Assembly (NCBI GenBank): GCA_039196715.1
Contig: JBCCUP010000017.1
Location: 1-64,000 of the forward strand
DNA length: 64,000 nucleotides
Direction of reading: 5' to 3'
Source of the DNA: Pseudomonadota bacterium
Lineage (GTDB): Bacteria > Pseudomonadota > Gammaproteobacteria > CALCKW01
Part shown: in pieces, positions 1-64,000 of the stretch
Layout of the letters: every line of letters starts with the position of its first letter
How positions within the stretch are numbered: position 1 is the first letter of the stretch
Position numbers and translations under genes: made by a program
The notes under the pieces: model-generated
What the model saw: the letters and a program-made list of their open reading frames with translations, nothing else
Told to the model about the DNA's origin: nothing
Databases searched by the model: none

Positions 1-300
1 GACCGAGCTCCCACGGATGGGGTGCGTATTTCTCTGACCTTGTGGGAGCGTGGCCGTCCCGCAGGGACGCCGCGCGAAAGGATGTTGATCTGTGCGCCGC
101 GGCTAGAGTGCTTCGCCCGGTCTCGCTTTGCGAGGACCGGGCTCCCACGGATGGGGTGCGTATTTCTTTGACCTTGTGGGAGCGTGGCCGTCCCGCAGGG
201 ACGCCGCGCGAATATCGCTGAATCCGTGCTCCGCGGCGAGATCACTTCGCCCCGGTCTCGCTGCGCGAGGACTGGGCTCCCACGGGGATGTGGCGTGTTT
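1..300. repeat. Tandem REP-like hairpin units (two full copies and one partial)
   Basis: A unit starting at 1 recurs at 135 almost unchanged for about 78 bases, and its first part recurs in diverged form at 270, a period of 134-135. Each full unit contains inverted GCTCCCAC / GTGGGAGC arms (7-14 and 42-49 in copy one) and a short perfect hairpin, CGTCCC-GCA-GGGACG (55-69, repeated at 189-203). Between units is a second hairpin built on CCGGTCTCGC / GCGAGGACCGG (117-140; variant near 252-275). Short palindromes alternating in tandem downstream of a gene's 3' end are typical of REP/BIME elements. No transposase of the RAYT kind is visible in the window. Confidence 0.75.
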
Positions 301-311
301 TTTCGATCTTG

Positions 312-1574
312 CTAGAGCGCGAGCTGCAGGCGGATCTGGAAAAGCGTCTCGACTTCGCGTGGGCCGAAGCCGTTGAACACGAGGTTGGCGCGTGATGTCT
401 CGATGCGCGTCCACTCGGTGGCGGCCTGCAATCGCTCGGAGGCCGTGAACCGGTAACCGAGAGTCCAGGCCGACCCGCGCTCGTTGTTGTCGTCGGCGGT
501 GACGATGTCAACGTCGTCGACCCGGAAGCGGTCGTAGCGGGCCGAGAGCCGGTGCGGCCCCAGCTTTCTCGACAGCAGCAGGTAGTGGCTCTCGAAGTTG
601 TTGTCGATGGCGTGCTTGCCTGACATCAACGGGCCCATGCCGGTGTTGCCCTGCATCCACTGGGCGAGCACCGTGACTTTCTTCGGAAACGCCAGCCGTG
701 CGCCGACGCTCCAAAACCGGGTGTCCCAGCCGTACTGCCCCTTCTCGAGCGCCTCGGGGTCGCCGCGGTTGTCGTAGTAGAGCCCTTTGAGCGCGAAGCG
801 CCCGCGTGTTTGCCACTCGGCGGCGGCGGTGAACCCGAGCCGGTTGTCGACTTCCATGAACGGTTCGACCACAGCGGCCTGAGTCTGAAACAGCTCACCT
901 GGGCGGTTCAACGGCAGCGACGGCAACGGCAGGTTGTCGCCAAAACGGGTCTGGCGGTCATGGATGGCCCAGCCACGCCAGGACAGCAGCGAGCCAGCCG
1001 GATCATTGCCCCCGAACACCGAGCCCTGGAGGATCAGCCGGTGCCGCGGACCGAGCGACGGCAGCCGTTTGATCGCCGTGACTTCCACGCCGGTCGAGCG
1101 CAGTTCCTCGGCCACCCACGAGTTGATGGCCGAGTAGTTGATCGTGTACGGACTGCGCCAGCCCGCGCGCGTGTTCTCGAGCGAAAGTGCCGGGTAGAAG
1201 GCACCCACCTTGATGCGGTACCGCGTCTCCGAGCGCGGCACAGGTGCCCAGTGGAGGTAGGCTTCGGTGGCGTTGATCGGGTCACCGATGCCGTCGGCAG
1301 TCGCCTCCAGCACGAGCGTGGCCGACACGGTGTCGCTCAGTTGCCGGCGGTGCTCGCCGTAGCCGCGCACCGGTGGCTCGGTGCCATGGGCGGCAAATTT
1401 GCCGACCGAGCCGTCGACCCAGGACGGCAGGCCGTCGAGGTCGGCAGCCGCTGCTTCAACCCCAAGGTGCCAACGCGCACGGTCGGCCGAGCCAGTCGCC
1501 GCACTGGCGGCGGAGCCGGCTGCCGTCGCCAGGGCGACGGGCAATGCAAGGGCTACTGCGCGTAGTCTTCCCAC
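312..1574 (-). CDS. Outer-membrane beta-barrel (porin-like) protein
   Basis: A 420-residue protein from a GTG start, with a hydrophobic alanine-rich N-terminus that looks like a Sec signal peptide (about residues 1-26). The rest is alternating polar/aromatic segments and ends in a run of short amphipathic strands, as in porin-like barrels; no enzymatic motif is seen. The start overlaps the end of the upstream cupredoxin-like gene by 22 bases, so the two are probably translationally coupled. It probably forms a channel or anchoring barrel in the outer membrane serving the periplasmic partners of this locus. Barrel topology is inferred from sequence texture; the specific family is not recognised. 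Confidence 0.6.
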   Translation of the reverse strand: MGRLRAVALALPVALATAAGSAASAATGSADRARWHLGVEAAAADLDGLPSWVDGSVGKFAAHGTEPPVRGYGEHRRQLSDTVSATLVLEATADGIGDPINATEAYLHWAPVPRSETRYRIKVGAFYPALSLENTRAGWRSPYTINYSAINSWVAEELRSTGVEVTAIKRLPSLGPRHRLILQGSVFGGNDPAGSLLSWRGWAIHDRQTRFGDNLPLPSLPLNRPGELFQTQAAVVEPFMEVDNRLGFTAAAEWQTRGRFALKGLYYDNRGDPEALEKGQYGWDTRFWSVGARLAFPKKVTVLAQWMQGNTGMGPLMSGKHAIDNNFESHYLLLSRKLGPHRLSARYDRFRVDDVDIVTADDNNERGSAWTLGYRFTASERLQAATEWTRIETSRANLVFNGFGPREVETLFQIRLQLAL

Positions 1575-2212
1575 TCGCTCGAATCCGCGTTGTGAGGTGC
1601 GTAGGGCTTCTTCAGCTTTTTGGCGAGGTCGAATTGCACCGTCGCGCCCGCGCGTGCCCGTTGCGCGAGCCGGTTTTGCCTGTCGCGGATCCGCGGGCTC
1701 CAGATGCGCACCTGGAGTTCTTCGACATCGCCGTCGAACGTCAAGGTCGCCTTGCCCGCTGCGTCGGTGCGCGCGTGCACGTGCGATTCCGCCACCACCA
1801 CGTAGCCGACCATGTGGTCGTGGATGTTGCAGCCAAGGGTCACGAGACCGGTCTTGTCGAACACGACCGGGTCGGGTGCCTTGCCCTTGTAGAGCGGCAG
1901 GGTGAAGCGCTTGGTCTTCGAAAAGGAGTAGACGTGGTGTGCCGTTGGGTCGCTGTTGAAGAAATTCACCGACGCGCCCACCGGCACCACGGAGATGTAC
2001 GGGTCGAACATCATGTGGTGCTGATCGATCTCGAACACGGTTTGCGCACCCGGGCCGAACGGCAGGGGCTCGCCGGTGCTCGATTCGGCGAGAACCACCA
2101 CGTCGGGTACGGGGTTTCCCTTACGGTCGTGCACCACGACGTCGATGGTCGCAGCCGACAGACCGCCCACACCGAGCATCGCAATGCCCACCGCACGGCC
2201 GATGTGGCGCAT
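1553..2212 (-). CDS. Periplasmic cupredoxin-like protein (methylamine utilization-type)
   Basis: A 219-residue secreted protein. I take the ATG at 2212 because it is preceded by AAGGA and opens directly into a hydrophobic signal peptide; upstream in-frame codons encode only an arginine-rich stretch. The C-terminal part resembles a type-1 copper site: His92/His93 in an AHHVYSFS segment and a GCNIHDHM segment offering Cys128, His131/133 and Met134. That pattern occurs in cupredoxin-like proteins often annotated as methylamine utilization proteins next to MauG/CCP-type di-haem enzymes, and a di-haem peroxidase is encoded divergently nearby. A periplasmic electron-transfer or copper-binding role is likely; the redox partner is inference. 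Confidence 0.72.
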   Translation of the reverse strand: MRHIGRAVGIAMLGVGGLSAATIDVVVHDRKGNPVPDVVVLAESSTGEPLPFGPGAQTVFEIDQHHMMFDPYISVVPVGASVNFFNSDPTAHHVYSFSKTKRFTLPLYKGKAPDPVVFDKTGLVTLGCNIHDHMVGYVVVAESHVHARTDAAGKATLTFDGDVEELQVRIWSPRIRDRQNRLAQRARAGATVQFDLAKKLKKPYAPHNADSSEWEDYAQ

Positions 2213-2374
2213 CAGGTCCTTGATCACACGTCTTCTCCCTTGCATCCGTCGTCTCCCCTGGCGACGTCGTCCGTTGGCACGCTGGCCCGCTATTTGCGGC
2301 ACAGAGCAGGCTGTTCACGCTGCACGCGGCACCCCACGGGACTCGTCCCCTAAGCGCGATATCGACCCTTGGCT
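2213..2374. promoter_or_regulatory. Divergent intergenic region between cupredoxin and EAL genes
   Basis: This 162-base gap separates the minus-strand cupredoxin/porin pair from the plus-strand EAL/peroxidase/DAHL run, so it must hold both promoters. No strong sigma-70 consensus or palindromic operator was recognised by eye. Its shared position implies the two transcripts are co-regulated. Confidence 0.4.
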
Positions 2375-4801
2375 ATGCGACTTAAGTTCCTGCACAAGCT
2401 GCTGATCCTGACCGTCACCCCGGTCCTGATCGCGCAGGCCGGCACCATGCTCGCGGTGCTGCAGACGTCAAAGCAGGAAATCGAGGCCGGCGCCAAACAG
2501 GCGCTTCGCGTCGGGTCGGCAGTCGCTGAACAATTGGTGCAAACGCGAAACCAGCAAATTTCGCGAAACGTCAAACTGCTTGCGTCCGACTTCGCGCTGA
2601 AGGAAGTGATTGCAATTTCAGATCCAGAGTCGACCCGCTCGGCCCTGGACAACCACGCCAACCGGATCGGCGCGGACCTCTCGACCTTTGTCTACATCGA
2701 CGACGACGGCGAGTCCGACCGGGCCACCTCGGCGCTCGAACGGCACGTCCAGCGCTACGCGCTCACGGTACTCGACAACGACGGCGCCCTGCCCGACATC
2801 TTCTCCATCGTGCTTGGCAAATCGGTGTATCAGGTCTACACCGCCGAGATGCGCGCGCCCACGACCATCGGCTACCTGATGCTCGGTTTCCGGGTGGGCG
2901 ACAACATCGCCAAACCGATCCGCAAGCTGACCGACCTGAACGTCGCCATCCTGCAGATCGGTGCCACCGGCATCAACACGGCGGTGAGCACCTTCGACGC
3001 CGCGCACAGCCACGTCCCGCCGCCCGACTTGCTCAACAAGCAACTCGCCGCCAACTCGGTGTACCCCAAGCTGGTCGGTCCGGACGAATTCTGGGTAACG
3101 CACTTGCCGCTGACGCGCGCCGACGAGCGCGTGTTCATCGTGCTCGCGTCGCAAAAGCTCAAACCGTTGCAGCACTTCCTCAAGGCCAAGGACAACGTGC
3201 TGGCTTTCGGTGTGGGGTTGTTGGTGCTCGTGGTCGCGCTCGGTGCCTGGCTGTCGGCCGGCGTCTCCCGGCCACTGAGATCGCTTGCCAGTGCTACGCG
3301 CTCACTCGCCAAGGGGGAGTACGAGACCGAGATCCGCGTGGCCTCCCGGGACGAGATTGGCGAGCTGGCGCAAGGTTTCGAAGAGATGCGCAAAGCGGTT
3401 GCCAGCCGCGAATCCCAGATCTCACACCAGCTGTTGCACGACCCGCTGACCGGACTGCCCAACCAGAAACACACCATCGCGGTGCTCGAGCGTGAGATCG
3501 ACAGCCAGGCCGTGACCGAGGTCTCGCTGATCGTGATCAAGATGCAAAGCCTCGACCGCATCGGTTCGTCACTCGGCCTGCATTCCACCGACGAGCTCAC
3601 GCGGGAGACGGCGCGGACGATCGCGTCGGTTGCCGGCGACGGGTACTTCGTCGCGTGTATCGACACCAACCGCTTTGCCGTCGCCTGCTGCAACACCGAC
3701 CTCGCCACGGCACAGGCGCTCGCGCGCGACATCACCGACCAGCTCGACCTCGGCACGCAACTCGGCTCGACCCGCATCACACTCAAGTCGCACGCGGGCG
3801 TGGCGCACTACCCCTCGCACACCACCTCGGCCGAAGACCTGATCCGCTACGCGATGATCGCGTCGGTTGACGCCAAGGGCAAGAAGCTGCGTCTGGACAC
3901 CTACGACACCGGTCGCGAAGCCGATTTCACGCGTTACCTGAAGATCGTGCAGGACCTGCCCACCGCCGTCGAACACGAGGAGTTGAAGGTCTTCTTCCAA
4001 CCCAAGGTGTCGATCGCGTCGGGCGAGCTGTACGGCGCCGAGGCGCTGGTGCGCTGGCAACACGCCGAGCTCGGCTTTCTGCCGCCGGATGACTTCATCT
4101 CGGCCGCAGAGCGCTCGGACAACATCAAACTGCTGACCCGCTACGTGATCCAGAAGGCCATCGCCGCGGCGCGCCAATGGCAGGACGACGGCTTCACGTT
4201 GAAAGTGGCGGTCAACCTCTCTGCCCGCGACCTGCTCGACCGCGACCTCTTCGGCTACGTGACCGAGGTGCTCGAACAGCACGACGTGCCGACGACGCGC
4301 TTGATCCTCGAAATCACCGAGAGCTCGGTGATGGAGGAGTTGGACCTGGCTGTCGAGACGCTGAACACCTTCCGCGCCGCAGGCATCCTGGTGTCCATCG
4401 ACGACTTCGGCACCGGGCATTCTTCGCTGGCGCAGTTGCGCGACCTGCCGCTGGACGAACTCAAGATCGACAAGAGCTTCGTCTCGCAGATCTCGGCCGA
4501 CTCCGACGACGAGTTGCTGATTTCCACCACCATCGAACTGGCCCACGGCATGGGACTGACGGTGGTGGCCGAAGGCATCGAAGACGAGTACAGCCTGCGC
4601 CGGTTGAAGCACCACAAGTGCGAAATCGCCCAGGGGTATTTCTTCAGCAAGCCGCTGCCGGAGGATGACTTCCGGCGCTGGATGGCGGACTACAGGCCCG
4701 CCGATTACACCGAGCGGCGCAGCGAGACCCGCCCGTTCTCGCCCCCTCAGCCGTCGCAGGCTGCACCCGACACACCCGGTCAGATGAAAAAGCGACCGTG
4801 A
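2375..4801 (+). CDS. Membrane c-di-GMP phosphodiesterase: sensor-HAMP-degenerate GGDEF-EAL
   Basis: An inner-membrane signalling protein of about 808 residues, read from the ATG at 2375 (an in-frame TTG lies two codons earlier). Order: TM segment (about 8-28), periplasmic sensor (30-270), second TM (275-296), HAMP (297-345), GGDEF fold (about 355-510), EAL domain (525-770). The GGDEF signature position reads DTNRF, so cyclase activity is unlikely. The EAL domain keeps EAL (556-558) in EALVRW, the ITES motif, DDFGTGHSS, the LKIDKSF lysine and the VAEGIED glutamate, so c-di-GMP hydrolysis is expected. First gene of a run with the di-haem peroxidase and the DAHL-like protein, suggesting that redox or ligand sensing drives c-di-GMP turnover. 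Confidence 0.9.
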   Translation: MRLKFLHKLLILTVTPVLIAQAGTMLAVLQTSKQEIEAGAKQALRVGSAVAEQLVQTRNQQISRNVKLLASDFALKEVIAISDPESTRSALDNHANRIGADLSTFVYIDDDGESDRATSALERHVQRYALTVLDNDGALPDIFSIVLGKSVYQVYTAEMRAPTTIGYLMLGFRVGDNIAKPIRKLTDLNVAILQIGATGINTAVSTFDAAHSHVPPPDLLNKQLAANSVYPKLVGPDEFWVTHLPLTRADERVFIVLASQKLKPLQHFLKAKDNVLAFGVGLLVLVVALGAWLSAGVSRPLRSLASATRSLAKGEYETEIRVASRDEIGELAQGFEEMRKAVASRESQISHQLLHDPLTGLPNQKHTIAVLEREIDSQAVTEVSLIVIKMQSLDRIGSSLGLHSTDELTRETARTIASVAGDGYFVACIDTNRFAVACCNTDLATAQALARDITDQLDLGTQLGSTRITLKSHAGVAHYPSHTTSAEDLIRYAMIASVDAKGKKLRLDTYDTGREADFTRYLKIVQDLPTAVEHEELKVFFQPKVSIASGELYGAEALVRWQHAELGFLPPDDFISAAERSDNIKLLTRYVIQKAIAAARQWQDDGFTLKVAVNLSARDLLDRDLFGYVTEVLEQHDVPTTRLILEITESSVMEELDLAVETLNTFRAAGILVSIDDFGTGHSSLAQLRDLPLDELKIDKSFVSQISADSDDELLISTTIELAHGMGLTVVAEGIEDEYSLRRLKHHKCEIAQGYFFSKPLPEDDFRRWMADYRPADYTERRSETRPFSPPQPSQAAPDTPGQMKKRP

Positions 4802-4850
4802 CTGCGCGCAGCGCGTTGCGCTGCCAGGACCCACCGCACACACGAACAGG

Positions 4851-5882
4851 ATGTCAGTTGTGCACACACCACACGCCCTACGCTGCGCCACCCTGCTGCT
4901 CGCCGTCGGCCTCGTCGGTTGCCAGGACACCACACTGCGCACACCCGAGCCGCTCGCGGTGCTGAGCACCGAGAACCACTCGGTCAACGCGGACAATCAA
5001 CAGGGTTTTGTGCCGATCTCGAGCGTCGGCGTCGACCCGGACGACCCGCGCATTCAACTTGGCAAGCTGCTGTTCCACGACACGCGGTTGTCGCACGATC
5101 GGTCGATCTCGTGTGCAAGCTGCCACCAAGTCGCACGCGGCGGTGCCGACGCACGCCCGGTGTCGATCGGCGTCAACGACGTGCGTGGCCGGCGCAACGC
5201 ACCGAGCGTACTGAACAGCGTGCACAACTTTCGTCAGTTCTGGGACGGCCGCGCCAGCGACCTCAAGGCGCAAGCGACCGGCCCCATCACCAACCCGGCC
5301 GAAATGGCGAGCGACTGGTCGGTGGTAATCGAGCGCCTGCAAGCCGACGGCGCACTGTCGACGCGGTTCCGCGACGCAGGCTACGAGGCCGTCGACCGCG
5401 ATGCCGTCACCGACGCAATCGCGGCCTACGAGAGCGCGCTGATCACACCTGCGCCGTTCGACCGGTGGCTGCTCGGCGACCTCGATGCACTTGACGGCGA
5501 GGCCCTGCGCGGCTCGCAACGCTTTGTCGACCTCGGCTGCGTGTCCTGCCACCAGGGCAAGAACGTCGGTGGCAACATGTTTCAGAAATTCGGCGTCGTG
5601 GGCGACTACTACGCCGACCACGGTGGCGGCACCGACGCCGACCTCGGCCGCTTCAACGTCACGCAGCGACCACAGGACAAACACGTGTTCAAGGTGCCCT
5701 CGCTGCGCAACGTGATGGAGACCGCACCCTATTTCCACGACGGCTCGGTCGAACGCATCGAGGACGCGATCCGGATCATGGCGCGGTACCAGCTCGGGCG
5801 CGAGCTCGACGACGAGGACGTGCAGCTGCTCAAGGCCTTTCTCGGCGCCCTGTCGGCAAAGCCGAAGGCGGGTCTGCTGTGA
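4851..5882 (+). CDS. Lipoprotein di-haem cytochrome c peroxidase (CCP/MauG family)
   Basis: A 343-residue periplasmic lipoprotein: hydrophobic leader ending in a lipobox at Cys24, then two c-type haem motifs, CASCH (88-92) and CVSCH (229-233), the spacing of bacterial di-haem cytochrome c peroxidases and MauG-like enzymes. It would reduce peroxide with electrons from a small donor, plausibly the cupredoxin-like protein encoded divergently. The ATG at 4851 has a poor ribosome site; a GTG at 4860 with AGGA eight bases upstream is a possible alternative. Its 3' end overlaps the next gene (GTGA). Whether it is a peroxidase or a MauG-like protein-modifying enzyme cannot be told from sequence alone. 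Confidence 0.88.
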   Translation: MSVVHTPHALRCATLLLAVGLVGCQDTTLRTPEPLAVLSTENHSVNADNQQGFVPISSVGVDPDDPRIQLGKLLFHDTRLSHDRSISCASCHQVARGGADARPVSIGVNDVRGRRNAPSVLNSVHNFRQFWDGRASDLKAQATGPITNPAEMASDWSVVIERLQADGALSTRFRDAGYEAVDRDAVTDAIAAYESALITPAPFDRWLLGDLDALDGEALRGSQRFVDLGCVSCHQGKNVGGNMFQKFGVVGDYYADHGGGTDADLGRFNVTQRPQDKHVFKVPSLRNVMETAPYFHDGSVERIEDAIRIMARYQLGRELDDEDVQLLKAFLGALSAKPKAGLL

Positions 5883-6658
5883 GGGTCTCGAGCAACCTGG
5901 TGTTGCTGTTGGCCCTGTCCGGCCTCACGGCGTTGTCGTTTCACTTCAGCCGCCAGGGCGGCCTCGGCACCTACGTCAACGACGCCAGCTACCTGAATCA
6001 GCTCGACTCGCTGAACACCGCGATCGACCGGGAGATCCTGATTCTCAACGCAGGGCTCACCACCCACTTCGATCGCCTCTCGGCGCTGTCGACGTCGCTT
6101 GTCGCACTGACAAAATCCAAGCACGGCACCGCCCCGCTGAACCAGGTCAGCGACCACGTCGAACGCAAGATGACCTTGGTGGACGACTTCAAGTCCGACC
6201 TCGCGATCTACCGGAACTCGGTTCGCGCCGTCAGGGAGACGCTGGCGCACCCCGACCTCAGACCGGTGTCGGCCGGTTCGCACGACGAGCTCGATGCGGT
6301 GCTCTGGTTGTTGCTTGAACACATGGCGGCCGGCGAGGTCAACGCCAGCCACAAGCTGACCCGGGCAATGGCAACCCTGGAGAACTCCGACGCGCCGCAG
6401 CCCGATGCCGTGCGCACGCTGCTGACCCACGCCAGACTGATCGTCGATGTCGGCCGCCGCAAGCAGGCCACGGTGCGGTCGATCTCGGACCATTCGTTCT
6501 CGTCCTACCTCACGCGCCTGCACGGTGAATCCACCGAAACCCTCAACCGCACACAGTCGCTCGCGGCACGGTGGCAGATCTCGTTCGTGTTGAGCTTCCT
6601 CGTGCTGGTGGGGCTGACCGTGCAGGTTGTTCGCAGCGCGCGTCACACCGCGCACTGA
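5879..6658 (+). CDS. Membrane-anchored DAHL-like sensor domain protein without kinase
   Basis: A 259-residue protein starting with GTG that overlaps the peroxidase stop by four bases, so it is translationally coupled. It has an N-terminal TM segment (about 6-24), a long all-helical periplasmic region (30-225) and a second TM near 232-252, ending a few residues later. The helical region, with repeated Leu/Asn-rich heptads and a His-Phe-Asp-Arg-Leu segment, resembles the DAHL (double all-helical ligand-binding) domain usually found at the front of histidine kinases or cyclases. Here no output domain follows. It may pass its signal to the EAL protein of the same operon; that partnership is inference. 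Confidence 0.6.
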   Translation: MRVSSNLVLLLALSGLTALSFHFSRQGGLGTYVNDASYLNQLDSLNTAIDREILILNAGLTTHFDRLSALSTSLVALTKSKHGTAPLNQVSDHVERKMTLVDDFKSDLAIYRNSVRAVRETLAHPDLRPVSAGSHDELDAVLWLLLEHMAAGEVNASHKLTRAMATLENSDAPQPDAVRTLLTHARLIVDVGRRKQATVRSISDHSFSSYLTRLHGESTETLNRTQSLAARWQISFVLSFLVLVGLTVQVVRSARHTAH

Positions 6659-6732
6659 CCCCGCGGCAGGACAGCGCTGCGTCAACGTGCGACGACTGCC
6701 AGCGCTGTGTGCGTTGATGGCACAATGCGGCC

Positions 6733-8163
6733 ATGCAGACAGACACTGACACGCTCGCGGACACGGTCATCCGCGGTGGGCGCATCGTCACCCCGCACGG
6801 GATCGTCGACGGTGACCTCGCGATCACGGGCAGCTGGATCTCGGCGATCGGCCCGGCGCTCGGGCCCGCCCGACACGAGATCGCGGCCGGCGGTCACTGG
6901 GTCATGCCCGGCGGGGTCGACGTTCATGCCCACATCGAGCAACGCTCGGGCATGGGCGTGATGAACGCCGACACCTTCGAAACGGCGACGTGCTCGGCCG
7001 CCTGTGGCGGCACCACGAGCGTGATCTCCTTCGCGGCGCAGGCGAAAGGCGAGCGCCTGGCGGACACGCTCTCGGACTACGCCGCACGCGCGCAGCGCGG
7101 CGCCATGATCGACTACGCCTTTCACGTGATTGTCTCCGACACCACGGTGCCGCACTTCGAGGACGACCTGGCCGAGATCATCCACGCCGGGCACCGGTCG
7201 CTGAAGATCTTCACAACCTACAACATCCAGCTCAGCGACGCCGACATCCTGCGGGTGTTGGGCGCTGCGCGTCGACACGGTGCCCTGGTCTGCGTGCACG
7301 CCGAGAACGACGCGCTGATCGCACGCGAAAAAGCCGCCTTGCTCGCCGAAGGCAAAACGGCACCGCGCTACCACGCGGCGTCCCGCCCGCCGGTTGCCGA
7401 GATCGAAGCCGTGGCGCGGCTGTGCCACTACGCCGAACACCTCGATCAACCGGTGATGCTGTTTCACCTCTCGGCGGCGGGCAGCGCCGACGCGGTCCGG
7501 GCCGCGAAAGCGCGCGGTGCGCCGGTGTGGGCTGAAACCTGTCCGCACTACCTTTTCATGACCGAGGAGGTCCTCGACAAACCGGGCCTCGAGGGCGCGA
7601 AATTCATGTGCTCGCCGCCGCAGCGCACACCGGACGACCAGGCCGCGCTGTGGGCCGCGCTAGCCGATGGCACCATCGAGTTGGTCTCTTCGGACCACGC
7701 GCCCTACCGCTATGACGAGACCGGCAAGCTCTCCGCCGGCACCGCGCCCACCTTCACCGAGATCGCCAACGGCCTGCCGGGGCTCGAAACCCGTCTGCCG
7801 TTGTTGTTCGACGCGATGGTCAGCCAGGGCCAGCTGGGCGCCGAGGCCTTTTGCGCCGTGACGTCCACGGTGCCTGCGCACCGCTACGGCTTGCACACCA
7901 AAGGCCGTCTCGCCGTGGGCAAGGACGCCGACATCGCGCTCTGGGACCCGACGGCGACCGTGACCTACGGCGAAAACGACCTGCACGACAACGTCGGCTA
8001 CAACCCCTGGGCGGGCCGCACCGTCACCGGCTGGCCAACCCACGTCTGGGTGCGCGGCGAGACCGTCGTCGACCCGAGCGGTTTTCACGGCACGCCCGGC
8101 GCCGGACGGTGGATCGACCGGCCGGATCCGCCGCCCCGCACCGCTGCAGAGGTTGCGCCGTGA
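6733..8163 (+). CDS. D-hydantoinase / dihydropyrimidinase
   Basis: A 476-residue cyclic amidohydrolase opening hydantoin or dihydropyrimidine rings in the cytoplasm. The full metal site is visible: HAH (His65, His67), Lys158 in SLKIF (the carboxylated lysine), His189 in CVHAEN, His245 in FHLS and Asp321 in SSDHAPY. Length fits the family. The gene ends in GTGA shared with the racemase gene, and a DapA-family gene follows, giving a compact operon. The neighbouring hydantoin racemase supports hydantoin-type rather than pyrimidine substrates, though no carbamoylase is encoded nearby. Confidence 0.9.
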   Translation: MQTDTDTLADTVIRGGRIVTPHGIVDGDLAITGSWISAIGPALGPARHEIAAGGHWVMPGGVDVHAHIEQRSGMGVMNADTFETATCSAACGGTTSVISFAAQAKGERLADTLSDYAARAQRGAMIDYAFHVIVSDTTVPHFEDDLAEIIHAGHRSLKIFTTYNIQLSDADILRVLGAARRHGALVCVHAENDALIAREKAALLAEGKTAPRYHAASRPPVAEIEAVARLCHYAEHLDQPVMLFHLSAAGSADAVRAAKARGAPVWAETCPHYLFMTEEVLDKPGLEGAKFMCSPPQRTPDDQAALWAALADGTIELVSSDHAPYRYDETGKLSAGTAPTFTEIANGLPGLETRLPLLFDAMVSQGQLGAEAFCAVTSTVPAHRYGLHTKGRLAVGKDADIALWDPTATVTYGENDLHDNVGYNPWAGRTVTGWPTHVWVRGETVVDPSGFHGTPGAGRWIDRPDPPPRTAAEVAP

Positions 8164-8864
8164 CGCCAGCCGCCACAGCCGACCGGCCGCTGGTCATCAT
8201 CAACCCCAACTCGTCGCAACACGTGACCGACGGCATCGACGCCGCGGTCGCGCCGTTGCGCCGCTTCGGTGTGCCGATTCGCTGCCTGACACTCGCCGCA
8301 GGCCCGCCCGGCATCGAGAGCCAACAGCAGGCCGACCTGACGATCGCGCCGATGCTCGCGCTCGCGCGCGCCCAACACGACGCCGCCGGCTACGTGATCG
8401 CCTGCTTCGGCGACCCGGGCGTACACGCCCTGCGCGACGCCACATCCCTGCCCGTGGTCGGCATTCAGGAGGCCGCCGTTGTGACCGCCTTGACGCTTGG
8501 CCAGCGTTTCGGCGTGGTGTCCATCGCGGCCAATTCGATCCCCCGACACCTGCGCGCTTTCGGCGCAATGGGTGTCACCGACCGCTTGGCCGGCGACCTC
8601 GCACTCGGGCTCGGCGTGGTGCAGCTCGCCGACCGCGCCACCTGCGAGGCCGCGATGATCGACACCGGCCTGCGCCTCAAACGCGAGCACGGCGCCGACG
8701 TGCTGATCCTCGGTTGTGCAGGCATGGCCCACTACCGCGACACGCTCGAGCGTGAAACCGGCTTGCCGGTGGTCGAGCCCTGCCAGGTGGCAACCAGCCT
8801 GGCACTGGGCCAGATCGCCCTCAACCTCAGCCACCGCACACAGGCACCGCCCCATGCTGACTGA
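8160..8864 (+). CDS. Aspartate/glutamate/hydantoin racemase family protein
   Basis: A 234-residue protein read from the GTG at 8160, which overlaps the hydantoinase stop codon (GTGA). It has the NPNSS motif near the N-terminus and the two catalytic cysteines of the Asp/Glu racemase superfamily, in ACFGDPG and LGCAGM. Sequence and position next to a hydantoinase suggest racemisation of 5-substituted hydantoins so both enantiomers can be opened. The same fold also serves as allantoin racemase and maleate isomerase, so substrate is not proven. Confidence 0.83.
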   Translation: MTPAATADRPLVIINPNSSQHVTDGIDAAVAPLRRFGVPIRCLTLAAGPPGIESQQQADLTIAPMLALARAQHDAAGYVIACFGDPGVHALRDATSLPVVGIQEAAVVTALTLGQRFGVVSIAANSIPRHLRAFGAMGVTDRLAGDLALGLGVVQLADRATCEAAMIDTGLRLKREHGADVLILGCAGMAHYRDTLERETGLPVVEPCQVATSLALGQIALNLSHRTQAPPHAD

Positions 8865-9771
8865 ATCCGCGTCAGGCGTTTTCACCATCGCCGCCACACC
8901 GTTCGAGGCGAACGGCGCACTCGACACCGAGAGCCTCGACCGCATGGTCGACGCCTACATCGACAAGGGCGCCACCGGCCTCACCGTGCTTGGCATGATG
9001 GGCGAGGCGGAAAAACTGACCGCCGAGGAAAGCGAGCAGGTGGTGCGGCGTGTCGTGGCACGCGCCAGCGTACCGGTGGTCGTCGGTGTCTCGGCACCCG
9101 GGTACGCGGCGATCGCCGCGCTCAGCGACACCGCCATGGCCGCCGGCGCGGCCGCGGTCATGGTGGCGCCCCCGTCCAAGTTGCGCACCGACGACCAGAT
9201 CGTGCGCTACTACCAGGACATCGCCGAGCTGATCAACGGTGCGCCCTTCGTGCTCCAGGACTTCCCGCTCGCGACCGGCGTGCAGATCGCGACGCCAGTC
9301 ATCCTGCGCATCGTTGAGACCTGCCCGAACTGCGTGATGCTCAAACACGAGGACTGGCCCGGCCTCGAGAAGATCAGCCAGCTGCGCACCGCTTCGGACG
9401 CCGGTGCCCGGCGGATTTCGATCCTGTGCGGCAACGGCGGGCTCTACCTGCCCGAAGAACTCGCGCGCGGCGCCGACGGCGCGATGACCGGCTTCGGCTA
9501 CCCGGAGATGATGGCGCGCGTGGTCGACGCGCACCGCGCCGGCGACAGCGACCGCGCGCACGACATCTTCAACGCCTACCTGCCCATGGTGCGCTACGAG
9601 GCCCAGCCCGGCATGGGCCTCGCAATCCGAAAGTATTCCCTGGCGAAGCAGGGCATCATCGCCCACCCTACCGTGCGCAAGCCTGGTGTGACCCTCTCCA
9701 CCCAGGCGATCGCCGAAGTCGACCGCCTGGCGGCGCGACAGGCCCAGGCTCTGGCGGCGCTGGGTCTCTAG
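8854..9771 (+). CDS. DapA-family (dihydrodipicolinate synthase-like) aldolase/lyase
   Basis: A 305-residue class-I aldolase-fold protein; the ATG at 8854 lies inside the end of the racemase gene (11-base overlap). The Schiff-base lysine is in the VMLKHED segment. Two hallmarks are altered: the usual GTTGE nucleotide of the family reads GMMGEAEKL, and the YNxPxRTG segment carrying the catalytic tyrosine reads QDFPLATG, with no tyrosine. True dihydrodipicolinate synthase activity is therefore unlikely; a different keto-acid lyase or dehydratase working after ring opening is more plausible. The operon position ties it to hydantoin-like ring catabolism. Confidence 0.8.
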   Translation: MLTESASGVFTIAATPFEANGALDTESLDRMVDAYIDKGATGLTVLGMMGEAEKLTAEESEQVVRRVVARASVPVVVGVSAPGYAAIAALSDTAMAAGAAAVMVAPPSKLRTDDQIVRYYQDIAELINGAPFVLQDFPLATGVQIATPVILRIVETCPNCVMLKHEDWPGLEKISQLRTASDAGARRISILCGNGGLYLPEELARGADGAMTGFGYPEMMARVVDAHRAGDSDRAHDIFNAYLPMVRYEAQPGMGLAIRKYSLAKQGIIAHPTVRKPGVTLSTQAIAEVDRLAARQAQALAALGL

Positions 9772-9842
9772 GCGGGTCCGGCTCTACGCCACCTAAACTG
9801 CAAGCGTGGCGAAGCACGGTCGCTCCCTGACTGTGGGTCCGA

Positions 9843-10733
9843 TCAGACTGCGGCATTGACTGTGGTCTGTGCTTGCATCCAGGCGATGAAGTGGTCGGCG
9901 GCGACGTTGTGGCGCGTGCGCCTCGGCCTCGCCAACCAATAGCCGTAGTCCGTGAGACCGGTGTCAGACAGCACCCACAGGGCACCGGCGTCGATTTCGG
10001 ACTGAACCAGGGCATCCATCAACGCGACACCCTGGCCGTCGATGACCGCCTGCACGCGCACATTCGGGTCGAGGATGATCAAGGTGTCGCGTCGCCGCCG
10101 TGCGGGCCACCCCGCGTGCGACCACCAGTCCGTCCAGGCGTTGCTGTCGTCGTGGTCGCGCAACAGGGTCAATCGTTGCAGGGCGCGCCGCGCGCCACCC
10201 TGTTGCACCGCCTCGAAGGCGGCGCGGTTTCCCATGGGGTAGGTCGGCAGCGGCATAAAGGGCAGGATGTCGGCGTCATCCCAACGGCCGTGCCCCCATC
10301 TTATTGCAACATCGACCCCTTGCTGCTCCAGGTCGAACAACCTCACCATGGGTTGCAGCCGCAAGACGATACCGGGGTGCAACTGCATGAAGGCTGTGAG
10401 CCGCGGTGACAACCACCGGGCGGCGAAGTAGGTCGACACGCCGATGGTGAGCGTCTCCGAGGACAATCCGCGCAGCGCGAGCAGGTCGGACTCGAGGTCG
10501 CGATAGCGGCTCTCGCTCAGCGCGAGCAGGTTCTTCCCCGCGCGGGTCAGTGTGGACCCGCGCGCGCCGCGGACAAACAGCGCCATGCCCAATTGCGCTT
10601 CAAGCAGCTTGATCTGGTAGCTGATGGCCCCTTTGGTCATGTGCAGCGCCTCGGCCGCTTCCGAGAAGCTCGGGTAGCGCGCCACGTCGACGAAGACGCG
10701 TAACGAATCGTGGTGGCGAAAGTGGATCGTCAT
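9843..10733 (-). CDS. LysR-family regulator (GcvA-like subgroup)
   Basis: A 296-residue LysR protein: N-terminal winged helix-turn-helix (about residues 9-66, with SFSEAAEALHMTKGAISYQIKLLE) and a substrate-binding domain from about 95. The reading of the wing and the short RWGHGRW segment recalls the GcvA-like group. It is divergent from the MttB-family gene across a 55-base spacer and so probably controls that gene pair; it is convergent with the hydantoin operon. Confidence 0.88.
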   Translation of the reverse strand: MTIHFRHHDSLRVFVDVARYPSFSEAAEALHMTKGAISYQIKLLEAQLGMALFVRGARGSTLTRAGKNLLALSESRYRDLESDLLALRGLSSETLTIGVSTYFAARWLSPRLTAFMQLHPGIVLRLQPMVRLFDLEQQGVDVAIRWGHGRWDDADILPFMPLPTYPMGNRAAFEAVQQGGARRALQRLTLLRDHDDSNAWTDWWSHAGWPARRRRDTLIILDPNVRVQAVIDGQGVALMDALVQSEIDAGALWVLSDTGLTDYGYWLARPRRTRHNVAADHFIAWMQAQTTVNAAV

Positions 10734-10794
10734 AGCCTCAGCGTATAATTTTCTTGAACGCTCTGGATAGCATTTTTCGATTTTCAGAGTGTCG
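10734..10794 (+). promoter_or_regulatory. Divergent lysR-mttB promoter region
   Basis: A short AT-rich spacer in GC-rich surroundings. A perfect TATAAT lies at 10744-10749 in the direction of the MttB-family gene, without a strong -35. Downstream AT-rich blocks (around 10749 and 10773-10785, ATTTTC-type) could be LysR contact sites. Promoter strength is not judged. Confidence 0.5.
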
Positions 10795-12387
10795 ATGATC
10801 GCCCAACATCGGGTTCAGAGCCTGTTTGGTGGTCAGCAAGCGATGCCCTCCAACGCCCAACGTCCGCGTCGTTCAACGCTCGCCGTGCGGCGTCGGCGGC
10901 GTCACACCGCGCAAGCTGTCACACCGAAGCGCCTGTCCCGCCGACGTATACCACGCTACGCGTTGCTCGACGACGACGCCCTCGCGGCCATCGAAGCCCA
11001 GGGCGATTGGATCCTCGACACCATCGGCGTCGAGTTTCGCGGCGACGCCGTGGCACTCGAGTTGTTTGCCAACGCGGGGGCGCGCGTCGACGGCGAGCGC
11101 GTGCGTTTTGCGCCCGGCCAGGTGCGGGCGCTGTGCGCCACCGCCCCCAGCCAATTCACGCTGCATGCACGCGATCCGGCGCACAGCGTGACGCTCGGTG
11201 GCGACCACGTGGTGCTGATGCCGGGCTACGGCTCGCCGTTTGTAACCGACCGGGTCCACGGTCGCCGCTACGCAACGCTGGCGGACTTCGAATCGTTCGT
11301 GAAGCTGAGCCACCTCGCGCCGACCTTGCACCACACGGGCGGCACGGTGGTCGAGCCGATGGATGTGCCAGTCAACAAACGCCACCTCGACATGGTGCGG
11401 GCGCACCTCCTGTTGTCGACCAAGCCCTTCATGGGCGCGGTGACATCGCCCGAGCAAGCGACAGACAGCATCGAAATGGCGCGCCTGGTGTTCGGCGACA
11501 CAACCCTCGACACCCACGCGGTGATGCAGGCCAACATCAACGTGAACTCCCCGCTGGTGTTCGACCACACCATGTCGGCGGCCCTGCGGGTCTACGCTGA
11601 GGCCAACCAGTGCGTTTGCGTCTCGCCCGCGGTGTTCGCCGGCGCGATGGGACCGCTGTCGCCGGCGGCGGTCGCCGCGCAGACCCTCGCCGAGGCCTCG
11701 GTCGGCATCGCGCTCGCACAACTGGTACGCCCGGGATGTCCAGCGGTGCTAGGCAGCTTTCACGCGGCGATGAACCTGCGGTCCGGCGCGCTCACCTTCG
11801 GGTCACCGGAAGCCAACCTCGCCACACTCATCCTGGCACAGCTCGGCTACCGGCTCGGCGTGCCGGTGCGCGCCGGTGGTGGGCAAGTGACCGCGGCAAA
11901 CGCACCGGACGGACAGGCCATGCAGGACAGCGCAGACGCGCTGTGGGCGACGTTGCTCTCCGGCAGCCACCAGGTCTGGCACGCCGCCGGCTGGCTCGAA
12001 GGCGGCCTCACCTTGTCCTACGAGAAGTTCGTGCTGGACCTCGACCACTGCGGCGCAATGATGACGCTACTGCAGGGCGTACAGGTCGACGGCGACAGCT
12101 TCGCACGCGAGGCGTACCGCGAAGCCGGGCCTGGCAACACCTTCCTGTCCACCGCGCACACCCTGCGCCACTGCGCCACCGCGAACTTCGAACCCGTCAT
12201 CCCGGAACCGGGTGCCTTCGAAACCTGGCGTGAGCAAGGCAACCCCACCGCCGACCAGCGCGCCACCGCCGCGTGGCAAGAGATGCTCGCGCGCTACACC
12301 CAACCCGACATCGCCCCGTCGCTTGCGACGGCACTCGACGACTTCATTCACGCGCGCAAAGCCGCGCTTCCCGATGCCTGGCACTAG
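10795..12387 (+). CDS. MttB-family methyltransferase (non-pyrrolysine trimethylamine methyltransferase family)
   Basis: A roughly 530-residue protein matching the trimethylamine/glycine-betaine methyltransferase family by length and by motifs such as MPGYGSPFVTD, HHTGGTVVEP, NINVNSPLVFD and the C-terminal GPGNTFLS. There is no in-frame amber codon, so it belongs to the pyrrolysine-free group that demethylates quaternary amines. Start uncertain: GTG 10789, ATG 10795 and ATG 10843 are all in frame, and the region between encodes an arginine-rich tail. It is followed 12 bases later by a GcvT-like gene, suggesting that methyl groups from a betaine-like compound pass to a folate-linked enzyme. No corrinoid protein or reductive activator is in the window. 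Confidence 0.88.
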   Translation: MIAQHRVQSLFGGQQAMPSNAQRPRRSTLAVRRRRRHTAQAVTPKRLSRRRIPRYALLDDDALAAIEAQGDWILDTIGVEFRGDAVALELFANAGARVDGERVRFAPGQVRALCATAPSQFTLHARDPAHSVTLGGDHVVLMPGYGSPFVTDRVHGRRYATLADFESFVKLSHLAPTLHHTGGTVVEPMDVPVNKRHLDMVRAHLLLSTKPFMGAVTSPEQATDSIEMARLVFGDTTLDTHAVMQANINVNSPLVFDHTMSAALRVYAEANQCVCVSPAVFAGAMGPLSPAAVAAQTLAEASVGIALAQLVRPGCPAVLGSFHAAMNLRSGALTFGSPEANLATLILAQLGYRLGVPVRAGGGQVTAANAPDGQAMQDSADALWATLLSGSHQVWHAAGWLEGGLTLSYEKFVLDLDHCGAMMTLLQGVQVDGDSFAREAYREAGPGNTFLSTAHTLRHCATANFEPVIPEPGAFETWREQGNPTADQRATAAWQEMLARYTQPDIAPSLATALDDFIHARKAALPDAWH

Positions 12388-12399
12388 GAGACCCTCGTC

Positions 12400-13494
12400 A
12401 TGTCCGACACACTGAACCGCACCTCCGCCCTCGCGTCCCGACACCGCGCGCTCGGCTCCGATCTCGAAGACTGGAATGGCATGGGCACCGCGTGGTCGTA
12501 CCACACCGATCCGCGCGACGAGCACGACGCCGTGCGTGAGCGTGCCGGCATGTTCGACATGTCGCCTTTGAAGAAACAGGTCGTTCGCGGGCCGGACGCT
12601 CAAGCGGTGCTCGATCACCTGACCACCCGCGACATGGCCCGTCTCACGCCGGGCCGCGCCGCGTACGTCAGCGTGCTGACCGAGACAGGCACGCTCGCCG
12701 ACGACGCCATCGTCTCAAACTGCGGAGACGACACCTGGTGGGTCGTGCACGGGTCTGGCGACACCGCTGCGTTGTTGCAGGCGTCAGCGCAGGGCAGAAA
12801 CGTGTCGGTTCAGCTCGACGACGACCTGCACAACGTGTCGGTGCAGGGGCCGGCGTCACTCGAGACACTGAACCCGCACTGCGACATCGACCTCGCCGCC
12901 CTCGCCTACTTCGACCACGCACCCGCCGCCCTCTTCGGCCACCCGTGCCGCCTCTCGCGCACCGGCTACTCCGGCGAGCGCGGCTACGAAGTCTTTGCCA
13001 GCGCGTCACACATCGGGCCGATCTGGGATGCGCTGGTCGACGCGGGCGTGATGCCGTGTTCATTCACGGCGCTCGACGCACTCCGGATCGAAGCCGGCCT
13101 GCTGTTCTACGGCTACGATATGACCGACGAGCACACGCCGTGGGAGGCTGGCCTCGGGTTCACGGTCAACACCGGCAAGTCCGACTTCCGCGGCAAGGCC
13201 GCGGTGGTCGCAGCCCAAGGCCGGGAACGCGTGCGCAACGTCACACTGCGGGTGGACCACTCCGCGGCGTTGACCGGCGGCGAAACCCTGGTTGCAGCGG
13301 ACGTCGATGTCGGGGTCGTGAACAGCCCCTGCTTCTCACACCGACTGAACGCCTCGCTCGCACTCGCCCATGTGCGGCCGGACATTGCCGACGGCGCGGT
13401 GTTACAGGTGTCTGGCGACGGGTTGCAGACCACAGCCACAGTGGTTGCAAGCCCGGTACACGACCCCGAAAAACAGCGAACGCACGCGCGCTGA
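12400..13494 (+). CDS. Folate-dependent aminomethyltransferase (GcvT-like)
   Basis: A 364-residue GcvT/DmdA-superfamily protein with a good AGGAG site before the ATG. Family features seen: MFDMSPLKKQ near residue 50, the SRTGYSGERGYEVF segment (about 185-198), DALRIEAG and the WEAGLGFTVN segment. Such proteins accept a methyl or methylene group onto tetrahydrofolate, as in glycine cleavage or demethylation of dimethylglycine, sarcosine or DMSP. Its partner here is the MttB-family gene rather than other glycine-cleavage genes (no gcvH or gcvP nearby), so it is probably part of methylamine or betaine demethylation. Confidence 0.85.
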   Translation: MSDTLNRTSALASRHRALGSDLEDWNGMGTAWSYHTDPRDEHDAVRERAGMFDMSPLKKQVVRGPDAQAVLDHLTTRDMARLTPGRAAYVSVLTETGTLADDAIVSNCGDDTWWVVHGSGDTAALLQASAQGRNVSVQLDDDLHNVSVQGPASLETLNPHCDIDLAALAYFDHAPAALFGHPCRLSRTGYSGERGYEVFASASHIGPIWDALVDAGVMPCSFTALDALRIEAGLLFYGYDMTDEHTPWEAGLGFTVNTGKSDFRGKAAVVAAQGRERVRNVTLRVDHSAALTGGETLVAADVDVGVVNSPCFSHRLNASLALAHVRPDIADGAVLQVSGDGLQTTATVVASPVHDPEKQRTHAR

Positions 13495-13570
13495 ACCAGT
13501 CGATCCATGGCGCCCGGTGCAGCGCCGACGGCTGAGACACCCGCGCGCCGTCACACAGCGTGCGGCGTGC

Positions 13571-14530
13571 TCACAGGGTGTCGCGTGGCACAGCGCCGCC
13601 GAAGAAGGCGTCGACGTTGTCGAGCGCCCGAAACCCCATCGCGTCGCGCGTCTGCACCGTGGCACTGCCGATGTGCGGCAGCATGAAGACGTTGTCGAAG
13701 CGGGCAAAGGCGGGATTGCCGCCCGGTTCGGTCGCGAAGCAATCGAGGCCCGCGCCCGCGAGGTGACCACTGTCGAGCGCGTCGATCAGCGCGGCTTCGT
13801 CGACCAGCGCACCGCGCGCGGTGTTGACCACCACGGCCCCTCGCGGCAGGCACGCCAGGCGCGCCGCGTTCAGGATACCGGCCGTATCCGGGGTTGCCGG
13901 ACAGTGCAGTGAGAGGAAATCCGAGACCGCCAGCAGGCTGTCGAGCGTCTCGTGAAAGCGCGCGCCGTGCTCGCGCTCAGCCGGCACACGCGAGCGGTTG
14001 TGGTAGTGGACGTCCATGCCGAAGCCACGCGCCTTCTCGGCAAAGGCCTGCCCGACGCGCCCCATGCCGACAATACCGAGCCGCGCGCCAGTGACCTGCT
14101 TGCCGACCATGAAACTCGGCGACCAGGTGTCCCAGGCACCGGAGCGCACCAGGCGGTCGCCTTCGACGGCGCGCCGCGCAGCGCCGAGCATCAGCAGCAT
14201 GGCGATCTCGGCGGTCGCGTCACTCAGCACATCGGGGGTGTTGGTGACGGTGATGCCGCGCGCAGCCAGTGCCCCGAGGTCGCAGTGGTCGACACCAACG
14301 GAGTGGTTGGCGACAAGCTTCAGTCGGTCATCGAGGCGCGCGACCACCTCGGCCGAAAAGTGTTCGGAGTGACACGGCACCACGGCGTCGACCTCGGCAC
14401 TCATGCGCACGATGTCGTCGGCACTGCTCAGGCCGTCTTCCCAGTTGATCACGCAGTCGTAGTCACGCTGCGCGCGTTCAAGCGTCGCGTCGGACAGGCG
14501 CCGCGGAAACCAGAGCCGTGGGCGGCTCAT
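13571..14530 (-). CDS. D-2-hydroxyacid dehydrogenase (NAD(P)-dependent)
   Basis: A 319-residue dehydrogenase of the glyoxylate/hydroxypyruvate reductase group. It has the Rossmann motif GMGRVGQAFA (about 155-164), the NTARGALVDE segment with the substrate arginine, and the LPHIGSAT segment with the catalytic histidine. It is last in a minus-strand run after a small membrane protein whose stop codon it overlaps (ATGA). The operon begins with a TRAP transporter and an amidase, so it probably reduces or oxidises a 2-oxo/2-hydroxyacid derived from the imported amide. Confidence 0.87.
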   Translation of the reverse strand: MSRPRLWFPRRLSDATLERAQRDYDCVINWEDGLSSADDIVRMSAEVDAVVPCHSEHFSAEVVARLDDRLKLVANHSVGVDHCDLGALAARGITVTNTPDVLSDATAEIAMLLMLGAARRAVEGDRLVRSGAWDTWSPSFMVGKQVTGARLGIVGMGRVGQAFAEKARGFGMDVHYHNRSRVPAEREHGARFHETLDSLLAVSDFLSLHCPATPDTAGILNAARLACLPRGAVVVNTARGALVDEAALIDALDSGHLAGAGLDCFATEPGGNPAFARFDNVFMLPHIGSATVQTRDAMGFRALDNVDAFFGGAVPRDTL

Positions 14531-14727
14531 TGGGGCTTCTTGCGCACGGTTTCGTCCCAGAAGTCGTAGAGCGCAAGGGCGATGACAAAGACGGCAATGA
14601 TCATGAACGGCAAGCCGCCCCGGAAGCCGGCGAAACCGGTTGAGATCGAATGGGACAGGCCAATGACGAAGGTCATCATCAGGGCCGTGCCGATCAGAGC
14701 CACGAGGATGTGAACGGAACGAGACAT
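14527..14727 (-). CDS. Small two-helix membrane protein
   Basis: A 66-residue protein with two hydrophobic segments (about 5-25 and 38-56) and a basic C-terminus. The ATG at 14727 lies 10 bases after the amidase stop, and the stop overlaps the dehydrogenase start (ATGA), so it is embedded in the operon. No family recognised; it could be a small accessory protein of the transporter. Confidence 0.62.
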   Translation of the reverse strand: MSRSVHILVALIGTALMMTFVIGLSHSISTGFAGFRGGLPFMIIAVFVIALALYDFWDETVRKKPQ

Positions 14728-14737
14728 GATACGGTCC

Positions 14738-16075
14738 TCAGGTGTGGGCGCCTTGAAGGGTGCGCTGAACCCACGCGGCGGTGCGCAGCAGACGGTCGTC
14801 TTCCTCCGCGCCGCCAATCAGTTGAACGCCGACCGGCAAGCCGTTCTCGCCGACAAGCAACGGCAGGGTCAGCGCAGGCAGTCCGGTGAGACTCCAGATG
14901 CGGCAGAACACCGGGTCGCCGGTGCCGCCGGACGACAGCAACGGCGCCTCGCCGGTTGCGGACGGCGCCAGCACCGCGTCGAAGTCGGTGAAATGCTTGG
15001 CGAAAAAGGCCTCGGCCGACGCCCGCACGGCTTGTGCGTCTTCGTACTCGGTCTGCGAGATCGCCCGCCCGCGCGCGATCACCGGCGTCAGGCTGTCGCT
15101 CAGCAGGTCGGCGTGCGTGTCGATGACCTCGCGCAGGTGCTGACAGAATTCGTACTCGTGGATCGTGAGGTGCACCTCGATCAGGCCACTGAGGCTGTCG
15201 GCAACGGGCAGCCGTGTCACCCGCGCGCCGAGCGCGTCGATCACGGCCTCGAGCCCCTCGCGTGCGTCCGGTGCAAGCTGGTCGTGAAAGGGAAACTCGA
15301 AATAGGCGATGTCGGGATCGACCGGCACCTCGGCGCGGGCCCCGGCCAGGAGATCCGGCCGTGCCCGCGGCAGGCTGCTCGCGTCGCGGGGATCGAAGCT
15401 GCCAATTGCTTGAGTCAACAGCGCGAGGTCGTCGAGCGAGCGCGCGAAGGTGCCAAGGTGGTCGAGGGTCTCGGAGGTCTTGAGCACGCCCGTGCGCGAG
15501 AGCATGCCGCGCGTCGGCTTGAAGCCGTAGAGCCCGCAGTACGACGCGGGTCGGATGACCGAGCCACCGGTTTGTGAACCGACGGCTAGCGGCACCTGAC
15601 ACGCCGCCACCGCCGCTGCCGAGCCGCTCGACGAGCCACCGGGCGAGCGAGTCGGGTCGTGCGGGTTGAGGGTATCGCACGGGTGAACGAAGGCGAGTTC
15701 AGTGGTTTTGGTCTTGCCAAGCACGACCGCGCCGGCTTCGCGCAGGCGGTTGACGATCTCGGCGTCGTCGTCCGGCGTGCGCCCCGCAAACACCGCCGAA
15801 CCGCGTTCGGTCGGCAGGGTGCGGGTGTCGACGATGTCCTTCAGTGCCACCGGCACGCCCTGCAGGGCGCCCGTGGCCCGGCCGGACTTGCGCACGCGGT
15901 CGGCCTCCTGCGCCTGCGACAGCGCCTCCTCCGCGTCGAGGCAGGCCCAGGCGTTCAGCGGGTCGTCGCCGATCTGCGCCAGGCAGGCCGTGACCAGACG
16001 CTCTGACGACAGCCGGCCCTCGAGGATCGCGTCGCGCGCCTCGAGTGCGCCCAGCGTGTGCAGCTCGCCGCGCAT
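14738..16075 (-). CDS. Amidase signature-family amidohydrolase
   Basis: A 445-residue amidase. The Ser-cisSer-Lys site is visible: the lysine in VALKDIVDT (about residue 80), the glycine/serine-rich PGGSSSGSAAAVAA segment and the nucleophile serine in the GSQTGGSVIRPAS segment. The ATG at 16075 overlaps the stop of the DctM gene (TGATG); open frame further upstream is only a shadow of dctM. It would hydrolyse an amide brought in by the TRAP transporter; the family covers amides, carbamates and glutamyl-tRNA amidation, but a single gene without gatB/gatC points to catabolism. Confidence 0.9.
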   Translation of the reverse strand: MRGELHTLGALEARDAILEGRLSSERLVTACLAQIGDDPLNAWACLDAEEALSQAQEADRVRKSGRATGALQGVPVALKDIVDTRTLPTERGSAVFAGRTPDDDAEIVNRLREAGAVVLGKTKTTELAFVHPCDTLNPHDPTRSPGGSSSGSAAAVAACQVPLAVGSQTGGSVIRPASYCGLYGFKPTRGMLSRTGVLKTSETLDHLGTFARSLDDLALLTQAIGSFDPRDASSLPRARPDLLAGARAEVPVDPDIAYFEFPFHDQLAPDAREGLEAVIDALGARVTRLPVADSLSGLIEVHLTIHEYEFCQHLREVIDTHADLLSDSLTPVIARGRAISQTEYEDAQAVRASAEAFFAKHFTDFDAVLAPSATGEAPLLSSGGTGDPVFCRIWSLTGLPALTLPLLVGENGLPVGVQLIGGAEEDDRLLRTAAWVQRTLQGAHT

Positions 16076-17439
16076 CAGGGGATGTACACCCCGAAGAGGT
16101 AATCCGGCAGCCAGAGCGCGATACCCGGAAACTGGTACATCAACACCATGCACAGGATGACGATGCCGAGGTACGGCATCAGGCCCCTGAAGATTTCCAT
16201 CAGTTCGATCTTCCCTTTCAACACCCCCTTGAGGTAGTAGGCGCTCATGGCCATCGGTGGCGTGAGGAAGGAGGTCTGCAGGTTCAAGGCAACCAACATG
16301 GCAAAGAAGTAGGGGTTCACGCCGAAGGTGTCGAGCATGGGCAGGAAGATCGGCACGAAGATGATCAGGATCTCCGACCATTCGAGCGGCCACCCGAGCA
16401 GGAAGATGATCAGTTGCGCCATCACGAGGAACTGCCAGGGCTGCAGGTTCATCGAGACGAACCAGTGCTCGATGATGTCGTGGCCACCGAGGAAGGAGAA
16501 GACACTGGCAAAGGTCCAGGAGCCGACGAACAGCCAGCAGACCATCGCCGTGGCCTTGGCGGTGAGAAACACGCTCTCCTTGATCTTGGTCCAGGTCAGC
16601 GAGCGGTAGAGCGCGGCCAGCACCAGGCCACCCAGCGCCCCCATCGCCGCGGCTTCGGCAGGTGTTGCGAGCCCGCCGAGGATCGAGCCGAGCACCAGCA
16701 TGATCAGCACCGTCAACGGCACGAAGCTCACCAGCAGATCGAGGTAGATCTTGGCCGCCGGCGGCACGTCCTCGTCGCGCGGCCGTGGTGCAATGGCCGG
16801 GTTGAGCCAGACCCGGATCATCACGAACACGATGTACATGCCGGCGAGCAGCAGGCCCGGAAACACCGCCGCGGCGTACAGCCGCAACGGCGACAGTTCG
16901 GCGATCGCCGCGTAGACGATCAGCATGATCGACGGGGGGATCAGAATGCCAAGCGTGCCACCCGCGCAGATGACACCGGAGGCAAAAGATTTCTGGTAGC
17001 CGGCGTTGGCCATCGCGGGGTAGGCGAGCAGGCCCATCAGCGTCACCACCGCGCCGACAATACCCGACGCGGTTGAAAACACCGCGCAGGTCAGCAGCGC
17101 CGCGATGGCGAGCGAACCCGGCAGGTTGCGCGCGGCCATGTACAGCGAGTAGAACAGGCGGTCGACGATGTTTGCACGTTCGACCACGTACCCCATGAAC
17201 AGAAACAGGGGTATCGCCACAAGCGTGTCGTTTTCCATCACCGAATAGGTGTTCTGATTCAGCAGATAGAAAATGTTGTTGTCGAAGAGGTCGGCAATGC
17301 TCTCGGCATCACCGGAGTAGTAGGCGTAATAGCCAAAACCAACACCCATCGCCAGCAGGGTGAAGGCGATGGGAAAGCCGAGCAGCACGAGCACGATGAA
17401 CAGGCTCAGCATCAATATGGCAACTTGGGGATCAGTCAT
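16075..17439 (-). CDS. dctM: TRAP transporter large permease subunit (DctM)
   Basis: A 454-residue integral membrane protein with about a dozen hydrophobic segments, typical in length for DctM. Conserved-looking parts include FPIAFTLLAMGVGFG near the start, GTLGILIPPSIMLIVY mid-protein and a Pro-rich loop in the C-terminal half. It follows the small subunit by 17 bases. With the binding protein and DctQ it makes a sodium-driven importer for an organic acid or amide. Confidence 0.93.
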   Translation of the reverse strand: MTDPQVAILMLSLFIVLVLLGFPIAFTLLAMGVGFGYYAYYSGDAESIADLFDNNIFYLLNQNTYSVMENDTLVAIPLFLFMGYVVERANIVDRLFYSLYMAARNLPGSLAIAALLTCAVFSTASGIVGAVVTLMGLLAYPAMANAGYQKSFASGVICAGGTLGILIPPSIMLIVYAAIAELSPLRLYAAAVFPGLLLAGMYIVFVMIRVWLNPAIAPRPRDEDVPPAAKIYLDLLVSFVPLTVLIMLVLGSILGGLATPAEAAAMGALGGLVLAALYRSLTWTKIKESVFLTAKATAMVCWLFVGSWTFASVFSFLGGHDIIEHWFVSMNLQPWQFLVMAQLIIFLLGWPLEWSEILIIFVPIFLPMLDTFGVNPYFFAMLVALNLQTSFLTPPMAMSAYYLKGVLKGKIELMEIFRGLMPYLGIVILCMVLMYQFPGIALWLPDYLFGVYIP

Positions 17440-17456
17440 CTCTGCGCTTCCAGCCG

Positions 17457-18053
17457 TCAGTCTTTCGCGCCGCTGAGCTCGGGCTCGGCGTCGTCGTCGT
17501 CAAGGTCCATCAACCGGTCTTCGGTCTCGCGGACGTCAGCAAGCCGCTCCAGCCACACGCCGGACCGCATCGCCATCCAGCACCGCAGCATCTCGGCAAA
17601 GCCCTGGAACATCAGCAGAAGGCCGGCGACCGGGATCAGTGTCTTGAAGAAGTAGATCTGGATGCGCGCCGGGCTGTTCCAGCTCACTTCCTTGTAACGC
17701 CAGCTGTCGGAAGCGATCTCCCAGCCGTACCAGAACAGCGCCATCATGCCGGGGAAGAAAAAGAGGATGTAGAGCACGAAGTCGATGCGCGCCTGCCACT
17801 TCACCGAGAACAGCCGATAGAGCACATCACCGCGCACGTGTGCATCCTGGGCGAGTGCGTACGGGCCTGCCATCAAAAAGAGCGCGCCGTACATCTGCAC
17901 CATCATGTCGAACGCCCACACGGTGGGGGCGTTGAGCACATAGCGCACGAAAACCTCGTAACTGACGCTCAAGGTCAGAATCAAGATGCACCACCCGAAG
18001 GCCCGCCCAACCCACTGGCTGAGCCCCTCGATGGCGTGAATGAATTTAACCAC
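17457..18053 (-). CDS. dctQ: TRAP transporter small permease subunit (DctQ)
   Basis: A 198-residue protein with four TM segments, read from a GTG at 18053, and a long acidic C-terminal tail (Asp-rich, about residues 175-195). Includes the SYEVFVRYVLNAPTVWAFD segment near the second helix that marks DctQ of the mannitol/chloroaromatic TRAP group. Placed between the binding-protein gene and dctM. Confidence 0.9.
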   Translation of the reverse strand: MVKFIHAIEGLSQWVGRAFGWCILILTLSVSYEVFVRYVLNAPTVWAFDMMVQMYGALFLMAGPYALAQDAHVRGDVLYRLFSVKWQARIDFVLYILFFFPGMMALFWYGWEIASDSWRYKEVSWNSPARIQIYFFKTLIPVAGLLLMFQGFAEMLRCWMAMRSGVWLERLADVRETEDRLMDLDDDDAEPELSGAKD

Positions 18054-18084
18054 CTGCCCGCCCTTTCATCCGGTTTCAAAACGG

Positions 18085-18109
18085 GGGGACCGCCACGCGG
18101 GCGGTCCCC
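18085..18109 (-). terminator. Intra-operon hairpin between dctP and dctQ
   Basis: Perfect 10-bp inverted repeat GGGGACCGCC / GGCGGTCCCC with a five-base loop, followed on the minus strand by a short T run (TTTT). It sits in the 78-base gap after the binding-protein gene, a common place for a partial terminator that leaves the binding protein in excess over the permease. Confidence 0.7.
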
Positions 18110-18131
18110 AATCGATCACAACGTCGCCGTA

Positions 18132-19238
18132 TCAGCCGAAGTAGTGGCTGTAGGCCAGCTTGTAATCCGGCTGGTTGAGGTTGAGGTAGTTCATGACGTT
18201 CTTCGCGTAGGCCTTCTGGCTCTCGACCACCTTGGCAAAGAATTCGTCTTCCCCGGAAATGCGGTCAACCACGATGTCCCAGGCCTTGAGCTGTTCAGCC
18301 ATGACACTGTCCGGCGTGCGGTAGACGTTGACGCCCTGCTCGTCGCGCAGGGTGGTCAGGTCGTCGGCGTAGCGCTTGGTGTTGTGCCAGTAGAAGTTCG
18401 AGTTTTCGGCTTCACTCGCGTACTTCAGGATGGCCTTGAGCTCGTCGGGCAGTTTGTCGTACTTCTTCCTGTTGAAGGTGACCTCGAAGAACTCCTGGCT
18501 CTGGTGGAAGGACGCGAGGTGGTAGTGCTTGGACACGTCCTGCATGCCGAAGTCGCGGTCGGAGGTCGGGTTGTTGAACTCGGCCGCGTCGATCAGGCCG
18601 GACTTCATCGCCGGCTGGATTTCGCCACCGGGCAGCTGCACGACCGACATGCCCATCTCGAGCAGGACGTCCGCCGCGAGGCCGACGGTGCGGTATTTCA
18701 GGCCGCTCATCTGTGAGGCGTCGGTGATTTCCTCCTTGAACCACCCCATCGGCTGGGCCGGCATGGGCGAGTTGAAGAACGACACCACGTTCAACCCGAG
18801 CGAGCCCATGAGCTCGTCGAACAGCTCCTGGCCGCCGCCGTAGTGGACCCAGCCGAGGACTTCCTGGCTGGACCAGCCGAAGCAGGGTCCGGTGCCGAAC
18901 AGCGATGCGGCCTTGGACTTCGAGTACCAGTAGGCCGGCACGTAGTGCGCGGCATCGAGCACCCCGCGGTGCACCGCGTCCTGCATCTGGCTGGTCTTGA
19001 CGACCGAGTTCACCGGCAGCAGGTCGATGACCAAAGCGCCACCTGACATTTCGTTGACGCGGTTGACGTAGGACTGCGCGTTCTCGAGGAAGATGCCGCC
19101 GCCCCACGCGGCCTGCATTTTCAGGGTGACGCTCTTGCCTTCGGCGATGGCGGGCGCGCTGATGGTCGCCGCGGTGGCGGCGGCTGCCGTCGCGGCGGTG
19201 CCCTTCAGGAATTTTCTACGGTTGACTGAATCGGCCAT
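18132..19238 (-). CDS. dctP: TRAP transporter substrate-binding protein (DctP type, Tat-exported)
   Basis: A 368-residue periplasmic binding protein. The ATG at 19238 follows GGAGG with good spacing and starts a Tat signal, SVNRRKFLKG, then an alanine-rich hydrophobic stretch. The mature part has the family's WGGGIFLENAQ N-terminal segment and a C-terminal YAKNVMNY region. Most like the mannitol/chloroaromatic TRAP group. Substrate unknown; the linked amidase and hydroxyacid dehydrogenase suggest an amide or 2-oxoacid derivative. First gene of the operon. Confidence 0.9.
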   Translation of the reverse strand: MADSVNRRKFLKGTAATAAAATAATISAPAIAEGKSVTLKMQAAWGGGIFLENAQSYVNRVNEMSGGALVIDLLPVNSVVKTSQMQDAVHRGVLDAAHYVPAYWYSKSKAASLFGTGPCFGWSSQEVLGWVHYGGGQELFDELMGSLGLNVVSFFNSPMPAQPMGWFKEEITDASQMSGLKYRTVGLAADVLLEMGMSVVQLPGGEIQPAMKSGLIDAAEFNNPTSDRDFGMQDVSKHYHLASFHQSQEFFEVTFNRKKYDKLPDELKAILKYASEAENSNFYWHNTKRYADDLTTLRDEQGVNVYRTPDSVMAEQLKAWDIVVDRISGEDEFFAKVVESQKAYAKNVMNYLNLNQPDYKLAYSHYFG

Positions 19239-19610
19239 AAAGCCTCCAATTGGGTTGGCGAGTAAACGTTGCCACGGCCGCGCGAAGCAGGACCGGTGTG
19301 GCCGGCCTCTTCCAACGGAACACCGTGCGACCGCAGGCCCGCAAGGGCTCTCGCGCACCACGCGCGTCTCCGCGCGCACCAGGTCGGGGCAACCTGCACT
19401 TTATGACGGAAAACGCACGATAAGTACACTGTTATTTCAGGCGAAGTGTGGTGTGCGCGGTATCACACCGCGCCCGCATCGCGGCCGATGTCAGGGTCTC
19501 GGCCCGACACGTGCCACCCGGATGCGCCCCGTGCGGACGACTTGAGAAGGCCACCTCCGACCGCGTGGCCAGTCGGCTGGGCGGTCGCCTGAGAGTAAGC
19601 CAATCGGGCG
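19239..19610. promoter_or_regulatory. Upstream region of the TRAP/amidase operon
   Basis: About 370 bases without a convincing gene. Immediately upstream of dctP is the GGAGG ribosome site. Around 19400-19440 is an AT-rich patch with a TAA-(8)-TTA arrangement (TAAGTACACTGTTA), a plausible operator or promoter for the minus-strand operon. The open frames crossing here look like chance GC-rich frames. Confidence 0.35.
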
Positions 19611-19635
19611 GCACACCTGCGGTTCGCCGGTGTGC
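19611..19635 (-). terminator. Hairpin just downstream of the DUF2059-like gene
   Basis: GCACACC / GGTGTGC arms with an internal CGG-TTCG-CCG, immediately 3' of the stop codon of the minus-strand gene at 19638. No long T run follows, so intrinsic termination is only plausible. Confidence 0.45.
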
Positions 19636-19637
19636 GC

Positions 19638-20117
19638 TCAGTTGCGGTGCTTGTCGAGAAAGGGCTGCAGCCGCTCGAGCAGGCGATCCTGCTTGGCCAT
19701 GCCCTCCTGCATGCCGATCTGCGCTGCCTCCTGCATCAGGCCCGACGACGCGTCGAGGAATTTCTGCCCGGTGGGCGATTCGTAAAAGGTGATCACGTCG
19801 CGCAGTTCCTGCTCGGAAAACACGTCCGCGTAGAGGCCCACCATTCTGTCGGCAATCGCGTCACGGTCGAAGTCCTCGCGGAACCATGCACGGTAGATGT
19901 TCTTCAGCTCTTCCTTTTCCGCCGAGTTGAGCTGAAGTTGTGCGGCCATGTTCTCGACCACCGGCAGCATGGCCTCGAAGCCGCCGTTCATCTGCTTGTC
20001 GAGCCCCATGACCGCGAACATGCGCTCGATCAGGGCGGTCTTGTCGCCGTCCGCCGCGTGCAGAGGCGCCACCGCCAAGGCTGCCACCAGGGCGATCTGC
20101 GTGATGATCCGTTTCAC
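19638..20117 (-). CDS. Exported DUF2059-like protein
   Basis: A 159-residue protein from a GTG at 20117 preceded by AGGAGG. It starts with a signal peptide ending near the HAADG segment (about residue 22) and continues as an all-helical domain with the FREDFDRDAIADRMVGLYADVFSEQEL and FYESPTGQKF arrangement typical of DUF2059 proteins. Their function is unknown. It stands alone between hairpin and quinone-reductase gene. Confidence 0.75.
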   Translation of the reverse strand: MKRIITQIALVAALAVAPLHAADGDKTALIERMFAVMGLDKQMNGGFEAMLPVVENMAAQLQLNSAEKEELKNIYRAWFREDFDRDAIADRMVGLYADVFSEQELRDVITFYESPTGQKFLDASSGLMQEAAQIGMQEGMAKQDRLLERLQPFLDKHRN

Positions 20118-20188
20118 AAGCGTGCCTCCTGACGCGAAACCTGCCGTACGCAGCACCCTACTCCGCCCGCCACAGCACCGCAACGCGG

Positions 20189-20962
20189 CTACGGCACGGC
20201 ATCGACGGCCTGACGGATGAAAGGCGAAAGCGTCGGCGCCGACGGCAGCAGTCGCGTGGTCTCGTCGAAGTCCGCGTCCGGGTTGTAGGGCACCGTCGCG
20301 CGAGACGGCAGGTGTTCGAGCGCCTCGACCCAGTGCGATCGGTGGAGTTCGAGCGTTGCGAGGCCCTCCTCGGCCCCCTCGATGAACGCGACCCCACCCA
20401 CACCGTGCAGGACGACCGGCGAGAGCACCTCGAAGCCGAGATAGCGAAACGGGAACAGCAGCGGCCACAACAACAGCGCCGTGTCCCCCTCACGCCCGTT
20501 GTGGGCGCAAGCGTGCGCGCTCGCACCGGTCGTCACGCAGAACAGCACCCGTTTGCCCGCGCAGGTGCCGCGGTCGTACCGCTGGGCGCTCCGGTAAAGC
20601 TTGCCGTAAACGAACACGCGGTCCATCCAGCCCTTGAACATCGCCGGCGCCCCGAACCACCAGAGCGGAAAGTGCACCACGACCAGCTCACTGGCCTCGA
20701 TGTGCTCGATCTCTGCGCCGACGTCCACCGGCAGCGCACCCTGGTCCGCGCTGTGGCGTTGCTCACTCTGGGTGTGAAAGAAATCGAGATCAGACCGTCC
20801 GTGAAAGTGCCGTGCCCCTTCGACCGGGTCGAAGCCCATCGAATACAAGTCCGACATGGAAGTCTGCCACCCGGCTTGTTCCAGCGTAGCCGCACTGAGC
20901 GCCGCTAATTGCGCATTGAACGACCGGGGTTCGGGGTGGGCAAGGACGATGTGTGCGCGCAT
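20189..20962 (-). CDS. NAD(P)H:quinone oxidoreductase-like flavoprotein
   Basis: A 257-residue flavodoxin-fold protein of the NQO1/MdaB type: LAHPEPRSFNAQL at the N-terminus (phosphate loop for FMN/FAD), and FPLWWFGAPAMFKGWMDRV in the middle, the family's active-site segment. It would catalyse two-electron quinone reduction in the cytoplasm, a protective reaction. Standalone gene with ATG start. Confidence 0.86.
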   Translation of the reverse strand: MRAHIVLAHPEPRSFNAQLAALSAATLEQAGWQTSMSDLYSMGFDPVEGARHFHGRSDLDFFHTQSEQRHSADQGALPVDVGAEIEHIEASELVVVHFPLWWFGAPAMFKGWMDRVFVYGKLYRSAQRYDRGTCAGKRVLFCVTTGASAHACAHNGREGDTALLLWPLLFPFRYLGFEVLSPVVLHGVGGVAFIEGAEEGLATLELHRSHWVEALEHLPSRATVPYNPDADFDETTRLLPSAPTLSPFIRQAVDAVP

Positions 20963-21027
20963 GGGACCTGCGGGGTGTGGAGCGGGCGCTCAGGGTAGCC
21001 CGGCGCCCGGGTGGACGCCAACGCCAC

Positions 21028-22077
21028 TCAGCCGCGCGGGGCGAGTGGCGGCACGCCGAGCAAAGCGGCTTCCCGGTTGAGCGCCAGCACGGTGGCATCG
21101 GGCAGTGCGATGCCCTCGACCCGGTGGCGGGCCTCGGCGCCGGCTTCCAATTCACCCGGGTAGTGCACGGCCTCGACCCCGGGCGCGGTGGGCGTCGCTT
21201 TGAGGCGATCGATGTACCGCTCCATGTCCGCGTTGAAGTCGGCCAGCGGCCGGCACGCCGCGATGTCGAGCGCGATCATCAGGTGGCCGACGCCGCTGTC
21301 GCCGTCCGGCTCGTAAGGACCGACCACGTCTTCGCCAAAGCGGCTGCCACTCAAGACCCCTGAGAGTACGTCCATCAGGGTCGCAATCGCGTAGCCCTTG
21401 TGCCCCGCCATGGGCAGGATGGTGCCCGCGATGCCCGCGGCCGGGTCGGTGGTGGGCTGGCCCTCGGCGTCCATCGCCCAGCCGAGGGGAATCGGCTCGC
21501 CGCGCTGCTGCGCGACGTAGAGCTTGCCGCGCGCGACCGCGGTGTTGGCGATGTCGAGCAGCATCGGCGGATAGCGCCCAGCCGGCGCCGCGACCGACCA
21601 GGGGTTGGTGCCCACGCGTTTTTCCAAGCCGCCCCAGGGGGCCATGGCGGGGCTCGCGTTGGTCGAGACCAGCGCGACGCAACCCTGTTGCGCCGCCTGC
21701 CGGGTGAAATACATCGCGGTACCAAAGTGCCCTGACTGCCGCACAGCGACTGCGCCGACGCCGAACTGCTTCGCCCGGTCGACGGCCTCTTGCATCGCCG
21801 TCTGCGCCACCACCTGGCCGATGCCGTTGTGCCCGTCGACCACCGCCAGCGCGCGCGCGTCGACAACGACCTCGGGTGCGCTGTCCAAGCGCGTCGCCCC
21901 GGACACGATCCGCTTGGCGTACCAGAAGGTGCGCAACACACCGTGCGAGGGGTGGCCCCACGCGTCCGCTTGCGCCAGTGAATCGGCAAGCGTCAGCGCC
22001 GCTTCAGTCGCCACGCCGAGCGCGCCGTAGACCGCGCTTGCAAAACGGACGAGTTCGTCTTGTGTGTACACGCTCAC
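21028..22077 (-). CDS. Ldh-family NAD(P)-dependent dehydrogenase (malate/L-lactate/ureidoglycolate type)
   Basis: A 349-residue protein of the YlbC/AllD/ComC family. The GTG at 22077 overlaps the stop of the upstream GNAT gene (GTGA), which fixes the start; longer upstream frame is a shadow. Visible motifs: SHGVLR (catalytic His), a GHFGTAMYF segment, SNASPAMAPWGG and GTNPWSVA, and MAGHKGYAIA. These enzymes interconvert 2-hydroxy and 2-oxo acids; the exact substrate cannot be told. Confidence 0.88.
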   Translation of the reverse strand: MSVYTQDELVRFASAVYGALGVATEAALTLADSLAQADAWGHPSHGVLRTFWYAKRIVSGATRLDSAPEVVVDARALAVVDGHNGIGQVVAQTAMQEAVDRAKQFGVGAVAVRQSGHFGTAMYFTRQAAQQGCVALVSTNASPAMAPWGGLEKRVGTNPWSVAAPAGRYPPMLLDIANTAVARGKLYVAQQRGEPIPLGWAMDAEGQPTTDPAAGIAGTILPMAGHKGYAIATLMDVLSGVLSGSRFGEDVVGPYEPDGDSGVGHLMIALDIAACRPLADFNADMERYIDRLKATPTAPGVEAVHYPGELEAGAEARHRVEGIALPDATVLALNREAALLGVPPLAPRG

Positions 22078-22559
22078 GCGCCTGGCTCCGGGGCCGCCGG
22101 CAACCACACCATCACCACTCGATCGATGCCGACTCCGAAGCCGTCCGGGGTGTGGTTCTCGACTGCGAAGCCCAACCGCGCGTAGAAGCCCATCGTGTGC
22201 TGCGAGGTCTCGATCCGCACGGGGGTGTCGGGGTGCTCGACCGCGATCCGCTCCAGGCGGAAGCGCGTGATGCATTGGCCGAGGCCGCGCCGGTGGTGGT
22301 CACGCGCCACCATGCCCCAGTTGAGCGACACCCGATCCCCCTCCTTGCCGTAGCCACCGCAGGCCAGCACCGTGTCGCCCGACACCAGCACAAAGTACGG
22401 CAATGTGCTCGAGTGCACGTCGAGGTATTCGATGAACGTCGCCCGCTCGTCGTCCGCGAAGTAGCGTCCGAGGTTGCCGTCGAACACGGCCAGACAGCCG
22501 GCACGCCAATCGGCGGCGTAGGGTTCGATGTCGTCCACACCGGGTGTTGCTCCAGCCAC
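22074..22559 (-). CDS. GNAT-family N-acetyltransferase
   Basis: A 161-residue GNAT protein from a GTG start after a GGGGAG site. The acetyl-CoA pyrophosphate loop is RDHHRRGLGQCITR, and a C-terminal SQHTMGFYARLGF motif marks the last strands. It is coupled to the Ldh-family gene by the stop/start overlap. Substrate unknown. Confidence 0.8.
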   Translation of the reverse strand: MAGATPGVDDIEPYAADWRAGCLAVFDGNLGRYFADDERATFIEYLDVHSSTLPYFVLVSGDTVLACGGYGKEGDRVSLNWGMVARDHHRRGLGQCITRFRLERIAVEHPDTPVRIETSQHTMGFYARLGFAVENHTPDGFGVGIDRVVMVWLPAAPEPGA

Positions 22560-22616
22560 GGGTCACTCCCCGTCGATCAACTCGGCCCGACGGTAGCACG
22601 GGGGCCGCGCTGAGCG

Positions 22617-23120
22617 TCAGCAGCGCTGCACCCCGAGTCGCCGCAAGCGCGCAGTGACCGACGGCGCCTCGTGTTCGAGCGCCCAGGCGATGCGCTCGCG
22701 CGCCGTGTCCGTATAGGCTGGGTGTGCTTGCCCCAACCGGTGCAACGCGCCGTAGGCCCACGCGCGCACGAAGGTCCGATCGTGTTCGAGCTGCGCGAGG
22801 ACATAGGCTGTGACCGTCGCAGCGTGGGCGTCTGGCACGTCGATGTAGGGCAGACACTGGAGCAGGTGCAAGCGCGCCGGCCAGTCGACGAGCGACGGCA
22901 GGCAGTCGATCAACTGCGTGCATTGGCCCGCGGTGAGCGCGACGCCTTCGTCACAGCAGCGCTTGAGCAACCAGGTGGCGCTGTTCTGCTGATCGGGCTC
23001 GGCGAGCAAGGCGATCAGGCTGTCGGCGATGCTGCCAGTCGCAGACCACCGGCTGTAGAACGCCTCGAGCGCCGCTGTGGAACTGCCATCCCAGGCCGGA
23101 AGTTCAGGTGCACATGCCAT
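22617..23120 (-). CDS. Hypothetical helical-repeat (HEAT-like) protein
   Basis: A 167-residue soluble protein, taken from the ATG at 23120; an upstream in-frame start would add 21 residues. It has regularly spaced Leu/Ala-rich amphipathic helices and a FVRAWAYGALHRLGQ segment like a HEAT/armadillo repeat. No catalytic motif. It runs divergently from the cyclase-FHA gene across about 100 bases; the link to that signalling locus is positional only. Confidence 0.55.
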   Translation of the reverse strand: MACAPELPAWDGSSTAALEAFYSRWSATGSIADSLIALLAEPDQQNSATWLLKRCCDEGVALTAGQCTQLIDCLPSLVDWPARLHLLQCLPYIDVPDAHAATVTAYVLAQLEHDRTFVRAWAYGALHRLGQAHPAYTDTARERIAWALEHEAPSVTARLRRLGVQRC

Positions 23121-23219
23121 CTTGTACTTCACGCTTCCCGTGCGAGCACCGCCACGCGCTGAGGACCGGCCTGCAGTGTACACTCGGGTTGTTGCCCCTT
23201 CTCAGAGCGAACGGAATCC

Positions 23220-24128
23220 ATGGCGACAACCCCTTGTGTGGTGTTTTTTGCCGACCTCGCCGACAGCGTGCATTTATACGACACGGTCGGCGATGCCACC
23301 GCGCGCGAACACGTACAAGCGGTGCAACGGCTACTCGGCGAGCGCATCGCCGCTTTCGATGGCAACGTGCACCAGATCGTCGGCGATGAGCTCATGGTGT
23401 GTTTCGCAGACGCTGATCGCGCGCTCGCGTGCTCGGTGGCGTTGCACCACGACGCGCAACAATACAGCCATGCACATGGCGCAAGGCTGCAACTGCGAAT
23501 CGGCATGCACTACGGCGAGGTCATCACCGACACCACGGAAAACCGACTCTTTGGCGACACCGTCAACCTTGCCTCCCGCGTCAACGGCATCGCCCAGGCT
23601 GAGCAGACCATCCTCACCGAAGCGCTGCTGCAACGTGCGTCGCCAACCTGGCTGACCAGCGTGCGGCAGTTCGATGAGACGCGCGTGAAAGGCAAGACGG
23701 AGTTGCTCAAGGTGTTCGACCTGCCCTGGCAAACCGAGGAACTGACGACCATCGTCACCGCCCGGACGGACGTCCCGCAGCCCGTAGACGGCCACCGCTT
23801 GATGCTGCACTACCGGGGGCGTGACCACGATCTCAGTGGCCTGATCGGCGCCTTTTCTATCGGGCGGGCACTGACCAACGACCTCGTGGTCACGGCCGAG
23901 TCAGTGTCACGCCGCCATGTGACGATCGAACGCGTGCGAGACCATTTCGTGCTCAGTGACAAGAGCACCAACGGCACCCACTTGCTCACCCACGAGGGCA
24001 ATACGATGTACCTTCGGCGCGAGCAATGGCCGATGTCGGGCCACGGCAGTCTTGCGCTCGGCGCGCCGCCAGACCAAAACGCCGACCACACCCTTCGCTT
24101 TCACTGCGGCGTCATGGAACCGAGCTGA
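23220..24128 (+). CDS. Adenylate/guanylate cyclase fused to a C-terminal FHA domain
   Basis: A 302-residue soluble protein. Residues 5-165 are a class III cyclase domain with both metal aspartates (Asp12 in FADLADS, Asp56 in GDE), the KGK lysine region (157-159) and the NLASR transition-state Asn116/Arg120, so it should be active. Residues 195-290 form an FHA domain with GR (215-216), SRRH (230-233) and STNGTH (249-254), the phosphothreonine-binding set. FHA domains dock on phosphothreonine made by Ser/Thr kinases, and such a kinase is encoded convergently 30 bases away. It likely makes cAMP or cGMP in response to kinase output; nucleotide choice is not fixed by sequence. Confidence 0.9.
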   Translation: MATTPCVVFFADLADSVHLYDTVGDATAREHVQAVQRLLGERIAAFDGNVHQIVGDELMVCFADADRALACSVALHHDAQQYSHAHGARLQLRIGMHYGEVITDTTENRLFGDTVNLASRVNGIAQAEQTILTEALLQRASPTWLTSVRQFDETRVKGKTELLKVFDLPWQTEELTTIVTARTDVPQPVDGHRLMLHYRGRDHDLSGLIGAFSIGRALTNDLVVTAESVSRRHVTIERVRDHFVLSDKSTNGTHLLTHEGNTMYLRREQWPMSGHGSLALGAPPDQNADHTLRFHCGVMEPS

Positions 24129-24158
24129 ACACGGTGCCGCGCGCTCGGGTGTGCCCAT

Positions 24159-27100
24159 TCAGCGACCACAGACACTGAGCTCGCGCGCGTCGCCGAGGTA
24201 TTGGAGACGCCGAGTGGCATCGAAGCCTGGCAGTCCGATGACGCAGGCCCGGTGGGGGTCCATCACGTCCCAGAGCTGCACTGTGCCGTCGTCACCGGCG
24301 GTTGCCACGCGCGTGCCGTCGGCGTGCACCTGCAGCCGCCAGATCGCCCGACGGTGCGCCTTGATCGGCGACGCCAGGCGGCGCGCGGTTTCGAGGTCCC
24401 ACCAGTGCAAGTGGCCCTTGCGGTCCGTTGCGACCAGCGTCACGCCGTCAGCGAGAAACCCGACATTGGTCGCGCCACCAGCATGACCGGTCAGGCGCGC
24501 GATGCGCTCACCGGTTTCGGTTGCGTAGAGCGACACGATCTCGTCACCAGACGCCGCCGCCAATACCGCGTTGTCCGCGCTGAGCGCAACGCTCCAGACC
24601 GTATCGCGTCCGCCCGAGAGCGCCAGCAGCGTCTCCCGCGTACCGAGGTCGATCAGCGTGAGGTTGCCCACCGCGTCGCTGACCGCGAGACGGCGTCGAT
24701 CGTGCGAAATCGCCAAGCGGGTCAGTTGGGCCGCCGTCCGAAACACCGGCGTGCGCCACTGCCGCTCGCTGACGGCGTACTCGTGGACACCGCTGTCCGA
24801 CCCGATCAGCAAGCTTGTGCCTGCAGCGTCAAACGCCAGCGACCAGATGGATTCACCTTCGACCGTGGTTTCGTCGAGCAGCTGACCGGTGATCGCGTCC
24901 CACAAGCGAATCCGACCGTGGCGGTCTCCTGAGGCCAACACCGCCTCACCGGGGTCAAAGGCCAGTGCCCAGACCCCCGCCATGTGACCGCGCAGTTGCA
25001 GCGGGCGGTCTGCGGCCTCGGTGCGCCGAAGCTGCACCAGACCGGACTTGTCCGCAGCCGCCAGGAATCGCCCACTGGGACTCACGCTGACACCCCGGGC
25101 GGCGGACGTGGCAACCGCCCAGCTGCGAGACAACGGAAACCGTTCGTCCAGTGTCCAGAACCGCACGAGTTGATCGCGGCCCAAGGTGACTAGCAGCCCG
25201 CCGTCGGCGCTGAGTGAACTGGCCACCATGGTCTGCGAATGGCCTGGCGGCGACTGGCGCTGCAGCTCGCCTGTCCCGATCGACCACTGATTCAGGCGCC
25301 CCGCCCCATCCCCGCCGATCAGGCGCTCTCCGTCGGGGTGAAAAAACAACACGCCGAGACGGCCGCTGAAATCAAAGCGTGCGTCGTCGAGCTCTCCACC
25401 GGGAAACGCGTGCACGTGGGCAAAACCGTCCGTGTCGACAACAGCGAAGGCCGTACCGTCGACGTTGAAGGAGATGTCGACCAAATGGTTGGCGTCAGAG
25501 GCGTCTATCGGCCCAAGCACACGCTCGCCAGATTCGATCGCGTACGCCGTGATCCGCTTGTCAGCGTTGCCGGTGACGACGTAGCGCCCGTCCGAACTGA
25601 TCCCGACGGCATTGAAGCCGTAGTCGGACCGCACAATGGGTGGCGGATGTTCCGTGCGCCCATCAAGGAAAAACCGTTGCACAGTCCCGTCGTCGTTGGC
25701 CGTGATCACCGAATGCCCGTCGGGCATAAAATCCACGTCGACGATCACATCGCGGCTTCGGGCGACCAACACCGAGCGCCAGACTCCCGCGCTGTTCGCG
25801 CGCCACAGCCGCACGCCGCCATCGGTGCTCACCGACACCAGAGCGCGGCCGTCTGGACTGAAGGCGATGTCCCGCACACCGCCGCTGTGGTCCCGCTGCC
25901 TGGCCTGAATCGGTTTTCGGTTGGCGGTGTTGATCAAGTCGACGCTGCCGTCGACCAACCCCAACGCAAGCATGGAACCCTGGGGGTTGAGCGCAACACT
26001 CAATGCGTCACTTGCAACCAGGGGCCCACCGAACAGGAAAGGCCCGCCCTGTGCCAGGGCGTGCCGCGCACTCACCATCGCGGCCCGCGTATCGTAGGGC
26101 GTGGCGCCCGCATGTGCGCGTGCAGTGGACTCCGCTGCAAGCACAAGTGAGAGTCTGGGGTCTTCTTCGACATGTCCGTACGCTGCTGCACCGAGCGCGC
26201 TGGCAAACCGCGTTTCCGCCGCCAGCGTTGCCGCATCGGCCCGCTGGGCCTGGCGCTGCGAGTTGCGGAAGGCCGTGTAGGCGATCAGCGTTGACACACT
26301 GGCGCCCAGGGCCAACACGGTCAGCGCGGCGACCGCCAGCCGTCGCACGCGGCGTCCACGCGCCACCTGCGCCGCCTCTGCCGTCGCTCGCGCCTCACTC
26401 TCGGCCTGTGAGGTGTCGAGGAAATCCTGTTCCAGCGGGTTCAACAGACCTGGGTTCTGGGTTTGCCACTCAATCGCAGCCTGCAATGGCGTTCCGCGGT
26501 ACAGCAGATCGGCGTCGCGCCGCTCCCCTTCCCAATCCTGCGCAGCGCGCGAAATCTTGTGTCGCACCCGCAAGTCGTCACGTGACTCCTCGATCCAGCG
26601 GTGCAACCGCGGCCAACTGTGCAACAAGGCCTCGTGTGCGATCTGCACGGTATCGTCGTCAATGCTGAGCAGCCGGGCGTCGGTCAGCACCCGGATCACC
26701 GAGGCATCAATCGACTCGGCGACGTCAGCGCTACGGAGTTCAGCGCGCGACACGACACGGCGCGTGTCCGGCGAAGCGCTGGTGCCGGCCGCGACCAGCC
26801 GCAACATCAATCGTCGGGTTTGCTCGCGACCCGTGTCGTCCAGTTGGTGCTCGTACGAGGCGTCGGCCGTCTGGCTGATCGCCCCGACCACCCCGCCAGC
26901 AGCCTGAAATCCGGCCAGGGTGAGGGTGTTGCCCTCACGCCGAACCCACGTTTCGACCAAGGCGTGAGCCACCAACGGCAGGGCGCCTGCCTCGTCACCG
27001 GCCTGCTCCAGGATCGCGTCAATCAGACCGTTTTCGAGGAAATACCCCGACCGGCGGGCAGGTTCCGAGATGGCTTGCCTGAGCTCGCTCTCTCTCATCG

Positions 27101-28556
27101 GCGAGACCAACACCTGGTTGTTCGAGATGCGGTGGGCCAGCCAGGGCTCTCGCGCGCACTCGGCATAGAAGTCGGCTCGCACCACGATGACAAGCTTGTC
27201 TTCGCTGTCGAGGCGGTTGGCATAGGTGGCCAGGGCATCGAGAAAGGCTGTTCGTGCCGCAGGTTCGGCCAGGGTGAAGAGCTCCTCGAACTGGTCAATC
27301 ACCACCAGACGTGCCGGCCCGCCTGCCTCCGACGCCGTCAACGCCGACTGCAGGCGCGCCAGCGGCTCTGCGCCAGGCGTGAGCAACCGGACCCGCCACG
27401 CTTCGCTGCCGGGCAGGCTGCCCGAGGCCAGGGCAGGCAACAACCCCGCCCGCACCAACGACGACTTGCCGCTGCCGGACGCCCCGCCGACGACCAACAC
27501 CGCGTGCAATTGCAGTCGCCCGAGCAGTTCGTCCACGAGCGCTTCACGGCCACAAAAGCGTTCGGCATCCTCGGCCTGGTACGCCGCCAACCCCTTGTAG
27601 GGACACACCTCGGTGGCTGTGGCATCGCCGCCCGGCGCGATAACCACCGTGCGACCAGCGTTGCCAACCACGTCGTGAATCGCCCATCTCCACGTGTCCA
27701 TGCTGTCGAATCGGTGCGCCGGCTCGCGGGCAAGGCCGACCGACAAAATGGTGCGCCACGGCGCGGGCAGTGTCGCCAGCGCCTCGTCAAGACGGTCGGG
27801 CAGCGGCGGCGGACTGCCGGTCGCGACATTCCACACCACTGCAGACGCTGCGTAGATGTCCGCTGCTGGCGAAATCACGGCAGTCGGGTCGAGCTGCTCG
27901 GGCGCGAGATAAAGTGGCGTGCCACCGAGCAGGGTTGGCTGTTCGTTGCCGGCGTTGACATCCTTGGCGATCCCGAGGTCACCAACCAGCGGTCGCTCGT
28001 CCGCTCGCACGATCGGCCCGCCCCGCGGCAACGGCTGACCGACACCCTCCTGCGTGGAGCGGCGCACGCTTTCAAAGAACACGTTGCCGGGCTTGATATC
28101 CCGGTGCACGAGGCCAACCGCGTGGATTGCGGACAACCCCTCGGCCAGGGCGTCAACCAGCAGTAGCAGGGCTTGCAATTCAGCGTACGCGCCGTCGACG
28201 GCTGCACCGTTCGGACGCGACGGGTTTTCAGCGGTCAAGGTGGCCAGAGGGATCGGGTGCGGCAATCGCTCGGCGAGTGAACCTCGGTCCGCGTAGTCGA
28301 GCACGAAGTACGGCCGTGCATCATTGAGCCGGCCGATGTCGTGCACGGTCACCACGTTGGGCGCTTTGACACGGCGGAGCAAGCGCGCCTCGTTGAGAAA
28401 GCGCCGCTCGGTGTCCGTATCGGTCACGTTGAGAATCTTCAGCGCCACCGACGACTGGAGTTCCTCATCCCACGCGAGTGCCACCGTGGCAAAACTGCCG
28501 CGGCCAATCTCTTCCCTGAGTTGGTATCGGCCCACGTAGGCGGGCAACGCCTGCAC
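24159..28556 (-). CDS. Giant membrane Ser/Thr kinase - STAND NTPase - WD40 protein
   Basis: A 1465-residue protein from a GTG start. Order: Hanks-type kinase (about 8-295) with GRGSF loop, Lys40, Glu56, HRDIKPGN (151-158), DLG in place of DFG (193-195) and APE (218-220), so probably active; a STAND-type NTPase (about 318-720) with CGRE, Walker A GASGSGKSS (358-366) and Walker B VVIDQFEE; one TM helix (738-760); then about a dozen WD40-like repeats to the C-terminus. The repeats would lie on the far side of the membrane from the kinase or on the same side depending on topology. It resembles kinase-nSTAND1-WD40 regulators of developmental and conflict systems. It is preceded by a small exported protein 26 bases upstream and converges on the FHA cyclase. 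Confidence 0.9.
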   Translation of the reverse strand: MQALPAYVGRYQLREEIGRGSFATVALAWDEELQSSVALKILNVTDTDTERRFLNEARLLRRVKAPNVVTVHDIGRLNDARPYFVLDYADRGSLAERLPHPIPLATLTAENPSRPNGAAVDGAYAELQALLLLVDALAEGLSAIHAVGLVHRDIKPGNVFFESVRRSTQEGVGQPLPRGGPIVRADERPLVGDLGIAKDVNAGNEQPTLLGGTPLYLAPEQLDPTAVISPAADIYAASAVVWNVATGSPPPLPDRLDEALATLPAPWRTILSVGLAREPAHRFDSMDTWRWAIHDVVGNAGRTVVIAPGGDATATEVCPYKGLAAYQAEDAERFCGREALVDELLGRLQLHAVLVVGGASGSGKSSLVRAGLLPALASGSLPGSEAWRVRLLTPGAEPLARLQSALTASEAGGPARLVVIDQFEELFTLAEPAARTAFLDALATYANRLDSEDKLVIVVRADFYAECAREPWLAHRISNNQVLVSPMRESELRQAISEPARRSGYFLENGLIDAILEQAGDEAGALPLVAHALVETWVRREGNTLTLAGFQAAGGVVGAISQTADASYEHQLDDTGREQTRRLMLRLVAAGTSASPDTRRVVSRAELRSADVAESIDASVIRVLTDARLLSIDDDTVQIAHEALLHSWPRLHRWIEESRDDLRVRHKISRAAQDWEGERRDADLLYRGTPLQAAIEWQTQNPGLLNPLEQDFLDTSQAESEARATAEAAQVARGRRVRRLAVAALTVLALGASVSTLIAYTAFRNSQRQAQRADAATLAAETRFASALGAAAYGHVEEDPRLSLVLAAESTARAHAGATPYDTRAAMVSARHALAQGGPFLFGGPLVASDALSVALNPQGSMLALGLVDGSVDLINTANRKPIQARQRDHSGGVRDIAFSPDGRALVSVSTDGGVRLWRANSAGVWRSVLVARSRDVIVDVDFMPDGHSVITANDDGTVQRFFLDGRTEHPPPIVRSDYGFNAVGISSDGRYVVTGNADKRITAYAIESGERVLGPIDASDANHLVDISFNVDGTAFAVVDTDGFAHVHAFPGGELDDARFDFSGRLGVLFFHPDGERLIGGDGAGRLNQWSIGTGELQRQSPPGHSQTMVASSLSADGGLLVTLGRDQLVRFWTLDERFPLSRSWAVATSAARGVSVSPSGRFLAAADKSGLVQLRRTEAADRPLQLRGHMAGVWALAFDPGEAVLASGDRHGRIRLWDAITGQLLDETTVEGESIWSLAFDAAGTSLLIGSDSGVHEYAVSERQWRTPVFRTAAQLTRLAISHDRRRLAVSDAVGNLTLIDLGTRETLLALSGGRDTVWSVALSADNAVLAAASGDEIVSLYATETGERIARLTGHAGGATNVGFLADGVTLVATDRKGHLHWWDLETARRLASPIKAHRRAIWRLQVHADGTRVATAGDDGTVQLWDVMDPHRACVIGLPGFDATRRLQYLGDARELSVCGR

Positions 28557-28582
28557 GGTCCCGTGCCTACCGGTGTGGTCCG

Positions 28583-29029
28583 TCAGTTGAGCTGTTGACT
28601 GACATCCATGCAGTCAAACAACGCCGCATCGAGCACGTTGTGGTCGCGGTCTGCGGCGGTCACGCACAATGTCGTCGCCCCCTCCCGCACGGTTGTCGAC
28701 GCTGCACCGGTGGTCAGGTAGAGCGGGTAGTCGTCATGCCTGTGCCACTTGCCTTGTTCGACGCTGTGTTCACTCGACGCATTGCGCCCGACCTGTCGAA
28801 CGTCGTATTGCTCGCCCCACCACATGTGAAAGTGATTGCGCGAATTGTCGGGAGTGAAATTGGATGCCAAGGTCACGCGCAGTTCATCGCCATCCCGATC
28901 AACCGCGGAGATGGTGACGATACACCCGTCGACCGGGCAACTGTTCGGCATGTCTGCCGCCTTGGCAGATGCCAGACCAGCGACACCTAAAAAACAGGCC
29001 AGAGCTGTCTTGTTTATGATGCTGCGCAC
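28583..29029 (-). CDS. Small exported cysteine-containing protein of unknown function
   Basis: About 148 residues from a GTG at 29029 that begins a signal peptide (hydrophobic about 8-24, AKA cleavage); an upstream frame up to 29101 exists but would bury the signal. The mature part has four cysteines (CPVDGC near the N-terminus, LCVTAAD and FDCMD near the end) fit for two disulphides, and alternating strands. No family recognised. It ends 26 bases before the kinase-NTPase-WD40 gene, same direction, so it may be an external ligand or partner of that protein. Confidence 0.55.
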   Translation of the reverse strand: MRSIINKTALACFLGVAGLASAKAADMPNSCPVDGCIVTISAVDRDGDELRVTLASNFTPDNSRNHFHMWWGEQYDVRQVGRNASSEHSVEQGKWHRHDDYPLYLTTGAASTTVREGATTLCVTAADRDHNVLDAALFDCMDVSQQLN

Positions 29030-29384
29030 CGGTGACCATTCGCACACGGTAGCATTCTGCGGCATTGCTTTTCCCATCGACGCGGACTCCCGAAACCACA
29101 CTGGGGCTTACTTTTGTCAAAGTGGAGCGTGGCAGGTTGCCACAACGGTTCGGTATTGCAATGCCCTCTTTCGATCAGCGTGCGGGTGCAACGTGCAGCG
29201 CGCCGGAATTCCGGCACACACCGGTCGTACCCGGGTACCTCACGACCGAAATGCGTCTGCCCAACCTGACTCACTTGCGGTGCTTTCATTCGCACACAGG
29301 TTGTTCGCGTGACCGCACCGTCGCACCCTCCGGTGTGTGGCCACTGCAATGCCACGCCTTCAGGCCACCCAACGGAAATACAAC
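29030..29384. other. Intergenic region between exported protein and SnoaL-like gene
   Basis: About 355 bases between a minus-strand and a plus-strand gene, so it carries two divergent promoters. No convincing gene, hairpin or operator was found. Open frames across it lack ribosome sites and protein-like composition. Confidence 0.4.
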
Positions 29385-29807
29385 ATGAGCACCGAAGAAG
29401 AAACGAATGTCGCGATGCTGCGCGACGCCTACACCGATTGGCACAACTCACGTGGCGGCAGTGTCGACCACTGGGTTTCCCTGATGGCCGACGAAATCGC
29501 CTTCATGTCTCTGGCGCAGGGTGCCCAGGGGGTAGAGTTCACCAAGGCCATGACCAGCAAGGAGCAGGTTGGCGGCTATTTCGACGGGCTGTGCTCGCAG
29601 TTCGAGATGGAACACTTCACGGTAGACGAGTACATCGCCCAAGGCGATCGCGTCGTCGCGATCGGCTCGACCGCCTGGACAAACAGGGCGACCGGCAAAC
29701 GCGTCGAGACACCCAAGGTCGACATCTTTCGCCTTCGCGACGGCAAAATCGTGTCGTTCGAGGAATATTACGACACCGCCGGGCTCATCGCGTGCACCAC
29801 CTGCTGA
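29385..29807 (+). CDS. SnoaL/NTF2-like fold protein
   Basis: A 140-residue protein taken from the ATG at 29385 (GGAAA upstream; an earlier in-frame start is weaker). The pattern of an N-terminal helix pair, WVSLMADEIAFMSL, and the C-terminal VDIFRLRDGKIVSFEEYYD is the SnoaL/NTF2-like alpha+beta barrel. These are often small isomerases, hydrolases or binding proteins; function not assigned. Confidence 0.7.
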   Translation: MSTEEETNVAMLRDAYTDWHNSRGGSVDHWVSLMADEIAFMSLAQGAQGVEFTKAMTSKEQVGGYFDGLCSQFEMEHFTVDEYIAQGDRVVAIGSTAWTNRATGKRVETPKVDIFRLRDGKIVSFEEYYDTAGLIACTTC

Positions 29808-29814
29808 TCGCCAC

Positions 29815-30297
29815 TCACAGCTGAACCACGTTGAAGCCCTCTGCGTCGGTCGGCGGCGCGAAGTGTGCCGTGACGCGCCGGAACATCGCCTCGGTGTCGG
29901 TCGCCGCCCGTTCAGGCTGCTCGGCGCGCCGCTGGGCGATTTGCTCGAGGCACCGGGCGTCGTCCACGTCGATGTAGACCAGCTCGTGCGGTGCCTCGAC
30001 CTCGGAGAACAGCGAGCGGAACCAGGCCCGCTGCGCGACCGTGTTGGCGGCGAAGTCGAGCACGACGTCGGTGCCGGACGCGAGGGTGGCCTGCACCAGC
30101 GCAGTGAGCGGCCGCTTGAGCCGTCTGGACCGGGCCACGTAATCGTCGAGCGATTGAATCTCACCCGGGTACAGCGCTGCGAGCCACACGTCTTCGGACA
30201 GCAACACCGCCCCGCGTTCACGCGCGATTGCCGCCGCCCGCGTCGACTTGCCCGCACCCATCTTGCCGCACAGGAACACCAGGGTGCCCACCGTCAT
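29815..30297 (-). CDS. P-loop kinase-like ATPase (zeta-toxin/shikimate-kinase-like)
   Basis: A 160-residue protein with Walker A GKMGAGKST near residue 13 and an aspartate-rich VVLDFAANT segment as a Walker B-like strand. Size and the paired lid arginine region match small-molecule kinases of the AAA_33 type. One base separates it from the LysE-family gene upstream, so the two are probably one transcript. Substrate unknown. Confidence 0.72.
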   Translation of the reverse strand: MTVGTLVFLCGKMGAGKSTRAAAIARERGAVLLSEDVWLAALYPGEIQSLDDYVARSRRLKRPLTALVQATLASGTDVVLDFAANTVAQRAWFRSLFSEVEAPHELVYIDVDDARCLEQIAQRRAEQPERAATDTEAMFRRVTAHFAPPTDAEGFNVVQL

Positions 30298-30298
30298 A

Positions 30299-30907
30299 TC
30301 AGCGCTCCGACAATGCCAGCTTGGCCCCCAGTGCGACAAAGGCACCCGCGAAGACACGTTGGACCCGTTGCAGCACACGGGGAGACGCCGCGACCAGCTG
30401 CCGCACCTGCCCGGCCAACACCCCGTAGCCAACGAAGACAATGAACGTCATCAACATGAAGACAGCGCTCAACAACAGCATGACGCCCACTGCGTTCGCT
30501 GACGCTGTGGGCACGAACTGGGGCAGGAAGGCGAGAAAAAAGATCGAGAGTTTGGGGTTCAGGATGTTGATCAGCAAACCCCGTGATGCAATGCGGAACA
30601 ACGCTTGTTGTTGCGTTTTGCGAAACTCGATCGCGCCGGATTCGCGCCACATCCTGTACGCGAGGTAGCCGAGATACGCGACCCCGATTGCCTTGAAGAC
30701 CTGAAACGCCAACGCACTGGTGTGCAGAATCGCCGCAACACCGAACACGCTGGCACACAGGTGCGGAACGATACCCAGCGTGCAACCGAGCGCCGCCGCC
30801 ACACTGGCGCGTGCACCCTGAGACAAGCCGATGGACACGGTGTAGATCACGCCAGTACCAGGCAGCAGCACCACGATCAACGAGGTGATCAGAAACTCGA
30901 AGGTCAT
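30299..30907 (-). CDS. LysE/RhtB-family amino-acid exporter
   Basis: A 202-residue six-TM protein with the family signature: PGTGVIYTVSIGLSQGARAS near the N-terminus, GVAYLGYLAYRMWRES in the middle, and NPKLSIFFLAFLPQFV. It would export an amino acid or homoserine-like metabolite. Upstream partner of the P-loop kinase-like gene. Confidence 0.88.
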   Translation of the reverse strand: MTFEFLITSLIVVLLPGTGVIYTVSIGLSQGARASVAAALGCTLGIVPHLCASVFGVAAILHTSALAFQVFKAIGVAYLGYLAYRMWRESGAIEFRKTQQQALFRIASRGLLINILNPKLSIFFLAFLPQFVPTASANAVGVMLLLSAVFMLMTFIVFVGYGVLAGQVRQLVAASPRVLQRVQRVFAGAFVALGAKLALSER

Positions 30908-30956
30908 ATCATGGGGTCTCCGTGTGTTCCTGGCCGACTCGGTACGCGCGATGCGC

Positions 30957-31853
30957 TCAGGACGACACGCCGTTCAGCTTACCGACAAACTCGACCAGGT
31001 GCGGCACGTAGTCCTCGGGCCCGTCGCCGCCGTTGGCCACAGCGAGCGCATAGGTGTTCTTGACGGCGTTGCCGACCGGGTTGTTCAAGCCCACGCTGTC
31101 GGCCATCGACTCGAGGTAGCGCATGTCCTTGAAGGCGTTGGTCAGCGTGAACTTGTGGCTCTCGCGGTTGCCCTCGATCACGCAGCCCATGAAGGTCTGG
31201 TAGAAACCCGAGTCCATGCGGCCACCGCGGATCACGCTGTCGAAGGTCTCGGGCGAGATGCCGACCTTCTGCCCGAGTGTGAGCGCCTCGGCGAAGAGCG
31301 CGCCATAGCCCATGGCGAGGAAGTTGTTCAGCAGCTTCATCCGGTGCCCGTCGCCCACTGCGCCGATGTGCACCACGCTTTTGGCCCACGCGGCGAGCAC
31401 CGGCTCGACCCGCGCGAAGACCGCGTCCTCAGCACCAACCATGGCGCCCAGTTCGCCTGCCGCGGCCTGTTGGGGTGTACCCGCCAGGGGGGCGTCAACC
31501 AGGTCCACACCGTGCGTGCCGGTCAGGCCCGCCAGTTTGGCCGTCGACACCGGGTCCGAGGTTGAACAGTCGACAATCACGCTGCCGGACGCCAAACCCT
31601 CGAGCAGTTCGCCGACAATCGCCTCGACTTGCGGCGAGCCGGGCGCACAGATGTGCACGACGTCGCTCGCCTCGGCGAGTGCCCTGAGAGTGGTCACTTC
31701 AACTGCACCTCGGGCCACGAGGTCCTCGACCGGCGCACGGTTGCGGTGCGCGATCACGGTGAGCGGGTAACCCGCCTTGAGCAGGTTGCTGGCGATGCCG
31801 TGGCCCATGAAGCCAAGGCCGACGAAACCGATGCGGGGGGAGGTGTCTGTCAC
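30957..31853 (-). CDS. Beta-hydroxyacid dehydrogenase (3-hydroxyisobutyrate dehydrogenase family)
   Basis: A 298-residue NAD(P)-dependent enzyme: Rossmann motif GLGFMGHGIASNL (12-24), a DAPLAGTPQQA segment for substrate binding (120-130) and the catalytic Lys173 in MKLLNNF. It could oxidise 3-hydroxyisobutyrate, reduce tartronate semialdehyde or similar. It follows the TetR gene by 35 bases in the same direction. Confidence 0.88.
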   Translation of the reverse strand: MTDTSPRIGFVGLGFMGHGIASNLLKAGYPLTVIAHRNRAPVEDLVARGAVEVTTLRALAEASDVVHICAPGSPQVEAIVGELLEGLASGSVIVDCSTSDPVSTAKLAGLTGTHGVDLVDAPLAGTPQQAAAGELGAMVGAEDAVFARVEPVLAAWAKSVVHIGAVGDGHRMKLLNNFLAMGYGALFAEALTLGQKVGISPETFDSVIRGGRMDSGFYQTFMGCVIEGNRESHKFTLTNAFKDMRYLESMADSVGLNNPVGNAVKNTYALAVANGGDGPEDYVPHLVEFVGKLNGVSS

Positions 31854-31888
31854 AGAAGTTCCTTCAGAGAGGGGGATAGTGCGTGCGA

Positions 31889-32467
31889 TCAGTGTGGCGT
31901 CGGCGACTCGCCGACCGTTGCGATGACCGACGCGCGCAATGCGGCCATCAGCCGCATCAGCTCTGACCGGTCCTTCACGTACTTGAAGCCCATCGCAACC
32001 GACACGACGTAGTGCGCGAACTGCTCTGGCGTCAGCCCTTGCGCTCGCAGCGTGTCGCTGTGCCGAGCGAGCACCGTCGTCATGAGCGTGCCGTGACGCG
32101 CATGCGACTCGGCGATCGCGTCAGCGCCGGCGGCGTTGTGGCCGCTGATCAGGTCGTCCGGGTCCCGAGCGGTTTGCAGCAAGTCGAACGAGCGGACCAC
32201 GGTCTCGTCGAGGAACACGTCGAGCTGATCAGCCAAGCCCTTCGATGACGCCCAGCGGCGTTCGATGTTTGCGATCGCCTGCGTCGTGATGGCCCTGATG
32301 GCGGCGCGGATCAACGCGTCCTTGCTGCCAAAGGCATCGTAGAGCGTTTGACGTGACACACCGGCCTCCTCGGCGATATCGGCCATCGCCGACTTGCGCA
32401 CACCGAAATGCACGAAACACCGAATCGCTGCAGCAATGATGCGCTGATGGGTTTCGGACTCGGACAC
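31889..32467 (-). CDS. TetR-family transcriptional regulator
   Basis: A 192-residue TetR protein: N-terminal helix-turn-helix (about 10-56, with SAMADIAEEAGVSRQTLYDAFGSKDAL) and a ligand-binding C-terminal domain. It is divergent from the hydrolase/SRPBCC pair across a spacer carrying a strong inverted repeat, its likely operator, and is cotranscribed with the dehydrogenase. Confidence 0.9.
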   Translation of the reverse strand: MSESETHQRIIAAAIRCFVHFGVRKSAMADIAEEAGVSRQTLYDAFGSKDALIRAAIRAITTQAIANIERRWASSKGLADQLDVFLDETVVRSFDLLQTARDPDDLISGHNAAGADAIAESHARHGTLMTTVLARHSDTLRAQGLTPEQFAHYVVSVAMGFKYVKDRSELMRLMAALRASVIATVGESPTPH

Positions 32468-32500
32468 GTCAGGGGTGACTGGTTGGGTGTTTACGTGCCT

Positions 32501-32526
32501 GGCAGTCTATCACTTGACAGACTGCC
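32501..32526. promoter_or_regulatory. Inverted-repeat operator (TetR) between tetR and hydrolase genes
   Basis: Perfect 8-bp arms GGCAGTCT (32501-32508) and AGACTGCC (32519-32526) with a 10-base spacer, in an otherwise AT-rich stretch. A TATAAT (32551-32556) follows toward the hydrolase gene. Operator placement between two divergent genes is what TetR autoregulation requires. Confidence 0.75.
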
Positions 32527-32586
32527 TAAATTTGTAAAAACTTATGTACATATAATGTCTATTTGTAAACCTCGAGGTGTATCCCA

Positions 32587-33456
32587 ATGATCGGCAACGT
32601 GGTGTCCAACATGATGGTCAAACCGGGCCAATCGCCGCTGTTCGACACGCCGGCGGCACACGGTCTGGCATTCGAGGATGTGCGTTTCTCTGCCGAAGAC
32701 GGTACGTCGTTGCAGGGCTGGTTGTTGCCAGGCAGCTCGGACCGGGTGATCGTGCAGTCGCATTTCGGCGTTCAGTGCAACCGGGGCGGTTGGACGCCGC
32801 GCGGCAAGGGGCCCATCAAACCCTGGAAAACGGACATTCGGTTTCTGCGGCAAGCGACCTACCTGGTCGAGCAGGGTTACTCCGTATTGATGTACGATTT
32901 CAGAGGCCATGGCGAAAGCGAGACTGGCCCGATTCCGTGGGTTTCCTGGGGGCCGGAGGAGGCCAAGGACGTCGTTGCCGCTGTCGACTTCATTGGCGAG
33001 CGCTTTCCGTCAGCCCGAGTTGGCTTGTTGTCGATCTGCATGGGCTCGGCTGCCACCACCTACGCCTACGGGCGCGAAGACGGTTTGGCGTCCCGTTCGA
33101 GCATCAAAGCGCTGATTGCGGTGCAACCGCTGCGCTACCGTTGCTTCATGGATGCGCTGGGCATGCCGGGATTCATGGCGCGTGCCGGAGAGCGGGTGAG
33201 CACGCAACGGCTGGGTTTCGACCTCGGAGAACCCAATTTCGTCGACCACGCGGCGGCGATCAACGTGCCGACGCGCGTCGTGCAGAACCGCAATGACCCG
33301 TGGACGCAGCTGGATATGGTCGAGGCCTACTACCAGGCGCTCGCGGTCGAGAAGGACCTGAGCTGGCTCGACCTGGAGGCCAGTCGATTCGCAGCTTACG
33401 ACCACCTGGGTACACACCCCGCTGGTGTGTTGTCCTGGTTCGACTCCTACCTGTGA
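32587..33456 (+). CDS. Alpha/beta hydrolase with cysteine in the nucleophile position
   Basis: A 289-residue alpha/beta hydrolase with a GAGGTG ribosome site. The nucleophile elbow reads SICMG with Cys151 where serine is usual, as in dienelactone hydrolases; the acid is an aspartate in QNRNDPW and the base a histidine in AYDHLGTHP near the C-terminus. The DFRGHGES segment is the strand-4 signature. Likely an esterase/lactonase-type enzyme; it precedes an SRPBCC protein by 10 bases and is under the divergent TetR. Confidence 0.78.
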   Translation: MIGNVVSNMMVKPGQSPLFDTPAAHGLAFEDVRFSAEDGTSLQGWLLPGSSDRVIVQSHFGVQCNRGGWTPRGKGPIKPWKTDIRFLRQATYLVEQGYSVLMYDFRGHGESETGPIPWVSWGPEEAKDVVAAVDFIGERFPSARVGLLSICMGSAATTYAYGREDGLASRSSIKALIAVQPLRYRCFMDALGMPGFMARAGERVSTQRLGFDLGEPNFVDHAAAINVPTRVVQNRNDPWTQLDMVEAYYQALAVEKDLSWLDLEASRFAAYDHLGTHPAGVLSWFDSYL

Positions 33457-33466
33457 GGCAAACAGG

Positions 33467-33958
33467 ATGTGGACTGTAATCAAGTGGGCCATTCCGACCA
33501 TCGTGCTGATCGCGCTGGTCGGTGCGCTACTGACCAAGAAGACCTTCCGCATCGAGCACGACGTTGCTGCGCCCCCAGAGGTGGTCTGGCAGGTGTTGAT
33601 GGACACGGCAGCCTACCCGGAGTGGAACCCGGTGTTCATCGCCGTGGACGGCGACTACGTCGAGGGCGCGTCGGTGGTCAACACCGTGCGTGACCCGTCG
33701 GTAAGCGAGACGGACATGCGTGCCAAGGTGCGAACCGTCAGCGCCGCCGCCGAGCTCCGTCAGAGCGGCGGCATGCCTGGGATCATCACCTTCGACCACC
33801 GCTGGCTGCTCGAGCCGATCGACGGTGGTACACGCATCGTGCAGCACGAAACCGATCGCGGCATCGGCTTGTGGTTCTGGAATTCAGACTGGATTGAACC
33901 GGCTTACACGAAGACCAGTGAAGCGCTCGGACGGCGCGCCGAGGCGCTCACGCGCTAG
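33467..33958 (+). CDS. SRPBCC (START-like) domain protein with N-terminal TM
   Basis: A 163-residue protein; ATG at 33467. A TM segment (about 7-25) is followed by a START/Bet v1-like pattern: VAAPPEVVWQVLMDTAAYPEWNP and a final VRTVSA...GGMPGIITFDHRWLLEP. Such proteins bind hydrophobic small ligands. Second gene of the TetR-linked hydrolase operon. Confidence 0.75.
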   Translation: MWTVIKWAIPTIVLIALVGALLTKKTFRIEHDVAAPPEVVWQVLMDTAAYPEWNPVFIAVDGDYVEGASVVNTVRDPSVSETDMRAKVRTVSAAAELRQSGGMPGIITFDHRWLLEPIDGGTRIVQHETDRGIGLWFWNSDWIEPAYTKTSEALGRRAEALTR

Positions 33959-34160
33959 TCGGGTCACACAAGGGCCGCGCACGGGTGAAGCGAGCCAGTA
34001 ACCACGCCTCCCCAATCGCGGCGCGACGCCTGGTTGCGGTGATGACGCGCGCCACCACACGCAGCCCCTGCGTGTCGAGCACTGCCGCCGGACGTGAACT
34101 ATTTTCGGTGTCTCGGGTGCTGAAACCAACCGCTCCCCTCACGATTGCTCGGAATCCCCA

Positions 34161-34751
34161 ATGACCGAAAAACACTACCGGGTCGGCCAACTGGCTGACT
34201 CGCAACCCGAACCCACACAATTCGAACCGAAACCTTTCAAGAAAGGCCGCCCCCCGGAGCCGCTGAGCTTCGAGGTGGTGATGACCGCCGAGGCAACCGA
34301 GAAGCAGCGCAAGACCGGCGTGGTCCAGGTCAACATCCCAGGCTTTTCGCCAGTGCGGTTTTTCTGTGACGAGGACATACCGGTGGGAGACGACACCGCA
34401 CCGCCGCCGCTGGCCTACATGTGCGCCGGCATCGGCTTTTGCCTGATGACACATTTGACCGACATCTACACCGCCCGAAAAATCAGCATCAGGTCGATGA
34501 AGCTCGAGCAGCGCGTGGGCTTCAACACCAACCTGAGCAACATGCGCCAGCTCGGGCACATGACCGAGGGTAAGACCGAGCACATCGAGACGCACGTGCT
34601 GATCGAGAGTGACGAGCCCGAGGAGCGGATCCGCGACCTCATGGAGGAAGCTGAAAACGCGTGCATGGCGCACTTCGCGCTGCGCAACCCGATTCCTTGG
34701 CGCTCACGACTGCTGCACAACGGCAAGGAACTGATCAACCACAGCGGTTGA
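34161..34751 (+). CDS. OsmC-family redox/peroxide-resistance-like protein
   Basis: A 196-residue OsmC-like protein. The two conserved cysteines are present in YMCAGIGFC and ENACMAHFAL, the peroxidatic/resolving arrangement of OsmC/Ohr proteins, though the first helix has two cysteines. It may reduce organic hydroperoxides. It stands alone, with a long upstream gap and converging HPP gene. Confidence 0.75.
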   Translation: MTEKHYRVGQLADSQPEPTQFEPKPFKKGRPPEPLSFEVVMTAEATEKQRKTGVVQVNIPGFSPVRFFCDEDIPVGDDTAPPPLAYMCAGIGFCLMTHLTDIYTARKISIRSMKLEQRVGFNTNLSNMRQLGHMTEGKTEHIETHVLIESDEPEERIRDLMEEAENACMAHFALRNPIPWRSRLLHNGKELINHSG

Positions 34752-34811
34752 CACCTATCACTCTGGTCTCCCGTGGCGGTGCGCGGAGGCCGCCACGACA
34801 GCGGCCAGGCG

Positions 34812-35351
34812 TCAGCGCGGGTGGACGCGCACCGGGTAGGGCTTGCCGGTGACACGGTGGAACGCCACACCGATCAGCACCAGCGCGACGGCGCCGAGCA
34901 GCACGGGCACCAGCACGAACAACCAGCCCGGATCGAGCAACGACACCACAATCGGGTTGGCGCCGGCGGGCGGGTGGGTGACGCGCAACAAGACCATCGC
35001 CGCGACCGCCAAACCGACGCCGAGCGCGGGCGACCAGGCGAAGTCGGGCAACGCGGCAATCACGAGCAGCCCGGCGCCCGCCGAGACGGCGTGCCCGAAC
35101 ACCACGTTCGCCGGCTGCGCCAGCGGTGCCGACGGCAAGGCGAAGATAAGCACGCAACTCGCGCCAAACGGCGCGATCAGCAACGCTATCGACAACAGCC
35201 CGTCGAGCGTGATCAACGCACCGATGGCGAGAAAACTGCCCACCCCGGCAACCAGAGCGCTGCCCGCGCTGGCGGGCGGGAGTGCTCGCGCGAACATGAC
35301 GGAGAGTCGCCGGTAGGGGGCTTTGGCATCCGCGCCCTCACCTGTCACCAT
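34812..35351 (-). CDS. HPP-family membrane protein
   Basis: A 179-residue membrane protein, ATG at 35351 with GAGG upstream, with about five TM segments and the THPPAGANP signature of the HPP family. Members are transport-like (nitrite or other ions); substrate unproven. Divergent from the OxyR-like LysR gene. Confidence 0.85.
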   Translation of the reverse strand: MVTGEGADAKAPYRRLSVMFARALPPASAGSALVAGVGSFLAIGALITLDGLLSIALLIAPFGASCVLIFALPSAPLAQPANVVFGHAVSAGAGLLVIAALPDFAWSPALGVGLAVAAMVLLRVTHPPAGANPIVVSLLDPGWLFVLVPVLLGAVALVLIGVAFHRVTGKPYPVRVHPR

Positions 35352-35478
35352 GGATCGAGTCCTCTGATTTCCATTGACCGCTGTGCAACCGCACCGCCGC
35401 AGGCCAGTGTAGTGCGCGCATCGACGATTCACAGCAAAAAAACCGACGTCTACCGTCTCGTCCACGTGATCCAGAACC

Positions 35479-36396
35479 ATGTTGATACGCCATCTGCACT
35501 ACTTCACGACCTTGGCGCGTGAGGGGCACTTCGCCAAGGCCGCTCAGGCTTGCAATATCTCACAGCCGGCGTTGTCCTCGGCACTGCGCAAGCTGGAATC
35601 CGACTTCGGCGCACGCTTGATTGACCGCGACCACAGCTTTCTCGGCCTGACCCCTGAGGGCAAACGCGTGCTGCTGTGGGCGCAGCAGATCCTGCTGGAT
35701 TTCGAGAGCCTCAAGCTCGATCTCACAGACCGTGCCGCTGACCTGCAGGGCACATTGCGCATCGGCGTGGTACCTGCTGCAACGGCGCTTGTCGGCTTGC
35801 TCGTCGAGTATTTCCTGAGTGCGCACCCCAATGCCGCTATCGATTTCCAGGAGACCAGCTCACGGCAGATTCAAACCGGGCTGGACAGCCTCGAGCTGCA
35901 CGGCGGCTTGACCTACCTCGACAACGAGCCCCTGCAACGCGTGCTCACCTTCCCCGTTTTCGTCGAACGCGACGTCGTGCTGGCGGCCCGGGGCCATTTC
36001 ACCTCCGAGAAACCGGTGTCGTGGCGACAACTTGCACGTGAGCCGCTCTGCTTGCTGAACCGGGACATGCAGAACCGGCGCATCCTTGACGCCGCAGCCC
36101 GTCGCCACCGCGTTGCCCTCTCGCCCGGCATCACAGCCAACTCGTTCCTCGCGTTGAGCACACTGGTGCAACGCGGCGGCTGGGTCAGCGTCGTCCCCGA
36201 AACCTTGCTCGGCCGACTCGGCGCACCAGAGGATTTCGATGTGCGACCGATCGCAAACGACACGAATCGTCACGCCATCGGGCTGGTGGTCCCCGATCGA
36301 CAGCCGATGTCAAAACTCACGCGCGCCGTGTTTTCGGCTGTCTTCAACTCCGATATTGCACAGGCATTCGACGCCGAGCAAACACCGACTCAATAA
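35479..36396 (+). CDS. LysR-family regulator
   Basis: A 305-residue LysR protein with the HTH near residues 2-60 (HFAKAAQACNISQPALSSALRKLE) and a sensor domain from about 90. It precedes the formate dehydrogenase gene by 175 bases in the same direction and diverges from the HPP gene. Of the group often beside NAD formate dehydrogenase genes; control of fdh is inferred from position. Confidence 0.88.
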   Translation: MLIRHLHYFTTLAREGHFAKAAQACNISQPALSSALRKLESDFGARLIDRDHSFLGLTPEGKRVLLWAQQILLDFESLKLDLTDRAADLQGTLRIGVVPAATALVGLLVEYFLSAHPNAAIDFQETSSRQIQTGLDSLELHGGLTYLDNEPLQRVLTFPVFVERDVVLAARGHFTSEKPVSWRQLAREPLCLLNRDMQNRRILDAAARRHRVALSPGITANSFLALSTLVQRGGWVSVVPETLLGRLGAPEDFDVRPIANDTNRHAIGLVVPDRQPMSKLTRAVFSAVFNSDIAQAFDAEQTPTQ

Positions 36397-36571
36397 ACAG
36401 AATTTATCAAACACTGACATTATCAATTGGACGTCTCGCAACTCGCCTGCTGCACTGTGACGAACCGCACCAGCCTGTTGAGCCAGTGCCGGGGCGCGGG
36501 AAACAACCGACGCACCCCGAAGCCCACTGCCCTCACGGATGCGGCTCCACATCAACACAGGGTTCACCACC

Positions 36572-37774
36572 ATGGCCAAAGTTGTTTGCGTTTTGTACGA
36601 AGATCCTGAAGACGGTCAGCCAACCTCCTACGCCCGCGACGCCATCCCCGAGATCACGGGCTACCCGGACGGTCAAACGGCTCCGACGCCCAAGGCGATC
36701 GATTTCACCCCTGGCGAGCTGCTCGGCAGCCAATCCGGCGAGCTCGGCTTGCGCACGTACCTCGAGTCCAACGGTCACGAGTTCATCGTCACCACCAGCA
36801 AAGACGGCCCGAACTCCGTGCTCGAGCAAGAGCTCGCAGACGCCGAAGTCGTGATTTCGCAGCCCTTCTGGCCGGCGTACATCACGGCCGAGCGCATGGC
36901 GAAAGCACCCAAGCTCAAGCTCGCGCTGACAGCGGGAATCGGCTCGGACCACGTCGACCTCAGCGCCGCCATGGAGCGTGGTGTCACGGTTGCAGAAGTG
37001 ACCTTCTGCAACTCCATCAGCGTGGCCGAACACGTCGTCATGCAGATTCTCAGCCTGGTGCGCAACTACATTCCGTCGTACAACTGGGTCATGAAAGGGG
37101 GCTGGAACATTGCCGATTGCGTTGCGCGTTCCTACGATCTCGAGGGTATGCACGTCGGCACCGTGGCAGCGGGACGTATCGGACTGGCCGTGCTGCGCCG
37201 CCTGCACCCCTTCGATGTGAAGCTGCACTACTTCGATCGCCACCGTCTGCCCGAGTCGGTCGAGCAGGAACTCAACCTCGTCTGGCACGACACCGTCGAG
37301 GACATGGTGCCGCACTGTGATGTGGTCACCATCAATTGCCCGCTGCACCCCGAGACCGAGCACCTGTTCGACACTCAGATGATTCAGCGCATGAAGCGCG
37401 GCAGCTACATCATAAACACCGCACGCGGCAAGATCTGCGAGCGCCAGGCCATTGTCGACGCCCTGGAATCCGGCCAGCTCGCCGGCTACGCCGGCGACGT
37501 GTGGTTCCCGCAACCGCCCGAGCGCGACCACCCGTGGCGCAGCATGCCGAACCACGGCATGACACCGCACATCTCAGGCACCAGTCTGTCGGCTCAAGCC
37601 CGATACGCAGCGGGCACGCGTGAAATCCTCGAGTGCTATTTCGAAGGCCGACCGATCCGCGACGAATACCTGATCGTCGACGGCGGCAAGCTCGCCGGCA
37701 CCGGGGCGAAGTCGTACTCCGAGGGTAACGCGACCGGTGGTTCCGAGGATGCGGCGAAATTCTCCGAAGCCTGA
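36572..37774 (+). CDS. fdh: NAD-dependent formate dehydrogenase
   Basis: A 400-residue enzyme oxidising formate to CO2 with NAD. The ATG at 36572 gives the expected length for Pseudomonas-type FDH. Key residues fall where expected: Asn147 in FCNS, AAGRIG loop, Asp222-Arg in HYFDRH (NAD specificity), Arg285 in NTARGK, Gln314 and His333 in TPHISG. It supplies NADH and closes C1 oxidation, possibly of formaldehyde released by the demethylation genes upstream. Single-gene unit after the LysR gene. Confidence 0.96.
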   Translation: MAKVVCVLYEDPEDGQPTSYARDAIPEITGYPDGQTAPTPKAIDFTPGELLGSQSGELGLRTYLESNGHEFIVTTSKDGPNSVLEQELADAEVVISQPFWPAYITAERMAKAPKLKLALTAGIGSDHVDLSAAMERGVTVAEVTFCNSISVAEHVVMQILSLVRNYIPSYNWVMKGGWNIADCVARSYDLEGMHVGTVAAGRIGLAVLRRLHPFDVKLHYFDRHRLPESVEQELNLVWHDTVEDMVPHCDVVTINCPLHPETEHLFDTQMIQRMKRGSYIINTARGKICERQAIVDALESGQLAGYAGDVWFPQPPERDHPWRSMPNHGMTPHISGTSLSAQARYAAGTREILECYFEGRPIRDEYLIVDGGKLAGTGAKSYSEGNATGGSEDAAKFSEA

Positions 37775-37784
37775 GCGGGTCTGA

Positions 37785-37845
37785 CCGGGCGCATACACTG
37801 CGCCCGGACCGCAGGCCAGAACGCACCTCGCATTCGGCGAGGTGC
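37785..37845. terminator. Two tandem hairpins between convergent fdh and aldehyde dehydrogenase genes
   Basis: Hairpin one CCGGGCGCA / TGCGCCCGG (37785-37807, five-base loop) and hairpin two GCACCTCGC / GCGAGGTGC (37823-37845, five-base loop). Both are perfect 9-bp stems between convergent stops, so they can serve both strands. No strong T tract. Confidence 0.7.
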
Positions 37846-37861
37846 AGATCTCAGCGCCGGT

Positions 37862-39271
37862 TCAGCAGAACACCACTTGCGGGTCGGTGTACTCCTGCAT
37901 ACCCTCTTCGCCGAACTCCACCCCGAGGCCGGAACGTTTGACCCCACCGAAGGGGGCGTTCGGCTGGATTCCGCCGTGCCTGTTGATCCACACGGTCCCG
38001 CATTCCATGCGCGCCGCTACGGCCTTGGCGGCGTCGATGTCTTGTGACCACACCGAGCCCCCGAGACCGTTGTCGCTGTCGTTGGCGCGTGCGATGACCT
38101 CGTCGAGATCGCGGTACTTGATGATGGGCAAGGCCGGTCCGAACTGCTCCTCATCCACCAGCGGGTCGCCGTTGTCGAGGTCGGCGATGATCGTGGGCGG
38201 GAAGAACAAGCCCTCACCGGGCTCGCCGCCCACCAGCACCCGGCCGCGGGTCTTGGCGTCGTCCACCAGGTGTTTGACCTTGTCGAACTGCATCTGATTC
38301 GCCACCGGGCCAAGGATGGATGACTCATCCAGTCCGTCGCCCATCGGGATGTTCCGGGTGAAATTCGCCAGCGCCTCACACACGCCGTCGTAGACGTCTT
38401 CGTGCACGTACAGGCGCTTCATCGCCGCGCACGTCTGACCCATGTTGATGAAGCCACCCCAAAACAGGCCCTCGGCGATGGCGTCAGGGTCGACATCGGG
38501 CAACACGATGCCCGCATCATTGCCTCCCATTTCCAGGGTCAGGCGCTTCATGGTTTCGGCGGCTGACATCATCACCTTGGAACCCGTGGCACACGAGCCG
38601 GTAAACACGATCTTGCGGATGCCCGGGTGCGCCGACATGGCCGCGCCAATGTTATCGCCCTGGTCGTCCGAGGTCACCACGTTCACCACACCGGCCGGCA
38701 GCACCGTGTTCATGATCTCGACCATGCGCAAGGTGGAAAGCGGCGTGTAGGGCGAGGGTTTGATTACCGCCGTGTTGCCCGTTCGGATCGCCGGCATCAG
38801 GTGCCAGGTGGCGATCAGCACGGGCCAGTTCCAGGGGGTGATCGAGCCGACCACCCCGAGCGGTTTGCGGTACAACTCGACCCGGCCTTCGTTGTTGTCC
38901 TGCAGCACTTTCATGGGCAGGGACATCGCAGCCGCGTAGTCTGTCCAGGCGCCGACACCGCCCATTTCGAACCGAGAGCCCACGCCGTTGAGCGGTTTGC
39001 CCTGCTCTTGTGTGATCAGCTTGGCCAATTCATCGGCGTGGTCACCCAGGGCCTCTGACAGCGACCGGACCGCCGCGGCGCGCGCCTCATCAGACGTTTG
39101 TGACCAGCTCTCGAACGCCGCACCCGCTGCGGCGACCGCGGCGTCCAGGTCTGCCAGCGTGGCGTTGGGCGCAAGCCCCACGGTGCCGCCGGTAGCGGGG
39201 TTCTGGACCGCAAAGGTCGACGGGGTTGCGTGGGGCGCCCCGTTGATGGTCATGTTGAATACAGCGGACAT
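37862..39271 (-). CDS. NAD(P)-dependent aldehyde dehydrogenase
   Basis: A 469-residue ALDH with catalytic Cys281 (GQTCAA) and Glu247 (LEMGGND), Asn148 (PWNW) and Lys171. The ATG at 39271 is preceded by GAGGAGG; the long upstream open frame is discarded. It would oxidise an aldehyde to an acid; located next to AraC-type regulator and formate dehydrogenase. Substrate unknown. Confidence 0.93.
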   Translation of the reverse strand: MSAVFNMTINGAPHATPSTFAVQNPATGGTVGLAPNATLADLDAAVAAAGAAFESWSQTSDEARAAAVRSLSEALGDHADELAKLITQEQGKPLNGVGSRFEMGGVGAWTDYAAAMSLPMKVLQDNNEGRVELYRKPLGVVGSITPWNWPVLIATWHLMPAIRTGNTAVIKPSPYTPLSTLRMVEIMNTVLPAGVVNVVTSDDQGDNIGAAMSAHPGIRKIVFTGSCATGSKVMMSAAETMKRLTLEMGGNDAGIVLPDVDPDAIAEGLFWGGFINMGQTCAAMKRLYVHEDVYDGVCEALANFTRNIPMGDGLDESSILGPVANQMQFDKVKHLVDDAKTRGRVLVGGEPGEGLFFPPTIIADLDNGDPLVDEEQFGPALPIIKYRDLDEVIARANDSDNGLGGSVWSQDIDAAKAVAARMECGTVWINRHGGIQPNAPFGGVKRSGLGVEFGEEGMQEYTDPQVVFC

Positions 39272-39356
39272 GCAAGCCTCCTCTGGTGCGTGCGTTACGT
39301 AGTGGCGTGAGCTCGCACTGTGTCGCGGGGCGTGAAGCGTGTCTTGGCAACAGGCG

Positions 39357-40331
39357 TCAGCGGAGTTTGCGCGTGGCGTCAGGTTGTTGCAGCGTGAGGC
39401 CAGGCGCACGTCCGTACCGCTTGCGGTAGAGGCGGTAAAAGGTGGAGAGATCGCTGAAACCTGCGTCAAACGCGAGACTGGCGACGGTGTCATCCGCGTG
39501 CGCGGCGCGCGACAGCAGCATCCGGTGCGTGGCCTCGACGCGATAGCGCTGTAAGCGCATATGCGGGGTTTCACCCGTGGCCCTGTACGCACGCTGCAAC
39601 CGACGGAGTGACACGCCAAGCCGTTCCGCCACGGCGCGGGTGTTGAACCCGGGTAAGCGATGATGCGCGGCCATCACTGTCTCGGCGCTCTGAACCAAGG
39701 CCGCATCCACGCTCAATTGATCGGTGTTGCCCGTGGCGCGCTCGCTGAGCAGCGCGCCAAACACGCTGTAGAACGCCTCCACCGTGTGCGCTTGTGCTCC
39801 GACCGTGTCCGTTCGAAGCAGGCTTGCCAACACCGCTTTCATGGCCACCGCAAGCGCATCGCTTCCGTCGATCGACAGGCTGCCACCCAGGCGCCGTCCG
39901 AATCGGTGGTGCATCTCGTCCCGCGGCAGGTGAACCGAGGTCTGCAGTGAGTAGCGGCCGCCGTAGGCGAAGGCACTCTCTTGGGTGGAGTCGACAACGA
40001 AGAGATCGCCCGGCTGCATCCACGCCGTGACACCCTGCTGATGCAAACGGGCTCGCCCTTGGCGTTGCAGAATCAGAAAAAAGTGGTTGCCGGGGTCGCG
40101 ACGGATGTTGTCCCGCCGACGCGTCACCTGGTCGACGTCGAGCCCGACCTCGGCAATGTCCAGCCCGCCGAACGCCGACACGGACACGTGACCCGAAACC
40201 GCCGGTTGGCGAGGCTTGTCGACATGCAGGTCAAAGGAGCCGCACACCCCGTTCAACCGCGATTGAAACGCCTCGATCGGTTGAGCAGCAGTGCCGCCAG
40301 CAGGTGTTGTGGCGCTGTCCATACCGTCCAT
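39357..40331 (-). CDS. AraC-family regulator (FeaR-like)
   Basis: A 324-residue protein with an N-terminal AraC-binding-like sensor domain (about 45-190) and a C-terminal double helix-turn-helix (225-320) including FNTRAVAERLGVSLRRLQRAYR and AFDAGFSDLSTFYRLYRKRYG. Transcribed into the downstream aldehyde dehydrogenase gene, as FeaR-type activators of aldehyde or amine catabolism often are. Confidence 0.88.
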   Translation of the reverse strand: MDGMDSATTPAGGTAAQPIEAFQSRLNGVCGSFDLHVDKPRQPAVSGHVSVSAFGGLDIAEVGLDVDQVTRRRDNIRRDPGNHFFLILQRQGRARLHQQGVTAWMQPGDLFVVDSTQESAFAYGGRYSLQTSVHLPRDEMHHRFGRRLGGSLSIDGSDALAVAMKAVLASLLRTDTVGAQAHTVEAFYSVFGALLSERATGNTDQLSVDAALVQSAETVMAAHHRLPGFNTRAVAERLGVSLRRLQRAYRATGETPHMRLQRYRVEATHRMLLSRAAHADDTVASLAFDAGFSDLSTFYRLYRKRYGRAPGLTLQQPDATRKLR

Positions 40332-40486
40332 GCGCGTTCCACGTCAATCAGGTCGATACTCACTCGGTGTGTGGCCAGCCTTCACACCGACACAGGCGGC
40401 GAGGGCATCAGCACAAGCCCGCGTCCGAACACAGTATCACGGAATTGCGTGGCACCGCCGCGCGGGGACGGTGGCACCCGCGGCAA

Positions 40487-40750
40487 TCAGAAACGCGCTT
40501 GCAAGCGCGTGGCAAAGAGTTCGGCAAACCGCCTGGTTGCCTCCGAGCGAAACGCCGTGGGAGGAAAAACCGAGTACACCCCGCCCGACGGCAGTCGCCA
40601 ATCCGGTAACAACCGCACCAGGTCGCCGCGTTCGACGTCGTCCGAGACGAGGTACTCGGGCAATATGGCTACCCCGGCATTCGCTGGACACAACGCCTTG
40701 ACCGCAAGCGTGACATCGGCGCCGAGCACCGGGCGCAGGTGCACTGTGGT
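40487..40750 (-). pseudogene. C-terminal fragment of a LysR-family regulator
   Basis: The last ~88 codons of a LysR effector domain: VHLRPVLGADV, then GVAILPEYLVSDDV and GDLVRLLPDWRLPSGGVYSVF. Homology stops at about 40750, where an unrelated plus-strand fragment begins; no HTH is present. A truncated remnant. Confidence 0.75.
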
Positions 40751-40761
40751 GGCCCGCGCGC

Positions 40762-41031
40762 CTGCACGTCTGTATGGCAGACACGCAGACCGAGGCGAGC
40801 CGGGACGCATGGCGTCAGACCCTCGATACCGTCCTCGCACTCGAGCCGACGCGCATCCTGCCCGGGCACGTGTCTGGCGAGAGTGCGGAGAACGACAGCA
40901 TCGTGTCGTTCACACGGCGCTACGTCGACACCTTCGAGCAGGCACTTCAGGGTGCAACGGACGCACAAGCGCTGACAAACATGATGAAAGAGGCCTACCC
41001 CGATTTTCACAATCTAGGTGATCTGGAGTTG
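40762..41031 (+). pseudogene. C-terminal fragment of an MBL-fold metallohydrolase
   Basis: An open frame reading HVCMADTQTEASRDAWRQTL and ILPGHVSGES, a match in texture to the C-terminal part of MBL-fold proteins (the PGH histidine). The N-terminal metal-binding half is missing and the end runs into another fragment near 41031. Truncated remnant. Confidence 0.65.
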
Positions 41032-41044
41032 AGCGCGCAGGTTC

Positions 41045-41470
41045 TAGCGTGTTGCCGGACGGCAGCCGCTGGGCCCCTGACATGTGCGGCAAGAAGAACG
41101 ACGTCATGTCGTCGGGCGCGGTGTAGCGCCACACGACAGTGTGGGTGTAGGGGGTCGACTTCCCTGACCTGGCTGTGGTGCAGGTCGCCCTGGTACGCGC
41201 CGTTGCATAAGACCACACTGTGGCCGTTGCGGTAGATCGGGTGGGTATCGAGCCCAAGTTCGCAGAAATTCCATTCCCAGACGACCTCTCCTGCCTCGTT
41301 GACCTCGCGGATGACTTCGCTGAAGGGGCCACCGTTGGCTTCCGAGCCCGGGATACGCAATTTTTCTGCGTCCGGGATGTCGAGAAAAGCGGCGTAGACC
41401 GCGCCGATTTCCAGTCGCCGAGCATCATCGCGATCGCACGGGAGTCATCGTCAAACTGTACCCACCAGTG
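41045..41470 (-). pseudogene. Decayed, internally deleted copy of the arylsulfotransferase-like gene
   Basis: Near-identical stretches to the intact gene at 47346-48413: 41045-41215 matches about 47535-47702, and 41215-41460 matches about 47885-48090 (for instance IPGSEANGGPFSEV and the HPIYRNG/CNGAYQGDLHHSQV segments). About 180 bases present in the intact gene are deleted between them, and frames shift near both ends. Both ends of the gene are missing. Confidence 0.85.
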
Positions 41471-41690
41471 ACACCGCGACAACCGTATTCACCGCGACGA
41501 GCGACAGCAAGGTCAATTGCATGCCGAGCACCCGCGGTGCGTCAGGGTGCGTCCGCGCTCGTGATGCCGAGCGGGTGCTGCAGTCGACCCACCACGACAG
41601 CCGCGACGAGCGGTGCTGAGAGCCACAGCGGCACCCCGTTCCACTGCACACACGCGATCAAGATCAGACCCAGCGGCGGCAATCCCGGTG
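41451..41690 (-). pseudogene. Possible remnant of a membrane protein
   Basis: Two hydrophobic stretches read in different minus-strand frames: GLPPLGLILIACVQWNG and PLWLSAPLVAAVVVGR in one, ended by TGA at 41542, and LTLLSLVAVNTVVAVSLVG in the next. This looks like a frameshifted transporter tail. No family identified; overlaps the end of the preceding fragment. Confidence 0.3.
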
Positions 41691-41729
41691 GAGATCAACC
41701 TGTCATGGCTCCGATCGTGTTCAGACAGG

Positions 41730-42662
41730 CTAGCCGCCGAGCGGATTGACCGGTCGACTGGCACCTCCCGGCAGCTTGCACGTGAGGTGATTGATGAAGT
41801 TCAGTGTCGTCGGGTTCAAGGGCGACTGCCTTCGCCGAATCACGCCGAGCGGTCGCCGAAACTGCGGGTGATCGAATGGCAGGAAGACCAGTTCCTCCCG
41901 GAGGTAGGGCGCTGTAGTCGCCCGAGGCATGGTCGTGATCAAGTCCGATGCGGCGACAATTTCCAGCACCGAGCGGATCGAGTCGGTCTCACAACTGATC
42001 CGCATGGACCGCACACCCGATGCACTCATGGCCGCCTCGGTCTGCCGCCGCAACAAACTGCCGCGGGAGTGCGCGAGCCAGCTCGCCGCTTCAAGATCCG
42101 GAGCGAGCAAAGTCTCGCGCTGCGTCAGCGGGTGACCCACACGGCACAGGACCCCTACTCGATCATCGATCAACTCCGAAAATACCAAGCCGTCGGTCGG
42201 CTCGGCCAACACACTCGGACCGATCACCAAGTCGACAGCCGCCCGTTCGAGCAACGCGCGCAGCTCGTGCACCAGCCCGGTCCGGATCTCAACACTGCAG
42301 TGCGGGTTGGTCTGGATAAACTCGGCAAGGGTGCCGGTCAGAAAACGCCCTGAGACGATCGGTGGCGCACCGATGCGCAGCTCGCCCGTGGCCCCACGCG
42401 CGACCTGCAGCGCGACGACCCCAGCCTGTTCCTCGGCGAGCCGGATGGTGTGGCCGTTGTGCGCCAGTCGCTGGCCAAGGCTGGTCGGCAGTGAGCGTCG
42501 CCCCTCGCGTTGGAACAACGGGGCGCCAATGCGCGCCTCGAGAGCTTTCATGTTGCGACTCAGCGCCGGCTGCGTGGTGCCGAGGCGGTCCGCCGCGGAC
42601 TGGAAAGACCCCGATTCAACGATGACTGACAACTGCACGAGCTGTTTGGGGTCAATTTTCAT
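41730..42662 (-). CDS. LysR-family regulator
   Basis: A 310-residue LysR protein, HTH near residues 5-62 (SFQSAADRLGTTQPALSRNMKALE). Divergent from the TAXI-type transport gene across a short AT-rich region with a palindrome over its own start codon. Likely controls the organosulfate transport and sulfatase genes. Confidence 0.9.
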   Translation of the reverse strand: MKIDPKQLVQLSVIVESGSFQSAADRLGTTQPALSRNMKALEARIGAPLFQREGRRSLPTSLGQRLAHNGHTIRLAEEQAGVVALQVARGATGELRIGAPPIVSGRFLTGTLAEFIQTNPHCSVEIRTGLVHELRALLERAAVDLVIGPSVLAEPTDGLVFSELIDDRVGVLCRVGHPLTQRETLLAPDLEAASWLAHSRGSLLRRQTEAAMSASGVRSMRISCETDSIRSVLEIVAASDLITTMPRATTAPYLREELVFLPFDHPQFRRPLGVIRRRQSPLNPTTLNFINHLTCKLPGGASRPVNPLGG

Positions 42663-42676
42663 ATCTTTATGATATG
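42660..42676. promoter_or_regulatory. Palindromic operator candidate between lysR and TAXI transport gene
   Basis: CATATC-TTTAT-GATATG inverted repeat overlapping the LysR start codon (42660-42662), in an AT-rich stretch that continues with GATAATTGATTATATC. Position suits autoregulation and control of the divergent operon. Confidence 0.6.
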
Positions 42677-42750
42677 TTTATAGCTTGATAATTGATTATA
42701 TCGCATGTTTTAAAGCTGATAGGGTCGATTGGCTACCTTGGGAGAGCACC

Positions 42751-43758
42751 ATGAAAAACAGCACATTCTGGAGCCGCGCTGTAGCGGCCGTCACCGTGGC
42801 CGTCGCGCTCCAATCGACCGCCACAGCCGAGATTTTCAAAGGCGAAACCGCCGGTGTGGGCGATCCGGTTCACACGATGTTTGTGGCCTTCGCCAACCAG
42901 GCCGGCAAAGCCGGCGTGGACATCCAGGTCAACGCCGGCCAGACCCTGACCAAGTCGATGCTCAAGGGCGCCAAGGGCGATATCGATTTCTTCTCCACCG
43001 TGCCGTCGCTGGTCAACCTGATGGCTGGCCAGAAGCGGATGTACAAAAACATCGAAAACGGCGACGAACTCGCTGGCAACCTGCGCGCAATCGTCGGCTT
43101 CAAGGCCGGCGCCTACCACCCGGTCACCCTGGCCGGTTCAGGGATCGCAGGTTGGGACGACCTGAAAGGCCGCACCGTGTTCACTGGCCCGCCAGCGGGC
43201 TCGGCGTCGGCAACCTCCGAGGCCCTGATCAAGATCATCACCGGCTACGAGGCGGGCACCGACTATGAAGCCGTGCGCCTGAGCTGGGGTGAGGGCTACG
43301 CAGCCCTGGCCGACGGCAAGATCGACATGATGGTCCGCCCGGCGGAAGTTGGCTCAGCAAAAATCGAGCAGTTCGGGCTGTCCGGTGAGTTCCGCGTGTT
43401 GTCGATTCCCGACGACGTGGTCGGCAGCGACGCCATGCAGGCCCTGTTTGGCCGTCCGGGGCGCGGCATGCTGACCTTCGACGGCGGCGTCTACAAGGGC
43501 CAATTGACCGACGGCGAGATCACCGCACTGGGTTTCACGCAGTTTGTCGGCACCCAGGCAGCCGTGTCCGACGACGTGGTGTACGCCGCGACCAAGTCGT
43601 TCTGGGAGAACATCGCCGAGGTCCAGGCCACCGCGTTTTTCCTCCAGGCTGTCGCCGAAGACACCGCTTTCACATCGGTAAACGTGCCGCTCCATCCCGG
43701 TGCGTTGCGCTACTACGAGGAAGCCGGATTCAGCATCCCCGACGACCTTCGCCCGTAG
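42751..43758 (+). CDS. TAXI-family TRAP transporter substrate-binding protein
   Basis: A 335-residue periplasmic binding protein from the ATG at 42751 with GGGAG upstream. Signal peptide to about residue 26, then a periplasmic binding fold with the GWDDLKGRTVFTGPPAGSASA segment typical of TAXI proteins. It feeds the fused permease that follows; the adjacent sulfatase suggests an organic sulfate or sulfonate as substrate. Confidence 0.86.
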   Translation: MKNSTFWSRAVAAVTVAVALQSTATAEIFKGETAGVGDPVHTMFVAFANQAGKAGVDIQVNAGQTLTKSMLKGAKGDIDFFSTVPSLVNLMAGQKRMYKNIENGDELAGNLRAIVGFKAGAYHPVTLAGSGIAGWDDLKGRTVFTGPPAGSASATSEALIKIITGYEAGTDYEAVRLSWGEGYAALADGKIDMMVRPAEVGSAKIEQFGLSGEFRVLSIPDDVVGSDAMQALFGRPGRGMLTFDGGVYKGQLTDGEITALGFTQFVGTQAAVSDDVVYAATKSFWENIAEVQATAFFLQAVAEDTAFTSVNVPLHPGALRYYEEAGFSIPDDLRP

Positions 43759-43824
43759 CGACGCGTACGCAGCTCAGACGGTGCGCCGGGCTGACAACGT
43801 CGCCCAGCGCATTCGCCACGGAAC

Positions 43825-45756
43825 ATGCCTGCATTATCCCCGCCTGAGGAAACCACCCTGCTGAGCCGGTTCCATGCCGTGCTGCTGGGTCTCGCGGCCA
43901 CCGCCCTCGGCGCCATGGCGCTGTACAGCAGCGGCATCGGCCTGATCGACCCGAAGCTGCACCGCGCGACCGGTTTCGCACTGGCGCTGGTGGTCGGCAT
44001 CGCCCTGAGCCGCGCGCGCCGCCGCCAACGCGAACCCGAGTCGGCGTCAGACGGCCCGCTGCACACGGCGTTCGACGCGGTCCTGCTGCTGGCCGGGCTC
44101 TGGTCGATCTGGTCCTTCCATTTTGTCCAAACCGAGATGGAGGAGGCGCTGTACGACGTCTCTGCACATGACGCCTGGCCCGCGCTTGCCGGGCTTGCGG
44201 TGTTTCTCGAACTCTGCCGCCGCCTGTGGGGCTGGGGGCTGTTCGGCGTGGGCCTCTGCGGTGTGCTCTACCTGCTGTTCGGGCAGGACCTGCCGGGCTT
44301 CCTCGCGCACGCCGGCTTCTCATCGACGGAGGTGGCCGAGGCGCTCTGGTACAACACCAACAAAGGGGTGTTCGGCTCGATCACCAACATCGTTCTGAGC
44401 ACGGTGTTCATCTTCATCGTCTTCGGCACCCTGCTCGAGGGCACGGGCGCGGGTGACACGTTGCTGAAGTTCGCCTTTTTGCTGACCCGGCGCACCCGCG
44501 GTGGCCCGGCACACGCCGCCATTCTCGCCTCGTCGCTGTTCGGCACCATGTCCGGATCAACCGTTGCGAACATCGTCGGCACGGGCACCTTCACCATCCC
44601 GATGATCAAACGCCGCGGCTTCTCGCCAACCTTCGCCGCGGGCATCGAGGCGACTGCGTCGTCGGGTGGGCAGATCATGCCGCCGATCATGGGGGCCGCC
44701 GCGCTCGTCATGGCCGACCTGACCGGCACCGGCTACCTCAACATCATCGTCGCCGCCCTGTGCCCCGCGCTCTTCTACTACTTCAGCCTGTTCTCCGCTG
44801 TCACCGTCGAGGCCCGCCGTCAGGGCATCGCAGTGCAACCGCTGACGATCGACGACACGATCACCCGCGTCGACATCATCAACTCCGTGCTGTTCATCGG
44901 CCCGATTTTGACCGTCATCTGCTCGCTGATTCTCGGCCTCTCGACCTCCGCCGCCGGTTTCAACGCCGTCTGCACGCTGCTCGTCCTGTCGGTCATCAAC
45001 CCCGAGGTGCGCCGCGACCCGATGCGCGTCTGGCGGTCCTTTCTCAAAGGCGCGCAATCGGGCGCCACGCTACTGATCGCGGTGGCCGCCATTGGCATAC
45101 TGGTCGGATCCCTCGACTCCACCGGCCTCGGCCTCAAGCTTGCCAATCTCATATCGACCGTGCGCGGCGACGGCCTGTTCTCTGCCTTGTTGATTGCCAT
45201 GGTTGGCGCCCTGGTGCTCGGCATGGGCATGCCTACCCTGCCGGCCTACCTGATCATCATCCTGGTGATGGGGCCCGCGATTCAGGCGCTCGGGGTGTCG
45301 ATCCTCACGGCGCACATGTTTGTCTTCTACTACGGCGTGGCCTCGTCGCTGACGCCGCCGGTCGCGATCGCAGCCTACGCCGCCGCGCCGATCGCAAACG
45401 CCAACCCGCTGTTCACCGCGTTGATGGCGTTTCGCCTCGGCATGGCGAAATTCATCATTCCCTTCGTGTTCGCCTTCTACCCCACGGTGCTGATCATCGA
45501 GACCTTCAGCCTGTTGCCGTTCCTCTGGATCGTGCTGCGCACCTGCCTGTGCATCTGGTTGTTCTCGTCCGCACTGTCGGGCTTCGATCGCCGCAAACTG
45601 AGCCCGGTCGAGATTGCCTTGCGTTTCGTCGCCGCATTCGCCGCCCTCGTGGTGCCCGCTGTCGTGCATCTCCCGGCCGTGCTGCTCGGCCTCGGCTTGC
45701 TGGCACTCGACCGGCACCGCAGCCGCACCCTTCCACCGTCCCCGGAGCCCGCGTGA
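43825..45756 (+). CDS. Fused TRAP permease (DctQM type)
   Basis: A 643-residue integral membrane protein with about 15 TM segments: an N-terminal DctQ-like part and a DctM-like core with EATASSGGQIMPPIMGAAA and GMPTLPAYLIIILVMGP. Single-chain permeases of this size pair with TAXI-type binding proteins, as here. It ends in TGATG shared with the sulfatase start. Confidence 0.93.
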   Translation: MPALSPPEETTLLSRFHAVLLGLAATALGAMALYSSGIGLIDPKLHRATGFALALVVGIALSRARRRQREPESASDGPLHTAFDAVLLLAGLWSIWSFHFVQTEMEEALYDVSAHDAWPALAGLAVFLELCRRLWGWGLFGVGLCGVLYLLFGQDLPGFLAHAGFSSTEVAEALWYNTNKGVFGSITNIVLSTVFIFIVFGTLLEGTGAGDTLLKFAFLLTRRTRGGPAHAAILASSLFGTMSGSTVANIVGTGTFTIPMIKRRGFSPTFAAGIEATASSGGQIMPPIMGAAALVMADLTGTGYLNIIVAALCPALFYYFSLFSAVTVEARRQGIAVQPLTIDDTITRVDIINSVLFIGPILTVICSLILGLSTSAAGFNAVCTLLVLSVINPEVRRDPMRVWRSFLKGAQSGATLLIAVAAIGILVGSLDSTGLGLKLANLISTVRGDGLFSALLIAMVGALVLGMGMPTLPAYLIIILVMGPAIQALGVSILTAHMFVFYYGVASSLTPPVAIAAYAAAPIANANPLFTALMAFRLGMAKFIIPFVFAFYPTVLIIETFSLLPFLWIVLRTCLCIWLFSSALSGFDRRKLSPVEIALRFVAAFAALVVPAVVHLPAVLLGLGLLALDRHRSRTLPPSPEPA

Positions 45757-47327
45757 TGACCCAACGCCCGAACTTCCTCTTCATCATCACCGACCAGCAC
45801 CGCGCCGATCACCTCGGCTGCTACGGCAACCCCATTGTGCGCACACCGCACATCGACAGCATTGCCACCCACGGCACACGGTGGAACCGCTTCTACGTGG
45901 CCAACCCGATCTGCATGCCCAACCGGGCGTCGATCATGACCGGACGCATGTGTTCTCTGCACGGCGCACGGCACAACGGCATCCCGCTTTCGAAGGACCA
46001 CACGACTTTCGTGGAACTGTTGCGCGACGCAGGCTACCGCACCGGCTTGATCGGCAAGTCACACTTGCAGAGTTTCACCGGCTTGCCAGCCACCAACACC
46101 TACCAACCGGCAGCCGACAAGACCACGCCGTCTCCGTGTCTGCGCGACGCGATCAAGCGCAACCGGCACGGCGCGGAGTACGACCTCGAAGTCGCGCCGA
46201 ACTGGCACACGCCGCTGGCCGAGCGAATGGACACGCATTTCTACGGTTTTGACCACGTCGAAGTCGCAGCCGACCACGGCGATCAGGCCTGCGGCGACTA
46301 CGCCCTCTGGGCGCGCGAGCAACGGGCCGACTTCGACGAGCTGGTCGGCCCGGACAACGCGCTGCCGGACAACCGGATCAACGCACCGCAGGCCTGGCGC
46401 ACTGCTGTGCCGGAGTCGCTGTACTCGACCACGTGGGTCGCCGACCGCTCCGAGGCGTGGCTGCGCGATCGTGTCGAGGACGACGCGCCGTTCTTCCTGC
46501 AGATGTCCTTCCCCGACCCCCACCACCCGTTCACACCGCCGGGTAAATACTGGGACTTGTACAACCCGGACGACATCCCCTTGCCAGTGTCGTTCGGCAA
46601 GGGCGACCTGCCGCCATTGCAGGCGATGCGCGCCGCGCGCGAAGACGGCACGGCCAAGCGCACCTCACAAGACCCGTTCGCCGTAACGGCAGACGAGGCA
46701 CGGGAGATCACCGCGCTCACCTACGGGCTGATCACCATGGTCGACGACGCCATCGGGCGGGTGCTCGCGCGGCTGAGGGCGCTCGGGCTCGCGGAGAACA
46801 CCGTCGTGGTGTTTACATCCGACCACGGGGACTACATGGGTGACCACGGCCTGATGCTGAAGCTGCTGTTGCACTACCAGGGCCTGATCCGCGTGCCGTT
46901 CATCTGGCACGACCCGACGGCCCCAAGCCGGGCAGCTGAGGACAATGCCCTTGCGTCGTCAATCGACATCGCCAGCACGGTGCTCACACGCGCAGGCGTA
47001 CAAGGCTACAACGGTCTGCAGGGACGCGATCTGTTCAACAGCACGCCGCCCGAGGCCATCATTGTCGAAGAGGACAGCCAACGCGTGATGACCGGCTTTG
47101 ACCGCCCTCAGCGGGTGCGAACGGTGGTGACCGAACGCCACCGCATGTCGCTTCGCGAGGGCGAAGACTGGGATGAGCTGTACGACCTCGTCGACGACCC
47201 GGACGAAATCCACAACCGCTTCGACGACCCGGCCGCCGCCAGTGTACGGCACGCCCTCACCGAGGCCATGCTACGCCGGACCATAGAACTGCAAGACCGG
47301 TCGCCGCTGCCTGCCTACCGCGCCTGA
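45756..47327 (+). CDS. Type I sulfatase (formylglycine type)
   Basis: A 523-residue sulfatase. The active-site motif CMPNR (53-57) fits CxPxR, so Cys53 would be converted to formylglycine; metal residues include Asp13 in ITDQHRAD and the TSDHGDYMGDHG segment. The ATG at 45756 overlaps the permease stop. No signal peptide is evident, so it is probably cytoplasmic and works on sulfate esters imported by the TRAP system. Substrate not determined. Confidence 0.93.
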   Translation: MTQRPNFLFIITDQHRADHLGCYGNPIVRTPHIDSIATHGTRWNRFYVANPICMPNRASIMTGRMCSLHGARHNGIPLSKDHTTFVELLRDAGYRTGLIGKSHLQSFTGLPATNTYQPAADKTTPSPCLRDAIKRNRHGAEYDLEVAPNWHTPLAERMDTHFYGFDHVEVAADHGDQACGDYALWAREQRADFDELVGPDNALPDNRINAPQAWRTAVPESLYSTTWVADRSEAWLRDRVEDDAPFFLQMSFPDPHHPFTPPGKYWDLYNPDDIPLPVSFGKGDLPPLQAMRAAREDGTAKRTSQDPFAVTADEAREITALTYGLITMVDDAIGRVLARLRALGLAENTVVVFTSDHGDYMGDHGLMLKLLLHYQGLIRVPFIWHDPTAPSRAAEDNALASSIDIASTVLTRAGVQGYNGLQGRDLFNSTPPEAIIVEEDSQRVMTGFDRPQRVRTVVTERHRMSLREGEDWDELYDLVDDPDEIHNRFDDPAAASVRHALTEAMLRRTIELQDRSPLPAYRA

Positions 47328-47345
47328 GGCGCTGACACGAGGCCA

Positions 47346-48413
47346 TCAGCTGGCGTTGCGCGCGCCCAGAACCGCGCGCACCTCGGAGGACTCCGGCGCG
47401 TACCACCGCGCGCGGAACAGCCAGTTGATGCGGCCGAACTGCGTGCCGTGGACGAAGTGCGGGCTCACGAACTCGCGCACCGTCTCACCCGCGGGCGTCA
47501 CTTCGAACAGGCAGCCCTTGTTGCCCTCGCAGATCAGCGTGTTGCCGGACGGCAGACGCTGGGCCCCTGACATGTGCGGCGAGAAGAACGACGTCATGTC
47601 GTCGGGTGCGGTGTAACGCCACACCACGGTGTGAGTGTCCGGGTCGATTTCCCAGACCTGGCTGTGGTGCAGGTCGCCCTGGTACGCGCCGTTGCAGAAG
47701 ACGAGGATGTGCCCGTTGTCCAGCATCTGCGCATCGTGCTGGCCGCTCATGGCGTCGTCCTGGTGTTCCCAGACCACCTTGCCCGAGGCGCGCTCGACGA
47801 TGAAAAGCAGGTTGAGGTTCTTGCAGCTCACGAGGTAGCGCTCGCCGTCGAGCGGGCACACCGTGTTGGTGTGGCCGTAGCTCCAGCGGTTGCCGTTGCG
47901 GTAGATCGGGTGCGACGCGGGCCCGAGCTCACGGAAGTCCCACTCCCACACCACCTCACCCGCGGCGTTGACCTGGCGAATGACCTCGCTGAACGGCCCG
48001 CCGTTCGCTTCCGAACCCGGGATGCCACCGGGGATCGCGCGCTGTTCGGCCTCGCTGATCTCAAGAAAGGCCGCGTAGACCGCGCCGTCGTCGAGGCGCC
48101 GGGCGTCGTGGTGCTGGTACGGGTCGACGTGCCGCCAGACGCACCTGCCCGACGGGGTGTACTCGCTGATCTGGCCGCTCACCGTCAGGGCGACACCCTT
48201 GGGTTCGACGCAGCGCTCGTTGACGACGAGGTTGCCAGTTGGCAACAGGTACGCCCAGTTGGTCATGCCGCGCTGGGTATGCCAACTGTGCGCCACCTCG
48301 CCCGCCGGGTCCAAGAGGAAGGCCCGGTCACCGTCGACCGGACAGATCAACACGTAGCCCGGCGTGGACCGGTCGGGGTCGTCGTACAACACGCCGGTGT
48401 GGCGAATGCGCAT
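47346..48413 (-). CDS. Arylsulfotransferase-like (ASST) protein
   Basis: A 355-residue protein, ATG at 48413 (MRIRHTGVLYDD); upstream frame is GC-rich filler. Contains repeated Trp/Asp blades: GEVAHSWHTQRG, GEVVWEWDF, GKVVWEH, and HTVVWRYTAP, consistent with an arylsulfotransferase-like beta-propeller. It may transfer sulfate between phenolic compounds, or simply bind them. Converges on the sulfatase; a degraded copy lies at 41045-41470. Confidence 0.78.
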   Translation of the reverse strand: MRIRHTGVLYDDPDRSTPGYVLICPVDGDRAFLLDPAGEVAHSWHTQRGMTNWAYLLPTGNLVVNERCVEPKGVALTVSGQISEYTPSGRCVWRHVDPYQHHDARRLDDGAVYAAFLEISEAEQRAIPGGIPGSEANGGPFSEVIRQVNAAGEVVWEWDFRELGPASHPIYRNGNRWSYGHTNTVCPLDGERYLVSCKNLNLLFIVERASGKVVWEHQDDAMSGQHDAQMLDNGHILVFCNGAYQGDLHHSQVWEIDPDTHTVVWRYTAPDDMTSFFSPHMSGAQRLPSGNTLICEGNKGCLFEVTPAGETVREFVSPHFVHGTQFGRINWLFRARWYAPESSEVRAVLGARNAS

Positions 48414-48588
48414 GCGAGCAGCTCCACGCGTGGGGGTCGACGGCATGCCGTCGCGAGCGGCAAAGCGTAGCACCCTGCGCCGTTCGTGCAGCTCGTGAGC
48501 GACGCCACCGACGCGCGCACCGCTCAGCCCCGGGGCTGTATCCTTGTCGGCAACCGAAGCACACGGGCCCGACGTCCGCGATACGCCC

Positions 48589-49767
48589 ATGGCCAAACCC
48601 GCCCCACTCGACACCGACATCACGCTGGCGCAACTCGACCGGGACCCGTTCCCGATCTACCGCCGGCTGCGTGCCGAAACCCCGGTGCTGAGGGTGCAGG
48701 CCACCGGGCGCACCTTGCTGACCAAGGCCGCTGACACCCGCTACGTGAAGGACAACCCGTCGCTGTTCAGCTCGAACGACCCGAACACCCCGATGAAACG
48801 CGCGTTCCGGGCGCACACGTTGATGCGCAAGGACGGCGACGCGCACCGCCGAGAGCGCAACGCCATGATGCGAACCTTCCACCCCGCCGTGATTCGGGAC
48901 GACTGGGGTCCGCGCTACGAGGCGATTGCCGAGGCGTACGTCTCTCGCCTACCCCGTGGCGAGGTGGTCGACCTGTTCCCGGCGCTCTCGGGGCCCTACG
49001 CCGCGCGGGGCCTCGCCGCGCTGCTCGGCATCGAGGAAGCCAGTGACGACGAGATGCAACGCTGGTCGCAGGCGTTGATCGACGGCGCCGGCAATTTCGG
49101 CTGGCGAGACGAGGTCTTTGCGCGCTCGGACACGGCCAACGACGAGATGGACGCGCTGTTCGATTCAGTGCAAGCCCGCCACACCGCATCGCCGAACCAC
49201 TCGGCATTCTCGGTCATGCTGAACGCTGACGACCCGATTCCGCAATCGCAGATCTACGCAAACATCAAGATCGCCATCGGCGGCGGCATCAACGAGCCGC
49301 GCGACGCCCTCAACACCATCCTGTTCGGTCTGCTGACCCACCCGGATCAACTCGATGCGGTCAAGCGCCAGGGCGACTGGGCAAAGGCCTTTGAGGAGGG
49401 TATCCGCTGGGTAGCACCGATCTCGGTGTCCTCGCGCCTGGTGACCGAAGACACCGAGATCAGCGGGTGTTTCATTCCGAAGGGGGACACCGTCATGACG
49501 GTCCAGGCCAGTGCGAACCGCGACGAGGACCTCTACGACGACGGCGAAGCCTTCAACGTCTACCGCGACAAACAGCCCCACCAGGCGTTCGGCAACGGGC
49601 CGCACTTCTGCCAGGGCACCCACGTCGCCCGGCGCGCAATTGCCCAGATCATGCTGCCGATGCTGTTCGACCGCTTTCCGAACCTGAGTCTGCCGGACCC
49701 CGACGCCGTCGAGTGGCGTGGTTTCGGGTTTCACGGTGTGACCAACCTGCCCGTCAAACTCGCCTGA
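48589..49767 (+). CDS. Cytochrome P450
   Basis: A 392-residue soluble P450, ATG at 48589. Haem-binding FGNGPHFCQGTHVAR, the K-helix EEGIRW (ExxR), and an I-helix reading GGGINEPRD instead of AGxDT. Oxidises an unknown hydrophobic substrate; needs separate redox partners, none of which are in the neighbourhood. Confidence 0.93.
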   Translation: MAKPAPLDTDITLAQLDRDPFPIYRRLRAETPVLRVQATGRTLLTKAADTRYVKDNPSLFSSNDPNTPMKRAFRAHTLMRKDGDAHRRERNAMMRTFHPAVIRDDWGPRYEAIAEAYVSRLPRGEVVDLFPALSGPYAARGLAALLGIEEASDDEMQRWSQALIDGAGNFGWRDEVFARSDTANDEMDALFDSVQARHTASPNHSAFSVMLNADDPIPQSQIYANIKIAIGGGINEPRDALNTILFGLLTHPDQLDAVKRQGDWAKAFEEGIRWVAPISVSSRLVTEDTEISGCFIPKGDTVMTVQASANRDEDLYDDGEAFNVYRDKQPHQAFGNGPHFCQGTHVARRAIAQIMLPMLFDRFPNLSLPDPDAVEWRGFGFHGVTNLPVKLA

Positions 49768-49800
49768 GCGCCTGACGCTGGCGCTGTCCCGAATCGCCAG

Positions 49801-50703
49801 TCAGCGGCCGCGGCGCTCCGGGCCCGGCAGTGTCTCGCGCAGATGATCGATCAGCGCACGGACCTTGGCGGGCTGGTGTTCCCGGCTTGGGTAGACCACG
49901 TGAATATCAGCACCGGGCAACTCGAAGTCGCCGAGGAGTCGCACCAGACGCCCGGCCGCGACGTCGCGCTCGACGATGACGCTCGGCACCCGCGCCACGC
50001 CGTAGCCCGTCACAGCGAGGTCCCGAACCGCCGTGGCGCTGTTGGCACGCAGCCGTGCCCGTGGCGAAAACCGCAGCTCAGTCCCCGCGTGCCGAAAGTG
50101 CCACACGGATTCGGTCGGGAAGTTGGCGTCCTGCAGGATCGGGTAGCGGGCGAGATCATCGGGGTGTTCGGGTGCACCGTGGGTCTCGACCAGCGCCGGT
50201 GCGGCGACCACCCACACCGAGGTGCTGGACACCGCGCGCGAGATCAGTGTCGAGTCCGTCAGCGTGCCCACGCGCACGGCGAGGTCGAAGCCCTCGGCGA
50301 CCAGGTCCACGAAACGGTCACTGAAATGCAGGTCCAGGGACAAGTCCGGGTGCAACCAACCGAAGGCGGCGATCGACGGCAACACGGCCAACCGGCCGTA
50401 GTCCACGGGCAGCGCGAGGCGCAGCGTGCCCGTCAGTCGGCCGTTGTCTTCGCTGAGCCCGTTCTCGAGGTCGTCGAGCGACGCGAGGATCCCCTGACAC
50501 CCTTGATAATATGACAAGCCTGCATCGCTGACACTGACACTGCGCGTTGTGCGGCTCAGCAAACGCACGTGCAAGCGCGCTTCAAGCGCACTGACGTGGG
50601 CACTGACCCGTTTTTTGGAGACACCCAGGCGGTCAGCAGCCGCAGTAAAGGAACCCGATTCCACCACCGCAATGAACGACCGCATGCAGTCCAGTTGATC
50701 CAT
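49801..50703 (-). CDS. LysR-family regulator
   Basis: A 300-residue LysR protein from the ATG at 50703; N-terminal HTH (SFTAAADRLGVSKKRVSAHVSALE). Divergent from the DOPA dioxygenase-like gene, which it probably regulates. The longer open frame reaching 51561 is the antisense shadow of that gene. Confidence 0.9.
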   Translation of the reverse strand: MDQLDCMRSFIAVVESGSFTAAADRLGVSKKRVSAHVSALEARLHVRLLSRTTRSVSVSDAGLSYYQGCQGILASLDDLENGLSEDNGRLTGTLRLALPVDYGRLAVLPSIAAFGWLHPDLSLDLHFSDRFVDLVAEGFDLAVRVGTLTDSTLISRAVSSTSVWVVAAPALVETHGAPEHPDDLARYPILQDANFPTESVWHFRHAGTELRFSPRARLRANSATAVRDLAVTGYGVARVPSVIVERDVAAGRLVRLLGDFELPGADIHVVYPSREHQPAKVRALIDHLRETLPGPERRGR

Positions 50704-50843
50704 GATTGTGACCTGATCGGTAACAGTGTGTCGCCCGGTTCGCCCTGTATTGTGCGACACCGGGGCCCGATAGTCTTGTCTGAACCGGGTCATCCGAGGC
50801 CCGGCTCGCCCACCACACCCACCGCTCGAATGCGAGGCACGAC

Positions 50844-51662
50844 ATGAGCTTGTCAGCCCAACTGGACACACTGCGCGACGGTCTGGCGCGCACCGACCGC
50901 ATGCCACTGGTCTTCCTCGGCCACGGCAGCCCGATGAACGCCATCGAGGACACACCCTACGCGCAGGGCTGGACCGCACTCGGCCAAACACTGCCGCGGC
51001 CGCAGGCCATCCTGGTGGTCTCGGCCCACTGGATGACCGAGGGCAGCACCTTGGTCGATGTCTCGGCCGTGCCCCGCACCATCCACGATTTCCACGGCTT
51101 CCCGGATGCCCTGTACGCGCAGCAGTACCCTGCCTCCGGTGACCCCGAGCTCGCCGCCGACGTGATAGCGCTGCTCTCGAGTCACCACGCCCAGGGCGAT
51201 GACACCTGGGGCCTCGACCACGGTGCCTGGTCGGTCCTGACCTGGCTGTACCCGGACGCCGACGTGCCGGTGTTCCAGCTCTCGATCGACATGGCGCAGC
51301 CGCTGGACTGGCACATCGACATCGGCCGCCACCTCGCCTCGCTGCGCGACCGCGGTGTGCTGCTGCTCGGCAGCGGCAACCTGGTGCACAACCTCGGCGC
51401 GCTGACACGAGACGGCCACACCCACGCCTGGGCGAGCGAATTCGACGCGATAGTTGCGCAGAAACTGAGCGACCGTGATGTCGCCGCTCTGGCAGACCGT
51501 CGCGCGCTGGGCACGCTGTTGCAGCAGGCGCACCCGACGGTTGACCACTACCTGCCGGCACTGACGGTCGCGGGCGCCACAGACGCGCGAGACACCCTGA
51601 CGTTCATGAACACCGGCATCGAACACGGCAGCATCTCGATGCGCAGCTTTCTCTTTCACTGA
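50844..51662 (+). CDS. ygiD: 4,5-DOPA dioxygenase extradiol-like protein
   Basis: A 272-residue protein of the LigB/YgiD group. Metal ligands are visible: His in FLGHGSPMNA, His in SAHWMTEG, and a late GLDHGAWSVL segment with GSGNLVHNL. Catalyses extradiol ring cleavage of catechols, as DOPA. Pairing with a divergent LysR is common for ygiD. Confidence 0.9.
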   Translation: MSLSAQLDTLRDGLARTDRMPLVFLGHGSPMNAIEDTPYAQGWTALGQTLPRPQAILVVSAHWMTEGSTLVDVSAVPRTIHDFHGFPDALYAQQYPASGDPELAADVIALLSSHHAQGDDTWGLDHGAWSVLTWLYPDADVPVFQLSIDMAQPLDWHIDIGRHLASLRDRGVLLLGSGNLVHNLGALTRDGHTHAWASEFDAIVAQKLSDRDVAALADRRALGTLLQQAHPTVDHYLPALTVAGATDARDTLTFMNTGIEHGSISMRSFLFH

Positions 51663-51736
51663 TCCGTCGGAGCCCGTTTGCACGCGGCACGCGTGGCACC
51701 CTAGGATGCAGCCATACCCGAGCGTGCACTCCCCCC

Positions 51737-53032
51737 ATGGCCGACACCCCGATCCCGGACACCGCCCCGACCCACCCGGTGCTCATCGCTGGCGGCGGGA
51801 TCGGCGGTTTGACCCTGGCACTCACGCTGCATCAGATCGGTGTACCGTGTCGCGTGCTCGAGTCGGTTCGGGATCTGAAACCCGTGGGCGTGGGTATCAA
51901 CCTGCAACCCAATGCGGTGCGCGAGCTGCTCGAGCTCGGGATCACGCGAGCACAACTTGACGAGGTCGGGCTGCCCGTTCGCGAATGGGCTCTGGTCGGG
52001 TTGAACGGACGGGACATCTACGCCGAGCCACGCGGCGAGGACGCCGGCTACCGCTGGCCGCAGTACGCCGTACACCGAGGGGCTTTCCACATGCTGCTCT
52101 ATCGCACGGTGTGCGAGCGGCTCGGCGTCGACGCGGTGCAGTTGAACCAGCGCGTCGTGCATTATGCCAACCACGTCACCGGCGTCGACGTCGTGACGCA
52201 GGACGGGCGCGGCGACAGCCAGCACCACACCGGCTGCCTGCTGGTCGGTGCCGACGGTATCCACTCCCGCGTGCGCGCGCAGATGCACCCGGACCAACCG
52301 CCGATCCACTGGGGTGGCGCCATTCTCTGGCGCGGCACCAGCCGCACGCGGGCGCTGCGCACCGGTGCGTCGTTCATCGGTTTGGGCACACACCAACAGC
52401 GCATGATCATCTACCCGATCTCGCACCCCGACGCCGACGGCAACGCGTTGATCAACTGGATCGCGGAGATCACCGTGGACGCGGAGCAGGGCTGGCAGGC
52501 CGACAGCTGGTTCCAGCCGGCCGAGGTATCGGATTTCGTCGAGCACTTCGACGCCTACCGCTACCCCTGGCTGGATGTGCCGGCGCTGCTCGCCGGTGCC
52601 GACTGTGCGTACCAGAACGCGATGATCGACCGCGATCCAGTGCCGACCTGGGTGGACGGCCGGGTGGCGTTGATGGGCGACGCCGCGCACGCGATGTACC
52701 CGACCGGATCGAACGGCGCGAGCCAGGCCATCGTCGACGCGCGCGTGCTCGGCGCCGCCTGCCTCGAGCACGGCGCACAGTCCGCAGCGCTCCGTTCCTA
52801 CAATGCGTCGCTGTGCGAACCGATCTCGGCGCTCGTGCTGCGCAACCGCAGCGCCGGGCCCTTCGGTTTGCTCAACCTGGTCGACGCGCGCTGCGGTGGC
52901 GTGTTCGAGGACATTGACACGGTGGTTCCCCAGGCGGAGCGCAATGCCTTCATGGCGCAGTACAAGGCCAGCGCCGGCTTTGCCATGGACGCGCTGAACG
53001 CCGCGCCCAGCACGCTGCCTGCGTGCCCCTGA
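51737..53032 (+). CDS. FAD-dependent aromatic monooxygenase (PhzS-like)
   Basis: A 431-residue flavoprotein monooxygenase. GxGxxG motif GGGIGGLTLAL (about 19-29), the PVGVGINLQPNAV segment also seen in PhzS-type phenazine hydroxylases, GADGIHSRVR (DG motif) and GDAAHAMYPTGSNGA for FAD ribose binding. It probably hydroxylates an aromatic acid; next to a ring-cleavage enzyme it could feed that step. Confidence 0.9.
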   Translation: MADTPIPDTAPTHPVLIAGGGIGGLTLALTLHQIGVPCRVLESVRDLKPVGVGINLQPNAVRELLELGITRAQLDEVGLPVREWALVGLNGRDIYAEPRGEDAGYRWPQYAVHRGAFHMLLYRTVCERLGVDAVQLNQRVVHYANHVTGVDVVTQDGRGDSQHHTGCLLVGADGIHSRVRAQMHPDQPPIHWGGAILWRGTSRTRALRTGASFIGLGTHQQRMIIYPISHPDADGNALINWIAEITVDAEQGWQADSWFQPAEVSDFVEHFDAYRYPWLDVPALLAGADCAYQNAMIDRDPVPTWVDGRVALMGDAAHAMYPTGSNGASQAIVDARVLGAACLEHGAQSAALRSYNASLCEPISALVLRNRSAGPFGLLNLVDARCGGVFEDIDTVVPQAERNAFMAQYKASAGFAMDALNAAPSTLPACP

Positions 53033-53375
53033 CCTGCAGGTCGGTCGCTCCGGCCCGAATGGACGACCCCGGACGTGCGCGCCGGATCACACCCCTAACC
53101 GTCGACCGTGTTTCACAGCAGTAAAGACATCCGGATTATCACAGGGGGTTAATACACCGCCTGTGCAATTCATCGCTTAATATCCGGTGTTTACCCACGC
53201 CACACATTCAATGCGCACCGCCTTGGTGCACAAAACAGCATTTTTATAGGACCTTTGGCCAATATCACGCGGATACGTAAATAAACGTATGAAACGTAAC
53301 TGGACGTGTTGCGATACGGTTTCTATTATGATGTTTCGTACGCGTAGTATTTTGTTTATTAACGTTGTACCTACA
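53033..53375. other. AT-rich intergenic segment with palindrome
   Basis: A long, distinctly AT-rich stretch in otherwise GC-rich sequence, without a convincing gene. At 53273-53290 is the perfect inverted repeat ATACGT-AAATAA-ACGTAT, with further ACGT-containing repeats nearby, a likely operator. The composition shift suggests an acquired segment. Confidence 0.5.
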
Positions 53376-53813
53376 ATGTCAGACGGACCCACAACGCGCG
53401 ATATAACAAAGGAAAAAACCCTTTCACTGGTTGAATCCTGTGACCACACGTCGCGCCCGGCGCCACGGTGTTCGCACAGTACACTGATCGTCGACCTCGA
53501 AAACCGCACCATTCACTGCGAAGCCTGCGGTGACGAAATTGACGTGTTTGACATGATCAGCAGCCTGATCAACACCGAGACGGTCAACACGCTGCGCTTC
53601 ACCCAGAGCCAGGGCGTGCGCGTGTTCCCGAGCGACCACACGGAGGCCGATCGCGCGGCCGGGGTGCTGCACACGGCGTGGCAAAGCGCAGACACCGTGC
53701 CATGTTGCCCAAACTGCGAGACCGGCCTGTTGCCCGAGGACATCAACCGACACACCCTCAGAACAACAACGCGCGAACTCGAATCAAGACGACGCCAGTT
53801 CGAGCAGGGCTGA
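53376..53813 (+). CDS. Small zinc-ribbon-like protein of unknown function
   Basis: About 145 residues, taken from the ATG at 53376; an ATG at 53289 would add 29 weakly protein-like residues. One cysteine cluster, CSH then CEACGDEIDVFDMI, resembles a treble-clef/zinc-ribbon found in small phage and mobile-element proteins; a second CCPNCE lies near residue 117. The C-terminus is a basic arginine-rich helix. Function unknown. Confidence 0.5.
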   Translation: MSDGPTTRDITKEKTLSLVESCDHTSRPAPRCSHSTLIVDLENRTIHCEACGDEIDVFDMISSLINTETVNTLRFTQSQGVRVFPSDHTEADRAAGVLHTAWQSADTVPCCPNCETGLLPEDINRHTLRTTTRELESRRRQFEQG

Positions 53814-54079
53814 CAGGCCCTACGGGTGCCAGTGGCCGCGGCACGCGTGCACTCCGTGCCTGCAACGCCGAACAGCGCACCGGCCACAACGACAGATGGG
53901 CTTGCCGCGTTTCAGTTGTGACACACGCGACGGCCGCGCCTGACGCAGACACGACGCCACACGCTCGCCGGGTCTGCTCAACGTCCGAGCTTTCTCGTAT
54001 GTTTCGACCCAGGTCAAACGGGTGAGACCACGGTCCCGCCAAGGTCCGTTTTTCCACCCCAAGCGAGTACCGAGGCCAC

Positions 54080-54496
54080 GTGGACACGCCCACTCTCAAG
54101 GAACTGCCCTGCTTTGCCGTGTACAGCGCGACGAAGCGCGTGATGGCACTCTACCGCCCGCTCCTGAACGAATTGGACATAACCTACCCGCAGTTCGTGG
54201 TGTTGATGGCCCTGTGGGAATCCGACACCCGCTCCATGAGCGAGCTGTCCACGCACACCACGCTGGGCAATTCCACCCTGTCGCCACTGGTTCGGCTGCT
54301 GGAACACAAGGGCCTGGTGGCCCAGACCATGCCGGCATCGGACGAGCGTCTGAAGCTGGTGTCGCTGACCCTACGCGGCAAGCGCCTGGCGAGAAAGGCA
54401 CGCCGCATCACCGACACCGCGTTTACCGCGTCCGGCTTGTCAGCGCGCGACGCAAAGACGCTGATCCGCATTTGCGGCTCGCTGCCCGCGGCCTGA
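54080..54496 (+). CDS. MarR/OhrR-family regulator
   Basis: A 138-residue MarR protein from a GTG start. The N-terminal ELPCFAVYSATKRVMALYRPLL matches OhrR, with the peroxide-sensing cysteine (Cys11) preserved; a winged helix follows (STLSPLVRLLEHKGLV). OhrR senses organic hydroperoxide by cysteine oxidation. No ohr gene is adjacent; an OsmC-like gene lies about 20 kb away. Confidence 0.85.
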   Translation: MDTPTLKELPCFAVYSATKRVMALYRPLLNELDITYPQFVVLMALWESDTRSMSELSTHTTLGNSTLSPLVRLLEHKGLVAQTMPASDERLKLVSLTLRGKRLARKARRITDTAFTASGLSARDAKTLIRICGSLPAA

Positions 54497-54505
54497 ACCG
54501 GCGGA

Positions 54506-55408
54506 TCAGGATGCGCTGCGCGCCGCGTAGTCGACCGCGGTGGTGTACGCCGGCTCACCGTGCAGTGACCAATAGCGCGCCTGCAGTGCGCGCGTGATCG
54601 GCCCGATCGCGCCGTTGCCAACGGCGTGCCTGTCGACGCGGGTGATCGGCATGATGCCGCCGGCGGTGCTGGTGGCGAACACTTCGTCTGCCGCGTGCAC
54701 CTGTGCCGGGCTCAACGGCGCTTCGACCAGCGGGTGACCGAGCGCCGCCGCAATCTCGATCGCAGTGCGCCGGGTCACACCGCGCAGCACTCCGGAGGCC
54801 GGCGTGGTCAGCGTGCCGGCGCTGACCGCAAACACGTTGAAGCCCGGGCCCTCGGTGACGTTGCCGTTTTCGTCGACGACGGCGACGGTTTCGGCACCGC
54901 GATCAAAGGCGTCGAACTGGCCCATGACCAGATCCAACCAGTGGTAGTTCTTGACCGTCGGGTCGACGGATTGAGGTGGGATACGCTGCCGATCGCTGAT
55001 CAAGAGGTGCAGTCCGTGGTTCGGTTCCGCTATCCGGACAAACGGAATGGCAAAAGCGAAGAACTGATTCACGCAGCTGCGCGGGTCTCGCGAGCCCGGC
55101 CGTGGTTGCCCGCGCGTGGTGATCATCTCGACATAGGCGTTGCGCAAGCCGCTGACAGCAACGCAGTCCGCCAGCACGGACCGGATCCGTTCCCGAGGGT
55201 ACGGCGCCACCATCCGCAGGGCCGCCATACCGTCGTGAAAGCGGTCGAGGTGATCGTCGAGGCGGAAGAAGCGCCCTTCCCACACGTGCACCACATCGTA
55301 GGTGGCGTCCGAATGCAGGAAGCCCCAGTCGAGCAGCGAGATTTTTGCTTCCGCGATCGGCACCAACTCACCGTAGACAAACGCGGCACCGTCGCTGAAA
55401 TCAGCCAT
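54506..55408 (-). CDS. Class IV PLP-dependent aminotransferase
   Basis: A 300-residue fold-type IV enzyme. The PLP lysine is Lys153 in TVKNYHW and the glutamate Glu186 in VTEGPGFNVF. D-amino-acid, branched-chain or aminodeoxychorismate-lyase-like activity are all possible. Its start lies in the end of the 153-residue gene (8-base overlap), tying it to that gene and the lipocalin upstream. Confidence 0.88.
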   Translation of the reverse strand: MADFSDGAAFVYGELVPIAEAKISLLDWGFLHSDATYDVVHVWEGRFFRLDDHLDRFHDGMAALRMVAPYPRERIRSVLADCVAVSGLRNAYVEMITTRGQPRPGSRDPRSCVNQFFAFAIPFVRIAEPNHGLHLLISDRQRIPPQSVDPTVKNYHWLDLVMGQFDAFDRGAETVAVVDENGNVTEGPGFNVFAVSAGTLTTPASGVLRGVTRRTAIEIAAALGHPLVEAPLSPAQVHAADEVFATSTAGGIMPITRVDRHAVGNGAIGPITRALQARYWSLHGEPAYTTAVDYAARSAS

Positions 55409-55862
55409 ACGGGTGCGCCTCCCGGGTCGCCAGCCAACGACACCAGAGGTCGTTCTCGTGGTCCGTGTAGCCAAGCAGTGCGCCCTGTGTCCGCTCACAG
55501 GTCTCGTTCCACACACCGGTACGGCGATGTGTGTGCAGCAAGAGCTGCATGGCTGGGATGCGCCAGGCCTCCTCATGCAGCGCAAAGAGCACCTCACGCA
55601 TCAGCGGAAAACCCCCATCGCGCGCCAGAACCGACGAACGGTATTCCACTGCACTGCGTACGATGGCCCCGGACGCCACGTGTGGCGCGAAAGCCACCTC
55701 CGGGACAATACACTCATCCGGCAGACAGCAGAGCGCATCTCCGAACAGCGCGAGCGGTTTGCTTCCGGATAACATCAGCTCGAGTTCCCGACCGTTGTGG
55801 GTCGGCGGACGACGCATCACAGTGTCGTCCGGGGGCTGCGTCGGGCCGGCAGACGACGTCAC
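55401..55862 (-). CDS. Hypothetical protein in the lipocalin-aminotransferase operon
   Basis: A 153-residue protein; the GTG at 55862 overlaps the lipocalin stop (GTGA), supporting that start over an ATG at 55817. Contains a CCLPDECIVPEVAF segment and a cysteine/tryptophan-rich C-terminus (LWCRWLATREAHPYG). No family recognised; coupled at both ends to its neighbours. Confidence 0.65.
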   Translation of the reverse strand: MTSSAGPTQPPDDTVMRRPPTHNGRELELMLSGSKPLALFGDALCCLPDECIVPEVAFAPHVASGAIVRSAVEYRSSVLARDGGFPLMREVLFALHEEAWRIPAMQLLLHTHRRTGVWNETCERTQGALLGYTDHENDLWCRWLATREAHPYG

Positions 55863-56395
55863 AATGGCCCGTGCTCAACGTAGACCAGCTCGTCCAGGGC
55901 GTAGCCGAAACGCGCCGCCGCAGCGAGAAACCGCTCGATCAGCGCGTCGTCCACTGTCGGTGTGCGCGCCAACAACCAGAGCGTGCGCTCACCGCCGCTG
56001 ACAAAGGCGTATTGGTAGTCGACGGCGTCGAGGTCAAAGACGATGTAGGGGGCGTAAAAGGGCCCGAAGAAGGACACCTTGAGCCGCCCCTCCGTGCTCG
56101 CGCCGGCGAACTTGGCTTTGCCACTGGCCTCTTTCCACACGCTGTCGGCATCGGCATAGCCACGGTTCAGCACCCGCACGCTGCCGTCCGACTGCACCGT
56201 GTATTGAGCCGTCACACGCGAGAGGCCCCGCTCGAACCGGTTTTCCAGGCGAATCACCTCGTACCAGGTACCCGAGTAACGTTCGAGGTCAAAGCGCTCT
56301 ACCGGTGCCATGCCTGCGGGCAGACTTCCGCAGCCTGCGAGCAGCAACAGGCTCAATCCGGCAATCAGCCGTTGAATCACGCACATCGAAACCAC
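55859..56395 (-). CDS. blc: Outer-membrane lipocalin (Blc-type lipoprotein)
   Basis: A 178-residue lipoprotein with signal and lipobox (LLLLAGC near residue 22) and the lipocalin GxW motif in YSGTWYEV, then the FDLDAVDYQYAFVSGG segment. Blc-like proteins bind lipids in the outer-membrane/periplasm, often after membrane stress. First of a three-gene overlapping operon. Confidence 0.9.
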   Translation of the reverse strand: MVSMCVIQRLIAGLSLLLLAGCGSLPAGMAPVERFDLERYSGTWYEVIRLENRFERGLSRVTAQYTVQSDGSVRVLNRGYADADSVWKEASGKAKFAGASTEGRLKVSFFGPFYAPYIVFDLDAVDYQYAFVSGGERTLWLLARTPTVDDALIERFLAAAARFGYALDELVYVEHGPL

Positions 56396-56443
56396 CTTGG
56401 GCGTCTGGTCGGGTCCAGCACAGGGAGTGCCGAGTGTACCGTT

Positions 56444-57070
56444 CTAGCCGCCGCGCAGCACGTCCAGCAGCCACCTCAGGCCAATGACAAATAAAACAAG
56501 TCCGACACTAAGCTTGAAGACCACTTCAGGCACCCGCTTGAGTTGGCGGTGCAACGCCGCCACCGCGAGCAACACGGCGAAGATACCCGCGACCACACCC
56601 GCCACCGCCTGCGACCACTCGCCCGAGCCAGCCGCCGCGGGAAACACAATCACGAGGATCTCACCAGCTTCGATGACCGAACTCTTGGCCATGGCGAGAA
56701 ACACCCACGGCGAGAAGGCGTGCGCCGCATGTGTGGCGGGTGTCGCATCCACTTTCCCGAGCGGGTCTTCAACCCAACCGGGGCGCTCACCGGCGAGCAG
56801 CCGACGCCCGGACTTCAGTGCCCAGTAGCCACCCATCGTGCAGAGCATCAACGCCGCAGCAAGGCGCAGCCAGAACACCGGTAGCGCCGCGTGCAGGGGC
56901 ACCAACGTCAAGGCCAGTGCAAACACCACCGCATGGCCGAGCACGGTGGCGGACACCGCCTCACGCGGGTATCCCGCCCGTGCGATGGCGTAGGCGATGA
57001 CGACAGTCTCGAAGAACTCGACTGCCGTGCCACCGAAAGCGACGAGGAAAGTCGGGTTCATGTGTGTCAT
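56444..57070 (-). CDS. Six-to-seven-TM membrane protein (UPF0016/COG4280-like)
   Basis: A 208-residue hydrophobic protein with repeated Glu-containing helices, EFFETVVIAYA and EAGEILVIVFP, similar to cation/Ca-Mn exchanger-like families. Its start faces a Fur box, so its expression is likely iron-responsive. Ion and direction unknown. Confidence 0.65.
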   Translation of the reverse strand: MTHMNPTFLVAFGGTAVEFFETVVIAYAIARAGYPREAVSATVLGHAVVFALALTLVPLHAALPVFWLRLAAALMLCTMGGYWALKSGRRLLAGERPGWVEDPLGKVDATPATHAAHAFSPWVFLAMAKSSVIEAGEILVIVFPAAAGSGEWSQAVAGVVAGIFAVLLAVAALHRQLKRVPEVVFKLSVGLVLFVIGLRWLLDVLRGG

Positions 57071-57135
57071 GTGGGACGACCTCGCCGCTCGTAGCGATCC
57101 AACTGGACGACCAACGTGCCGCTTGACGCCACAAA

Positions 57136-57150
57136 TGATAATGATTATCG
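57136..57150. promoter_or_regulatory. Fur box
   Basis: TGATAAT-G-ATTATCG, a near-perfect 7-1-7 Fur operator (one mismatch), flanked by AAA and TTT. It lies between the membrane protein gene (minus strand) and the siderophore-interacting protein gene (plus), so both are probably repressed under iron-replete conditions. Confidence 0.88.
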
Positions 57151-57215
57151 TTTGCGTTTAATTAAGTCAAGCCGTTTCGTTCCACGATCGGCTCGCCACA
57201 GCCAGGGTGAACTGC

Positions 57216-58025
57216 ATGAGCGCCACCGAATCGCACGCACAACCGCCGGCACGCCAGCGATCCGGCCCCCGCATACTCACCGTCACAGCAAAGCGGGAAG
57301 TCACACCCAACCTCATACGAGTGACCTTGACCGGAGACGACCTCGAAGGCTTCCCCGAATCCTGCGAGGGCGGGCACTGCAAGTTGGTGATACCTGACTG
57401 GCAGGAGACACTCGACAGTTTCGTGGCGCGCATCGCGTCTGGCGACTCACTTTTGCACCGAACCTACACGGTGCGCCACTACCGCGCCGCGGAGCGTGAG
57501 ATCGACATCGACTTTGTCGCCCACGGCGACACGGGACCCGCGTCGCGCTGGGCCACGCACGCAGAGAGTGGCAGCTTCATCGGTTTTCGCGGTCCGAGCG
57601 GGCCCAAGCTGACCCATTTCGAGGCCGACTGGTACCTGGTCGCCGCTGACCTGTCGGCCCTGCCCATGGCCGCCGCGACGCTCGAAGCCATGCCGCGCGA
57701 TGCCCGAGGCGTTGCCGTGTTTGAAGTCACGTCCGCTGACGACAGGCAAACGCTCAAGGCGCCCGAGGGGGTGGACATCCACTGGCTGATTCACCCGGAT
57801 CCGCAGATTCCGTCATCTCAACAAGAGGCGTTCATACGTGCGATCGACTGGCCCGAGGGACGCGTCCAGACTTGCATTGCGGGTGAGTCAGGCGCGGTCA
57901 AGGGCATCAGACAGTTCCTCAGAGACAAGAACGCCGTGGACCGACAGGACATCTACCTGTCGGGTTACTGGAAAGTGGGCTTGATCGAGGACGAGCATCA
58001 GGTGTTCAAGCGCACCGACACCTGA
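57216..58025 (+). CDS. Siderophore-interacting protein (ferric-siderophore reductase, ViuB/YqjH-like)
   Basis: A 269-residue FAD-binding reductase, ATG at 57216 with AGGG upstream. FAD motif RTYTVRHYR is present, then the NAD(P)H-binding half with GESGAVKGIRQFLR and a final YLSGYWKVG. It reduces ferric-siderophore complexes in the cytoplasm. Fur-regulated as expected. Confidence 0.92.
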   Translation: MSATESHAQPPARQRSGPRILTVTAKREVTPNLIRVTLTGDDLEGFPESCEGGHCKLVIPDWQETLDSFVARIASGDSLLHRTYTVRHYRAAEREIDIDFVAHGDTGPASRWATHAESGSFIGFRGPSGPKLTHFEADWYLVAADLSALPMAAATLEAMPRDARGVAVFEVTSADDRQTLKAPEGVDIHWLIHPDPQIPSSQQEAFIRAIDWPEGRVQTCIAGESGAVKGIRQFLRDKNAVDRQDIYLSGYWKVGLIEDEHQVFKRTDT

Positions 58026-58182
58026 CATACCCTCCCCCAACGCACGGGGCCGAGCGTCCCGACCCGGCCTCGAGCACCGTTTCAGCCGTGCGCACCCGCA
58101 GCGCGGCCGGGGTCATTGTGTCAACCGATTGCCAACCCGCGCGTTGTGCAGAGAGCCAACCCAGCCAGCAAGGGCCTCTGCA

Positions 58183-59835
58183 ATGCAAAAAAAACACGCC
58201 GTCGATCACATCGATGCCCTGCACAGCCATGACGAACGCACACACGCCCTGTCGCGACGGGCCTTCGTTCGCAACGTCGGGCTCGCCACAGTCGCAGGTT
58301 GCGCCGCGGTTGGCTCGCCAGCAGGCGCACTGGAGACTCGCGACCGTCGCGGCAACGCGTTGCTCGACGCGCCCGGGGAGGCGAGAGCGCGATCGCGCGA
58401 GGCCTTCGACCGGCGGGTAGAGGCCGCACAGCAACAGCGTGCCCTGCCCGAGCCGCGCTGGCCGAAAAACGGCGACGAAGCCGACCTGACCGGCTTCCTT
58501 GGCAACTTCAGCAAGACCCTGCCCCACAACGACGTGGGCGAAGTCGACGGCGCCGCCTACGAGCAACTGCTGAACGCCCTCGACAGCGGCGCTGCGACGG
58601 ATTTTGACGCCATCCCTGCCGGTGGCACCGGGGTGTTGGCCAACCCCCGCGCGGCGTACTCGTTCGCGCTGTCGGGTGCCGATTCGCACAAGATCGACCT
58701 GCCCGCCGTCCACGGTTTCAGCAGCGCGCGCCAGGCGGCCGAGGCAGCCGAGGTGTACTGGATGGCGCTGTGCCGGGATGTGCCGTTCGCGCAGTACGAC
58801 ACCCACCCTCTCACACTGGCCGCAGCGGAAGACCTCTCGACCTTCTCGGATTTCACTGCGCCCCGCGACACCACCGCCGTCTCGCCCGCGACGCTGTTCC
58901 GCGGCCAGACGCCAGGCGATTTACAAGGCCCGTACCTCTCGACCTTTCTGACACGCGACATCCCCTACGGCAACCGGGCCGCGCCACAGGCGTTCAGCAA
59001 CCCGGTCGCCGGAGACGACCACATGACCGACGTGGCGGCCTGGCTGGCCGTGCAACGCGGCCAGTTCCCGGCGACGCCGAACGCCTTGCAGCTCTCGCTC
59101 GCCCCGTTGACCACCGGGCGGGACCTCGCCGAGTACGTCCACACGGACTATTCCTACCAGGCCTACCTGAACGCCGCCCTGATCTGCCTCGGCTTCGGTG
59201 ATGATGCGCGGGCGCCGCACCCCTACCGCACCGCGCAACGCGAAGCCGGCTTCGTGACCTTCGGCGGCCCTGCGGTGCTCGATGTCGTCGCTCGGGCTGC
59301 GCGCGTCGCGTTGCGGCCGGCCTGGGTGCACAAGTGGTTGGTTCACCGCAAGCTGCGGCCCGAAGCCTACGGCGGTCGGGTCGAGCACCTGCGCCTCGGC
59401 GTACGCGACTACCCGATCCACACCGAGCTGCTGAACTCAAACGCCCTGGCCCGCACCTTTTCACTGCAGGGCAACCACCTGTTGTCGCAAGCGTACCCCG
59501 AGGGTTCGCCAACGCACCCGTCGTACCCGGCGGGCCACGCCACCATGGCCGGCGCCTGCGTGACGGTGCTCAAGGCCTTCTTCAACGAGTCGTTCGAGAT
59601 CCCGGGCTCCGGTGGCCTGACCGTCGGCGGCGAGTTGAACAAACTCGCGAGCAATATCGCGCTTGGACGCAACCTGGGCGGCGTGCATTGGCGCGCCGAC
59701 GGCGACGACGGCCTGCTGGCAGGCGAGCAGATCGCCATTACCCTGTTGCGCGATGAGCTCGTGACCGTGACCGAGTCAGTCGAGTCCGGGTTCACACTGA
59801 CACGGTTCGAAGGGGATCTGTTGACGATCAGTTGA
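58183..59835 (+). CDS. Tat-exported vanadium-dependent haloperoxidase/PAP2-like protein
   Basis: A 550-residue protein from the ATG at 58183. A twin-arginine signal (SRRAFVRNVG) starts it. Vanadate/phosphate pocket motifs in order: KWLVHRKLRPE, PSYPAGHATMAG and GRNLGGVHWRAD, as in vanadium haloperoxidases and bacterial PAP2 relatives. The second motif reads YPAGH where haloperoxidases often have PSGH. Probably halide oxidation or a phosphatase in the periplasm; cannot be separated by eye. Confidence 0.86.
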   Translation: MQKKHAVDHIDALHSHDERTHALSRRAFVRNVGLATVAGCAAVGSPAGALETRDRRGNALLDAPGEARARSREAFDRRVEAAQQQRALPEPRWPKNGDEADLTGFLGNFSKTLPHNDVGEVDGAAYEQLLNALDSGAATDFDAIPAGGTGVLANPRAAYSFALSGADSHKIDLPAVHGFSSARQAAEAAEVYWMALCRDVPFAQYDTHPLTLAAAEDLSTFSDFTAPRDTTAVSPATLFRGQTPGDLQGPYLSTFLTRDIPYGNRAAPQAFSNPVAGDDHMTDVAAWLAVQRGQFPATPNALQLSLAPLTTGRDLAEYVHTDYSYQAYLNAALICLGFGDDARAPHPYRTAQREAGFVTFGGPAVLDVVARAARVALRPAWVHKWLVHRKLRPEAYGGRVEHLRLGVRDYPIHTELLNSNALARTFSLQGNHLLSQAYPEGSPTHPSYPAGHATMAGACVTVLKAFFNESFEIPGSGGLTVGGELNKLASNIALGRNLGGVHWRADGDDGLLAGEQIAITLLRDELVTVTESVESGFTLTRFEGDLLTIS

Positions 59836-59849
59836 TCGGGGTCACAGGT

Positions 59850-60623
59850 TCAGCGCGCCGACGCCAGTGTGAGGGTGCGCACGATGGCCTCGGCGGTCTC
59901 CGAAGGCGCCTCGTGCGGGCTGATGTGCCCCCCGGGGACCGTCCGGGTGACGATCCCCGGGGGCGAGCCGACGTAGTCGGATTCACCGACCACCGCGTGC
60001 GCGGGCACGTAGAGCGTGGTGATGAGCGTGTGTGCTGCATCCGCACCGAGAATGACCGCGTCGATGACCCGCGCGATCTCGATCGACGGCCGCGAGCGCA
60101 GCCGTGCTTGCATCGCCTTGCGGAAGGCCGGGTTGTCGGCCAAGGCCCGCGGCGAGTACATCGCCTTGGCTGCCTGCCGCGCATAGAACGACTTGAAACC
60201 GGTCAGTTGCTTCTGCAGGTGGAAGCCGAGACGCGCCAACCCTCTCGTCTCGGTAAACGGCATATTGAACAACCCGAGAGCCGCGAAGCGCTCAGGGTGC
60301 GTACTGGCGGCTCGCAGCGCGGTCATACTGCCCCAGGAGTGACCGATGGCTATGCAGCGGGGCACCTGAAACGCATCCAGCACGGCCAACAAGACCCCGA
60401 CACACTCGTCGAGTGTCCAGTCCCGACCGACATTGTCGCTCTCCCCGTGCGCGGGCATGTCGACGTAGAGGTGCGTTCTCCCGGTCAACGAGCTGTCGAA
60501 CGCCTCCCACAAGGTGTTGTCCAGGAACACACCGTGGAGGAAAACGAGCGGCACGCCGGCGCCGCCGGTTTCGAACCGGACGGACACCGTTCCGAGCGCA
60601 GTCGATACGCGTTTCGTGTTCAC
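59850..60623 (-). CDS. Alpha/beta hydrolase
   Basis: A 257-residue hydrolase; GTG at 60623 after a GGGGGG ribosome site. Nucleophile in GHSWGSM, oxyanion HGVFLDN, acid ESDYVGS region and His in GGHISPH. General esterase/haloalkane-like fold; converges on the haloperoxidase-like gene. Substrate unknown. Confidence 0.85.
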   Translation of the reverse strand: MNTKRVSTALGTVSVRFETGGAGVPLVFLHGVFLDNTLWEAFDSSLTGRTHLYVDMPAHGESDNVGRDWTLDECVGVLLAVLDAFQVPRCIAIGHSWGSMTALRAASTHPERFAALGLFNMPFTETRGLARLGFHLQKQLTGFKSFYARQAAKAMYSPRALADNPAFRKAMQARLRSRPSIEIARVIDAVILGADAAHTLITTLYVPAHAVVGESDYVGSPPGIVTRTVPGGHISPHEAPSETAEAIVRTLTLASAR

Positions 60624-60776
60624 AGGCCCCCCGATTGACGACGCACACCCCGCCACAGGCGCCGCAACCGTGCGGTCCGTGCCTGGGTGCCGGAAACGTA
60701 CACGTTCAGGTTAGGGCAGAACGCCGGTCTTGTCAGACCGTATTGACCCCACCTGGCCGCTGTGGACCGCCACGAT

Positions 60777-61502
60777 TCAGACGTGTTGCCCGCCGTTGAT
60801 GTGGATCTCGGACCCGCTGATGTAGCGGCCCTCACCCGAGCAGAGAAAGTGGACAAGGCTTGCCACTTCCTCGGGTGTGCCCAGGCGCCGCAACGGGATG
60901 GTCTCGACGAGCTGTTCCGTGCCAGGAGAGATCATGTCGGTGCCGATCTCGCCCGGCGCGATGGCGTTGACGCGGATACCCCTCGGCCCGAGGTCCGAGG
61001 CCATCTCGCGCGTCAGGGCGGCAAGCGCTGCTTTCGACGTCGCGTAGGCTGGACCGGCAAAGTCGTGCACCCGTCCGCCTGCAATGGACGTCACGTTGAT
61101 CACGGTGCCTTGCGCCGTCGCGAGTTCCTCGAGCAGACCCCGCACCAACAACACCGGTGCGAAGAAATTGACGTGAAACACCGTGTGCCACTGCTGTATA
61201 TCAGTCGTGGTGGTGTCGAGCCGCTTGCCTTCCGCGTCTTTCGGCGAGATGGCCGCATTGTTGACCAACGCGTCGAGGGGTGCGCCATCGAGGCGTAGCT
61301 TGATCTGGTTGATTGCGATCGCGACCTGCCTGGGGTCTGCGAGGTCCACTTGAATGTGGTCCTCAGGGCCACCGGCCCAGGGACACTGCTCAGCAAAAGC
61401 CTGACGCGAACAGGTGATGATGCGCCATCCAGCCGCCATGAAACGCTTGACAGTCGCATGACCGATACCGCGACTGGCGCCCGTCAGAACCAGCGTTTTC
61501 AT
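60777..61502 (-). CDS. Short-chain dehydrogenase/reductase
   Basis: A 241-residue SDR from the ATG at 61502 with GGGAG upstream. GASRGIGHA cofactor motif, NNAAIS, the serine in VTSIAGG, and YATSK active site. C-terminal SGSEIHINGGQHV. Catalyses alcohol/ketone interconversion; it sits alone between an alpha/beta hydrolase and the TetR/Rieske pair. Confidence 0.9.
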   Translation of the reverse strand: MKTLVLTGASRGIGHATVKRFMAAGWRIITCSRQAFAEQCPWAGGPEDHIQVDLADPRQVAIAINQIKLRLDGAPLDALVNNAAISPKDAEGKRLDTTTTDIQQWHTVFHVNFFAPVLLVRGLLEELATAQGTVINVTSIAGGRVHDFAGPAYATSKAALAALTREMASDLGPRGIRVNAIAPGEIGTDMISPGTEQLVETIPLRRLGTPEEVASLVHFLCSGEGRYISGSEIHINGGQHV

Positions 61503-61672
61503 ACCATTCTCCCAGGTACAGCCGCATTGTCTGGTCGATTTCGACAGGGTAGCGGCAAATGCACTGAATGCAAATAGGAACCATTGCTGTTGGTTGACAG
61601 TGCTTTGCCGGCTGTTCAACCGCTGCAAGGGTGCCCGAGCAGCGCAGCGGCAGGTCGCAGGCGCTGTCGTTG

Positions 61673-62287
61673 TCAGGCCTCGGCTTCCGTTTCCGCTTCG
61701 GCGTCACGCGAAAACCGGGACCGGGCCGAGCCCGTCACCAGCGGGATGTAGCGTTCGATCAACGACGCACAGCGTTCTTCACCGTACATGCCACTGAACG
61801 CGGTCAACGACACCGTGAAGCTGAGCACCGAACCGATGTGGTGGTAGAGCTCTGCCAACACCTCGTCTTCCGGCGCATCTGCCCAACGCTCGGTCTGCTT
61901 GGCAACCGCGACCAGACGGTCGAGGTAGGGCCTGAAGGGCCAGGTGCGCGCGTGCGTTGGGCTGTCGAGCAACGCCCGGAGCACCAGCCAGGCGTCGGTC
62001 GGGTTGGCGATGCCGCGCGACGTGAAGCCCTCGAAGTAGTCGCCCAACCACTGCTCGGGGGTGTCTGCATCGACCTGCTCGAAGACCGCCAGCAGGCGGC
62101 TGGTCAGGTCGGTCAGCACCTCGGCGTAAAGGCCTTCCTTGTTCTTAAAGAAATACAGCAGGGCCTGCTTGCTGACGCCGGCGTCCTCGGCGATCAGCGC
62201 GAGACTCACCCCGTCGAATCCGCGCGCCGCGAAATGGTTCGTCGCGATCCGGATGTAGCGCACGCGCGCGTCGGTGTCTCGAGGCAT
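61673..62287 (-). CDS. TetR-family transcriptional regulator
   Basis: A 204-residue TetR protein with an N-terminal HTH (GFDGVSLALIAEDAGVSKQALLYFFKNKEGL). Divergent from the Rieske oxygenase gene across an 87-base gap with a strong palindrome. Confidence 0.9.
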   Translation of the reverse strand: MPRDTDARVRYIRIATNHFAARGFDGVSLALIAEDAGVSKQALLYFFKNKEGLYAEVLTDLTSRLLAVFEQVDADTPEQWLGDYFEGFTSRGIANPTDAWLVLRALLDSPTHARTWPFRPYLDRLVAVAKQTERWADAPEDEVLAELYHHIGSVLSFTVSLTAFSGMYGEERCASLIERYIPLVTGSARSRFSRDAEAETEAEA

Positions 62288-62321
62288 GTGGAGTGTCCCG
62301 TGGGAAAGCTGTGACTAGACC

Positions 62322-62339
62322 ACTTACCATTTGGTAAGT
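62322..62339. promoter_or_regulatory. Palindromic TetR operator before the Rieske oxygenase gene
   Basis: ACTTACCA-TT-TGGTAAGT, 8-bp arms and a two-base spacer, a classic TetR operator. It lies between the regulator and the oxygenase start with its AGGAGG ribosome site at about 62362. Confidence 0.85.
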
Positions 62340-62374
62340 ACTTTAGCTTCCCATCAGTCTACAGGAGGTGCGGT

Positions 62375-63532
62375 GTGGACCGGGCAACGGAAATCCGGCT
62401 GATCAAGGAAATCATCGGCCTCGCGGACCAGCGGAGCGCGTACCTGGACAACCGCATCGCAGAGTCGCCGATTGCACGCTACACATCGCCCGAGCGCTTT
62501 GCGGAGGAGATGCGCACGGTGTTCACGCGCGAACCCGTGGCCATCGCGCACGGCTCGGAGCTGGCCGAGCCGGGGGCCTTCGTGACCACACGCTTCCGCG
62601 GGTTGTTGCTGCTGATCACCCGGGATAACGCAGGCACAGTCGCCGCGTTTCTCAACGTGTGCCGTCACCGAGGCGCCACGCTCGAGCGCGCTGTCACGGG
62701 CTGCAAGCAGATGTTCACGTGCCCCTACCACGGCTGGAGTTGGCGTGCGAACGGTGACCTGTACGTGGTGCCGCACGAGGCCCAGGGCTTCCCCGCGCTC
62801 GACCATGCCTCGCGCGGCCTGCGGCGCGTGCCAGTTGCCGAGGCGCACGGGTTCATCTGGGTGATCGCCGACCCGAACAGCGAGGCCACACTCGACATGG
62901 CCGCGTGGCTCGACGGGCTCGACGCGGACTTCGACTGGCTCGACTTGCGCCACCACCGCGTCGCGGTCACGGACACCTTGGATGTGCGCGCCAATTGGAA
63001 ACTGCTGGTCGAAGGCGGGCTCGAGGCCTACCACTTCCGCGTGGCCCACAAGCAGACCATCGCGCCCTACTTCCCCGACAACCTCTCGACCTACACGCGC
63101 ATCGGCCCACACATCCGCTCGGTGCTGCCGCGCACCACGCTGGTCGACCTGCGCGACACGCCCGAGGCGGACTGGCAGATCCGCCGAGACGCCAACCTGC
63201 TCTACACCACGCTGACCAACACCCAGTTACTGGTGCAGCAGGACCACGTGGTCTGGGTGCACGCGGAGCCGCTCGCCCACGACCTGACCCGCCTGAGGCT
63301 CTCAACCCTGGTGCCGGACTCCGCCAAGAGCAACGAAGCCATGGATGCGCACTGGCGCAAGAACCAGGCGATCTCCGTGGCCACGCTTCAGGAGGACTTC
63401 GACCTCGGCGAGGAAATCCAGACCGGCCTGCTCGCCGGCGCCAACCCGAGCCACCTGTTCGGCCGATTCGAAGGTGCACTGAACCACTTCAATGCAGCCG
63501 TCGAAGCGGCCATGCAACGCGCCGCACAATGA
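62375..63532 (+). CDS. Rieske-type aromatic/aliphatic ring-hydroxylating oxygenase alpha subunit
   Basis: A 385-residue oxygenase from a GTG start with AGGAGG. Rieske [2Fe-2S] motifs CRHRGA and CPYHGW (about residues 90-125) and a mononuclear iron site with EAYHFRVAH. Hydroxylates an unknown substrate using a separate reductase, not in the window. Controlled by the divergent TetR. Confidence 0.92.
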   Translation: MDRATEIRLIKEIIGLADQRSAYLDNRIAESPIARYTSPERFAEEMRTVFTREPVAIAHGSELAEPGAFVTTRFRGLLLLITRDNAGTVAAFLNVCRHRGATLERAVTGCKQMFTCPYHGWSWRANGDLYVVPHEAQGFPALDHASRGLRRVPVAEAHGFIWVIADPNSEATLDMAAWLDGLDADFDWLDLRHHRVAVTDTLDVRANWKLLVEGGLEAYHFRVAHKQTIAPYFPDNLSTYTRIGPHIRSVLPRTTLVDLRDTPEADWQIRRDANLLYTTLTNTQLLVQQDHVVWVHAEPLAHDLTRLRLSTLVPDSAKSNEAMDAHWRKNQAISVATLQEDFDLGEEIQTGLLAGANPSHLFGRFEGALNHFNAAVEAAMQRAAQ

Positions 63533-63538
63533 CGTGCC

Positions 63539-64000
63539 TCAGCGCGGATCGCCTGCCAGGAACGTGCTGATCGCGTCGTGGTAGCCCCGCTGCAGCGAAA
63601 TGTCGTTGTGGCCAGCGGTCTCGAACACCACCACCGCCGGTGCCGTGCGAAACGCGTCGACCAGCGCGGACGAGCGGGCCCGCGCAATCACCTCGTCGCG
63701 CCCGGCGATCAGCACCAGCACCTCGGCGCTGATCTCGGCGGCGCGGCCCGCCGAGTTGTAGTGGTCTTTCAGCATCAGCGAGAGCGGGTAGATCGGGAAC
63801 TGACCCCGCGCCACGTTCAGGATGCTGTCAAACGGGGTCACCAGTACCAGCCGGCTCACCGGCCGCTCCGCGGCGAGGTGTGTGGCAACGCCGCTGCCGA
63901 GGCTGCGCCCCATCACCGTGAGCTCGGTGTGCAGCGGCGCGAGCTGGTCGAACAGCCGAACCGCGTCAGCGAACAGCGCGGCCTCGGTGGGCTCGCCGGT
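63539..64000 (-). CDS. Alpha/beta hydrolase, partial (runs off the window end)
   Basis: The C-terminal ~153 codons of a serine hydrolase; the frame stays open past 64000, so the start is outside. Nucleophile elbow GRSLGSGVA, acid AGRDEVI and catalytic histidine in ETAGHNDISL are visible. Probably a small esterase or lipase-like enzyme. Confidence 0.8.
   Translation of the reverse strand, partial: TGEPTEAALFADAVRLFDQLAPLHTELTVMGRSLGSGVATHLAAERPVSRLVLVTPFDSILNVARGQFPIYPLSLMLKDHYNSAGRAAEISAEVLVLIAGRDEVIARARSSALVDAFRTAPAVVVFETAGHNDISLQRGYHDAISTFLAGDPR

Follow-up and report, generated by a model that had tools for sequence, protein, structure and literature searches.

A rare three-gene module that probably links a kinase-nSTAND1-WD40 protein to exchangeable FHA-cyclase partners

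The window analyzed here, 64,000 nucleotides of contig JBCCUP010000017.1, comes from a gammaproteobacterial genome of 4.95 Mb in 169 contigs. Three adjacent genes in it are the subject of this study:

23220..24128, plus strand: cyclase-FHA gene, 302 aa (Pfam PF00211 and PF00498), convergent with the kinase gene
24159..28556, minus strand: Hanks kinase-nSTAND1-TM-WD40 gene, 1465 aa (Pfam), with orthologues in a genome of the same genus (G002), in a genome from another family of the class (G343) and in 14 contigs
28583..29029, minus strand: gene for an exported protein, the first of a pair with the kinase gene, with a GTG start at 29029

The stop codons of the cyclase-FHA and kinase genes are 30 bp apart. 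A first-pass annotation of this DNA had described a class III cyclase-FHA gene facing the kinase gene across that gap and a 1465-residue kinase/STAND/TM/WD40 protein. Pfam finds the first, and Pfam with hydropathy finds the second. The annotation had also placed a small, exported, cysteine-rich protein upstream of the kinase. The protein is predicted to be exported and 26 bp separate the end of its gene from the start of the kinase gene, while "cysteine-rich" is slightly strong for a mature protein with four Cys. The GC3 of the module genes is high like that of their neighbours, yet somewhat lower.

The kinase protein divides into the following parts:

27807..28526, minus strand: protein kinase domain (Pkinase, 1.6e-28; residues 11-250)
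26511..27602, minus strand: nSTAND1 NTPase (PF20703, 1.1e-114; residues 319-682)
26175..26438, minus strand: continuous 88-residue helix, residues 707-794 (AlphaFold2 model m174a379b7682, pLDDT about 67-94)
26283..26339, minus strand: transmembrane segment, about residues 740-758 (hydropathy and flanking charge in 16 sequences)
24264..26006, minus strand: WD40 propellers of about 13-14 blades, residues about 851-1431 (Pfam WD40 and AlphaFold2 strands)
24168..24245, minus strand: C-terminal cysteines C1438 and C1463, invariant in 16 of 16 orthologues

The kinase domain carries the set of motifs that defines a Hanks-type Ser/Thr kinase: the G-loop, the VAIK Lys (K40), HRD153, D193LG in the DFG/DLG position and APE, with T208 and T213 in the activation loop. 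The 14 orthologues whose kinase domain is complete have all of these motifs too, the G-loop varying slightly. The activation-loop Thr is conserved and is missing at that position in one locus (L106). In the nSTAND1 NTPase, Walker A reads GASGSGKS (K364) and Walker B VVIDQFEE; GxSGSGKS and DQFEE, the Walker motifs that together with a profile match mark an nSTAND1 NTPase, are present in 14 of 14 orthologues. By its motifs the protein is a candidate STAND signal transducer, which would oligomerize in an NTP-dependent manner on binding a ligand. The N-terminal flank of the transmembrane segment is rich in Arg, suggesting an N-in/C-out topology with the kinase and NTPase inside and the WD40 repeats outside. 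A weaker second hydrophobic window, at residue 129, lies within the kinase fold. In an AlphaFold2 model of the C-terminal half (mean pLDDT 89) the long helix runs through the membrane span and is followed by the WD40 blades. The propellers are thus predicted to be periplasmic, and C1438 and C1463 likely form a disulfide there.

Two domains make up the convergent cyclase-FHA protein:

23235..23708, plus strand: class III cyclase catalytic domain (PF00211, 1.6e-12; residues 6-163)
23856..23984, plus strand: FHA domain (PF00498, 1.8e-9; residues 213-255)

Both metal-binding Asp residues (D12 and D56) and the transition-state residues N116 and R120 are present, as in a class III nucleotide cyclase, and they are kept in all module cyclases that could be read full-length. 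The purine-specifying sites hold Q52 and R109 in place of the Lys and Asp of a canonical adenylyl cyclase. Across 37 aligned family members Lys is found in 32 and Asp in 33. The pair is Q/R in the window and in G002, and E/R in two further loci (L095 and L099) and likewise in the sister proteins L038 and L039. Because both purine-specifying residues are replaced, cAMP should not be assumed and the product cannot be named from sequence; the cAMP or cGMP output proposed earlier finds no support in these residues. The phosphothreonine-binding motifs of the FHA domain are intact (GR at 215-216, SRRH at 230-233 and NG at 251-252), and GR, SxxH and NG are present in all 37 cyclase-FHA family members. 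The domain is therefore predicted from its motifs to bind phosphothreonine, and the kinase and FHA motifs that the proposed docking requires are in place. Ser replaces the Asn of the NG motif in three divergent partners (L096, L105 and L106), whose docking might differ as a result.

The exported protein begins with one further feature:

28958..29029, minus strand: predicted signal peptide, read by eye as MRSIINKTALACFLGVAGLASAKA with AD following

Homologues of this protein also have hydrophobic N-termini. Its four mature Cys residues are invariant in 14 homologues, and it carries an NHFH(M/V)WW motif. The predicted structure (overall mean pLDDT 84) shows a confident beta-rich domain across the mature part. 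A fold search gave FN3/Ig-like matches, none at E <= 0.001, and because these are weak we claim no fold family.

To determine how often the genes occur together, we searched for their relatives. A contig scan with the cyclase protein found none, so an alignment of the exported protein served as the query against 84,980 species genomes. It matched 15 contigs. Since matching relied on exact degenerate peptide patterns, this is a lower bound, but even so the module is rare among species genomes. In 14 of the 15 the kinase-nSTAND1-TM-WD40 gene is directly next on the same strand, making the exported protein a fixed member of the module as first proposed. These 14 are contigs of metagenome-assembled genomes of Gammaproteobacteria, an alphaproteobacterium and Desulfobacterales. 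The exception, L108 (the same record as G128), has a lipoprotein-like homologue beside osmolyte-transporter-like genes. All loci other than that of the window are metagenome-assembled, and adjacency on one contig is independent of binning.

A gene coding for both an FHA domain and a cyclase adjoins the pair in all 10 contigs where the partner is visible. With the window and G002 this gives 12 loci, and such a gene is present at every locus whose two flanks can be seen. The remaining four contigs (L098, L101, L103 and L107) end on at least one side of the pair and are uninformative on the partner; L098 is a near-copy of L096 and L107 of L109, both of which have the FHA-cyclase. In G343 (the same record as L097) the three genes have the same order and orientation as in the window. 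Within the genus, G002 encodes a cyclase-FHA that is 62% identical and converges on an orthologous STAND-WD40 gene (69%), the latter cut by the contig end. Neither gene is found in G001 or G003, suggesting the two come and go together. Other FHA proteins are retained in every genome of the genus, three each in G001 and G003 and two or three overall. A flank gene chosen for synteny was absent from the congeners, and comparison by the LysE flank revealed local rearrangement around the module in G002.

The first-pass annotation would have fallen had no conserved neighbourhood turned up in related genomes; instead, the pair and an FHA-cyclase are linked across genomes, and comparative genomics establishes the module itself. 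The arrangement is more than chance since orthologous arrangements occur in many genomes. The only point in favour of functionally unlinked neighbours is that the genes converge in the window, and conservation of the linkage over 12 loci from three classes, in differing orders and architectures, refutes this reading; we give it a negligible chance.

The partner gene is not the same throughout. A cyclase-FHA gene converges on the pair from downstream in L095, L096, L097, L099 and L105, and is divergent upstream of it in L106, from the Geminicoccaceae. In four Desulfobacterales loci (L100, L102, L104 and L109) the partner lies upstream in the same direction and has the FHA domain first and the cyclase second, a reversed order confirmed by Pfam. 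In the cyclase tree, one clade (100/97) unites the proteins of the window, G002, L095 and L099 and lies inside a wider gammaproteobacterial cyclase-FHA family. Those of L105 and L106 are placed elsewhere with weak support, and the Desulfobacterales proteins sit on a very long separate branch. The kinase tree groups the six Desulfobacterales kinases in one clade (100/99) nested among the remaining kinases. The FHA-cyclase partner is thus not one inherited block. Most simply, the pair held on to having an FHA-cyclase beside it, but which one changed, by exchange or rebuilding. Nothing else argues as strongly for a functional link as this change of partner under a constant kinase pair. As far as linkage goes, repeated re-pairing with different FHA-cyclase architectures supports a kinase-to-FHA-cyclase wiring beyond the evidence on which it was first suggested.

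We therefore consider the three genes as one module, in which a signal outside the cell would act through the STAND-kinase, phosphothreonine-FHA docking and cyclase activation, a reading to which we assign a probability of roughly 60%. The gene set and motifs are read from the locus and the topology is predicted; from these we infer each biochemical step. Oligomerization is how STAND proteins switch, and class III cyclases are active as dimers. The kinase-nSTAND1 half would be cytoplasmic and the WD40 propellers periplasmic, joined by the single transmembrane helix. Acting in the periplasm, the exported Ig-like protein would be a partner dedicated to the propellers: a ligand for them or a subunit that binds the ligand. 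Occupancy would alter the state of nSTAND1, probably through oligomerization as in other STAND proteins, and bring kinase domains together for trans-autophosphorylation, perhaps at T208 of the activation loop. The cyclase, a dimer when working, would then dock on the phosphothreonine through its FHA domain, and its clustering would switch on cyclic nucleotide synthesis. A more specific version is tentative, and we rate it somewhat below an even chance: that the secreted Ig-like protein is the activator of the kinase-STAND-WD40 receptor, and that docking starts a cyclase that does not simply make cAMP and has been replaced at least twice under the same receptor.

Comparative genomics yields linkage, with neither sign nor direction. 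The FHA-cyclase could then be an upstream or negative partner, with docking keeping the cyclase inactive at the membrane or its product feeding back on the kinase. Convergent genes with separate promoters, as in most loci, permit independent expression and would suit such a role. In the Desulfobacterales, however, the FHA-cyclase gene is codirectional and close upstream, suggesting co-expression with the pair, and no recognised nucleotide-binding sensor domain was found in the kinase protein with Pfam. We regard such a role as unlikely, though it keeps some weight, and favor activation of the cyclase by the kinase.

Cyclase-FHA proteins extend well beyond the module. Of 369 genomes sampled from the window's class, 89 encode a homologue, a small number of the weaker hits being partial. 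A Ser/Thr kinase is found within 5 kb of the cyclase-FHA gene in 21 of 40 neighbourhoods, whereas the kinase content of the genomes predicts 1.0; the count is by homology to the window kinase, and shared ancestry among some of the 40 loci leaves the P value too low. These kinases have other architectures (kinase-FGE, HEAT-kinase and kinase with repeats). A PP2C is nearby in 15 of the 40, and we rejected it as a fourth member of the module as it is absent from the window and all module loci. Crp-like genes were rejected as a linked effector; they are nearby only in L095 and L099, which is too few.

Such pairing of the wider family with diverse kinases raises the question of whether the FHA domain reads phosphothreonine on another protein or kinase, the cyclase being merely co-located with the kinase-STAND gene. 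The window genome encodes three Hanks kinases, two besides that of the module, and four FHA proteins, the module cyclase-FHA among them. Against another target stand the tight one-to-one linkage across lineages despite exchange of the cyclase type and, within the genus, the appearance and disappearance of cyclase-FHA with the module kinase. We see only a slim chance for it and keep the module kinase as the probable docking partner.

The domains also recall anti-phage systems. STAND NTPases with exchangeable effectors are known from conflict systems, with kinases, FHA domains and cNMP cyclases listed among the effectors in two studies (PMC7159879, PMC8195603), the second of which names nSTAND1. 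In a STAND- or Pycsar-type module the STAND-kinase would sense infection and a pyrimidine or other cyclic nucleotide from the cyclase would trigger shutdown of the cell. Consistent with this, nSTAND1 and kinase domains are both known from those systems, the best matches of the cyclase in a defence library are PycC models (5.8e-9), its purine-specifying residues are replaced, and the distribution is patchy, the 15 loci among 84,980 genomes being a lower bound. Yet the sensor half is predicted to be periplasmic and has a secreted partner, most loci lack an adjacent cyclic-nucleotide effector, nine window neighbours gave no PADLOC match, and the neighbouring genes are ordinary metabolic ones. The exported protein has no homologue in phage or plasmid records. 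A defence island was rejected as the main explanation on the PADLOC result and the lack of phage or plasmid homologues. The genes themselves show generic kinase or weak PycC similarity, leaving the earlier defence label unsupported. We judge an anti-phage role rather improbable and continue with the signalling module.

The module differs from the STAND conflict systems, with which it shares a STAND NTPase accompanied by kinase, FHA and cyclase domains. According to the available sections of PMC7159879 and PMC8195603, effectors there substitute for each other, whereas the module keeps kinase and FHA-cyclase as two proteins, separates its NTPase from the WD40 repeats by a transmembrane segment and includes a secreted partner. 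Those sections describe no such three-gene set. Like Pycsar PycC, the window cyclase has a class III fold and lacks canonical adenylyl-cyclase substrate residues, but it is a weak match, is fused to FHA and has no adjacent Pycsar effector gene among the PADLOC-negative neighbours.

A precedent by analogy for kinase-FHA coupling is the T6SS threonine phosphorylation pathway of PpkA kinase, Fha1 and PppA (PMC5995506). There, as in the module, a Hanks kinase of the membrane is encoded alongside an FHA protein, and phosphothreonine docking is the switch, as proposed here. The output of the module would be a nucleotide cyclase rather than a secretion machine, and its kinase carries nSTAND1 and WD40. 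Module loci have no PP2C and the neighbours no T6SS genes, in contrast to the kinase, Fha and PP2C of a T6SS cluster.

Receptor guanylyl cyclases respond to an outside signal by making a cyclic nucleotide on the far side of a single membrane span. The module may be their functional analogue, with the difference that it divides receptor and cyclase between two proteins, which phosphothreonine-FHA docking presumably brings together.

A narrow search of the open-licence literature, with subscription papers outside its scope, found no description of the module. Each component is of a known kind; new, as far as that search goes, is that they are combined with a secreted partner of their own and with an FHA-cyclase that can be exchanged. 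The three genes probably form an undescribed pathway converting an outside signal to a cyclic nucleotide. If so, Ser/Thr phosphorylation and cyclic nucleotides, usually treated apart, would be joined via one docking domain in a small three-gene system whose signal, receptor and output are each separately testable. Cyclase architectures that change while the receptor stays the same offer a natural experiment on the rewiring of outputs by FHA adaptors. With roughly one sampled genome in four of the class encoding a cyclase-FHA, often near a kinase and PP2C, wiring of this kind could be common and overlooked.

The cyclase-FHA family is widespread, with homologues in 89 of the 369 gammaproteobacterial genomes sampled, a count that includes a few weaker, partial matches. 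In the neighbourhoods from this class (L045-L066 and other loci), the cyclase-FHA gene often has beside it a gene for a giant kinase-FGE protein together with one for a PP2C. The three likely represent a kinase/phosphatase/cyclase set separate from the window-type module. Two PilT/PilU-like ATPases and the cyclase-FHA gene adjoin a HEAT-repeat kinase in loci L041, L047, L062 and L070, which hints at a connection with type IV pili. Beyond the cyclase in the window, the source genome has six class III cyclase matches.

The surroundings of the module are locally rearranged, as seen from one gene pair:
Window 30302-31853, LysE/dehydrogenase pair
In the same-genus genome G002 (L078) the pair lies on the other side of the module than in the window, while G001 (L113) encodes it without the module.

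One homologue of the exported protein is encoded on a short contig (L108, also L089) that carries no kinase gene:
L108/L089 1015-1491, minus strand, lipoprotein-like homologue
Glycine-betaine-type transporter genes adjoin it. The same contig encodes a putative TIR-domain protein, judged from its sequence.

At two loci, a gene for a Crp-like cyclic-nucleotide-binding protein lies no more than a few kb from the module:
L095 73-408, minus strand, Crp-like gene
L099 6910-7992, minus strand, Crp-like gene
In both, the Crp-like gene may encode a downstream effector of the module.
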